A stretch of 37,027 bases of DNA. Origin: a virus. Below, piece after piece: positions 1 through 37,027 of the stretch. Position 1 is the first letter of the stretch. Every line of letters starts with the position of its first letter. The stretch is taken from positions 1-37,027 of IMG/VR virus record IMGVR_UViG_3300048625_000202; one strand, given 5' to 3'. The position numbers and the translations under genes are program-made. The notes beneath the pieces were generated by a model. That model did no database searches. It saw nothing but the letters and a program-made list of their open reading frames with translations, and was not told where the DNA came from.

Positions 1-34
1 TTAAAAAAGAAACTGCTGATTTACTTTTCATCAT
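1..34 (-). CDS. 5' end of a truncated gene (left edge)
   Basis: An ATG at 34-32, directly followed by a second in-frame ATG at 31-29, opens a reading frame that runs off the left edge after eleven codons (MMKSKSAVSFL). The start overlaps the stop of the preceding gene as TAATG, the close coupling seen elsewhere in this block. Too little is present to suggest a function. Confidence 0.4.
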   Translation of the reverse strand, partial: MMKSKSAVSFL

Positions 35-213
35 TAAAAATTATCACAGTTATTAATTAACCAGTTCTCAAATTCTTTTTTTATTTGGTCTAAATCAAAA
101 TCTAAAGATAAAATTTGTTTTTCTCTTGGATTATAAAAATCACTACAATCATCTGACATTAATAATAATTCGTTTGCGAAATCTTCTTTTGAAATTGTGT
201 TTAAGTTTATCAT
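34..213 (-). CDS. Small acidic hypothetical protein (59 aa)
   Basis: A 59-codon ORF beginning MINLNTISKED and ending NNCDNF. It is acidic and has no membrane segment or motif I recognise. It lies at the distal end of the replication block after an 80-bp gap that contains no gene, and its stop overlaps the start of the next, truncated ORF (TAATG). Base composition and strand match the neighbours, so it is probably real. Function unknown. Confidence 0.55.
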   Translation of the reverse strand: MINLNTISKEDFANELLLMSDDCSDFYNPREKQILSLDFDLDQIKKEFENWLINNCDNF

Positions 214-292
214 ATTGTTATTGTTTTTTGTTGGTACAAAGATTAGATAAACTTTTTTAATAAAAAACTTATATACTATTGTATTTTAATTA

Positions 293-556
293 TTAATTCA
301 GTATAGAAAGCGTTTCATTATGATCTAACTTTCTGACAAAACTATCAGTATAATCAAATTCAAAACCAAAAAAACTATCATCTGAATACTTAAAAATATA
401 AAAGTAATGGTTTTTATACTCTTTGTTTAAATACTTTGCTGGTATCTTTAAATTAGCTTTTATAGCACTTAAACGAAACTCCCGACCGAGTGGTGATGTT
501 TGGATTCTATTGTCTAGGTAGATTTTTGTTTCTTTTATTTTAATGTAGTTTTTCAT
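293..556 (-). CDS. Hypothetical protein (87 aa)
   Basis: Basic N-terminal half (KNYIKIKETKIYLD) and aromatic-rich middle (YFYIFKYSDDSFFGFEFDY). No family recognised. Its ATG overlaps the stop of the RuvC-like gene by ATGA (556-553), so the two are probably translationally coupled. It may be a small accessory protein of the methylase/helicase/resolvase group, but that rests on position only. Confidence 0.6.
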   Translation of the reverse strand: MKNYIKIKETKIYLDNRIQTSPLGREFRLSAIKANLKIPAKYLNKEYKNHYFYIFKYSDDSFFGFEFDYTDSFVRKLDHNETLSILN

Positions 557-978
557 AATCCAAATACTAATAAACCAGCGTCTCTAGTTTCCTGGTTAGT
601 TCTACCTTTATACCCTGTTATTTTCTCAAATACTTCTTTATTAACCTTTGATTTTGTCGGGCGGTGCAATTGGTATTCAACTCCTAAATAGTCGCACATT
701 TCAATAATCTTAAATCCTACTTCGTGGTTCCTACCAACATGCTCGCCAATTTTACCATTTACGTTTTTGTTAGTTCCTACAACGTGAAAGTTTGATTTGT
801 TAAGCCAACCCGCATCAATAATAACCGTAATATTATAACGTATTTTTAATTGTTTTAGCGCATCTAACAACTTAAAAAAAGTAAGGTTTTCAAGTTCTAT
901 TTTTTTGCTTTCCTTGTACCAAAACCCGACGCCATTCTTTGATACGTCTGGATCCACTCCAATAAATAACTTTTGCAT
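553..978 (-). CDS. RuvC-like Holliday junction resolvase / RNase H-fold nuclease
   Basis: The 141-aa protein has the signature of RuvC-like, RNase H-fold nucleases. An N-terminal strand with IGVDPD (Asp9) is followed by VIIDAG (Asp55) and a C-terminal RDAGLL helix (Asp133), giving the spaced acidic residues that bind two metal ions. Phage members of this fold resolve branched DNA before packaging or act in recombination. It overlaps the methyltransferase stop (TAATG at 976-980) and follows a helicase and methylase, so it probably belongs to a DNA-processing operon. The family call is fairly sure; the exact substrate is inferred. Confidence 0.75.
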   Translation of the reverse strand: MQKLFIGVDPDVSKNGVGFWYKESKKIELENLTFFKLLDALKQLKIRYNITVIIDAGWLNKSNFHVVGTNKNVNGKIGEHVGRNHEVGFKIIEMCDYLGVEYQLHRPTKSKVNKEVFEKITGYKGRTNQETRDAGLLVFGL

Positions 979-1994
979 TAAAATAAAATTTCTTGTTTAA
1001 CTGATTTATTTATAAATCGTTTGCTAGCTTCTTTTAAGTTTAAATTAGCTTGTTTAAAATAACTATCTTTTAATTCAATACCTATAGCTTTACGACCCAT
1101 TGAAACAGGACTATAAACTTCGCTACCAACTCCCATAAAAGGAGTTAAAACAACCTCGCCAGGATTTGAATATAATTCTATAATACGATCAATAACGTCT
1201 AATTGCAAAGGGTGTACATGTTTTTCGTCATCTTCTTCTTTACTATCACGAAATGGTAAAACATTATCTATTCTAATATCATCCCAAACACTAGAAGCAT
1301 AACGCTGCCATATGTAATGATTTAATTTAGTTATTTTATCATCTTCGTTAATATTGTTTAAATGCTCCCATAATTCGACCTCGTTTAAGTTTGAATTATT
1401 TGCATTATTCCAAGCTCTTAAAATGTTAGGTAAAATTGGCACTTCTCCAGCATAATGATTAATTCCAAATTGATGAGTTACTGGTACTTTGTTTTCGCCT
1501 TTTTTAGTAAATATTAAAACGTAATCTGGCATAGCTGTAAAACACTTTGTACTATCCTCAACAATAAACTTGTGCATTAAAGATTGTACCATTGTTCTCA
1601 TTCTAACTTTTAATGGCTCTTTCCAAATTGTAATACGATTACGATATTCAAAACCATACTTTTGATGTATGCGTATTATTTCGTTTGGGAAGTCCCAAAG
1701 CCGACAAGTGTTATCAAAAACGTCTGTAGCGTGTACCGCTGTAATTCGTCCAGGCTTTGTAACCCTTGCAATTTCTTTTACTAAAAATTCGTATTGCTCT
1801 AAAAATTGCTCTTTGCTTTCGCAGTTTGACATATCGTGTTCGCTTGAGCTGTAATTGTATAATCCAGCAAAAGGCGGACTATAAACTGATAAATCAATAC
1901 TTTCATTGTCTAGTGTTGGTAATACTAGCATACAATCACTATTATAGATTGCGTAATTTTCTGTAACTATTTGATCCTTTACTTTATTTTCCAT
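978..1994 (-). CDS. Beta-class DNA methyltransferase (N4-cytosine/N6-adenine)
   Basis: 338 aa, of the N-4/N-6 DNA methylase type. The catalytic motif IV appears first as SPPF (residues 39-42), and the AdoMet-binding motif I follows near the C terminus as PFMGVGSE (about 285-292), with IGIELK (about 304-309) after it; this IV-then-I order defines the beta class. The Ser in SPPF is commoner in N4-cytosine enzymes, but the modified base cannot be decided. No restriction endonuclease is adjacent, so it looks like an orphan phage methylase, perhaps protecting phage DNA from host restriction. It starts one base after the helicase stop. Confidence 0.85.
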   Translation of the reverse strand: MENKVKDQIVTENYAIYNSDCMLVLPTLDNESIDLSVYSPPFAGLYNYSSSEHDMSNCESKEQFLEQYEFLVKEIARVTKPGRITAVHATDVFDNTCRLWDFPNEIIRIHQKYGFEYRNRITIWKEPLKVRMRTMVQSLMHKFIVEDSTKCFTAMPDYVLIFTKKGENKVPVTHQFGINHYAGEVPILPNILRAWNNANNSNLNEVELWEHLNNINEDDKITKLNHYIWQRYASSVWDDIRIDNVLPFRDSKEEDDEKHVHPLQLDVIDRIIELYSNPGEVVLTPFMGVGSEVYSPVSMGRKAIGIELKDSYFKQANLNLKEASKRFINKSVKQEILF

Positions 1995-1995
1995 T

Positions 1996-3366
1996 TTATA
2001 AAAATTTTGGTTTGATTATTTCTTTGTTAAATTCTTTTGTTTTATGCTCAAAACTACGGTTTACGTTTTCTGTTAAATTTTTATGTAGTTCAATTGCTTT
2101 TTGTGTTTTTTGTTGCAGGGCTTCTAAAACTCTAGTTTGTCCGTCTGAAATTACCATATCGATAACAACATCGTTTTTTTGTCCGAACCTCCAGAAACGT
2201 CTTATAGCTTGGTAATATTGTTCATAGCTCCACGTTGGAAAAAATACAGAATGATTACAGTGTTGCCAGTTTAACCCCATAGACGTCATTTTTGCCTTTG
2301 TTATTAAACGTTCTATTTCACCATTTGCAAAAGCCAAAAGTATTTCCTCTTTTTTATCTATTGATTGGCTACCTATAATTTCAACAGCATTTTTATCATT
2401 TTCTTTTAAAATACTACTTTCATTATTTGTATTACACCAATAAACCGAAGTTTTACCATTTACTAATTCAATAGCCTTTTCGCATCTTTTTTCTTCCGTT
2501 TGTTTTTGCTCGTGTCTTACTTCTGTCATTGACTTTGCAATAGGCGTAAACATTTGTATTTGTCCGTTTACATCTATTAAAGATTGATTTTCTACAACGT
2601 GCTTATTAATAAATAATTTAGGCAAATTATATCTGTCGTTTGAAAAACCTAAATCGCTAGGCATCTTTGCCATAATTGACCATTGATTAACCCACGAAAA
2701 GAAATCCTTTTCAGCGTGTGGTTTTAAATAAAACTTTTCGCCAATATTTCGGTTATTACTGTCTACGCTATTTTGATTGTTTTTAAAAAACTTTCCTAGC
2801 ATATCCATATATCCCATATAACCCAAAGCCTCAGAGCTTGTACCTAATTCAATAAAATCATTAGGACTTGGAGTTGCTGTACTTAAAAAACGATAAGGTA
2901 TTTTCTTTACAAAACTTGTAACCTCTTGTTTAATTTTACCATCAAAGTTTTTAAGAATAGAACTTTCATCTAAAATAACACCTACAAAATCATTTTCATT
3001 AAAATAGTGTAATCGCTCATAATTACAAATAACTATTTTTTTAGTGTGCTTTCCGTCTTTTGAATATTCAACATCGTCAATACCTAACTTTTCAGCTTCT
3101 AAAACAAATTGAAAAGCAACCGCTAAAGGGGTTAATATTAAAACTTTTTTATTTGTGTGGTTTACAATGTTTTTGGCTATTGATAACTGAACTAATGTTT
3201 TACCTAGTCCAGTATCTAAAAATACCGCAATACGACCTTTTCGTACCGCTGTTTCAATAACGCTCTTTTGAAAGTCAAAAGCTATATCTGGAATATAGTT
3301 TGCTTTAAATCCAAAATTACCTATTGAATGCTTCTTTTGTTCTAAGAAGTTTAAGTAATCATTCAT
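1996..3366 (-). CDS. SNF2-like superfamily 2 helicase/ATPase
   Basis: 456 aa with a complete SF2 helicase core: a Q-type residue in FDFQK (about 31-34), Walker A DTGLGKT (51-57), DESS as the Walker B/DEAH box (133-136), STATP motif III (162-166) and a C-terminal motif VI of the form QAIRRFWRFGQ. The RFWRFGQ arrangement is typical of SNF2-type translocases found beside phage methylases. It is followed immediately by the methyltransferase and the RuvC-like nuclease, so the three probably act together on replicating or branched DNA. A TACATTTG box and a conserved leader motif lie 10-35 bp upstream of the start, so it probably opens a transcript. Confidence 0.85.
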   Translation of the reverse strand: MNDYLNFLEQKKHSIGNFGFKANYIPDIAFDFQKSVIETAVRKGRIAVFLDTGLGKTLVQLSIAKNIVNHTNKKVLILTPLAVAFQFVLEAEKLGIDDVEYSKDGKHTKKIVICNYERLHYFNENDFVGVILDESSILKNFDGKIKQEVTSFVKKIPYRFLSTATPSPNDFIELGTSSEALGYMGYMDMLGKFFKNNQNSVDSNNRNIGEKFYLKPHAEKDFFSWVNQWSIMAKMPSDLGFSNDRYNLPKLFINKHVVENQSLIDVNGQIQMFTPIAKSMTEVRHEQKQTEEKRCEKAIELVNGKTSVYWCNTNNESSILKENDKNAVEIIGSQSIDKKEEILLAFANGEIERLITKAKMTSMGLNWQHCNHSVFFPTWSYEQYYQAIRRFWRFGQKNDVVIDMVISDGQTRVLEALQQKTQKAIELHKNLTENVNRSFEHKTKEFNKEIIKPKFL

Positions 3367-3376
3367 ATTATTTTTA

Positions 3377-3400
3377 TTTATTGGTTATGGTGCAAATGTA
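3377..3400 (-). promoter_or_regulatory. Promoter -7 box TACATTTG with AACCAATAAA leader motif
   Basis: TACATTTG (3400-3393 on the minus strand) matches the Bacteroidota -7 consensus TAnnTTTG. After 6 nt comes AACCAATAAA (3386-3377), then the helicase ATG at 3366. The same pair of elements occurs in front of three other genes in the window. No convincing -33 TTG is present at the expected distance. Confidence 0.6.
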
Positions 3401-3459
3401 TACTCAACTTTTTTTAAAATATATTTTTTTATTTAAAAAGATATTTGTATTTAGGATTT

Positions 3460-3891
3460 TTATAAATTTAAAGTTAAGTCATCGTTTGGGCTTGGCAAGG
3501 TAACGTTAAAATATTCCTGAGTAAAATTATTTATTTCAGCTATAAAATCCATAAACTGCGATGTGCTTAATTCAGTAGTTGATTTTATACGTTCCACTAC
3601 TTCTCCAGTAGCCTCATTTATAAATAAAGTTTCTTTTAAGAATTTTAGTTTTATTAAATCGTGTACTGATTCATCGTTTAAGATATGTCCCGCTTCTTTT
3701 AAGCAACTTTTTACGATTTGGAGTATTACACCATAGTAAAAACGATTTTGTTGATTAGAACGTTGTTTTTTAGCTTTTTCAATTGTAATACTTATTTCTT
3801 TACCTTCAAAACTTTGTATTGCATCAATCAAAAGATTTCTATTTCGGTTTAACTTGCCGTTTAATACTTTGCTTCTTATTTGTATTTTCAT
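3460..3891 (-). CDS. NinB-like recombination protein (putative)
   Basis: 143 aa. The segment around residues 35-60 (ITIEKAKKQRSNQQNRFYYG) resembles the conserved QQN-R-YY-G helix of NinB/Orf-type phage proteins, which help load recombinases onto SSB-coated DNA. The position fits: it lies in the replication/recombination block, 1 bp after the stop of the RepA-like ATPase. I recognise the motif rather than the whole family, so the call is moderate. A TACATTTG promoter follows it and starts the helicase transcript. Confidence 0.5.
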   Translation of the reverse strand: MKIQIRSKVLNGKLNRNRNLLIDAIQSFEGKEISITIEKAKKQRSNQQNRFYYGVILQIVKSCLKEAGHILNDESVHDLIKLKFLKETLFINEATGEVVERIKSTTELSTSQFMDFIAEINNFTQEYFNVTLPSPNDDLTLNL

Positions 3892-3892
3892 T

Positions 3893-4759
3893 TTAAAATG
3901 GTACGCTTAAATTTTTAGGTAAATCTTTTTTTGTCAAAGCCATTTCATAAGGTAACCAATCTTTGTTTACTCCAAAAGTTACATCTTCAAAATCAATGTT
4001 TCTGGAATACTCGCATTTTACAATAGTTCCATTATCTAATTTTTCTACAAAAACAACCGTTTCCGCTTTTTTCAAAATAGAACTACCAATATGCCCAACT
4101 GGTTTCGCAGATCCAAAATTCTTATGCAAAATTCCTGTTATGTGCATTTTACCAATTGCAGACCAATTTAAAAGCTTTTCTGTTAATCCTGTCGATTGTT
4201 CTAAACTATTAAAATCCGTAATTAAATCTACAAATCCATCTATTGACATTAAACCTATTCGGTCTTTAAATTCGCTTTCAAATACAATCCAATCTATAAA
4301 TTGAAAACGCTCAAAAGGTGTATATTGTCTTAATGAAAATGTATAATAATTATTAACTGGTGTTTCTACTAAATCTAAAACACGTCTTTGTACTCTTTGA
4401 GTATGAAAGTGTGATTGCTCAGTATCAAATGAAATAACTACTTTGTCTTTTGTATTGTGAGAATTGAAAGATGGTAAGAATTTTTTTGAATTACCTCCTA
4501 AATAACTAGCTTCAATCATTGATTTAAAAAAAGTTTTTCCTGATTTTGAAGCTCCTACAATACAACTAAAGTCACCATATGATCCAAAAGGTATTGGATA
4601 ACTGTTTCCTTTGTAATCAGAATATCCAATTGAAATAGCAACAGGTTGCGGTTTTATAACTTCAGCAGGGTCGATATAAGAATTTAAATAAATAGAATTA
4701 AAATCAATTAAATCGCTTTTAATTTCATTTGTTTCTGGAATGATTATTTTTTCAAACAT
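3893..4759 (-). CDS. RepA/AAA_25-type hexameric ATPase, putative replicative helicase
   Basis: 288 aa RecA-fold ATPase. Walker A is GASKSGKT (69-76), followed by VISFDTE (about 108-114) and a Walker B-like strand LMSIDGF (170-176); the later ITGILHKNFG and GSSILKKAETVV segments match the RepA/AAA_25 layout. In phages this family supplies a helicase or helicase-loading ATPase. It follows a DnaD-like initiator and a small helical protein, the usual place for a replicative helicase. Its start overlaps the upstream gene by 8 bp. No zinc-binding or primase domain is present. Confidence 0.7.
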   Translation of the reverse strand: MFEKIIIPETNEIKSDLIDFNSIYLNSYIDPAEVIKPQPVAISIGYSDYKGNSYPIPFGSYGDFSCIVGASKSGKTFFKSMIEASYLGGNSKKFLPSFNSHNTKDKVVISFDTEQSHFHTQRVQRRVLDLVETPVNNYYTFSLRQYTPFERFQFIDWIVFESEFKDRIGLMSIDGFVDLITDFNSLEQSTGLTEKLLNWSAIGKMHITGILHKNFGSAKPVGHIGSSILKKAETVVFVEKLDNGTIVKCEYSRNIDFEDVTFGVNKDWLPYEMALTKKDLPKNLSVPF

Positions 4760-5183
4760 TTTTGTAATGATTTAGAATTAAATTAAAATTAAATTCAAAG
4801 TTTTGTATAACGTGATCCATTTGCCACGTTTCAATAGATTCCTTTAAAACTTCTTCGCTTGGAATACCATCTTTATAAATTTGAGTTAATTCGTGCATAT
4901 CTAACATACTTTTTAACGCTTGTAAATGATATTCAATTGGTAAGGATAGAATATCAGCATTAATTTTTTTGGAGGCGAAATTTACATTTTTATAATGATT
5001 TAAAAACTCTTTTAACACAAAACAAAACATTTTAGCTAGCAATAGATTTTCTTTAATTACTTTTTTGTTTGATAAATTAACAAACTCGATTATTTCATTT
5101 AGTGCCTCAGCATCGTTTTTATTTGGCTTATTTTGTTTTGCTATTGTAAAACTCAAACGTTTAATTGATTCTGAAAGTATCAT
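4752..5183 (-). CDS. Helical hypothetical protein, possible helicase loader/accessory
   Basis: 143 aa, predicted mostly alpha-helical, with no recognised family. The hexapeptide NHYKNV occurs twice, once in the middle (LNHYKNVNF) and once as the exact C terminus. It is wedged between the DnaD-like initiator (ATGA overlap at 5180-5183) and the RepA-like ATPase (8-bp overlap), so translational coupling with both is likely. Position suggests a replication accessory protein such as a helicase loader, but there is no motif proof. Confidence 0.5.
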   Translation of the reverse strand: MILSESIKRLSFTIAKQNKPNKNDAEALNEIIEFVNLSNKKVIKENLLLAKMFCFVLKEFLNHYKNVNFASKKINADILSLPIEYHLQALKSMLDMHELTQIYKDGIPSEEVLKESIETWQMDHVIQNFEFNFNLILNHYKNV

Positions 5184-5962
5184 AATTTATCTTCTTTTTT
5201 AGGTTTAAATTCTGGTAACTTAGAACTCATTACTAATTTAGTTATTTGCTTTCTTAGTGTTTCAGTTGATAAAATGTTTGTTTTCCAAAACTCACCACGT
5301 GGTGAATTTAAATATGCATAAACCTCTCTTAAATTTTCAATAGTACATTCGTTGTTTTTTATCATTAACCTAATTGGATTTACGTACTTTTTAAAAGTTG
5401 CGTTATCCTGATCCTTTGTAGGTGCGTTTTTTTCTTTTAGGTTTTTAATAAATAGTTGTTGAAAATTATAAGCTATTTCATAAAATTGTTTAAAATCATC
5501 ATCAACGTCTGAAATTTTAATTTCTGACAAAAGAAAATCTTTCAAGTCTTTTTCTTCTTCTTCTTCTTCTTCTTCTTCTTCTTGCGATAGAGTATCTATA
5601 CTGTTTAGATACTCTATTAATATAGTATTTTTAACTTGCTTAAGTTCTGATTCTATGCACTTTAAAACTTTTGGAGAACTTGAATAGTTATATTTTACCC
5701 AATTTTTAATTGCTATTTCATTTGTTGTTTCAGAATATTGAATTTTACCAATTCTTATAAAGTATTCTAACTGTTTAGATACTGTATCTATATTGCATCC
5801 TAAATCAAATGAAATTTGTCTTTTAGATATTTCATAAATTCCGCACTGCTTTGTCCTTTCATTTGTTAATAGGTACAAATAAAATAGCTTTTTATCATTT
5901 GGTAGCTCACTTGTAAAAGAGTCACTCCAAAAAGTAACATGTATTTTTCTAAAAATAGCCAT
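5180..5962 (-). CDS. DnaD-like phage replication initiator (winged helix plus acidic linker)
   Basis: 260 aa. The N-terminal third (HVTFWSD, then LPNDKKLFYLYLLTNERTKQCGIYEIS) matches the winged-helix domain of phage replisome organisers/DnaD-like proteins. A run of ten Glu residues, all GAA codons at 5552-5581, forms a linker to a C-terminal helical domain that contains NLREVYAYLNSPRGEFWKTNILS, typical of primosome-type C-terminal domains. It would bind the origin and recruit the helicase encoded downstream. It lies 2 bp after the nuclease gene and overlaps the next gene by ATGA. Confidence 0.65.
   Translation of the reverse strand: MAIFRKIHVTFWSDSFTSELPNDKKLFYLYLLTNERTKQCGIYEISKRQISFDLGCNIDTVSKQLEYFIRIGKIQYSETTNEIAIKNWVKYNYSSSPKVLKCIESELKQVKNTILIEYLNSIDTLSQEEEEEEEEEEKDLKDFLLSEIKISDVDDDFKQFYEIAYNFQQLFIKNLKEKNAPTKDQDNATFKKYVNPIRLMIKNNECTIENLREVYAYLNSPRGEFWKTNILSTETLRKQITKLVMSSKLPEFKPKKEDKL
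5552..5581 (-). repeat. (GAA)10 trinucleotide repeat coding Glu10
   Basis: Ten perfect TTC units on the plus strand encode ten consecutive Glu residues, all GAA, in the linker of the DnaD-like protein. A pure triplet tract can change length by slippage without breaking the frame. Confidence 0.9.
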
Positions 5963-5964
5963 AA

Positions 5965-6453
5965 TTAAAAACCTTTATTAATTAAATCATAACCACTTTC
6001 TATTTTAAAATTTATTCCATCTATATTATAATTAAATGAAAAATTCATAACACTATTTAAAGTATTGTATGATTCATTTTCTAATAAATCAGTTAAAAAA
6101 ATATAATCGCTAATTATATCTATTTCTTTAGCACATAAAACAATATTTAATTTATAACTTATATTTGGTCGTTTTTCATCTAAATAACTTGATATTCCTT
6201 TACAATATCTTAATGCTTGTAAAAATGCTGATATTCCAGCTTTTTCTTTTTTAAGTTCATAAACAGTTATATCAAAATAACGACTATTATTTTCACCTAG
6301 CATTTTTTGATAAGTAACTAAGTCAGCAATTCCATAATTGCCAATTTTTAATTGTCTTAATTTTTTACCATAAATCCAAAGCCCTTTTTCTTGTAGTTTT
6401 TTATTATCTGATTCCCAAATAATGTTTTCTAAATCTTTTTCTAAAAATTTCAT
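5965..6453 (-). CDS. Putative PD-(D/E)XK nuclease
   Basis: 162 aa. Visible motif residues are an N-terminal LEKDLE helix, GIADL (Asp44), then VYELK (Glu66-Leu-Lys68) and QALRY (Gln79 to Tyr83). Together these give the D...ExK...QxxxY pattern of PD-(D/E)XK nucleases of the RecB/Cas4/NucS type. The order, spacing and predicted strands fit, though the protein is short. It sits between the HNH gene and the replication initiator and is preceded by a structured leader with its own TATATTTG box. Possible roles are recombination end-processing or host DNA attack; which one is not decided by sequence. Confidence 0.55.
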   Translation of the reverse strand: MKFLEKDLENIIWESDNKKLQEKGLWIYGKKLRQLKIGNYGIADLVTYQKMLGENNSRYFDITVYELKKEKAGISAFLQALRYCKGISSYLDEKRPNISYKLNIVLCAKEIDIISDYIFLTDLLENESYNTLNSVMNFSFNYNIDGINFKIESGYDLINKGF

Positions 6454-6475
6454 ACTTTCCGTATTTTAAATGATT

Positions 6476-6579
6476 AAACCCTATAAAGTCAGCTTAATGT
6501 GAGATTTAGCTTTCCTTATAGGGTTTATGTAATATTTTCGGTTTGCAATAAATCTCACTAAATTGCTTTTACAAATATA
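6476..6579 (-). ncRNA. Structured leader with kissing hairpins (L2) and promoter box
   Basis: On the minus strand TATATTTG (6579-6572) is followed by hairpin 1 (GCAAT/ATTGC, 6566-6562 with 6549-6545, 12-nt loop) and hairpin 2 (AAACCCTATAA/TTATAGGGTTT, 6526-6516 with 6486-6476, 11 bp). The loop of hairpin 1 carries GTGAGATTT (6558-6550) and the loop of hairpin 2 carries AAATCTCAC (6507-6499), a perfect 9-bp loop-loop match. The nuclease ATG follows 22 nt later. A-B-A'-B' order also allows an H-type pseudoknot. Confidence 0.55.
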
Positions 6580-6605
6580 AAAAAAATTTCAATATAAAAA
6601 ACAGG

Positions 6606-7100
6606 TTATAAAAAATTATTTTTATTTAATTCTTTTTCATAAGCAAAACTTGCTTTTGTTTCACAAATAAAACTTCCTAAATATTTTAATTTTTTATTTA
6701 TAACTATCATAGATTGCCATTTTTTATCTTTTTTATGCCATGAAACACCTGTATATTTAGAAGAAGATTTTAAATGCTTTTTATTTGTGTTTTCTCTTTG
6801 TGTTATAACTTCTAAATTTTCAACTCTATTATCTAATCTATTAAAATTAATATGATTTACAACTAATTTATGCTTACAAGGAATATGATTTAAAAAAACA
6901 ATAGCTACCAATTGATGAACTAAAAATTTTTTACTTAAACCATTTTTATTTAAATCTATCATATAATAAGTTCCTGATAAATAGTTTTTTAATAACTTTT
7001 CTTTTTTTGACTTATTATTGCCTAAAGATTTAATATTTCCTAAATTACTTACTTGATATAATCCTTCATACCCAATAATGTCTTTCCAAATTTCTTTCAT
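6606..7100 (-). CDS. HNH homing endonuclease (NUMOD4 - HNH - AP2-like)
   Basis: 164 aa in the classic free-standing homing endonuclease layout. An N-terminal NUMOD4 motif (IWKDIIGYEGLYQVSN, 4-19) is followed by an HNH_3 core (His62, Asn82-His83, Asn91/Asn95, ending NLEVIT at 95-100) and a C-terminal AP2-like DNA-binding segment (KYTGVSWHKKDKKW, 115-128). It would nick or cut a specific DNA site and spread the gene between related phages. It lies between SSB and the PD-(D/E)XK nuclease without interrupting either, and it has its own promoter and structured leader, so it looks like an inserted element. Confidence 0.88.
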   Translation of the reverse strand: MKEIWKDIIGYEGLYQVSNLGNIKSLGNNKSKKEKLLKNYLSGTYYMIDLNKNGLSKKFLVHQLVAIVFLNHIPCKHKLVVNHINFNRLDNRVENLEVITQRENTNKKHLKSSSKYTGVSWHKKDKKWQSMIVINKKLKYLGSFICETKASFAYEKELNKNNFL

Positions 7101-7108
7101 GATATTTT

Positions 7109-7206
7109 GCGTTTAAATTATGCGTTTAAAAAAGTAATGCGGAAATCGTAAACGCTTTGACTTTCAAAAGGCTAATTACCTCCTTTCTATCCGCTTTACA
7201 AATATA
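7109..7206 (-). ncRNA. Structured leader with kissing hairpins (L1) and promoter
   Basis: Minus strand: a TTG 20 nt upstream plus TATATTTG (7206-7199) form a good Bacteroidota promoter. Hairpin 1 is AAAGG/CCTTT (7186-7182 with 7171-7167) and hairpin 2 is GCGTTTA/TAAACGC (7155-7149 with 7128-7122). Loop 1 AGGTAAT (7181-7175) can pair with loop 2 ATTACTT (7138-7132) over 7 bp including one G.U. A second TAAACGC copy (7115-7109) and a GCGGA/TCCGC pair (7194-7190 with 7143-7139) offer alternative folds. The HNH ATG follows at 7100. Confidence 0.5.
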
Positions 7207-7262
7207 TAAAAAAAACATATAAATATCAATCGTTTTTTTTACTAATTAGGGCTTTTTTTGTT

Positions 7263-7622
7263 TTAAAAAGGCAATCCGCTATCGTCTTGTTCAATATTTT
7301 CTAAATTGACAACTTCAGCTTCTACAACTTGAATATCTTTTGGATCAGCAGCTTCGCTACTTAATTCAATTTTCCATCCATTTAAACTGCAATACCATTT
7401 TTCTTTATAAGAATTGCCTCGAATGTTAATTGATACTTTTACAGATTGACCTATTGAATATTTATCTAAAATATTACATTTATCTTGTACAAAATCAATA
7501 GGTACTTCTTGTGGATATTGCTCATTCGTTTTAACTACTAATAATCTTTTTTTGAAAGTTCCAGCACTTCCAACAGTTTCTGTATTTCCAATATGGATAA
7601 TACTACCAATTACTTCACTCAT
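7263..7622 (-). CDS. Single-stranded DNA-binding protein, DUF3127-like
   Basis: 119 aa. The N-terminal 90 residues look like an OB-fold of the Bacteroidota DUF3127 type (VIGSIIHIG, KKRLLVVKTNEQYPQEVPIDFVQDKC, WYCSLNGWKIE). The C terminus is acidic and ends DDSGLPF, close to the DDxxPF tip with which SSBs recruit partner proteins. It follows the Rad52-like annealing protein by 11 bp, so the pair forms a standard phage recombination set. The role in coating single-stranded DNA is well supported by fold and tail, although no search could be run. Confidence 0.75.
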   Translation of the reverse strand: MSEVIGSIIHIGNTETVGSAGTFKKRLLVVKTNEQYPQEVPIDFVQDKCNILDKYSIGQSVKVSINIRGNSYKEKWYCSLNGWKIELSSEAADPKDIQVVEAEVVNLENIEQDDSGLPF

Positions 7623-7633
7623 TTTTAATTTAT

Positions 7634-8158
7634 TTATTTATTATACACTCCGAATTCAAATCTTTTTTTACCGTTTTGATCTTTACAAGCTAAATAGTTT
7701 AATTTACCGTTTGCATCAAATTGACTAAACCAAATCCATTGCTTAAGTTTAAAATTAAATGTAGGTTTTCCAGTCGCTTTGTCAAACTCAGTATCTTCTA
7801 ATTTAACTTGTATTAATGGATATTCGTAAAGTTCCCTACCAATACCTAGATTAAAACAAGCCCTTTTAAATGCGTCTGAAGCTTCTCCCTTTTCCTTTTC
7901 GGTATTGCTTTCAGTTCCTACATCCTGCTTCCAAATCCATTGACTTAATTTATCCGACCATATTCCAACGGAGCAAAATAAATGATTGTCAATTAATTCG
8001 TATTTCTTTTGCCATCCCTCAACTCCATAAACCTCATCAAGTCTATTCATATCAACTCTAGCATCTTTATAAGCTAAAATAGTAGCATAACCTCCCTTAT
8101 TAACTGATTGAACTCTAAAATCTATTTCAGTTATTGTTAATGGTGTATTTAGTTTCAT
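7634..8158 (-). CDS. Rad52/Sak-like single-strand annealing protein
   Basis: 174 aa resembling the Rad52/Rad22 (Sak) family of phage recombinases. Key segments are YATILAYKDARVDMNRLDEVYGVEGWQ (about 24-50), a core strand CSVGIW, and the family signature KGEASDAFKRACFNLGIGRELY (about 91-112). These proteins anneal complementary strands and promote RecA-independent recombination, usually with an SSB, which is the next gene. A 146-aa unknown protein ends 3 bp upstream. Together they form the recombination part of the early operon. Confidence 0.82.
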   Translation of the reverse strand: MKLNTPLTITEIDFRVQSVNKGGYATILAYKDARVDMNRLDEVYGVEGWQKKYELIDNHLFCSVGIWSDKLSQWIWKQDVGTESNTEKEKGEASDAFKRACFNLGIGRELYEYPLIQVKLEDTEFDKATGKPTFNFKLKQWIWFSQFDANGKLNYLACKDQNGKKRFEFGVYNK

Positions 8159-8161
8159 ATA

Positions 8162-8602
8162 CTAGTATTTTACGGTTAATGAATCAGCGCTAAATTTAAC
8201 TCCAACACGTGGAACAATATTGCCATACATATCAATAACATCCTGTTTAAGTGCGAGTTTCAAAAGTTCCTCTCTAGCTTTCAAATCGTTGTTTAATTGT
8301 TGCCAAACCTCATCTTCTGAATATTGGATCATTTGTCTACCATTAGTCGGATTAAACTCAACTCCCATTTCATTTGCCTTAATATCTTTGACAGCATCTT
8401 TTAAAACTCCTACTGCATTGCTTATAACCTCATTTAAACGCACTAGGTTAGCTAAAGCGGTGTGTTTTGATATATTACCACCATCGATAATATTTTGAGC
8501 TAAATTTTGCCCTGTTTTGATTGCTTCTTTTTTTGTAAACGTTGCAGGGTATAAATTAGCAACCTCCTGTTCTCTTAATTCTAAGAATTGATTTTTTGAC
8601 AT
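8162..8602 (-). CDS. Hypothetical helical protein next to the recombination genes
   Basis: 146 aa, largely alpha-helical (FLELREQEVANLYPATFTKKEAIKTGQNLAQNIIDGG, and KAREELLKLALKQDVIDMYGNIVPRVGVKFSADSLTVKY at the end). I do not recognise the family. It directly precedes the Rad52-like gene (3-bp gap), where phages often carry a nuclease inhibitor or recombination accessory protein, but no motif confirms that. It is the first gene after a promoter with TATATTTG and AACCAATAAA, so it probably opens the recombination/replication transcript. Confidence 0.5.
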   Translation of the reverse strand: MSKNQFLELREQEVANLYPATFTKKEAIKTGQNLAQNIIDGGNISKHTALANLVRLNEVISNAVGVLKDAVKDIKANEMGVEFNPTNGRQMIQYSEDEVWQQLNNDLKAREELLKLALKQDVIDMYGNIVPRVGVKFSADSLTVKY

Positions 8603-8612
8603 TATATTTTTT

Positions 8613-8637
8613 TTTATTGGTTAATACTGCAAATATA
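8613..8637 (-). promoter_or_regulatory. Promoter -7 box TATATTTG with AACCAATAAA leader motif
   Basis: TATATTTG (8637-8630, minus strand), then 7 nt, then AACCAATAAA (8622-8613), then an A-rich stretch to the ATG at 8602. This is the same arrangement as at 3400, 11580 and 18319. No clear -33 TTG is seen. Confidence 0.6.
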
Positions 8638-8640
8638 CGA

Positions 8641-8850
8641 TTAATTATTATAATGCGTACTATATTTCGTTAAAAAATCAACTAAATTTTCTTTACTAAA
8701 TACCAGCAACTTAATAAAATTCTTAGCTAATATTTCCCTGCTTCCCTTTTGCCAGTGGTCTAGGGTTCTAAGACTTACTTTTAATTCATTTGCAAGTTCT
8801 GGTCTTGTGACTTGATGATCCTTTGCAAGTTGTTTTATGTTTATAATCAT
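8641..8850 (-). CDS. Helix-turn-helix DNA-binding protein (69 aa)
   Basis: 69 aa with a helix-turn-helix near the N terminus: IKQLAKDHQVTRPELANELKVSLRTLDHWQKG (about 5-36), the layout of short XRE/MerR-like domains. The remaining residues form an amphipathic helix that may dimerise. It ends right beside the promoter at 8637, so it could regulate that transcript, but no operator repeats are obvious. It might be an early transcriptional regulator; a lysogeny repressor is less likely because no opposing cro-like gene or integrase is present. Confidence 0.6.
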   Translation of the reverse strand: MIINIKQLAKDHQVTRPELANELKVSLRTLDHWQKGSREILAKNFIKLLVFSKENLVDFLTKYSTHYNN

Positions 8851-8863
8851 AGTTCTTTTTCTT

Positions 8864-9070
8864 TTAATTAAATTCTTCGTCTGTTATGTCTTCTCTTTCT
8901 TGAAGGATCTGAAGCAATCTAGTAGGAGTTAGTTTAAAACCTGCTAATGCTTCATACATTCCAAACTTACCTAAATCAGAATAGAAATCTAAAACAACAC
9001 TCTTGTCATCTAATACTTCCAATTCTAATTCAATAGTTTGTTCTTCTTTGGGTTTATATAATAAACTCAT
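8864..9070 (-). CDS. Small acidic hypothetical protein (68 aa)
   Basis: 68 aa, strongly acidic (KEEQTIELELEVLDDKSVVLDF and EREDITDEEFN). No recognised family. Its ATG overlaps the stop of the preceding gene (ATGA at 9070-9067), so the two are coupled. Function unknown; small acidic early proteins of phages often bind host factors, which is only a general expectation here. Confidence 0.55.
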   Translation of the reverse strand: MSLLYKPKEEQTIELELEVLDDKSVVLDFYSDLGKFGMYEALAGFKLTPTRLLQILQEREDITDEEFN

Positions 9071-9294
9071 AATCCTTTTTCTTTTTTGAATATTTCTAAT
9101 AGTTTTTCTGTTGATGCTATTTTATCATTATTTTCAATATAATTTTCTAACATCCACTCTGCAAAGTCAATAGCGTAATCATCTGCTATTTTTACACAAT
9201 GATTAGATGCTTTGTACAATTCATCATAGTTTAAAATTCCTATTTGACCTTCAAACATTATTTCTATATTATCAAATTTTTCTTTTAGTTTCAT
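9067..9294 (-). CDS. Hypothetical protein (75 aa)
   Basis: 75 aa, mainly helical (KASNHCVKIADDYAIDFAEWMLENYIE). No family is recognised, although the DYAIDFAEWML pattern recurs in small Bacteroidota phage proteins. It is coupled to both neighbours by ATGA overlaps (9294-9291 and 9070-9067), part of a chain of small early genes. Confidence 0.55.
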   Translation of the reverse strand: MKLKEKFDNIEIMFEGQIGILNYDELYKASNHCVKIADDYAIDFAEWMLENYIENNDKIASTEKLLEIFKKEKGL

Positions 9295-9422
9295 TTTAAA
9301 AGGTATTTGGTAGGTTTTTTATCCTTAAACTTCTCTGCTAGTTTCTTGGCTTCTTCTTTAAGGCGTTTTTCCTCTTCAAAGATGCTCTCGTGTCTATGTG
9401 GTATGTGTCCTTTAAATTTCAT
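9291..9422 (-). CDS. Small basic coiled-coil protein (43 aa)
   Basis: A 43-codon ORF running from MKFKGHIPHRHESIF to KYLLK. Its central part is an uninterrupted charged helix of Glu/Lys/Arg residues, likely a coiled coil. The stop overlaps the next start by ATGA (9294-9291) and its own start lies inside the end of the upstream ORF (11-bp overlap), so it fits a coupled chain. It fills a gap that otherwise looks non-coding. Function unknown. Confidence 0.5.
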   Translation of the reverse strand: MKFKGHIPHRHESIFEEEKRLKEEAKKLAEKFKDKKPTKYLLK

Positions 9423-9579
9423 AATTATTCATTTTACTCTCTATAATCAAATACCCATCTTTTACCTCCACTTCAATAGGATAGGATTCTTTGATTTTCT
9501 TTTCTTTTTTAACTTTCTGGTGGTGGAGGCTTTTTTCTCTTTGTATCACTCTAAAGCGTTGTTCTGAGGTGTATTTCAT
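9412..9579 (-). CDS. Small basic hypothetical protein (55 aa)
   Basis: A 55-codon ORF, very Lys-rich in the first half (RFRVIQREKSLHHQKVKKEK) and ending in a beta-like segment (IEVEVKDGYLIIESK). Its ATG overlaps the stop of the upstream gene as ATGA (9579-9576). It has no recognised family. The overlapping starts and stops on both sides argue for a real gene even though a longer plus-strand frame shadows it. Confidence 0.5.
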   Translation of the reverse strand: MKYTSEQRFRVIQREKSLHHQKVKKEKKIKESYPIEVEVKDGYLIIESKMNNYEI

Positions 9580-9773
9580 AAGTCTAGTAGATCGTTAATA
9601 TTTTCACGTTCCTGGATTATAAGAGTATTAAAAATAATCACTTCAAAAGGATTTAACTCGTTAAATGTTTTACCATTTAAGGTTACTCTACCATTTACTA
9701 AAACTAATTTAATCTCGTGGCTAATACGTTCCTCTTGGATTGTATTAATTGGTGGGTTTACTAATTGTGTCAT
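9576..9773 (-). CDS. Hypothetical protein (65 aa)
   Basis: 65 aa with a short beta-rich middle (IKLVLVNGRVTLNGKTFNEL) and an acidic end (ENINDLLDL). No family recognised. Its start is set in a 23-bp sequence (9771-9793) repeated in front of two more genes, which supports the ATG at 9773. Coupled downstream by ATGA. Confidence 0.55.
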   Translation of the reverse strand: MTQLVNPPINTIQEERISHEIKLVLVNGRVTLNGKTFNELNPFEVIIFNTLIIQERENINDLLDL

Positions 9774-9793
9774 ATCTTATTTGTTTTTAAATT
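9771..9793 (-). repeat. 23-bp start-region direct repeat, copy 1
   Basis: On the minus strand this reads an A-rich leader, ACAAATAAGAT, then ATG of the 65-aa gene. Identical 23-bp copies occur at 9957-9979 and 10227-10249. In this copy the upstream part also codes the C terminus FKNK of the preceding gene. Confidence 0.9.
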
Positions 9794-9959
9794 GTTTAAA
9801 CCATTTATCGTAAATAAAATTAGTATTGAAAGCAGTTAAGTGAGCTTGGTAACTACTTATAATTTTATGAACTTCTTTCTCACTAAACATTTTATCAGGT
9901 TTTAAAGGATTATTTTTGCAATACTCTCTTGTGCGGTCATTAATGTCACTTTTTTGCAT
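9777..9959 (-). CDS. Hypothetical protein (60 aa)
   Basis: 60 aa, basic and helical (KPDKMFSEKEVHKIISSYQAHL), ending WFKQFKNK. The last residues are encoded by the repeated 23-bp leader of the next gene, and the same C-terminal FKNK occurs in the 129-aa protein at 10233-10622 for the same reason. Function unknown. Confidence 0.5.
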   Translation of the reverse strand: MQKSDINDRTREYCKNNPLKPDKMFSEKEVHKIISSYQAHLTAFNTNFIYDKWFKQFKNK

Positions 9960-9979
9960 ATCTTATTTGTTTTTAAATT
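9957..9979 (-). repeat. 23-bp start-region direct repeat, copy 2
   Basis: Identical to the copies at 9771 and 10227. This copy is non-coding upstream of the ATG at 9959 because the previous gene stops at 9984, so the sequence is kept as a translation start region rather than as protein. Confidence 0.9.
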
Positions 9980-9983
9980 CTAA

Positions 9984-10229
9984 TTATGGTTGATTATCTA
10001 TTATTTTATTTATGATTTTAAATAATAATTCTAAAGCTTCTATATCAGCAATACGATTCTTATCTATAACCTCTAACACATTACTAACTTTGTAATTTAT
10101 AGATTTCAAAGTGTCTAAAGCTTCATCGTAGGTTTCAGCTTCTTCAACTTCTTCTACTAAATCAATTACCAATTGACTGTAATTTCCTTTATAAAAAATT
10201 TTGTGACTTAATTCTTCTAATGTTTTCAT
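9984..10229 (-). CDS. Acidic helical hypothetical protein (81 aa)
   Basis: 81 aa, acidic and helical (YSQLVIDLVEEVEEAETYDEALDTLKSINYKV). No family recognised. The start at 10229 lies in the third copy of the 23-bp repeated leader. Part of the run of small early genes; function unknown. Confidence 0.55.
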   Translation of the reverse strand: MKTLEELSHKIFYKGNYSQLVIDLVEEVEEAETYDEALDTLKSINYKVSNVLEVIDKNRIADIEALELLFKIINKIIDNQP

Positions 10230-10249
10230 ATCTTATTTGTTTTTAAATT
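10227..10249 (-). repeat. 23-bp start-region direct repeat, copy 3
   Basis: Third identical copy of the repeated leader/ATG sequence; here it also encodes the C-terminal residues of the 129-aa protein. Confidence 0.9.
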
Positions 10250-10622
10250 TTTTAAAGTTTTTACTGTTTCTGTCTAAAATAACATCGACAAGTGCTATTT
10301 CAACTTTATTATCATCGTTTGAAAGAAAATTAGCAACACATTCAAAAGCAAATTGCTTCATATCTTCCTCACTAAACTTATTCTTGTCTTGTTCTTGTTG
10401 ATGCTTTAATACTTTAATTTCTTTTTTAAGAGCACAAATCTCAAAATTTAAAGCATTAATATTAGTGTTTTCTTGTTGCCATTTAGCACCAAATAAAGCA
10501 CCTCTTTTAAACCATTTTGCGTTATAACCTGCTTCCGCTTGATTGAAGTTATTTTGAGAACATATATATAAACCTTCTTTTGTTGCAACTTCTTCAAGTG
10601 TTTCTTGTTTACTCATTTTCAT
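10233..10622 (-). CDS. Hypothetical protein with coiled coil (129 aa)
   Basis: 129 aa. The stretch AEAGYNAKWFKRGALFGAKWQQE (about 29-51) resembles a conserved segment of small phage proteins of unknown role; a coiled coil follows (FEICALKKEIKVLKHQQEQDKNKF). It starts with MKM, so the ATG at 10622 or 10616 is possible; the first overlaps the upstream gene by 14 bp. Function unknown. Confidence 0.55.
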   Translation of the reverse strand: MKMSKQETLEEVATKEGLYICSQNNFNQAEAGYNAKWFKRGALFGAKWQQENTNINALNFEICALKKEIKVLKHQQEQDKNKFSEEDMKQFAFECVANFLSNDDNKVEIALVDVILDRNSKNFKKFKNK

Positions 10623-10872
10623 ATCGTTTAAGTATTTTTATCCTAGTTTTCTGTTCTTCAAGAGTTAATCCTCCAAAAGTACTCTCCATTCGGTATAACG
10701 CTGATAAGGTTTTAAGTTGTTCAATAAGCCAAAGTTTTGATCGTATCGCCTCGTTTAAACGTGTTTCTAGCGTGTCTATTTGCTCCTGGAGTAATTGCTC
10801 TTCTGTGTACATCTCAACCTCTTTTTGATTGATTGGGTTAAATGGGTTGTGGTAGTCGTGTGAGTCTATCAT
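10609..10872 (-). CDS. Coiled-coil hypothetical protein (87 aa)
   Basis: 87 aa, with a long amphipathic helix (TEEQLLQEQIDTLETRLNEAIRSKLWLIEQLKTLSALY, about 23-60). The ATGA overlap with the upstream gene (10872-10869) supports the first Met, although Met21 is an alternative start. No family recognised. Confidence 0.55.
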   Translation of the reverse strand: MIDSHDYHNPFNPINQKEVEMYTEEQLLQEQIDTLETRLNEAIRSKLWLIEQLKTLSALYRMESTFGGLTLEEQKTRIKILKRYENE

Positions 10873-11069
10873 AATTTCATTTCTTTAATTTCGTAAAACA
10901 ATCCTAATAAATTACTTAAGTCTAAAGACTTACCTGTTAATTCAACGCATACAATTTGAGCGTCTGAAATTTTAAGATAAATATAATAATTGTGATTTGA
11001 TAAAATCTTAATACATTGATCATTTAACTTTTCTTTGTACTCTGGTTTTAATCTGTCTAATAGTGTCAT
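10869..11069 (-). CDS. Hypothetical protein (66 aa)
   Basis: 66 aa with a small alpha/beta look (LNDQCIKILSNHNYYIYLKISDAQIVCVELTG). No family recognised. Coupled to the 30-aa ORF upstream (ATGA at 11069-11066) and to the next gene downstream (ATGA at 10872-10869). Confidence 0.55.
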   Translation of the reverse strand: MTLLDRLKPEYKEKLNDQCIKILSNHNYYIYLKISDAQIVCVELTGKSLDLSNLLGLFYEIKEMKL

Positions 11070-11158
11070 AATCTAAAAAGTATTTGAGTTAAAAAATACA
11101 TCGCTAATGCCTGAGCGAATAAAATTTGTGGGTTCTTTTTGCTTAGAAAGTTTTTCAT
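11066..11158 (-). CDS. Mini-protein with possible membrane helix (30 aa)
   Basis: A 30-codon ORF: a basic N terminus (MKNFLSKKNP) followed by a hydrophobic segment of about 20 residues (QILFAQALAMYFLTQILFRL), long enough to cross a membrane. The stop overlaps the next start by ATGA (11069-11066), which is good evidence for translation. Function unknown; possibly a small membrane-active early protein. Confidence 0.45.
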   Translation of the reverse strand: MKNFLSKKNPQILFAQALAMYFLTQILFRL

Positions 11159-11160
11159 AA

Positions 11161-11244
11161 TTAAAACATTTTAGAAGTTACATTTTTTTCATTTCCAAAT
11201 AATAAGTTTGATACTGAGTCGATAAATTTGATAAGTGTTTTCAT
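11161..11244 (-). CDS. Mini-protein (27 aa), tentative
   Basis: A 27-codon ORF starting MKTLIKFIDSVSNLLF, amphipathic in its first half. It lies 6 bp after the 95-aa gene and 2 bp before the 30-aa ORF. Only spacing and strand support it. Confidence 0.35.
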   Translation of the reverse strand: MKTLIKFIDSVSNLLFGNEKNVTSKMF

Positions 11245-11250
11245 AATTGT

Positions 11251-11538
11251 TTATTTTTTTATTGATTGAACTTTAATCATAATCTCTGAAACTTCATCTT
11301 CTGATAAATAACCTAACACATCATTAGTAATTTCTGTATTGTAAGTAATATCCTCATCATATAAAACAGCTAATTCATAAGTGTTTATTCCATTTGAATA
11401 AAAGCATTCTCCAAAAATTACAGATACTCCATAATTATTATCAAATGTTTTTTTAGCTTTTTTTGAATTTTTATATCTTTCAATTCCTGATTCTGCCATT
11501 GAATGTTTTTTAAAATCTAAATCTTTAAATGTTTTCAT
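11251..11538 (-). CDS. Hypothetical protein (95 aa), first gene of the early block
   Basis: 95 aa: a basic N-terminal part (KNSKKAKKTFDNNYG) then a beta-rich acidic part (ELAVLYDEDITYNTEITNDVLGYLSEDEV). No family recognised. It is the first gene after the strong TACATTTG/AACCAATAAA promoter at 11580, directly past the terminator of the late block, so it is probably expressed early and strongly. Early leading genes in phages often encode host takeover proteins, which is only a positional hint here. Confidence 0.55.
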   Translation of the reverse strand: MKTFKDLDFKKHSMAESGIERYKNSKKAKKTFDNNYGVSVIFGECFYSNGINTYELAVLYDEDITYNTEITNDVLGYLSEDEVSEIMIKVQSIKK

Positions 11539-11549
11539 TTTGTTTGTTT

Positions 11550-11580
11550 TTTATTGGTTAATATTTCTTTGACAAATGTA
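11550..11580 (-). promoter_or_regulatory. Promoter for the early block: TACATTTG and AACCAATAAA
   Basis: TACATTTG (11580-11573 on the minus strand), 13 nt, then AACCAATAAA (11559-11550), then the ATG at 11538. It lies about 60 bp downstream of the late-block terminator, so it is the natural start of the early/replication transcript. Confidence 0.65.
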
Positions 11581-11640
11581 CAATTTATTTTTACATAATA
11601 CGAACCAAAGTGCATTTTAACATAATTTTAACACTTTTGT

Positions 11641-11675
11641 ATAAAAATAAACCCGCTACAAATCAATGTAACGGG
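11641..11675 (-). terminator. Rho-independent terminator ending the late block
   Basis: On the minus strand CCCGTTACA (11675-11667) pairs with TGTAGCGGG (11660-11652), 9 bp with one T.G, loop TTGATT, followed by TTTATTTTTAT. It lies 32 bp after the spanin gene. The G.U pair forms only in the minus-strand RNA, which supports that direction. Confidence 0.8.
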
Positions 11676-11706
11676 CGAACTTCCCTAACCAATAAAGAAA
11701 GTTACT

Positions 11707-12195
11707 TTATATTTCTAACTTTTCCTTTAAGTAAAAAAGAATATCAAATTTAAAACGCCAAAGCAACCATAAAACAAAAGCAATAACTAAAACCCATAAA
11801 TAAGAATAGCTTTCTTTTCGATCTATTTCTTTTTGTTTTACTTCTATTTTCTTTACAATAGCCTTTTTAACCTCTTTTTGGCTTGTTTTAGTAACTTTTT
11901 TAACGCTTGTGTCTATTTGTTTAGCTTTTATATTTCTAATCGTTATACGCGCGTTTTTATAAGGTACGTTATTTATAATAACCTCTTTACAACTATCAAT
12001 CGGTGATACTTCAATTTCTTGCGTTTGAGTATCAATAACGATATTGTTTTTTATTGTAGCAACGCTATCTGTTTTTACAATAGCAGTTGAGTCTATTGTA
12101 ATTTTAGTATCATTTTTTACAATAGCAACTTTTCTAGCACCACAACTGGATAGTAACAACAAAGCTACGCACCAAGTAATTATATCTTTTTTCAT
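11707..12195 (-). CDS. Probable unimolecular spanin (lipoprotein plus C-terminal membrane helix)
   Basis: 162 aa. The N terminus is a lipoprotein signal (KK, hydrophobic core, LLSSC with Cys18 as the lipid site). The periplasmic stretch is rich in Thr, Val, Ile and Lys, ending in a charged helical region. A C-terminal transmembrane segment (YLWVLVIAFVLWLLW, about 134-148) precedes a short basic cytoplasmic tail. A protein tied to the outer membrane by lipid and to the inner membrane by a helix is the design of u-spanins, which fuse the two membranes in the last step of lysis. It directly follows the endolysin and is the last gene of the late block. Confidence 0.7.
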   Translation of the reverse strand: MKKDIITWCVALLLLSSCGARKVAIVKNDTKITIDSTAIVKTDSVATIKNNIVIDTQTQEIEVSPIDSCKEVIINNVPYKNARITIRNIKAKQIDTSVKKVTKTSQKEVKKAIVKKIEVKQKEIDRKESYSYLWVLVIAFVLWLLWRFKFDILFYLKEKLEI

Positions 12196-12212
12196 TGGTT
12201 AATTGTATTTTA

Positions 12213-12668
12213 TTAGTAGTTAGAATAATAAGTTTTTATTCCTATTTTTTTTCCTTTTAATACCTGCTTTCGATTTTTATCTTTAGAATATGAAACATGA
12301 ACCCAGTCAGGGTTTTTTTCATTTCCAAACTCATAAATCAACTGATCGAACTCTAAATTATTTTTGATATAGTCAAAAACTTGTTTATTAGTAATAGAAT
12401 ATCCATCCATATCAATATCAATAGCCTGTCCTAAACAATGCTGACTTTTACTTGCGCCTCCAATAGCGTGATTAAGTATTTGTGATCTATAACCACTCGA
12501 TATATGAATAGGTGTATTAAAATGCTCTCTTATAGGTTGGAATACATTTTCGGCTAATAACTTTAAATTTTCTAAATGTTCAGCACTAGGAGTATTATTT
12601 ATTCCTCGTCTTTTTGCTTCTAAACTAGAAGTTACTTCAATTAAATCTAAGTTTTTGGATAGTTTCAT
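12213..12668 (-). CDS. Endolysin, M15-type L,D/D,D-peptidase
   Basis: 151 aa, one M15 peptidase domain. Zinc ligands are visible as SQHCLGQAIDID (His77 and Asp84) and WVHVS (His124), with Glu113 in LIYEF as the likely catalytic base; SSGYRS (58-62) is the conserved substrate-side turn. Such enzymes cut peptide stems of peptidoglycan. There is no signal peptide, so release depends on a holin, and three small membrane proteins are encoded directly upstream. It overlaps the preceding gene by 4 bp. Confidence 0.88.
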   Translation of the reverse strand: MKLSKNLDLIEVTSSLEAKRRGINNTPSAEHLENLKLLAENVFQPIREHFNTPIHISSGYRSQILNHAIGGASKSQHCLGQAIDIDMDGYSITNKQVFDYIKNNLEFDQLIYEFGNEKNPDWVHVSYSKDKNRKQVLKGKKIGIKTYYSNY

Positions 12669-12991
12669 TTTGATTTCTTTTTATCAAATTCACTTTTTAA
12701 ATCATAATACTTTTTTTCCCATAGTCTAAGTTCTTTTCTTAACTCGCTATTTTCTTTTCGTAATTGAATAACCTCATCTTTTACGTGTTGCATTTCGTCA
12801 CGCATTTCTCGGTATCTGCCCTCAATATCTTTGACAAAGTTATCATAAACAGTCTGCATAGATAATACTGCATCACTATTAGCTTTCTTTTCTTCGATTG
12901 ATTTCATTTTTTGTCCTCCAAAAAAAGCTATTATAGAACCAAAAATCCCTAATAGCACCTGCCAGTTTTCCATTAATATTGTTTTCATCAT
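12665..12991 (-). CDS. Membrane protein with coiled coil, holin-like
   Basis: 108 aa. One N-terminal membrane segment (WQVLLGIFGSIIAFFGG, about 10-26) is followed by a long charged coiled coil (about 50-108). The start may be Met1, Met2 or Met7. This shape is common among proteins encoded beside endolysins in Bacteroidota phages and could be a holin or a holin regulator. It overlaps the endolysin start by 4 bp. The exact lysis role cannot be read from sequence. Confidence 0.55.
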   Translation of the reverse strand: MMKTILMENWQVLLGIFGSIIAFFGGQKMKSIEEKKANSDAVLSMQTVYDNFVKDIEGRYREMRDEMQHVKDEVIQLRKENSELRKELRLWEKKYYDLKSEFDKKKSK

Positions 12992-12994
12992 TTC

Positions 12995-13342
12995 TTATCG
13001 AGGGCGAATAAGGTTATTGTATAGGTTAATTATATAGTCTTTACGAAAGTATTTTAAGTATTGAATTCCTGTAAAGGTACAAACAAAAATAATATCGTTA
13101 AAAGAATAAGTTATTTCGTTATTGAAAATCAATACATAAGCATTATTTAAAATGACTGCATTGATTACTTTTTCAAATAATTTATTTTGTGGTTTATATT
13201 CTAAAGCAAGATAAAAAACAAATGTTAATATACCATATTTTAATTTTATCCATTCAACTCCTCCTTCAGGATATATAAAATCACACAAATAATAATTTGA
13301 GAGATATAAAATTATAATTGATATAAATAACAATTTATTCAT
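12995..13342 (-). CDS. Multi-pass membrane protein in lysis cassette (115 aa)
   Basis: 115 aa with several hydrophobic stretches (LLFISIIILYLSNYY near 4-18, YGILTFVFYLALEY near 36-49, VINAVILNNAYVLIF and DIIFVCTFTGIQYL later) and a basic C terminus. Three or four membrane segments are plausible. It lies between two other small membrane proteins and the endolysin, so a holin or antiholin role is reasonable. Its start overlaps the preceding stop by 1 bp. Confidence 0.5.
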   Translation of the reverse strand: MNKLLFISIIILYLSNYYLCDFIYPEGGVEWIKLKYGILTFVFYLALEYKPQNKLFEKVINAVILNNAYVLIFNNEITYSFNDIIFVCTFTGIQYLKYFRKDYIINLYNNLIRPR

Positions 13343-13596
13343 TAAAACTTAGTTCCTTTTGGTACATTTGTTCTTATTGGATCTGTATTATCGGCTTTCA
13401 TTGCACTTGCGCTCTTTAATACATTATCATTAAATGCAGGGTTCCAGAAATAGGCTAATATAATAGATCCTAAACCTTTGATAATATTTTGTAATACGTT
13501 ATCGTGGAATAATGATGCAATCAATCCTGTTTTTTCATCAATTAGCATTGCTAAAATAAATCCAATTAGTGGCCAGTGTTTTTTAATTAAGTTCAT
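13342..13596 (-). CDS. Small membrane protein, candidate holin (84 aa)
   Basis: 84 aa with two hydrophobic segments (WPLIGFILAMLI near 8-19 and IIKGLGSIILAYFW near 38-51) separated by a short polar stretch, and a soluble charged C terminus. Two-helix proteins of this size at the head of an endolysin cassette are typical holin candidates. It is the first minus-strand gene after the inserted plus-strand HNH gene, and no clear TAnnTTTG box was found upstream. Confidence 0.55.
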   Translation of the reverse strand: MNLIKKHWPLIGFILAMLIDEKTGLIASLFHDNVLQNIIKGLGSIILAYFWNPAFNDNVLKSASAMKADNTDPIRTNVPKGTKF

Positions 13597-13640
13597 TTGA
13601 TTTGGGTTTAAAATTTATGTAAAATTAAATAAATTTTTTG

Positions 13641-13755
13641 TATATTTGAATATTATTATTCGTGCAGGTTTAATAATCATAAGAAAACATTATAAAACGC
13701 TCATAATTGACGGACTGCACTCCTGATATTATGGGCATTTTAATTTTAAATAATT
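13641..13755 (+). ncRNA. Structured leader with kissing hairpins (L3) and promoter box
   Basis: Plus strand TATATTTG (13641-13648) is followed by hairpin 1 (ATTATT/AATAAT, 13655-13660 with 13672-13677) and hairpin 2 (GCTCATAAT/ATTATGGGC, 13699-13707 with 13728-13736, one G.U). Loop 1 carries GTGCAG (13662-13667) and loop 2 carries CTGCAC (13715-13720), a 6-bp loop-loop match. The HNH ATG follows at 13756. Same layout as the leaders at 6476-6579 and 7109-7206. Confidence 0.5.
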
Positions 13756-14286
13756 ATGGAATGGAAGGCAGTATTTTACAACGGTTTAGAAACTAATATC
13801 GAAGTAACTCGATGTGCAAAGGTTAGAAAAGTTAAAAAGGATTGGTATGGATTTTCTAAAAGATGTACAAATTTATATTATGGAGAAGTTGATTTTTCTA
13901 AATTAAAACCACATCCTCAAGGATATAAAATAATTTCCATACAAGTTAAAACTTTACAAAAAAAGAAAACAACTTCAATACATCAATTAGTAGCTGCAGC
14001 ATTTTTAGGTTATAAATGGAATGGTCATAAATTAGTTGTAGATCACATTGATAGTAATAAATTAAATAATCATATTGATAATTTAAGAATTATTACATCA
14101 AGAGAAAACACTTCAAAAGAAAGATCATTGAAATCTGGTTTACCTACTGGAGTTTGTTTTTGTAAACAAACAAAAAAATATTCTTGCGAAATTCAAATTA
14201 ATGGTAAAAAAAATCATTTAGGGAGATTTAATACTCCTGAAGAAGCGTCTCAAGTTTATCAAGATAAATTAAAAAGCCTCAAATAA
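13756..14286 (+). CDS. HNH homing endonuclease (HNH_3 - AP2-like), opposite strand
   Basis: 176 aa. The HNH_3 core runs from His76 (IHQLVAAAF) through DHID (Asp96-His97) to NNHIDNLRIIT (about 104-114). A C-terminal AP2-like DNA-binding segment follows (GVCFCKQTKKYSCEIQINGKKNHLGRF, about 132-158). The N-terminal 60 residues are variable and lack a clear NUMOD4. It is the only convincing plus-strand gene, placed between the last fibre gene and the lysis genes, with its own promoter leader and terminator, which marks it as an insertion. It differs clearly from the HNH protein at 6606-7100. Confidence 0.88.
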   Translation: MEWKAVFYNGLETNIEVTRCAKVRKVKKDWYGFSKRCTNLYYGEVDFSKLKPHPQGYKIISIQVKTLQKKKTTSIHQLVAAAFLGYKWNGHKLVVDHIDSNKLNNHIDNLRIITSRENTSKERSLKSGLPTGVCFCKQTKKYSCEIQINGKKNHLGRFNTPEEASQVYQDKLKSLK

Positions 14287-14299
14287 GAGGCTTTTTTTT
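14273..14299. terminator. Bidirectional rho-independent terminator
   Basis: AAAGCCTC (14273-14280), loop AAATAA, GAGGCTTT (14287-14294), then T residues to 14299 for the plus strand. Read on the minus strand the same stem is followed by TTTTAATTT-like sequence. It overlaps the last HNH codons and abuts the stop of the convergent 969-aa gene, so it probably serves both. Confidence 0.8.
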
Positions 14300-17207
14300 A
14301 TAAATTACGTGTTGCCGGAATGAAAAGCGACGCATCTTTTACATTCTCGTTAATTATTGTTAAATCGTCTTTTGTACCACTTGCAGCGTTTTCAACGTCT
14401 GTTTTCATTGCTAATATTGTACTTGCCTCTATTTCAGCTAAAGTAGCTCCTGAAGCTCCTGAACTTGTCAAAGTTCTTGTACCATACTCCCAAACTTCTT
14501 GAGGTGTTGTAGCATCATAGTCAGCAGCAGCTAAACGAGTTGAAACTTTTACGTCTAAGTCAGTATCTATTTTTAAGATTAATTCATCAATCTTATTATT
14601 TGTATCAATAAGTTGAGGAGCATCTGTAGCGAGTTGTATTTGCGTACCTACATAAAACACTTGTTCGTAAGTTCCTTTTAACATCGAGCTTCTACGTCTT
14701 ACGCCTGAACTAACATCGCGCCCTACAATATCATATCCTGAAATACCAATAAATCGATAAGGTTGTGTATTATTCGCTAATGTTGTCAATAACGTTCCTG
14801 TAGCATAGTCATCGGTTGCAGTTGCAGTTGTAACTTTCCAAAGTTCGTAGCCCAAATTATCTCCCCCAAGAATACTCAACTTACTATCTCCGTTCGCATC
14901 TTCAATCAATACATTAATGATTTCAGTATCGGTTGCAGTAATTGTTTTAGGCGGTGTTGCTTTCATTGCGTTGTACTTAGTAGTTTCATTTACTACAATT
15001 GATTTGTAAGTAATTAAACCACTTGTAACGCTAACAATAGCACTTGCGTCATCTTTTATTTTAACGTTATAATTACCAAAATCCAAATAAAGACCGTCTC
15101 TTGCAACTAATTGTCCTAACTTAATACCTACTTCAGAAAGTCTAAAATAAGCTGTTGCATCATAAATTTGAGAGGTTGTAGTTAATGTAGTATAAGCAGC
15201 TACATTTGTTTTTGTATCTGTAATACCTACATCTTCTTGGTCTGTTATATTATACCAAACATTACCTCCATTTAATACCAAAGTATCGGCTGTACGTTTT
15301 TGTCCGTAGTTTTCAGCACCTAAATAATATGTTCCAGCTTCGCTTGGAGCTAAATAAACATAATAACTACCACTTGCTAAATTAGAGCCAAAATACTTAG
15401 TAGTTCCATCAGCTTTGAAAATACAAAGAGAATAACCATTGCTTGTAGTATTTAATTGTAATACAGTTGAAGTACCTGCAGTTGTTTGATAAACTGCTGT
15501 AATTTGTCCTGTTCCGTTTAGTGTGATTATTGGTGTGTACCATTCTGTTATATTAGTACCTGCAGAAATTGTACGACCTGTATTTACTACTAAAGTCCAA
15601 CCTGTAGCTAAACTTACTTTATTGCCATTAATTGTACGTGGGTCTGCTTGTGCTGAGTTTGCAGTTTGTGCAAGTTCGTAAGCGAAACGTGCGTTTATTT
15701 GGTCGTATGTTAAATCAGTAGTAGGTGTAATCGTTTTTGTACTCCAATTTATACCTACGGTTGTTATTGCTGCTACAGTAGCTTCAGAAATTCCACTTAA
15801 AGAGGAATCCGCCAAAATAAAGAAAGGTTGAGAATATTTAGCCAAATTAATGTTATAAGCAACGCTTTGCTCTTGATAACCATACTTTCTGACTTGTGCA
15901 ATTTGAGATGTAGTGTCAACTGAACTATCACAAACTCTATAAATTCCTGTTGTAGTAGTCCACGTTAAAACAACACCTTGTGTATTTGCTGAATAATCTC
16001 CTGCTTGTACTGCATTAATCAAAGATGTAGAACCACTTTTAATATAAAGCGTAACATTTGTTAAATTAGTTGCTGAACTATCGTTAAATTCAAAAGATAC
16101 CGTTCTTGGAAAGTTTAATGTATTTGGTCCTCCATAACGTTGATACTTTGTAATTAAGTCAGATAACCCCCATCCAGCAGTTGATAAATCAATGTTTGAA
16201 TAAGTTTCTATTGTATTTGCTGAAAACCCTCCTAAAAATTGTGTTGAATTAACCTGTGGAGTATATCCATCAATTGTAAATCCATTAGGTAAAGCAAATT
16301 TATGCTGTGGTGTACTTTGATAATTACCTACATAATATAGTCCGTCAAATGTAGCGTAATTAGTTCCGTTTGTTGAACTAATACCCGAATTAGCTTTTAC
16401 AATGAATGTGTTTTTTAAAGTACCAAAAGCTGCACCAATAGAAGCATTTGCCCCTGCTAAATCATTTTGATGGTCAAGTATCATATTCTCAACTATCATA
16501 TTCATACGACCTGCAGCAAAATAAAAAGATGTATTATTACCCGCACTTTCAACAAATCGTACATTGTGCATTCTAAAAGTACCTGTAACTGTTCCAGTAG
16601 CAGTACCTGTCCACATATTAGAACCACCAGCCGTTCCATTATTCCAATAATTTGAATAAAATGTAGGTCCAGCAGTTTTCATATATTGAGAACCATTGAC
16701 TAAATAACCACCTCTCAATTCGCCTAAAATAGTCGCACCTTCAAATTGCCAATACCCACCAACTCCAAACTCTAAAGCCCAATTTTGAAAGTCAAAAATA
16801 GCATCCGCTACAATATTTGACCAAATAACTTTTAAACCTCCAGGAAAATAAATCTCTCGAATAGCGACATTATAGGACATTACCCCAAAACCTGCATTAT
16901 AAATATTTTGAGGTGTTGCGGTATCACCACTAGCTGACATTGAAATAGTCAAAGTAGTACCGTAAACAGAACTAAACAACAAGTTTTGTGCGCCCCCTAC
17001 CGTAGCATTTGAAGCTATACCGGTAGCAGTTACCATTGTAACAGTAGTTCCACTAATAGTACCAATACGTGAACCAGTAGGAATTCCAGTACCTTGAATA
17101 GTAGCACCAACAACTAAACCTGTGGCACTTGATACAACAATAGAGTTACTTCCGCTTGTTAGTGTACAGCTTCTAGCCGTTCCTGTCATTACAATACTTA
17201 CTGCCAT
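14298..17207 (-). CDS. Large tail fibre / beta-helix-like virion protein (969 aa)
   Basis: 969 aa, rich in Thr, Ser, Gly and Asn, with almost no Cys. The first 90 residues are a compact beta repeat region (TGTARSCTLTSGSNSIVVSS, then GTGIPTGSRIGTISGTTVTM). The middle looks like a beta-solenoid with short strands and Asn/Gly turns. The C terminus (KIDTDLDVKVSTRLAAADYD, QEVWEYGTRTLTS) carries a motif common near the ends of Bacteroidota fibre-type proteins. It is the last structural gene and probably part of the host-recognition apparatus, though enzymatic activity on host surface sugars cannot be excluded. Confidence 0.6.
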   Translation of the reverse strand: MAVSIVMTGTARSCTLTSGSNSIVVSSATGLVVGATIQGTGIPTGSRIGTISGTTVTMVTATGIASNATVGGAQNLLFSSVYGTTLTISMSASGDTATPQNIYNAGFGVMSYNVAIREIYFPGGLKVIWSNIVADAIFDFQNWALEFGVGGYWQFEGATILGELRGGYLVNGSQYMKTAGPTFYSNYWNNGTAGGSNMWTGTATGTVTGTFRMHNVRFVESAGNNTSFYFAAGRMNMIVENMILDHQNDLAGANASIGAAFGTLKNTFIVKANSGISSTNGTNYATFDGLYYVGNYQSTPQHKFALPNGFTIDGYTPQVNSTQFLGGFSANTIETYSNIDLSTAGWGLSDLITKYQRYGGPNTLNFPRTVSFEFNDSSATNLTNVTLYIKSGSTSLINAVQAGDYSANTQGVVLTWTTTTGIYRVCDSSVDTTSQIAQVRKYGYQEQSVAYNINLAKYSQPFFILADSSLSGISEATVAAITTVGINWSTKTITPTTDLTYDQINARFAYELAQTANSAQADPRTINGNKVSLATGWTLVVNTGRTISAGTNITEWYTPIITLNGTGQITAVYQTTAGTSTVLQLNTTSNGYSLCIFKADGTTKYFGSNLASGSYYVYLAPSEAGTYYLGAENYGQKRTADTLVLNGGNVWYNITDQEDVGITDTKTNVAAYTTLTTTSQIYDATAYFRLSEVGIKLGQLVARDGLYLDFGNYNVKIKDDASAIVSVTSGLITYKSIVVNETTKYNAMKATPPKTITATDTEIINVLIEDANGDSKLSILGGDNLGYELWKVTTATATDDYATGTLLTTLANNTQPYRFIGISGYDIVGRDVSSGVRRRSSMLKGTYEQVFYVGTQIQLATDAPQLIDTNNKIDELILKIDTDLDVKVSTRLAAADYDATTPQEVWEYGTRTLTSSGASGATLAEIEASTILAMKTDVENAASGTKDDLTIINENVKDASLFIPATRNL

Positions 17208-17208
17208 A

Positions 17209-17304
17209 TTACTTTCTTCCTATAATAAATGCTATCACTAGCAAAAGTTTACCAAATATTTTTCTAATTAAAGATTTACCGCCACCATAACCGCCTTTTT
17301 TCAT
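17209..17304 (-). CDS. Cationic Gly-rich mini-protein (31 aa)
   Basis: A 31-codon ORF: a Gly/Lys N terminus (MKKGGYGGGK), then a basic amphipathic and hydrophobic helix (LIRKIFGKLLLVIAFIIG) ending RK. Its ATG overlaps the upstream stop by ATGA (17304-17301) and its stop lies 1 bp before the 969-aa gene, so translation is likely. It could insert in a membrane. Function unknown. Confidence 0.5.
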   Translation of the reverse strand: MKKGGYGGGKSLIRKIFGKLLLVIAFIIGRK

Positions 17305-17837
17305 AACGATATTTTTTTAGTACATAATCTATTACTCAAAGTATCGTCATCATAAAACGCATCTTGACTTAAATCAGTCGCTATATAACGATATAATGTT
17401 TGTGTTTGGTATATGTACTCATAAATTGTCCCAGTTGAATTAGTTGAAAATAAAGTAGGAATAACTTTGTAACCTCTTGCCAAATCTACCCAATTGTATT
17501 TGTCAATTGTAAGTGTTTGCGTTGTAGCATTATAAGCTACATTCTCACCAAAGCCACTCGTTACTAAAGTTGTAATACTTTTTAAACTTTCAAGCCATTG
17601 CGCCTCAGTTCCTACAAAACCATTTTTTAGTGCAATTTGATAGGCTGAAAGTCCCTCAGCTCCTAAATCACATATTTCAATAGTTACAGGCTCTATAACC
17701 TCATCTATAACAATAGTTGTTTCGCTACAATCATCACTAATTATAAGCGTTTTAGGTTCTATAACCTCTTCTATTATTATAGTATTAGCATCACACATTT
17801 GATAGTATTCTCCAATAGTTTTTAGCCCATTGCTCAA
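17301..17837 (-). CDS. Tail fibre-type protein with EVIEP repeats (178 aa)
   Basis: 178 aa. Two copies of an IEEVIEP/IDEVIEP unit (about 22-28 and 43-49) form a short acidic beta repeat. Then GLSAYQIALKNGFVGTEAQW (about 60-79) matches a linker motif widespread in phage tail fibre and collagen-like proteins. The C-terminal half is beta-rich (NATTQTLTIDKYNW, YIYQTQTLYRYIA). The listed start overlaps the upstream gene by 47 bp; Met14 (ATG at 17798-17796) would reduce that to 8 bp and may be the real start. Confidence 0.6.
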   Translation of the reverse strand: MSNGLKTIGEYYQMCDANTIIIEEVIEPKTLIISDDCSETTIVIDEVIEPVTIEICDLGAEGLSAYQIALKNGFVGTEAQWLESLKSITTLVTSGFGENVAYNATTQTLTIDKYNWVDLARGYKVIPTLFSTNSTGTIYEYIYQTQTLYRYIATDLSQDAFYDDDTLSNRLCTKKISL

Positions 17838-18147
17838 CTACACCACTTGGCGAAGTTAATTCTATATCAAAAACATAGTTATAAGGCGGATAATTCATTA
17901 TTCTTGAAGACATAAAAACCTCTCCATTTGTAGGAGTTGGAATAGTCAAAGTAGTATCAGCAGTTTTAAAAGTAAACACTGCATTTTGTCCAGCTGCTTT
18001 TTTAAATGCAATAACAATACTATATCCTGTTAAATCTTTAGGAGTTTTAGTATCGTCTTTACCATCGTAAAAGGTTAATTTACGACCTTTAAAAGTCGTG
18101 CCTTTTACAATATCTTTAAAATAATTACTGCTCGTTTGACAACTCAT
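17791..18147 (-). CDS. Baseplate/fibre-associated beta domain protein (118 aa)
   Basis: 118 aa, beta-rich: GTTFKGRKLTFYDGKDDTKTP, LTGYSIVIAFKK, TIPTPTNGEVFMS, YNYVFDIELTSPSGVVEQW and a closing YWRILSNV. This order is the pattern of the small N-terminal domain found in upper baseplate and fibre proteins of many siphophages, where it often ends in an NVT-like strand. It starts inside the end of the 53-aa ORF (23-bp overlap) and precedes the fibre protein with EVIEP repeats. Confidence 0.5.
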   Translation of the reverse strand: MSCQTSSNYFKDIVKGTTFKGRKLTFYDGKDDTKTPKDLTGYSIVIAFKKAAGQNAVFTFKTADTTLTIPTPTNGEVFMSSRIMNYPPYNYVFDIELTSPSGVVEQWAKNYWRILSNV

Positions 18148-18286
18148 CTTTAACTTCTTCTTTAATAGGTTCTAAGGCTTTGATAGCATTTAGCACAACA
18201 GACGCGTCTTCAAGTGTTAAAACTCCTCTAGATTGTGCTATTTTTGCTACTTCAATTAATATCGTAATTGCTTGATCTTTTTCCAT
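18125..18286 (-). CDS. Small helical protein (53 aa)
   Basis: A 53-codon ORF, helical (QAITILIEVAKIAQSRGVLTLEDASVVLNAIKAL) with an acidic end (IKEEVKDELSNEQ). It has its own promoter with the TAACTTTG and AACCAATAAA pair just upstream. Resembles short proteins seen between fibre genes of flavobacterial phages, but I cannot name a family. Probably real given the dedicated leader. Confidence 0.5.
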   Translation of the reverse strand: MEKDQAITILIEVAKIAQSRGVLTLEDASVVLNAIKALEPIKEEVKDELSNEQ

Positions 18287-18294
18287 TTTTATTT

Positions 18295-18319
18295 TTTATT
18301 GGTTAATACGACAAAGTTA
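18295..18319 (-). promoter_or_regulatory. Promoter -7 box TAACTTTG with AACCAATAAA leader motif
   Basis: TAACTTTG (18319-18312, minus strand), 7 nt, AACCAATAAA (18304-18295), ATG at 18286. It lies inside the tail block and would boost the distal fibre genes. Confidence 0.55.
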
Positions 18320-18349
18320 GTAAATTATAATTTATAAAATATTTATTTT

Positions 18350-18718
18350 TTAAAACCCACAGTTATAAGCGTCAATAATTACACCTGAACTATTAATCTG
18401 ATAAGATGCTCCATACATTGAACCACCAATACTAAACCATTGACCAGCACCATTTAAAACAGTTGTTAAAGAACTATTTGTATACATAGTATTCCCAATA
18501 GTAGGTGTTGAAACATTTGAATAATAAGTATTTCCAGTTGGCGATATTGCACAAGCTCCAGTTCCATTAGTTGAAGAAAATGAACCTGCAGGGAATGAAT
18601 AGAAAGAAGCTACAGGCCATATTTGAGTAGTCCCTTTATATACCTTTGTAATATTAGAAGTTCCTAATTTAATTTTCCCTACCGTTACAATATCGGTTGT
18701 ACCTACTTTAATACTCAT
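18350..18718 (-). CDS. Tail fibre-associated small beta protein (122 aa)
   Basis: 122 aa. The N terminus (MSIKVGTTDIVTVGKIKLGTSN, then KVYKGTTQIWP) is a motif found in virion proteins of Bacteroidota phages. The remainder (about 40-122) is a beta domain with regular Gly/Ser/Asn turns (TGACAISPTGNTYYSNV, SLTTVLNGAGQWFSIGG). No enzyme motif. Its start overlaps the stop of the 657-aa fibre protein by 1 bp. Likely a virion decoration or receptor-binding component. Confidence 0.5.
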   Translation of the reverse strand: MSIKVGTTDIVTVGKIKLGTSNITKVYKGTTQIWPVASFYSFPAGSFSSTNGTGACAISPTGNTYYSNVSTPTIGNTMYTNSSLTTVLNGAGQWFSIGGSMYGASYQINSSGVIIDAYNCGF

Positions 18719-20691
18719 TATTGAATAAAATAAATGGTTGTACTTGATTTTGTTGCTATTGCATCATAAGAAGCTTGCGTCCCTGTCCATACAACTGAAA
18801 CACCTGAGCCACCTACAGATATTCCATTTGTTGAATTGATTAAACCGTTTACGTCTAACTTTTGAGCTGGCGTTGTAGTCCCTATACCTACGTTGCCACC
18901 TGAAGTGATACGCATACGTTCTAAACCTGAAGTAGCAGCTGAAATAACACTATCAGAAGATGAATAAATTCCATTGTATATTGATGCAGCAGTAGTAAAA
19001 TTAAGCCCGTTACTTTGCCAACCAATGCTTGAAACTACTCCACTTGTAATTGAAATATATCCGCCATCAACTTGAAATTTTGCAGTTGGACTTGTTGTTC
19101 CGATTCCTACGTTTGTTCCATTATCATAAATCAAAGAGTTGCCTAAAGTAGAAACTCCTGTGAATTTAGGAATGTAGTTAGTTGTTCCTGAACCTCCTAT
19201 ACCTCCAAGACTTGAAAGTGTATAAATTGGTAATGTTTGCCAAGTTTTATCCCCTCTATAATATTGCGAAGTTGTGCCAGCTCCTACAATATTTTCTTTT
19301 GTATCTAAACCATCATTTAAGTTGGTTATAGTAGCATAAGTATTAGTATCATAACTAATAGTCCCTGCAGTTGATTTTACAAATCCTGTACCACTTAAAG
19401 TAGCTTGTTTAGCATTTAAAGCAGATTGTAAATCTGTTTGATTACTTAATGTACCGCCAACTTGTCCCCAAATAGTTGTATTTGAAATAGTCCAACTTCT
19501 ATCAGCACTTAAATCTAAAGCAGTACCATTTATAGTGATAGTTCTAGTTGTAGGCACTTTATTGGCTAATCCAGGCACGGTTGGATTTGTAGCTGTACCA
19601 CCTAAATCTCCTGCTAACCTTAATATTCCTTTTACTGAACTACTAGCGTCATCAACTCCTGTACTAACTGAAACTATATTAATATTTTTTCGTAAAACTC
19701 TAATATAAAATCCGTTTACTTTTACTGAACCACTATTATCAGATGTTACATATAGCTCAGCAGGATAGTTTTTAATATCATTTGAACCAATATAAAAAGG
19801 TGCAACAAAAGATACTTCATTTGCTCCAGATGTTTTAACCTGTGTATCATAAATTGCATTTGTAAATACACTAGAACTGCCTACTCCAAATTTAGCATCA
19901 ATATGAAACTTTTGATTTGCAGTTGTTGTTGTAACAACTAAGTGAATACGAATATCAATTGTATCTCCTATTGATAATTGGCTAAAATTAAACTGATTCG
20001 TAGTATTATCCCATAAACTAGATACACCATAAGGTGGTTGGTCTACATTTGTAAAAGTACCTAAAGTATCATTTGTTAGTTTTTTAGCTGTATTAGTAAC
20101 TAAAGTTAGTGGAGTAGTTTGTGTTGTAGCATCATTATAATCAAAGTAACCTACACTATTCAAATATTGTGGCGGTGTTACTGGTTGATCTTTTAGTTCT
20201 AAAGCCGTACCTGCTGAATTTACTACTACCATTTTATTAGGTACTAATGTATTAGGAGTATCTTGTAATTCAGTAAACTTTTTATAGTTATAAATAGTAA
20301 CTGCTTCTAGCTTTTGTAATGATTCATTTACTACAATAGCCTTACCATTTTTACCTGTGTATTTAAAAGTATCTAATAAGTCATCAAAACGACTAGCTCC
20401 ACTGCCTCCTCCTGAACTAATCCAATCAAAGAAGCCTATTTCTATTAATTTAGTCCAAACTTGTGCAACTGTTGTAAATGTGAAAGTGCCACCGCTTACA
20501 ACCGTTAAATTAGCAGGATAAATAAATTGCTCTTTAATAATATTAGCACCGTTTGCAGTTTTAAAATGCAATTGTTCGCCAACTGCTAATAAGTCATTCT
20601 TTATAGAAGTTACTTTATTAGCTGTATTTCCATTTAAAACAAAACTAAAATAATTTCCTGTTTCCTTTGTAATTAATAATGTATTTGCCAT
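18718..20691 (-). CDS. Tail fibre protein (657 aa)
   Basis: 657 aa. The N terminus (TLLITKETGNYFSFVLNG) is a virion-attachment type region. The middle is beta-rich with TALDL-like and GDLGGTATNPTVPGLA segments typical of fibre shafts. Near the C terminus are two copies of the fibre repeat GNVGIGTT-x-P with following KxxVxG (about 540 and 610). It ends with WTGTQASYDAIATKSSTTIYFIQ-like residues, a familiar C-terminal module of Bacteroidota phage fibres. Probably host recognition. Confidence 0.7.
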   Translation of the reverse strand: MANTLLITKETGNYFSFVLNGNTANKVTSIKNDLLAVGEQLHFKTANGANIIKEQFIYPANLTVVSGGTFTFTTVAQVWTKLIEIGFFDWISSGGGSGASRFDDLLDTFKYTGKNGKAIVVNESLQKLEAVTIYNYKKFTELQDTPNTLVPNKMVVVNSAGTALELKDQPVTPPQYLNSVGYFDYNDATTQTTPLTLVTNTAKKLTNDTLGTFTNVDQPPYGVSSLWDNTTNQFNFSQLSIGDTIDIRIHLVVTTTTANQKFHIDAKFGVGSSSVFTNAIYDTQVKTSGANEVSFVAPFYIGSNDIKNYPAELYVTSDNSGSVKVNGFYIRVLRKNINIVSVSTGVDDASSSVKGILRLAGDLGGTATNPTVPGLANKVPTTRTITINGTALDLSADRSWTISNTTIWGQVGGTLSNQTDLQSALNAKQATLSGTGFVKSTAGTISYDTNTYATITNLNDGLDTKENIVGAGTTSQYYRGDKTWQTLPIYTLSSLGGIGGSGTTNYIPKFTGVSTLGNSLIYDNGTNVGIGTTSPTAKFQVDGGYISITSGVVSSIGWQSNGLNFTTAASIYNGIYSSSDSVISAATSGLERMRITSGGNVGIGTTTPAQKLDVNGLINSTNGISVGGSGVSVVWTGTQASYDAIATKSSTTIYFIQ

Positions 20692-20693
20692 TT

Positions 20694-22379
20694 TTATAAT
20701 TGTGTTAAATCAAAACCTCCTGAACCACTACCACCAGTACCACTACCTCTTACATATAAATTATAATTATAAGTGCCAGGAGCTAAATCTACATAGCTAG
20801 TAGATACATTTATACCACTAGAGTTGGTTCTTTCGCTATATAAACTAATTCCATTTACTGTAGATTGATTAGAAATAGTTGTATTATTATTAATATAAAC
20901 AGAAGCGGTGCTTTTTATTCTAAAAGACCCCCCTGTAATTGTAATAGTTCCTGAAACTGATTTTATATCTTCTACTCCATTATAAGGACTTACGCCTAAA
21001 CTAGATCCATTTGAAAATGTAGCACTTGCAGGAGCTTGAATAGTTGTTATTGTAATGGTGGCAGTACTTGTTGCTCCTGTACTATCAGTAATTGTATAAG
21101 TCATTGTTTGACCACTTGCAATAGTTCCGTTTGGTGTAAAAGTTAAACTTTGTCCTCCTGAAGTTATTGCAACTGCTCCAATAGTTAAAGATGTAGTTAC
21201 TACACTAGTTATATTTGTTGGTAAAGTTCCTAAACTATCATTTGATAAAACACTAATTGTTTGAACTCCCGCATTATTTAAAGTAACCGTATCATTTACT
21301 GCTGTTAGTGGAACTACTGCATTCTGTACATTTAAAGTAACCGTAGCTTGAGCCATATTACCATTACTATCATCAATTGTATAAACAAAAGTTTGTCCTG
21401 TTGCTATTGTACCATTTGGTGTGAAATTAATACTTTGTTTATCAATTGAAATGCTTAAAGTTCCTGTTGTAATTCCAGTTTGAACAATATAAGTTATATC
21501 CGTTGGTGGAACTCCTAAATTATCATTTGCTAATACTTTTAAGTTTATAACGCCTGTTTTAGCAACTGTAAAAGTGTCGTTTACTGCAATTGGTAAAATA
21601 CTAGGCTCTTCATAAAATAACGCATCATAATCAATTATATCGTTTGTATTTTGTGAAATATGTATCATTGTAGTACCGAAATTCTCTTGGCTTGTTAACT
21701 CAGGAATTTTAACCGCTTCATACAAATAACTTCTATAACTATCTAAATACATAAATTTAGATTCTAACACATCACTTAATTTAATCAAAGTATCAATATC
21801 AATTAATTCAGTAATATACTTTTTAATTGACTTTCTCTTTATTGATTGTGTTACGGTTGAACTTGTAGAAATTTCGTAGTATTGTTTTAATTCAGTTTCT
21901 TTTTGATTTTGTCTAAACCAAAATTTAGCTGAAATACTTTGAAAACTCTCTTTTACTTTTGTCTTGTAAAAAATTTGAGTAACCTTATTACTATCATTAT
22001 TTGTCAATAAAAATGGCGAACTATAAAATGTTTCTCCTAAAGATTGGTGTATTTCTAAATACACTAATTCCGTATAAAAGTCATACGCTACATTTTTTAA
22101 GCTCCAAAGTATTTGTTCTTTTCCATTGCCATCTGTAAATACTTGCTCTACCATAAAACTAATAGTAATATCAGTTTTAGTCCCATCGCATTGCACTACA
22201 TAAACAGTCCAGTCTTCTAAATTAATACCCTCACTTACATTTGTACTTTGAATTATTTTATTTGAATTATTAGGCAATATTTGAACTCCTGTAAAATCAT
22301 AAAAACGATTTATTTGGCTATTTTCAAATGAATTAGCTTCTTCAAGTGTTCGATATAAATTTATAAATGGTTTTATCAT
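20694..22379 (-). CDS. Tail/baseplate protein with two tandem cadherin/Ig-like repeats (561 aa)
   Basis: 561 aa. Residues 1-255 are a beta-rich domain that resembles baseplate proteins (DWTVYVVQCDGTKTDITISF, FWFRQNQKETELKQYYE). Two tandem Ig/cadherin-like repeats follow at about 263-351 and 357-446, each starting AVNDT, with a LANDNLG or LSNDSLG strand and ending in TFTPNGTIA-like and TYTI segments. The C-terminal 110 residues are a separate Gly/Ser-rich domain. Such repeats often mediate weak adhesion to cell-surface sugars. Confidence 0.6.
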   Translation of the reverse strand: MIKPFINLYRTLEEANSFENSQINRFYDFTGVQILPNNSNKIIQSTNVSEGINLEDWTVYVVQCDGTKTDITISFMVEQVFTDGNGKEQILWSLKNVAYDFYTELVYLEIHQSLGETFYSSPFLLTNNDSNKVTQIFYKTKVKESFQSISAKFWFRQNQKETELKQYYEISTSSTVTQSIKRKSIKKYITELIDIDTLIKLSDVLESKFMYLDSYRSYLYEAVKIPELTSQENFGTTMIHISQNTNDIIDYDALFYEEPSILPIAVNDTFTVAKTGVINLKVLANDNLGVPPTDITYIVQTGITTGTLSISIDKQSINFTPNGTIATGQTFVYTIDDSNGNMAQATVTLNVQNAVVPLTAVNDTVTLNNAGVQTISVLSNDSLGTLPTNITSVVTTSLTIGAVAITSGGQSLTFTPNGTIASGQTMTYTITDSTGATSTATITITTIQAPASATFSNGSSLGVSPYNGVEDIKSVSGTITITGGSFRIKSTASVYINNNTTISNQSTVNGISLYSERTNSSGINVSTSYVDLAPGTYNYNLYVRGSGTGGSGSGGFDLTQL

Positions 22380-22383
22380 AACG

Positions 22384-24963
22384 TTACAAAGTTAATAATT
22401 TTAATCTACTTTCAAGTTCTAAAATATCGGGTGCAATTGAATTATTAATCGATACGTTATACCACCAAACAGGATTATATAATAATTGATTTTCACGATC
22501 ATAAATGTAAACCTTATTATTTTCAATTTTATATTTCAACTTTAAAACAGTAGTTTCTGAATTAATAGTAATATAAGGATTTTCAGTAGTAATAGTCATT
22601 ATTTTAGATTCGTACTTTTCCTCTCCTTTAATAGTCAATTCTTTATTAATTGGCTCATATTTAATTGACATCGGATAAACTTTAATAACGTTATTATTAT
22701 TGTCAATAGTTCTAATAAATCCCCTTTGTGTTCTTATTTTAGTTTGTAAAGCAAAGAAATCCTCTAATTCAATACCTGAAAACACTAAGTCATTATATAA
22801 AAATGGGCTTAATATTGGATTACTAGGTATAAAATCCCCGCTTTCAGTAACCGTTTTATCTAAATAAGTTGTAACGCATTTTCCATTATTTTTGTAATAC
22901 GTATTTTGGATATTTTTATTAGTAGCATATAAATTACAAGTCGCTAAATAACTATTCCAATAGTTCTCTATATTACGCTTAACTGAATAACGCAAGTTAC
23001 TATATTGATTGCCTAATTTAAGATTATCAATAGTTGTAAATCCTTGATTAGTGTAATTAGTATAAGGTATTACTGATTGATTAATTGTATAAATATAATT
23101 AGTTGTTCTAGCTCCATCATTTGATACTGAAATAGAACCGCTAGAAGTTCTTGTTAATTGTAATTCTTGACCACTAACAGCATAAACCGTATAATTTCCA
23201 GCATTTTGATCAGGAGCTGAAATAGTAAATACACTACCTACTATAATACCAAGTGAAACAAAGTTTATAGATCCATCATTTCGTAATATTAATTTAGTAC
23301 CATTATAACTATGCTGTAAATAACTACTTTCTGAAAATGTTTTATTATCTGTTGTCGTAATAGTATCAATTATAAATAAAGTATCGTCATCTTGTGTAGC
23401 AGTTCCATCGGTTAATTTAATTGAATTTCGTCTATTAGACTCAATTAAAAAAGCATCCCTAGTCCATTGAATACCAACGTCTTTTTTATTCTCTACTTTT
23501 TTATTATTTAATACCCATTTTGATTCGCCGTGTACTGTATCTGCTGAATTAACTTCGGTTGCCTCTTTTTGTGATTGATAGTTTTTATAGGAATATGTAA
23601 ATTCATTAATGCTAAATTTAGGATTGAACGTTTTATTCATTTCACTAAATTGCGTATTATCATAAAATGCACATTCATTTGAAGTATAATAATCACTTTC
23701 AAGCCCTAAAAATACTTGACCATTTGCATCAATTTCGTAATCAGCATTCATTTCAGTAATTGACTTTTCAATATCGTCTAAACTAATATAAAATGGTTTA
23801 TCAATTATTCCTCTTAATAAATTACCGTTAAATAGCCTATTATCATAAAATTGACCACCTACATCATATCTTGGAGCATTTAAAGTTAAGCTACTAATTG
23901 ACTTTGTAACTTGTTTCATTACATCAATTAATCTAAATGATGGCGTAATTGAATTATATGCAGTAGACTCGACTGAAATTTCAACTGATTGAATATTTAA
24001 AACTACATTACATTCCATTTTACCAAGTGAGTTACTACTTGATTGTCTTAACTTAAAATTAAATGATAACCAAATATATTCATCTCTTAATAAAGTAGGT
24101 ATTGTTTGATTAATCGTTGGCATTGTAAAAGTATCAACTGGTGAGTCATCTTCTAAATAATTAGAACGTAATACTATTTCAGTAGCAGTATCGTACGTTT
24201 TACCATATTTTAAAATAAATGAATATCCTACATATCCATCGCCACCATTTGCTGAATAAGCATCAAATATTCCACTAACACCACTAATAGTAATATTAAT
24301 GTTTTTAAGGTTATTAGTAGCCTTAACCAATGACATTAAAGATGGGTCATTTGGGTCTACCTCAAAAAAAGTCTGGCTATCATCAATTTCGCTTTTAACT
24401 AAATTTTGAGCAGGATTAATATTATAATAACGTGTACCTTTTGTTGTTAATACATTTGTATATGGTTGTGGTTGCTCCCATCTTGAAGTTTGTATAACTG
24501 GTTTTGCTAATAATAGTATGTTTTGTGGAACTAAAGGAGTTATTGCATTTCCGTCTACATCTTTTGAGCTAAATAAATCAACTTTTACTGACTTTCTTCT
24601 TTTTAAAACCTGTAGTTCTGATTGCTGAATTACTTTACATTTAAAGTACTCTAAATCATCTGTAATAGCCGTTGCGTAGTCTAACTCGCCTACTATATTT
24701 TCAGTTCCATCAATTTCAATGATTAAATCAGTTTTAGCTTCAAAACCGAACTTATTTAAGTAGTATAATAAATGCTCTAAATAGTGCGTTCTATTAATTA
24801 CAAATTCAAATTGATTTTCACCGCCACCAAAAGATATATCACGCCCATACATTTTATCCTTTTGTACTAATTGAAAATCAGTATCACTAAATCCAATAGG
24901 CTCATCTATTTCTAACTGTCCTATTGTATCACTTTTAAAGTTTAAATAAAATTTATAGCTCAT
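22384..24963 (-). CDS. Tail hub / baseplate protein (859 aa)
   Basis: 859 aa. It lies directly after the tape measure gene, where siphophages encode the distal tail protein and tail-associated hub. The N-terminal 130 residues (YKFYLNFKSDTIGQLEIDEPIGF, GGGENQFEFVINRTHYLEHLLYYLNKFGF) look like a compact attachment domain. The long middle is beta-rich. No lysozyme or peptidase motif is seen, so it is probably structural. Its ATG overlaps the tape measure stop by one base. Confidence 0.6.
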   Translation of the reverse strand: MSYKFYLNFKSDTIGQLEIDEPIGFSDTDFQLVQKDKMYGRDISFGGGENQFEFVINRTHYLEHLLYYLNKFGFEAKTDLIIEIDGTENIVGELDYATAITDDLEYFKCKVIQQSELQVLKRRKSVKVDLFSSKDVDGNAITPLVPQNILLLAKPVIQTSRWEQPQPYTNVLTTKGTRYYNINPAQNLVKSEIDDSQTFFEVDPNDPSLMSLVKATNNLKNINITISGVSGIFDAYSANGGDGYVGYSFILKYGKTYDTATEIVLRSNYLEDDSPVDTFTMPTINQTIPTLLRDEYIWLSFNFKLRQSSSNSLGKMECNVVLNIQSVEISVESTAYNSITPSFRLIDVMKQVTKSISSLTLNAPRYDVGGQFYDNRLFNGNLLRGIIDKPFYISLDDIEKSITEMNADYEIDANGQVFLGLESDYYTSNECAFYDNTQFSEMNKTFNPKFSINEFTYSYKNYQSQKEATEVNSADTVHGESKWVLNNKKVENKKDVGIQWTRDAFLIESNRRNSIKLTDGTATQDDDTLFIIDTITTTDNKTFSESSYLQHSYNGTKLILRNDGSINFVSLGIIVGSVFTISAPDQNAGNYTVYAVSGQELQLTRTSSGSISVSNDGARTTNYIYTINQSVIPYTNYTNQGFTTIDNLKLGNQYSNLRYSVKRNIENYWNSYLATCNLYATNKNIQNTYYKNNGKCVTTYLDKTVTESGDFIPSNPILSPFLYNDLVFSGIELEDFFALQTKIRTQRGFIRTIDNNNNVIKVYPMSIKYEPINKELTIKGEEKYESKIMTITTENPYITINSETTVLKLKYKIENNKVYIYDRENQLLYNPVWWYNVSINNSIAPDILELESRLKLLTL
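22387..22415 (-). promoter_or_regulatory. Possible promoter: TTG-N18-TAACTTTG before the 561-aa gene
   Basis: On the minus strand a TTG (22415-22413) and TAACTTTG (22394-22387) are spaced by 18 nt, the expected Bacteroidota layout. The box overlaps the stop of the upstream gene, and the start codon at 22379 is only 7 nt beyond it, so a transcript from here would be nearly leaderless. Confidence 0.4.
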
Positions 24964-27818
24964 TATACAGATAGTCCAGTGCCACTAAAACGAGCAGCGT
25001 TAATAATAGTTCTTGAGTTACCATTTTTTACATATTGATTAAATCCATTTTTGTCAATAATGGTGCTTTGTGTTTTAATTCCTGAAAAATGTTTACTTAA
25101 AATAGCATCCATTTCATTTGCGGTCATACCCTCGTATTTTTGAGTGTTTGACATTGATATTCCACGTAAAGATAACATTTCTTGTAATTGTTGTTCGTGT
25201 GTTAATACTTTTGTACCTGCTGGAGCATCCATTAATACATTACGACCTTGTGGCTGTATAACTTGACCACTTGGTAAGATTACAGCCTCTTGGTAGTTGC
25301 TACCTTTTCCATCATTTACAAGCATTAAACCTCCTTTGTGGTTATCTGTACCTTGTGCATATTGTGGTATTTTTTGCGAAGCTACCATTGCAATTTGTGC
25401 TAATCCTAAAGCTGAAATAATACCTGTCATTATACCTTGACTAATTCCACTTGGATCGGGTGAATGTGACCATATAGACATAATAGCCTGAGCTGTATCA
25501 ATAGCAATATTAAACATAGCTTGTTTTTGTTTTGCTTTGTTTTCTCTATTGGCTATTTCTTTTTTCTTTTTTTCGTAATCTTCGTCTATTTTCTTTTTAG
25601 CACTTGCACTATCCCCAGCGAATTGTAAAGATATATTCTTTTGTTCTTCAAGTCTTGAATATTCTGCATCAAAATTAGCCTGTGAAGCATTTGAAATGAA
25701 GTTAAACATTTCTTGTGTGCTTTCCATTATTGCTACTGTTGTAGTTTGCCAATTTTCTCCAAAACCTTCTATTTCTCCTTGTAACATTTTAAATGTTTCT
25801 GTAAATCCTGAAGCACTTGTAAAATCAGTTAAAAATGATTTTAAATAAGCTTTATTTTCTTCTAATTTCTTTTTAGCATCTGCTTCTGATTTTTCTCTTG
25901 CTGCTTTTTGTTCAGAACTTTCCATAAATAAAGGAGGATTTTCCTTATAATATTTTTCAGTTAATTTAATAGAATCCTCATAAAACTTTTCTATTCTTTT
26001 TAAATTTTCTTGAGCAGCATTTTCTTCTGCTGTTAATTTTTCATTATTAGCTATTGTTATTAAATTAACATCCCCTTTTGCAAGTCTTTTCTTTTCATTA
26101 AATACAACGTTTGCTATATTAATTTCATCTTGTGCTAATTGAATTGATAATTTTATTTTTTCTTGAGTAGTTCCTTTTGAACTATTTAAACTATCTTTAT
26201 CTATTTCCTTTTGTCTATTTAAATTAGATAATAAAGCTTCATATTCTCTTTGTTTATTCTCTTCAATAGCTTTTAATCTTTCTTTTTCTGCCTTATCAGT
26301 TGATTTTGAATTATCTTTTGATATTTTAGTATGCGCTTGTGAAAGTTTATTAGCAGGTTCTAATGTTTGTTTAACAGTATTTCCTTTTGCTATTTTATCA
26401 ATGAAAAAAGCATCTTCTTTTGCCCATTGTTCGCGTTGAGCAATCATGTCATTTCTTAAACTTTGAATATCCCTTCTAATGGCTGATTTACCTAGTGTAG
26501 TTGAAACACCTCCAACACCAACACTAGCAGATTGAGTTGTTTCATTTTTTGCTTTTGCTAAATCTTTATATTTTGATTGTATTTGTTCAATATTTTTTTG
26601 CTCTTTAGTTAGCCTTTCAGATTCTCTTTTTTGCAATATTTCTTCGGCAGCTCTAGCTTGAGCAACCGTTAAAATAGCTTGACTTAAAGCATCATATTGA
26701 GCCTTAGCTTGTCCTGTCATTATAGCCTCATCACTTAAATTTTTAAAGTAATAAGGATATTGTTTTTGCAATTCATCAACTGCATCTTTTCGCTCTTTAT
26801 ATGATTTATTTAAGTTAGTAGCTGTATTGTAAAGAACTTCAATATCAACTTTTTGTTTGGCGTAAGTTGTAGAGCTTTCTCCTAATGTTTTATTAAGTTC
26901 TTTTTGATTTTCTTCTAGCGATTGAACTCCTTTATTAGCCTCAAATAAACTAATTACCCATTTAGCAATATCAGCACCATAAACAGTTAATAAAGTAACA
27001 CCAACCGATAAAGCAGTTCCCCAAGAAAAAACTGCTCCAGCTAATTGTTTGAATACTGATTTTGTAGGTTCGCCACTTGCTACTAATTCAACATTTGCCT
27101 TTTTAATTTTTGTTATTTCATCAAATAACATAGGTAAGTTATTAGAAATTGCCATAAATCCTGTTTGCATACTATTTGCAAATGCGGGCATCTCACGTGT
27201 TAATTGATTGATTGAATTACCTAATCCATTCCAACCACTTGCATAATTACCTACATTTCTTGTATGTTTTCCTATTGTAGCATCTACATCTTTTAAAGTA
27301 GTATTATATTTAGTTGTTACAGCTTGTAATGTATTTAAACGTTTTTCTTCGTTTTCATTTAAGTCATTATAACGAGCCTTTCTAGTTGCTAAATCATTAT
27401 AAACAGCAGTTAATTTAGTTATTTGAGATTGTGTTTTATTATAACTATTAGCCTGTTTATCTAAAATAGCTTGTTCACGTGCTGAATTCTTTTCAAAGCT
27501 ATCAAATGCTTTTTCACGGGCTTGTTGTAGCTTAATTTCAGCTAAACGTGATTGTTCGGCTTTTTTTGCTAGTGTATCGTGTAATTTAGTAATAGCATCT
27601 TGTTGTTTTTGCAAATCAGCCATCACTTGTGCGTTATTAGTGGAATTAGCCGTTAATCCACTCGGTGTACTTATTCCGCTTACACTTTTTGAAGCGGTTA
27701 ATGATGCTTGTGCTAGTTTAAGCATTTCACTTTCAGCAAGTGAAAGTTTTGATATAAGGTTATCAACTTGCTTAATAGCATCTTGGGTAATTACTAAATC
27801 TATTGCATTTTGTGCCAT
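24963..27818 (-). CDS. Tape measure protein (951 aa)
   Basis: 951 aa, mostly alpha-helical with long coiled coils (Ala/Gln/Lys-rich, about 60-190 and 510-700). There is a membrane-like segment at about 262-292 (SWGTALSVGVTLLTVYGADIAKWVISLF), a second hydrophobic stretch near 790-815, and a C-terminal motif NHKGGLMLVNDGKGSNYQEAVILPSG common in tape measure proteins. Length and position between the chaperone-like gene and hub protein fit. By the usual rule of about 0.15 nm per residue the tail would be of the order of 140 nm. No muramidase motif found. A terminator-like hairpin sits just before its start. Confidence 0.85.
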   Translation of the reverse strand: MAQNAIDLVITQDAIKQVDNLISKLSLAESEMLKLAQASLTASKSVSGISTPSGLTANSTNNAQVMADLQKQQDAITKLHDTLAKKAEQSRLAEIKLQQAREKAFDSFEKNSAREQAILDKQANSYNKTQSQITKLTAVYNDLATRKARYNDLNENEEKRLNTLQAVTTKYNTTLKDVDATIGKHTRNVGNYASGWNGLGNSINQLTREMPAFANSMQTGFMAISNNLPMLFDEITKIKKANVELVASGEPTKSVFKQLAGAVFSWGTALSVGVTLLTVYGADIAKWVISLFEANKGVQSLEENQKELNKTLGESSTTYAKQKVDIEVLYNTATNLNKSYKERKDAVDELQKQYPYYFKNLSDEAIMTGQAKAQYDALSQAILTVAQARAAEEILQKRESERLTKEQKNIEQIQSKYKDLAKAKNETTQSASVGVGGVSTTLGKSAIRRDIQSLRNDMIAQREQWAKEDAFFIDKIAKGNTVKQTLEPANKLSQAHTKISKDNSKSTDKAEKERLKAIEENKQREYEALLSNLNRQKEIDKDSLNSSKGTTQEKIKLSIQLAQDEINIANVVFNEKKRLAKGDVNLITIANNEKLTAEENAAQENLKRIEKFYEDSIKLTEKYYKENPPLFMESSEQKAAREKSEADAKKKLEENKAYLKSFLTDFTSASGFTETFKMLQGEIEGFGENWQTTTVAIMESTQEMFNFISNASQANFDAEYSRLEEQKNISLQFAGDSASAKKKIDEDYEKKKKEIANRENKAKQKQAMFNIAIDTAQAIMSIWSHSPDPSGISQGIMTGIISALGLAQIAMVASQKIPQYAQGTDNHKGGLMLVNDGKGSNYQEAVILPSGQVIQPQGRNVLMDAPAGTKVLTHEQQLQEMLSLRGISMSNTQKYEGMTANEMDAILSKHFSGIKTQSTIIDKNGFNQYVKNGNSRTIINAARFSGTGLSV

Positions 27819-27824
27819 AATATG

Positions 27825-27859
27825 TTAAAAAAAAAGAGAGTAGCCATTTAGGTACTCTC
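27825..27859 (-). terminator. Terminator-like hairpin just before the tape measure gene
   Basis: Minus strand: GAGAGTA (27859-27853) pairs with TACTCTC (27842-27836), extended by CC/GG with one bulged base, loop TAAAT, followed by nine T residues (27835-27827). The tape measure ATG is 9 nt further. A TAACTTTG box (27878-27871) lies just upstream of the hairpin. Confidence 0.7.
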
Positions 27860-27885
27860 CGATTATTGAACAAAGTTACAAAATT

Positions 27886-28515
27886 TTAGTTTTGTTTTGA
27901 TTTTTCTTCTAATAATTTACACATTTCAACATATTCTGAAACGGTTATTTCTTTTGGGTTCAATCTATAATTCAATCCTAATCCTAAACCTATTAAAATC
28001 AATTGTTTATTTAAATTAGGTTCTGATCCTTTATTTTCTACTTTTAACTCGTCATTAAGGATTTTAATTTGAGTTTTTATGTTTTGTAATTCACTATTTA
28101 TCCTAACAATTTCAGCTATATCACCATCTACTGTATTTATTTGTGGCATATTAAATCCAAACTTATTAATCATTTCAATAAATTGATAACGCGTTTCCAT
28201 TTGACAATCGGCAAATCCTAAACTCATTCTTTGTAATAAAGCTGTTACAATATTATAGCGAGTGCTTAGATTATCAATCTTTGCCATTTTTTGTAATCTA
28301 TTAGTAAAACTCCTATCATTTAGTAGTTTAAAATAATCGTCTTGCAGTTGAATTGCTAATACTTCTAATCGACTATCTTTTACTTTTGTTTGCCTACCAT
28401 CAAACCCAACTATTAACCAGTTATAATCGTTTATAGTAGTTAATTTATTCCAATTGTACAAAGGTAAGTTTTCAAGGCTATTATAAAACTCTAATTCTTT
28501 TACTTCTGGTCTCAT
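27886..28515 (-). CDS. Probable tail assembly chaperone (209 aa)
   Basis: 209 aa, helical. Its place directly before the tape measure gene is that of tail assembly chaperones. The C-terminal segment (RLNPKEITVSEYVEMCKLLEEK) resembles such proteins in Bacteroidota phages. No slippery frameshift site was found linking it to an overlapping frame, unlike lambda G/GT. It overlaps the preceding gene by ATGA (28515-28512). The role is inferred mainly from gene order. Confidence 0.5.
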   Translation of the reverse strand: MRPEVKELEFYNSLENLPLYNWNKLTTINDYNWLIVGFDGRQTKVKDSRLEVLAIQLQDDYFKLLNDRSFTNRLQKMAKIDNLSTRYNIVTALLQRMSLGFADCQMETRYQFIEMINKFGFNMPQINTVDGDIAEIVRINSELQNIKTQIKILNDELKVENKGSEPNLNKQLILIGLGLGLNYRLNPKEITVSEYVEMCKLLEEKSKQN

Positions 28516-28970
28516 AAATATTGGTTTATAAATTTCATTAATTCAGGCTTAATAATTCTATAATTCATTTCATATTGATTTTGCTTTGTCAACCCAAATA
28601 TGTTAGAATAACCTTTAAAGAAGTTTGCTTTTTGATTTGAGCCTGTTCCTGTACTAAAAATAGTAATTTTAGTTAAATCTGGCATAATATCAACTTGAAA
28701 GTTATTTAAAAAGTTACCACTATCTCTAAATGTATAAGGATTTCCCGCTATCTTTTCAGGATTAATCATTTGAGTAGCTAATGTATAAACCCCTTTAAAC
28801 TTTGAATTACTATTTTTTAACTCTTTATCATCTGCACCTTTGCTATTTTCTATTTGATCAATATTAAGGTTTACAATTTCATTCTCTTTTGCCAATACAA
28901 TACGTTCAGTTTGATCTAATATCGAACCTTTTACAAATTTAGCGTTTTTTAAATATTCTGAAATTGTCAT
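28512..28970 (-). CDS. Probable tail completion / neck protein (152 aa)
   Basis: The preferred start is the ATG at 28970 (MTISEYLKNAKF), giving 152 aa; an in-frame ATG 24 bp upstream lies in the preceding terminator hairpin's T tract and is unlikely. The protein has alpha/beta character, with YTFRDSGNFLNNFQVDIMPD (about 85-104) and a C-terminal MNYRIIKPELMKFINQYL resembling HK97 gp10-type tail completion proteins. It sits between the tail tube and chaperone genes. A TACCTTTG box ends 4 nt before the ATG. Confidence 0.5.
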   Translation of the reverse strand: MTISEYLKNAKFVKGSILDQTERIVLAKENEIVNLNIDQIENSKGADDKELKNSNSKFKGVYTLATQMINPEKIAGNPYTFRDSGNFLNNFQVDIMPDLTKITIFSTGTGSNQKANFFKGYSNIFGLTKQNQYEMNYRIIKPELMKFINQYL

Positions 28971-28983
28971 AAAACAAAGGTAT

Positions 28984-29012
28984 AAAAAAACCACGTTAAT
29001 TGAATAACGTGG
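28984..29012 (-). terminator. Rho-independent terminator after the tail tube gene
   Basis: Minus strand CCACGTTA (29012-29005) pairs perfectly with TAACGTGG (28998-28991), loop TTCAAT, followed by seven T residues (28990-28984). It lies 24 bp after the major tail protein stop. Termination here would give that protein more mRNA than the distal tail genes. Confidence 0.85.
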
Positions 29013-29035
29013 CTTAATTACTAAAACAAACTAAT

Positions 29036-29965
29036 TTATGCTACTACTACACTAGCCACAGAAGCTGCTTTGTAAAGCAAGCCTGTAGAAGCTACTAAAA
29101 TAGTATTAGAACTTGCAGTTGCATCCCATAACTCTACTGTATACGTTCCAGCAGTTGCTGCAGGAATTGTAAAAGTATAAGTTTTAGCTGAGCTATCTAA
29201 AGCTACTGCAGTTGCAGTTACTACAACACCATTCTTTTTGATTCTAAAATTGCTTAAAACTAATCCATCAACAAAGTGTGATTTGTCTTGAAGCAAAGCT
29301 TTTACAATTAAAGAAGTTCCTGAAACTGCCAAAGGTGATGGAGTTAAACTAACGTCATTAACACCTTCCAAATCAGATTTAGCGTTAAAATCCATAGTAT
29401 CTCCGATAATCCATGATTGACGCTCCATTTCTGAAAAGTCAGCCAATTGAATTTGCATTTTCGTTTCTGCAGGATTATTACCCTCTTTACCTTTGTACTG
29501 CCCTGTATAGAGCATTTTTACACCAAAACCTTTGATAACACCCGCTTTTGATTGTGTAAAGATTTTGTTACCCTCTACATCATAAAAAGCTACGTTAAAA
29601 CGGTCTTTTGAGTTTAATCCTCTTAAAGCTTTCCAAAAGTTTACACCATTGTTGTCAAACATTACATCATACTCATAAGGTAATTCTCCTGTTACGGTTT
29701 TGTAACCTGAGCCATCAGCTGTATTAATGTTTGGCTCTACTGGTACTAAATTAAATGATTTAATACCTTGTAAGATAATAACATCACCTTTTTGTTGTGC
29801 TTTTTTTACATTTGCTAAATTCTGAATATCAGTATAAGCATAACCTCTTGGAGTTAATTCGATTGTTTCAACTCTCTCCCAGTCGAAAGTACAACCCTCC
29901 ATGCCTGTACCTAGCAAGTCGCCTTGGTTACAGTTTACTACATTAATTTGGTCAATTAAAGCCAT
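29036..29965 (-). CDS. Major tail (tube) protein with C-terminal Ig-like domain
   Basis: 309 aa. The N-terminal 200 residues (INVVNCNQGDLLGTGMEGCTFDW, EYDVMFDNNGVNFWKALRGLNS, and KMQIQLADFSEMERQSWI) fit a tail tube subunit in sequence style and position. A C-terminal beta domain (about 205-300, GTYTVELWDATASSN) resembles Ig-like add-ons displayed on phage tails. A perfect terminator follows, as expected for an abundant virion protein. A 47-aa ORF ends 1 bp upstream. Confidence 0.75.
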   Translation of the reverse strand: MALIDQINVVNCNQGDLLGTGMEGCTFDWERVETIELTPRGYAYTDIQNLANVKKAQQKGDVIILQGIKSFNLVPVEPNINTADGSGYKTVTGELPYEYDVMFDNNGVNFWKALRGLNSKDRFNVAFYDVEGNKIFTQSKAGVIKGFGVKMLYTGQYKGKEGNNPAETKMQIQLADFSEMERQSWIIGDTMDFNAKSDLEGVNDVSLTPSPLAVSGTSLIVKALLQDKSHFVDGLVLSNFRIKKNGVVVTATAVALDSSAKTYTFTIPAATAGTYTVELWDATASSNTILVASTGLLYKAASVASVVVA

Positions 29966-29966
29966 A

Positions 29967-30110
29967 TTATTTTATGTATTTTTGAATTAATAAATTATCT
30001 ATTGTTCGTTGGTTTGAAAGTTCTATTGTATCTCCAATATAATACACTTTATCAAATGTAAATTGTTTCAATACTAAAAAACTTCTAACAACACTTTTCT
30101 CTTTTGCCAT
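29967..30110 (-). CDS. Small hypothetical protein before the tail tube gene (47 aa)
   Basis: A 47-codon ORF from MAKEKSVVRSFLVLKQ to LLIQKYIK. It has a basic N terminus and a short beta-like core (FTFDKVYYIGDTIEL). It overlaps the upstream tail gene by 26 bp and stops 1 bp before the tube gene, so it is embedded in the operon. Function unknown; it could be a small neck component. Confidence 0.5.
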   Translation of the reverse strand: MAKEKSVVRSFLVLKQFTFDKVYYIGDTIELSNQRTIDNLLIQKYIK

Positions 30111-30615
30111 ATCTAATATTTTCGTTTAGGCATTTTTTTCCGTCTATTTCAATTTCTAAATCGATTACTATTGCATTCCATACGTCAATTAGTCCTTTAT
30201 CATTTTCTTTTACGGAATAGTTTGGTATTAATTGCTTTTCAACTGTATAGCCTACTATTGAACTAATACCACTACGCTCTAAAGTAGTTATAAAGTTTTC
30301 GTAAACTGGAATTAAAATATTTGTGTAATCGGTTTTAAACTGAAATTCATTGAATTTATCAACGTTATTTGATCGTGTTGCAATTACAAATCTTGCTTTT
30401 CTATTTACTATATTTCTAATATAATCCTCTCTATCTTTTCCAGTAACTAACCATATCAAAGGATATTTAGATACGTTTTCTTTTAGAATTAAGAACTTAT
30501 TCAATACATCAGTAGTTCCCCAATCATATCGAACCTTAAAGCTACGATTTGATGCGTCTTTTACATCGGGCATTAAATTAATTAACTCTCTTATTTTCTC
30601 TTCAAAAACTATCAT
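30085..30615 (-). CDS. Putative tail terminator / head closure protein (176 aa)
   Basis: 176 aa. Alpha/beta pattern (IRELINLMPDV, YPLIWLVTGKDRE, KARFVIATRS, ILIPVYENFITTLERSG), the kind seen in small tail terminator proteins, and it sits between the connector and the tube gene where that function is expected. The C terminus is Cys-containing and basic (GKREKCC). It overlaps the previous gene by 4 bp. Function rests on gene order and general pattern. Confidence 0.5.
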   Translation of the reverse strand: MIVFEEKIRELINLMPDVKDASNRSFKVRYDWGTTDVLNKFLILKENVSKYPLIWLVTGKDREDYIRNIVNRKARFVIATRSNNVDKFNEFQFKTDYTNILIPVYENFITTLERSGISSIVGYTVEKQLIPNYSVKENDKGLIDVWNAIVIDLEIEIDGKKCLNENIRYGKREKCC

Positions 30616-31229
30616 ATTCCGAATGAATTTTGAGTAGTATAAGGCTTAAAATAACTAGGATTCCATGTAGAAAAATCTAATTGTTTATCTAATAAATAGC
30701 TATATAATGAACGCTCAGGGCTTAATCTACAACCATACCAATCAATACTTTTGTCAGTTATAATCGGATTAATTAAATAGTCGCCTTGATATTGTTTTAT
30801 AAAGCTATTATTAGCATTTGCAATTAGATACATAGGTGTAGCATTTGAAGCATTTTCAGGATTTGCAACCTTTCCGCCTGTTGTTGACAAACGTATAGCA
30901 GTTTCGGTTGTGAATACTTCAAAAATACGACATGCAATTAATGAATTTTCATTCGCTAATCCATACCATACTTTTTCTTCATATTCTTCTCCGTAAACTA
31001 ACTTTTTCCATTTTGCATTAGTAGTATTATCAATATCATCTAAAGCAATTTGAAGCTCGTTATAAAGCGTTAAACCCAAAGCATTTAATAAGATTTCTTT
31101 TTCTATTTTAGTACATAAAAAATCTAATTCTCCTTGGTTATCATAAGCAGAACCGCTAGGGTCTTGCACAGCCAAAGGAATATGTAAATAGTTTTTATTA
31201 GTAAAAAAAGATTGATCTATTATTTGCAT
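30612..31229 (-). CDS. Putative head-tail connector protein (205 aa)
   Basis: 205 aa. It follows the capsid gene and a 49-aa ORF, the site of gp6-type connectors. The protein is helical in the middle (LDFLCTKIEKEILLNALGLTLYNELQIAL) and has an aromatic C terminus (LDKQLDFSTWNPSYFKPY). Similar proteins (DUF6712-like in style) are known in Bacteroidota phages at this position. It overlaps the next gene by 4 bp. Confidence 0.5.
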   Translation of the reverse strand: MQIIDQSFFTNKNYLHIPLAVQDPSGSAYDNQGELDFLCTKIEKEILLNALGLTLYNELQIALDDIDNTTNAKWKKLVYGEEYEEKVWYGLANENSLIACRIFEVFTTETAIRLSTTGGKVANPENASNATPMYLIANANNSFIKQYQGDYLINPIITDKSIDWYGCRLSPERSLYSYLLDKQLDFSTWNPSYFKPYTTQNSFGI

Positions 31230-31234
31230 TGCTT

Positions 31235-31384
31235 TTATTTTGTTTGTTTAACTGCTTTCTTTTCCTCGTAGTATTTTGCAACTTTCTCCACGTTTACTAA
31301 TTGAGAGGCGAGTAGGGAGTCACACTCCCAAACATCGCCTTTCTTTTTAGTTGCAAAGTCCTCTAAAAACTCTACCTTAAGCAT
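31235..31384 (-). CDS. Small protein downstream of capsid gene (49 aa)
   Basis: A 49-codon ORF from MLKVEFLEDF to KAVKQTK, 3 bp after the capsid stop and 5 bp before the connector gene. The KKKGDVWECDSLLASQLVNVEKVAKYYEE part resembles the short proteins with a KGD...A..L...G/A pattern often found right after capsid genes in siphophages, of unclear role. The C terminus is Lys-rich. Confidence 0.6.
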   Translation of the reverse strand: MLKVEFLEDFATKKKGDVWECDSLLASQLVNVEKVAKYYEEKKAVKQTK

Positions 31385-31387
31385 TTA

Positions 31388-32623
31388 CTATGTTGCTAAA
31401 GTTGTTAAAGCTGCTGAAATTGAAGCTACTTTTGCGAAACCTGTTTGGTCAACTGTTCTAACCAATAAGTTTAAACGTTTTCTAGCTTTCAAAGTCATCA
31501 TATCATAAGACCAGTCATTTCCATCATATCCAGTTCCTACAACAAATCCTGGCTCTTCGTAAATTTTAGCGTAACGACTATCCCCTAATACCATTTGGTT
31601 CGCAGGAACTGAGTTACACTCAATTACTCTAATACCAGCTACTACAAATTCTCCTACTCCGTTTGAGTTTTGAGAGAATGGTGGAGCAACGTATTGTTTG
31701 TTTACGTCTTTTTTCAATAACATTTTATTGATGTCAGTAATGTTCATCAAAGCAAAGTCTGGAGCATATTTAGATCCGTATGCAGAAGTGATTGAACGTT
31801 TAACGTCAACAATTAAGTCATAGATTGAAGCATCTGAAATACCAGAAGCAACAGCAGTATAAGCAGTAGATTGAGCTAATAACCCTTTAATGTTTGGTGC
31901 AGTACCATTTGCAGAAATCAAATCAGTATCGATTTTATAAGCAACGTCATTACGTAAGAAGTTTTCAACCTCAGTAATAAACATTTGGTCATCATAAGTA
32001 AACTCTTCAGAAACAGGAATAGTTACACCCACTTTTTGTAAAGCTAAAGTATAAGTAGCCCATTTAGCAGTAGCTTCAGGAATAACTATACCCTCAGCAA
32101 CTGCAGCTGCAGCTCTTACCATTGTAGCAGTATCCCAGTCAACGTAACGAACAACACCATTACTATTAGGAGCTACAGGAACTTTAGGAAATAAATCATA
32201 AACAGTAAGTTTACGTGTTGCATATTGTCCCACATCTGTTAAATCTTGAGCATAACCATTATTTAAAACGTTTGCTCTTAATGTATCAGCTTTTACAACA
32301 AATTCAGTCATTTGACCGTCTCCTTTTGAGCGAGTAGACTTGTCGATTTTTTCTCTGTTTGCTTTGATTACATCAATCATAGTTTCTTGTTTTTTAGAAG
32401 ATCCTTTGCTTTCAAGTTCTGTAACTTTTAAAGCTAATTGCTCTACATTTTCTTTGGCTGCTTTTACTTCAACCTCTAAAGCGTCTTTCGCTTCTTTTAC
32501 AGCTTGTGCAATTGCCTCTTTTGTAGCATTTGCTTCAAACTCTCTTTTTTCTGTTTGATACGCATCAGCTTCCACTGGTGTCATCGCATCGATAGCCTCT
32601 TGGCTTTTGTAAGTGAATTTCAT
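31388..32623 (-). CDS. HK97-fold major capsid protein (411 aa)
   Basis: 411 aa. The first 80 residues are a charged helical region with a coiled coil (KEAKDALEVEVKAAKENVEQLALKVTELE), like the HK97 delta domain that acts as internal scaffold and is removed by the prohead protease. The mature part contains FPKVPVAPNSNGVVRYVDWDT, AVAEGIVIPEATAKW and KVGVTIPVSEEFTYDD, the typical N-arm/P-domain order of HK97 shells, and ends with an MTLKARKRLNLLVRTVDQ strand. It directly follows its protease gene. Cleavage is expected near residues 80-110. Confidence 0.88.
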   Translation of the reverse strand: MKFTYKSQEAIDAMTPVEADAYQTEKREFEANATKEAIAQAVKEAKDALEVEVKAAKENVEQLALKVTELESKGSSKKQETMIDVIKANREKIDKSTRSKGDGQMTEFVVKADTLRANVLNNGYAQDLTDVGQYATRKLTVYDLFPKVPVAPNSNGVVRYVDWDTATMVRAAAAVAEGIVIPEATAKWATYTLALQKVGVTIPVSEEFTYDDQMFITEVENFLRNDVAYKIDTDLISANGTAPNIKGLLAQSTAYTAVASGISDASIYDLIVDVKRSITSAYGSKYAPDFALMNITDINKMLLKKDVNKQYVAPPFSQNSNGVGEFVVAGIRVIECNSVPANQMVLGDSRYAKIYEEPGFVVGTGYDGNDWSYDMMTLKARKRLNLLVRTVDQTGFAKVASISAALTTLAT

Positions 32624-32638
32624 TGTGTTTTGTTTAAA

Positions 32639-33433
32639 TTAAATATTTCTTCTTTTACTCGTTTGAGTGACTACAATTGTCGGCTCTATTATATCTGAAG
32701 TGATTGGATCGGCTTCATCTTTTTCAATTTCTATTTCTAAGCTTGGTGTATATTGGTTTGATCCTTTTACTACTGCTGAACCTTCAACTACTTTAGCTTC
32801 GGTTACAGCCCAAAAAAACCCTTTTTCGTCTGCTATTTCTTTATTAGCCACTTCTTTATAGTATTTATCCCAATTGGCTTTCTCGCTTGAATACATAGCC
32901 TCATTTGAATTAATACAAAGGAATAGTTTAACATATTGCATCCCTACAGAATGATTTATTACACGCCCTTTACGGTACAAATTAAACATAAACTCATTAA
33001 CGTCTTTTTTAATTTGACATTCAAATACAAGAGCTTCTGTTTTACCATTCCAAGATAAACCTAAATCACGCCATCTTATTTGCTCGGCAGTTGCTTTTAG
33101 TCCATCATTTACGCTATCAGCAATTACCTTATCAAATTCCATTTCATGTTCCTGCAATAAATAAAGCATTTTAGTTTCTTGTAATGTTTTATTCCATAGT
33201 CCCGGAATATGACAATCCATGTGGCTATCAATAACATTTGTAGTATTAATAACTAAACGAGCTTTCAATACATCCATATTATCAGAAATAGCAACTCCAG
33301 CTTTATTAGCTTCGGTTTGTTCATCTTTAATAATATTTAAAGAATTGTCACCACGTTTTAGAGCGCTTTTCTTTTCTGTAATTAATAAGTCTTTGTTTTT
33401 AAAGACATATTGGATTTCTTCCTCTTTTGTCAT
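32639..33433 (-). CDS. HK97-type prohead protease (264 aa)
   Basis: 264 aa, peptidase S78-like. The N-terminal part has DSHMDCHIPGLWNKTL (about 69-84), equal to the D-x-x-x-D-x-x-x-PGxF motif. Catalytic residues are visible as His96 in LLQEHEMEF and Ser162 in INHSVGMQY, followed by EAKVVEGSAVVKGSN (about 208-222), the family's closing strand. It processes the capsid protein scaffold during maturation. It is coupled to a 29-codon ORF by ATGA (33433-33430) and sits between portal and capsid genes, as in HK97. Confidence 0.8.
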   Translation of the reverse strand: MTKEEEIQYVFKNKDLLITEKKSALKRGDNSLNIIKDEQTEANKAGVAISDNMDVLKARLVINTTNVIDSHMDCHIPGLWNKTLQETKMLYLLQEHEMEFDKVIADSVNDGLKATAEQIRWRDLGLSWNGKTEALVFECQIKKDVNEFMFNLYRKGRVINHSVGMQYVKLFLCINSNEAMYSSEKANWDKYYKEVANKEIADEKGFFWAVTEAKVVEGSAVVKGSNQYTPSLEIEIEKDEADPITSDIIEPTIVVTQTSKRRNI

Positions 33434-33519
33434 TTCTTAACTACTTCTTTATCGTTAATAGATTTATTTTTTAAGTCTTGAAGCTTTTTAATTTCTTCGT
33501 CTGTTAATTTATTTATCAT
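33430..33519 (-). CDS. Tiny protein between portal and protease (29 aa)
   Basis: A 29-codon ORF, MINKLTDEEIKKLQDLKN..., helical and highly charged. Its start overlaps the portal stop by ATGA (33519-33516) and its stop overlaps the protease start by ATGA (33433-33430). Exact coupling at both ends is strong evidence for translation. Function unknown; it may only relay ribosomes or assist head assembly. Confidence 0.55.
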   Translation of the reverse strand: MINKLTDEEIKKLQDLKNKSINDKEVVKK

Positions 33520-34703
33520 AGCCCAATATTTAGTCTGAAATCATTAGTCATTTGTTGTGCTTCAGGTTGCAATATAGTCCCTGTTTCAATAGATATTTTT
33601 AAAGTTTCCTGAAAAGCCTTAAATGTATCTATTTTATCTTTCATAACTTGTGCCATAACTGGTAAATGATTATAAGAAGCCACTAAAGTTTCCCCTATTT
33701 CATTTAAACCAAAGCTAGAAGCAATACTATTTAAGAAATTGTTTGCATCAACTTGTATTGAATTTTGAATATAGTCTAATCCTGCAACTGTTTTATTTTC
33801 ATAAGTTGAAGCACCATTACTAAAATAGTTTAATACATCTTTAGACATTTCAAAAGCTAATAAACATTTCATTGCATCATCAGCAAATTGCTCATCTAAA
33901 AATAGCTTTTTCATATCACTAACTAAATGTTTAGCTTCTAAAGCTGCATTAGTTATAATCAATGATTTTTGCCCTAATTTAGATGTTATATCTTTACGAT
34001 CAGGTTCTTGTATTTGTGCTTCGTTTCCTGTTGATTTGTTAGAAACTAAATACTTTTGCGACATCTTAAGATTAACATTCTTTGCCTTAAGATTTTCATT
34101 TATATTTTCAATAACATTTGATAAACCTTTCAAACGACTTGGCGACATCATAAATGAATTACAACTTAAGCCATTTGCTAAGTCATAAAATGGGATTAAC
34201 TCCGATAGTTTAATATTATAAGTTTTGTCGTCTAAAGTATAAACAATATGCTTTTCTCCGTAAGCCTTAAAGTCATTCTTAGTCGTTATAAACTTATTAA
34301 TCTTTTCAGTATTGTTATAGTCTATTTCACTTGGAATTAGATTGTATAAAGACTTAACTTCATTAAGTGCCTTAACTTGGTATGTTATATTGTTTCCTGT
34401 TGCGCTTAAAAACCACATAGATTGGTATAAAAAGTCCTCTTGTGATTGAAAGTAATTAGGATTTTTTAATAGTTTTAATAAAGGGCTGTTTTCAATTGGA
34501 TTACCTTGTGCATTTAAGTGGGTAATTTTCATTTGTGAAAATACTTTACAACGCAAGGAAATAATAGTAAGCAATACAGGATTAGTAAGTGAATACTCTA
34601 AGTATTTAGTACCATTTTGAAAACCTGAAGTATTGCCAAATTCATAGTAAATGTTTCCAGTTCTATCTCTTTCAACCCTCCAAAACTTATCTAAAAATCC
34701 CAT
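33516..34703 (-). CDS. HK97-family portal protein (395 aa)
   Basis: 395 aa. Characteristic portal features are a Phe/Tyr-rich N terminus (GFLDKFWRVERDRTGN), YLEYSLTNPVLLTIISLRCKVFSQMKITHLN (about 34-64), SPLLKLLKNPNYFQSQEDFLYQSMWFLSATGNNI (about 72-105), and a late ALEAKHLVSDMKKLFLDEQFADDAMKCLLAFEMSKDVL helix. The order terminase, portal, protease, capsid is standard. It forms the ring through which DNA enters the head. A promoter box lies 20-27 bp before its start. Confidence 0.85.
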   Translation of the reverse strand: MGFLDKFWRVERDRTGNIYYEFGNTSGFQNGTKYLEYSLTNPVLLTIISLRCKVFSQMKITHLNAQGNPIENSPLLKLLKNPNYFQSQEDFLYQSMWFLSATGNNITYQVKALNEVKSLYNLIPSEIDYNNTEKINKFITTKNDFKAYGEKHIVYTLDDKTYNIKLSELIPFYDLANGLSCNSFMMSPSRLKGLSNVIENINENLKAKNVNLKMSQKYLVSNKSTGNEAQIQEPDRKDITSKLGQKSLIITNAALEAKHLVSDMKKLFLDEQFADDAMKCLLAFEMSKDVLNYFSNGASTYENKTVAGLDYIQNSIQVDANNFLNSIASSFGLNEIGETLVASYNHLPVMAQVMKDKIDTFKAFQETLKISIETGTILQPEAQQMTNDFRLNIGL

Positions 34704-34722
34704 ATTAACTAAATAATTTGTA

Positions 34723-34754
34723 CAAAGTTATATAAAAAAATAATACAATTACAA
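34723..34754 (-). promoter_or_regulatory. Promoter: TTG-N21-TAACTTTG before the portal gene
   Basis: Minus strand TTG (34754-34752), 21 nt, TAACTTTG (34730-34723), portal ATG at 34703. A second TTG gives a 15-nt spacing. This is among the better-looking Bacteroidota promoter candidates in the window. Confidence 0.55.
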
Positions 34755-35978
34755 TTAAATTGATAAACGCCTTGTTTTGACATACCAAACGGTAACGTAT
34801 TTGATTGCATCTAATATGTGGTCCAGGTTGTTGTCTTCGGGTACATCCATTTGAATACCGTTGTACACTTTCCAAGCATAAGAGCTATATTCGTTTTCAA
34901 TATTTGTTGAATTTTTAGTGTAAATTATATTTGATTTCTGTAAAGTTTCAATTCCTGCATTGATTGAGCCTTGTCCCTTTTGAGCAAATATAACGTTATA
35001 ACCAGCGTTTCTTAATTTTATACCTTCTGATTTATTTAATTCGTTACCGCTATCACAAATGATTTCTTTATACTTAGGAATATTAAGTTTTTCAAATTCA
35101 TTTGATAAAGTTCCACTCATTTCGTTCATTGGTCTATATAAACGCTCTTTAAAAAAGAAAGTTTGATCGCCATCGAATTTCATTTCAACTAAGGCTGTTT
35201 TAGCTGAAAGTCCAAAATCTAAACCATAGTAAGATTGATATGGTAAATTATCAAAAGTAAAATCATCGATTGTAGTCCAGTTTTCAAAAATACGATTATC
35301 TACAACTCCTGTTTTTCCAAGTCCATAAATTAACCATTTGTTTCGCCAATAGTTTGATTTTGTATTTTCGTTTGTATCGTAATTATCTAAATTAGGATTG
35401 ATATATGCTTTTACCTTGTAACTTTCTATTTCGTTTTTTTCCTCTTCGCTTAAATATTCATTGTCTATGTAAGTCAAACAAAGATAGTCACAATCTATCT
35501 CGGGTATTACTTCTGTATGCGCCCAAAATGATAGGTTAGGATTGTAATCTAAAATTTTACGTTTAGCTCTTGATGTAAGTTCTCTATAAGTTTCAAAGTT
35601 TGTTTTATTTGCTTCGTTTAAATAAACCACATCAGAACGCAACCCTTTTCCAATATCTTCTTTATCTAATCCAATAAATCGAATAAATGATTTGTTAGGG
35701 AATATACAAAGAGGTTGACCATTTGTAACTCCTGTAAAGTTTACATTATCATATAAATTAAACGAACGCAATATCTTTACAAAGTCTTTTAATACGGTAT
35801 CACGCATTTTAGAAAGTTCTGCTGATGCAACATAAATTTCTTTATTAGGATTCTTTGAAGCGTAATTTGTTAAAATTATAAGAATTGATATAGTTTTTCC
35901 TGCTCCTTGCCCTCCTTGAACGCACCATGTTTTTTTCTTTAATGCTGATATTTTACGAAGCGCTGTCGTTGCTTTCAT
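34755..35978 (-). CDS. terL: Large terminase subunit (407 aa)
   Basis: 407 aa. The ATPase part has Walker A QGGQGAGKT (21-29) and Walker B VVYLNEAN (117-124, Glu122 catalytic). The RNase H-type nuclease part shows three spaced acidic sites: YGLDFG (Asp254), EIICDSG (Asp309) and LDHILDAIKY (Asp386/Asp390). It powers DNA packaging and cuts the concatemer. It overlaps the small terminase gene by 26 bp. The type is close to phage terminase_3/PBSX-like proteins in general pattern. Confidence 0.92.
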   Translation of the reverse strand: MKATTALRKISALKKKTWCVQGGQGAGKTISILIILTNYASKNPNKEIYVASAELSKMRDTVLKDFVKILRSFNLYDNVNFTGVTNGQPLCIFPNKSFIRFIGLDKEDIGKGLRSDVVYLNEANKTNFETYRELTSRAKRKILDYNPNLSFWAHTEVIPEIDCDYLCLTYIDNEYLSEEEKNEIESYKVKAYINPNLDNYDTNENTKSNYWRNKWLIYGLGKTGVVDNRIFENWTTIDDFTFDNLPYQSYYGLDFGLSAKTALVEMKFDGDQTFFFKERLYRPMNEMSGTLSNEFEKLNIPKYKEIICDSGNELNKSEGIKLRNAGYNVIFAQKGQGSINAGIETLQKSNIIYTKNSTNIENEYSSYAWKVYNGIQMDVPEDNNLDHILDAIKYVTVWYVKTRRLSI

Positions 35979-36372
35979 CGGACAAAGGATCTATATTCAA
36001 AATTGAAATGCTTGTAATCTTTTCTCCACCAGAAGTTACGTCTGTTTTATCACCAAACATTTTAGGATAGTATTTAGCCGCTTTCCATTTTAGAGTTTGA
36101 ATTAAAACATTTGCTTGTGATGGATCGTAAGTACCGTGTTTCAATCCATCCATTATAGCATCTATTTCTTCGTCAACACTTTCTGCCTTATCTTGTATGC
36201 TCTTTACATACAGGTTGTGTAATTCTTCGTGTTCTCTACGCCATCTACACCACGTTGAAAAGTCAGGATATTTAGCTTGTGACGATAATACTGTTTTAAT
36301 ATTAAAGCCATTTGCTACTTCCTCACATATTATTCTACAAAGTTCAAAATCATATTCGCTAGGTCTTGCCAT
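35953..36372 (-). CDS. terS: Small terminase subunit (139 aa)
   Basis: 139 aa. N-terminal helix-turn-helix region (MARPSEYDFELCRIICEEVANGFNIKTVLSSQAKYPDFSTWCRW), followed by a helical oligomerisation segment (HNLYVKSIQDKAESVDEEIDAIMDG) and a KWKAAKYYPKMFGDKTDV motif, typical of small terminases that recognise the packaging site. It directly precedes and overlaps the large subunit. A TATATTTG box 18-25 bp upstream and a terminator before it make it the first gene of the late transcript. Confidence 0.82.
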   Translation of the reverse strand: MARPSEYDFELCRIICEEVANGFNIKTVLSSQAKYPDFSTWCRWRREHEELHNLYVKSIQDKAESVDEEIDAIMDGLKHGTYDPSQANVLIQTLKWKAAKYYPKMFGDKTDVTSGGEKITSISILNIDPLSDESNDSAS

Positions 36373-36389
36373 AACATTTTAATTTATTA

Positions 36390-36397
36390 CAAATATA
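36390..36397 (-). promoter_or_regulatory. Promoter -7 box TATATTTG of the late block
   Basis: Minus strand TATATTTG immediately after the terminator at 36427-36399 and 18 nt before the small terminase ATG. A TTG is present but only 14 nt upstream, so the -33 element is weak. Confidence 0.55.
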
Positions 36398-36398
36398 C

Positions 36399-36427
36399 AA
36401 AAAACCCTATACAAAAGCATAGGGTTT
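36399..36427 (-). terminator. Rho-independent terminator upstream of the terminase genes
   Basis: Minus strand AAACCCTAT (36427-36419) pairs with ATAGGGTTT (36410-36402), 9 bp, loop GCTTTTGT, followed by three further T residues (36401-36399). It ends whatever is transcribed from the right and insulates the late promoter. Confidence 0.8.
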
Positions 36428-36610
36428 AATTTAGGGAACATTTTTATTATTTTAAAACCGAACGATTACCTTTGTACTTTTGTTTTTTGCCAGATTTCGA
36501 GTTACACAAAAGTTCGGTTTATATCGTAACTATCCGCTTACGCATATTCATTAATTCCTAGGTTTTTTAATTGATACGGATAGTTATTTTATTTTCTATT
36601 TACAAATGTA
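36428..36610 (-). other. Non-coding region with long inverted repeats: possible small RNA or packaging site
   Basis: No ORF of useful length is present. Minus strand: a TACATTTG box (36610-36603), stem TAACTATCCG/CGGATAGTTA (36586-36577 with 36536-36527, 10 bp), then stem AAACCGAAC/GTTCGGTTT (36520-36512 with 36463-36455, 9 bp) containing a second repeat ACTTTTGT/ACAAAAGT (8 bp), then the terminator at 36427. A TACCTTTG box also occurs on the plus strand (36467-36474). The location just before the small terminase gene suits a cos/pac site too. Confidence 0.45.
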
Positions 36611-36780
36611 AAATGTTCTTTGATTTTCATTGGACTAATACCTTGCCAAAAGAGTAAATATTTAGGCACTTCATAACCTCTTTTGTTTAATATTTTCTTT
36701 CCGTGAAAGTGATCCATAAATTCTCTAAATGATAATCCATTAATTCTTCTTGTTCCTTCTTCGTCGATTGATATATTCAT
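36589..36780 (-). CDS. Hypothetical protein (63 aa)
   Basis: 63 aa starting MNISIDEEGTRRINGLSFREFMDHFHGKK. It has a compact alpha/beta look with a basic C terminus (KIKEHFTFVNRK). No family recognised. It starts 12 bp after the next upstream small ORF and ends beside the structured non-coding region; a candidate -7 box for that region lies within its last codons. Confidence 0.55.
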   Translation of the reverse strand: MNISIDEEGTRRINGLSFREFMDHFHGKKILNKRGYEVPKYLLFWQGISPMKIKEHFTFVNRK

Positions 36781-36792
36781 AAGTGTTATTAT

Positions 36793-36936
36793 TTAAAAGT
36801 TTCTTCCGTAAGCTCCTTTATTAAAAGATATATGAATATCTAAAAAAGGTAATTTTATAATAAGTTGACCATATTCAAATGACATCATTAAACCTATTTG
36901 TTTTTTTGTATAAACTGAAAATCTATATTCTCCCAT
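36793..36936 (-). CDS. Small hypothetical protein (47 aa)
   Basis: A 47-codon ORF from MGEYRFSVYTKKQIG to GAYGRNF, with a short beta-rich sequence (GQLIIKLPFLDIHISFN). It lies 4 bp after the truncated upstream gene and 12 bp before the 63-aa gene. No family recognised. Confidence 0.5.
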   Translation of the reverse strand: MGEYRFSVYTKKQIGLMMSFEYGQLIIKLPFLDIHISFNKGAYGRNF

Positions 36937-36940
36937 AGTG

Positions 36941-37027
36941 TTATTCTTTTTTTAATAATTCAATTGCGTGTTTATATCCTTTTTTAAAACCATCATTATA
37001 ATTTTTATCATTAAATACCGGTAAAGG
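36941..37027 (-). CDS. 3' end of a truncated gene (right edge)
   Basis: The last 28 codons of a frame open to the right edge, ending in a basic helix (NYNDGFKKGYKHAIELLKKE) with a TAA stop at 36943-36941. The GFKKGYKHAIE pattern is common at the ends of small phage proteins of unknown role. Confidence 0.45.
   Translation of the reverse strand, partial: PLPVFNDKNYNDGFKKGYKHAIELLKKE

Follow-up and report, generated by a model that had tools for sequence, protein, structure and literature searches.

Kissing-loop leaders with a putative terminator hairpin precede replication operons and homing-endonuclease genes in phages

Three leaders and the genes behind them

The window analyzed here, a virus record of 37,027 bases, carries Bacteroidota-type promoter boxes. 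On its minus strand a leader (L1) with two hairpins precedes a 162-aa gene that opens a replication operon. Every element named in the initial annotation, the two hairpins and the perfect 9-bp match between their loops included, is present on that strand.

6579-6454, minus strand: leader L1, two hairpins whose loops match perfectly over 9 bp
6572-6579, minus strand: -7 promoter box of L1, TATATTTG, Bacteroidota-type, assigned by sequence
6545-6566, minus strand: hairpin 1, GCAAT (6562-6566) with ATTGC (6545-6549), 12-nt loop
6550-6558, minus strand: kiss strand GTGAGATTT in the hairpin-1 loop
6527-6544, minus strand: A-rich linker CGAAAATATT with an AAARRTATT-like motif, seen again in relatives
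6475-6527, minus strand: hairpin 2, terminator-like, 11-bp stem extendable to 14 bp, arms AAACCCTATAA (6516-6526) and TTATAGGGTTT (6476-6486)
6508-6511 and 6491-6494, minus strand: inner stem AGCT/AGCT, presenting the second kiss loop
6499-6507, minus strand: kiss strand AAATCTCAC in the hairpin-2 loop
6452-6464, minus strand: mini-hairpin 3, ATAC-GGAAA-GTAT, touching the start codon, assigned by sequence
5965-6453, minus strand: gene for a predicted NucS/EndoMS-like PD-(D/E)XK nuclease domain, 162 aa, first gene of the replication operon
5180-5962, minus strand: next gene, DnaD-like helicase loader/replisome organizer (phrog_6251, E 9e-41)

The kiss between GTGAGATTT and AAATCTCAC comprises 9 bp, or 10 bp counting one stem base, and the window holds no further exact copy of the L1 kiss strand. 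Within hairpin 2, the two AGCT arms flank AAATCTCACATTA. The T-run is weak in L1 itself (TTTAATCATTT), and the T-rich tail is stronger in most relatives. An element similar to the start-codon mini-hairpin, ATAC-GGAA(A/C/T)-GTAT, occurs in 22 of 44 relatives, built on ATAC/GTAT or ATAAC/GTTAT.

The 162-aa protein belongs to no Pfam or PHROG family. Its AlphaFold model (pLDDT 91) found nothing in the PDB at E <= 0.001 with Foldseek. A second structure comparison gave EndoMS/NucS as the best matches (5gke, Z 11.5, rmsd 2.5 over 111 residues), and the D and ExK residues of the PD-(D/E)XK fold are conserved as D44, E66 and K68. Alignment to 5gke is confined to residues 128-240, the N-terminal DNA-binding domain of NucS/EndoMS being absent. 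Collectively, the model and motif predict a NucS/EndoMS-like PD-(D/E)XK nuclease domain. The gene is essentially phage-borne, since 395 sampled host-phylum genomes yielded one weak partial match.

Two further leaders in the window, L3 and L2, precede homing-endonuclease genes.

13641-13648, plus strand: promoter box of L3 (leader 13641-13755)
13652-13658 and 13671-13677, plus strand: L3 hairpin 1, ATTATTA/TAATAAT
13662-13667 and 13715-13720, plus strand: L3 kiss, GTGCAG with CTGCAC
13699-13707 and 13728-13736, plus strand: L3 hairpin 2, GCTCATAAT with ATTATGGGC
13712-13714 and 13721-13723, plus strand: L3 inner stem, GGA/TCC
13756-14286, plus strand: HNH_3 homing-endonuclease gene behind L3 (PF13392, E 1.7e-12)
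7199-7206, minus strand: box of L2 (leader 7206-7101)
7190-7194 and 7139-7143, minus strand: L2 P1 stem, GCGGA/TCCGC, enclosing two hairpins
7182-7186 and 7167-7171, minus strand: L2 hairpin a, AAAGG/CCTTT
7159-7163 and 7143-7147, minus strand: L2 hairpin b, AAGTC/GATTT, sharing the T at 7143 with P1
7149-7155, minus strand: L2 hairpin-b loop GCGTTTA, complementary to two TAAACGC copies
7122-7128 and 7109-7115, minus strand: TAAACGC copies ahead of the start codon
7128-7133, minus strand: L2 T-run
6606-7100, minus strand: NUMOD4 + HNH_3 homing-endonuclease gene behind L2 (PF07463, E 1.1e-11; PF13392, E 3.4e-8)

We scored each leader by the summed stacking energies of hairpin 1, hairpin 2 and the helix joining their loops, and compared this joint score with 3000 dinucleotide shuffles per leader. 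The L1 score (-43.3, z -3.3) was reached by none of its shuffles and that of L3 by one, whereas that of L2, drawn in the two-hairpin kiss fold, was reached by 29. L1 and L3 are therefore each beyond chance alone, and L2 is marginal in that fold.

The three leaders had been proposed to share one architecture. L1 and L3 do fall in the same class, and the leader of a relative of the L3 HNH gene (L083) has the L3 architecture with another sequence; L2, by contrast, belongs to another class. Its order of box, hairpin, hairpin and gene stands, but another fold has better support. L2 appears to represent a second leader class, better drawn as a stem enclosing two hairpins with a downstream pseudoknot. 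Compensatory changes in its relatives were read by eye, outside the covariation test described below. L121 (P12002L) has a GAGGA/TCCTC stem with the loop pairing as in L2, and pairings of the same kind are GTGTTAA/TTAACAC in L287, CTATGTT/AACATAG in L122 and TCACGTT/AACGTGA in L284. As in L2, the loop has two downstream partners in L003 (GTGACTG with two copies of CAGTCAC) and L066 (GTTGGTA with two copies of TACCAAC).

Recurrence, covariation and genomic setting of the leader

A single-sequence search of IMG/VR with the L1 gene returned no match. tblastn of phage records identified homologs in Cellulophaga phage Nekkels and Bacteroides phage BF1-TP2, and a three-row alignment built with these two genes recovered 77 IMG/VR loci. 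Upstream of these genes one leader architecture recurs with changed letters. We compared the 140-nt upstream regions of 59 non-redundant relatives with 113 control regions from the same contigs and with shuffles. The mean joint score was -38.0 in the relatives, -18.5 in the controls and -24.0 in the shuffles. A score of -40 or better was found in 49% of relatives, 2% of controls and 0.08% of shuffles, and with the limit relaxed to -30 the shares were 85%, 7% and 7%, respectively.

Motifs could be drawn in 57 leaders, from which we picked 44 strong ones by score. These 44 contain 38 distinct kiss sequences, complementary every time, with a median length of 8 bp. A TAnnTTTG box was found in 31 of them, and in 28 of these 31 hairpin 1 starts 2-16 nt downstream. 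Where hairpin 2 ends, an 11-nt stretch is T-rich in 42 of the 44, against a baseline of 17%, and the AAARRTATT-like motif is present in 18 of 44 linkers, compared to a shuffle mean of 4.1 (maximum 10).

For covariation we used a MAFFT alignment of 11 relatives, made without fitting to structure, and followed 13 pairs from hairpin 1 and the kiss. Changes on both sides were seen at all 5 hairpin-1 pairs and at 6 of the 8 kiss pairs. Across these pairs 93% of cells are paired, compared to 67.8% in column shuffles, and 38 cells are changed on both sides, compared to 13.2 +- 2.7. The covariation score was 0.743 (0.287 +- 0.042 when shuffled and at most 0.21 when slid), and sliding the partner by one column reduced pairing to 51% or less. 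RNAalifold, run without structure input, returned the kiss helix alone, at exactly the 8 bp. In hairpin 2 of the aligned relatives, an inner stem of 3-5 bp presents the kiss in its loop, and 12 different inner stems occur among 13 relatives; that of L243, a relative of L1, is AGCA/TGCT with the kiss GTGAGAAG/CTTCTCAC. The kissing-loop or pseudoknot fold of the L1-class leaders is well supported by these data. Fold, covariation and the AlphaFold model thus agree with the initial proposal of such a leader in front of a PD-(D/E)XK-like gene, and the compensatory changes expected of homologous leaders are abundant.

Chance complementarity in AT-rich DNA had been a concern, as the hairpins were originally chosen by eye and L2 is marginal in the kiss fold. 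Shuffled AT-rich sequence did not give equal loop matches for L1, and the covariation arises in independent relatives. Chance is refuted for L1, and for L3 through the relatives of L3; we give it a negligible probability.

In the closest pairs of leaders, conservation of the kiss falls only slightly short of that of the rest (identity 0.79, compared to 0.87-0.90 elsewhere), and for this reason we do not claim diversifying selection on it. Two variants were noted among the relatives. In Nekkels (L119, 2850-3000) a second upstream stretch, AGTCTAAC, matches by eye a sub-hairpin, GTTAGAC, within hairpin 2, which suggests a double kiss in this leader. In the L094 family (L089, L091, L094, L097, L099, L100 and L101), loop 1 is CGCAGC, loop 2 is GCTGCG, and a third site, again CGCAGC, lies between the putative terminator and the start codon.

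We scanned 1469 promoter boxes from 21 phage genomes, chosen for holding one of two gene families, which biases the proportions given below, and obtained 22 matches, compared to 1.5 expected from shuffles; 2 of the 22 look like chance. The downstream genes encode PD-(D/E)XK proteins in 10 cases, HNH proteins in 6 and an SNF2-type helicase in 1 (G017), and single matches precede phi19:1 gp030, a 194-aa gene in G016 and a 69-aa gene in FCV-1. The suggested tie to nuclease genes accordingly holds in part: nuclease genes are preceded by the leader, but so are gp030, the SNF2-type helicase gene and further early genes. One genome can have a kissing leader at several early genes. In phi19:1 it heads the operon gp030-gp031-HNH-primase/helicase, within which the HNH gene lies directly behind its neighbor without a leader of its own. 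In Nekkels it heads the PD-(D/E)XK gene, followed by a hypothetical gene and a primase/helicase gene. HNH genes without a replication operon are also preceded by it (L3, L083). Near-identical leaders (L004, L083 and L295) precede HNH genes of different subfamilies, which suggests modular exchange of the leader.

Within genomes that hold two or three leaders the loops cross-pair poorly, at -6.3 kcal/mol for non-cognate and -14.3 kcal/mol for cognate loops. In the window, L1 and L3 pair with their own partners at -15.4 and -12.0, and with each other at -6.4 and -5.9.

HNH genes in other contigs (TATAAT-type, Firmicutes-like) have leaders of a further form. In L045, L072, L159, L162 and L186 a stem of 11-12 bp is crossed by a second long helix, with a T-run at the end; the L045 leader has no Rfam match. 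Strong crossing helices were found in 39 of 245 HNH leaders, a set that includes kissing-class ones, against 6.5 expected. A blastn search of phages with an HNH leader gave nothing useful.

A putative terminator and its proposed capture by the upstream loop

A stable hairpin followed by a T-run, the signature of an intrinsic terminator, is present in 42 of the 44 strong relatives and weak in L1. Hairpin 2 is thus a putative intrinsic terminator, a feature missed in the initial annotation. We sought a classical competing antiterminator helix upstream in the leaders and did not find one: the 5' arm of hairpin 2 paired with upstream sequence (-6.9 kcal/mol) no better than in shuffles (-7.5 kcal/mol). 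As no competing helix exceeds chance, the kiss is the only conserved candidate switch partner that we found for the terminator-like hairpin. By crude geometry the linker is long enough for the kiss and the full terminator to coexist in 42 of 44 leaders; the kiss therefore need not block termination, and its effect may be kinetic. Linker length and helix length were uncorrelated (r 0.01), which gives no sign of geometric coupling.

On balance we consider it probable that these leaders are cis-acting attenuators of Bacteroidota phages in which the loop of the terminator would be captured by an upstream hairpin, with termination and read-through inferred from the sequences. The promoter would put hairpin 1 at the extreme 5' end of the transcript, the start site being itself a prediction. 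Some 15-20 nt further on, RNA polymerase would make the terminator-like hairpin 2, which would end in a U-run about 8-40 nt ahead of the start codon and whose apical loop is complementary to that of hairpin 1 over 6-10 bp. Synthesis would proceed from hairpin 1 to the hairpin-2 loop, the terminator 3' arm and the U-run. This order would allow kissing ahead of terminator closure. Hairpin 2 would halt a fraction of transcripts, and how large a share continues into the replication operon or the homing-endonuclease gene would be set by the loop-loop contact. We lean towards a contact that delays terminator closure and so favors read-through, the sign of this effect being presumptive. Control of expression, among the roles first suggested, appears likely.

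Other readings have to be weighed against attenuation, as RNA protection or protein-binding antitermination would leave similar sequence traces. The terminated leader could accumulate as a trans-acting RNA of the P4 CI/C4 kind and, through its own loop, bind the hairpin-1 loops of other copies; the outcome would be immunity or control of copy number, with the loops setting specificity. Position at the head of a replication operon, as in P4 immunity by premature termination (PMC4825925), would fit this reading, as would kiss sequences that diversify with complementarity kept, the lack of cross-pairing within a genome, and the third loop-sequence copy after the terminator in the L094 family. However, both partners lie on the same terminated RNA, so that cis pairing should win, and the single weak match to the L1 gene among host-phylum genomes makes resident prophages with the gene look rare; we regard trans action as unlikely, if worth keeping in view. 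Much the same holds, with a shade less probability, for a protein-binding antitermination or put/nut-like site, in which the kissing hairpins and A-rich linker would form a scaffold where a phage or host factor helps polymerase through. The conserved unpaired linker motif, the fixed position at the transcript start and the occurrence before several early genes per genome are consistent with such a site, but no candidate factor was identified, and the helix bases vary freely, whereas in protein sites some are usually conserved.

A compact pseudoknot might also stabilize the mRNA or guide its cleavage as a 5'-end protection or processing element, a reading suggested by hairpin 1, which in almost every leader lies where the 5' end is expected. 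This would leave the T-run in 42 of 44 leaders unexplained, and we rate it somewhat lower again. The frequent position upstream of HNH genes might point to an RNA of guide or OMEGA/HEARO type that serves the nuclease encoded downstream. Yet the downstream genes are mutually unrelated (PD-(D/E)XK, HNH, helicase), their nuclease products are small NUMOD4/HNH_3 or NucS-like proteins rather than of IsrB/IscB type, and Rfam HEARO had no match in the window or leaders searched, all of which makes a guide RNA very improbable.

Beyond attenuation at single operons, we tentatively propose, at slightly under even confidence, that the leaders form a conditional "kissing terminator" class. Its loop pairs would diversify freely and give each operon a private switch, used for replication operons of Bacteroidota phages, with copies carried by homing-endonuclease genes. 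The covariation-supported element, which lacks an Rfam entry, comes from phages whose gene control is little studied, and it heads both replication operons and selfish homing-endonuclease genes. Should termination be under the control of the loop-loop contact, the element would act as a compact switch that gains a new specificity when one loop pair is changed, and would offer a testable account of phage replication timing and of the restraint of homing enzymes. The extreme loop diversity with perfect complementarity also provides a test set for kissing-loop prediction programs.

Relation to known RNA elements

In agreement with the first impression that no known RNA family was present, Rfam 15 has no match to the L1-class leader, and searches of the window at the gathering threshold and of L1 and L2 at E up to 1 gave chance matches only (SNORA69, mir-454). 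We found no description of the element in the open-access literature searched, and we are aware of no earlier case in which an upstream loop holds the loop of a terminator.

In satellite phage P4, premature termination silences the replication genes, and the CI RNA pairs with seqA, upstream of it, and seqC, downstream (PMC4825925). This makes P4 the nearest studied case, the P4 CI/C4 RNA and L1 having in common a replication-operon leader, premature termination (putative in L1) and short complementary stretches, although architecture and the cis arrangement differ. CI is processed and acts in trans, whereas L1 and L3 hold both partners on one RNA, in two hairpin loops, one of them in the terminator-like hairpin, and have no Rfam match. 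As a control, the P4 immunity region matched Rfam C4 (RF01695, 74.9 bits) and isrK; RF01695 gave no covariance-model match in the window or leaders searched. IsrK of Gifsy-1 acts in trans on translation; owing to a terminator, its one promoter yields both a short RNA and an mRNA made by read-through (PMC4825925). IsrK (RF01394) resembles the L1 class, as read here, in being a phage leader with a terminator, and has no sequence or covariance-model match to L1-L3.

The layout of int-alpA (RF02996) is that of the L2 class: a stem enclosing two hairpins, then a U-run, with the second loop pairing past it. This is a likeness of layout, not membership; L2 precedes an HNH gene, L1 and L3 are laid out otherwise, and RF02996 has no match in the window, nor, with E relaxed to 1, in L1 or L2. 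A true RF02996 match (56 bits) was seen at L048:2411-2477, directly upstream of an HNH homing-endonuclease gene.

In the kissing pairs of ColE1 RNA I and RNA II, loops of about 7 nt pair completely and their sequence sets specificity. Five relatives (L209, L211, L215, L220 and L257) similarly have 7-nt loops wholly in the kiss, but the ColE1 loops sit on two RNAs and those of the L1 class on one. The preQ1-I, purine and fluoride riboswitches include attenuators with pseudoknots or loop-loop contacts, and share with the L1 class a leader fold adjoining an intrinsic terminator, putative in our case. They differ in that L1-class leaders have no visible conserved ligand-pocket sequence and no antiterminator helix beyond chance, the competing helix typical of riboswitches being absent. 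Collectively, these comparisons place the L1 class as a new family of structured leaders within a known kind, the cis-acting phage leaders linked to termination.
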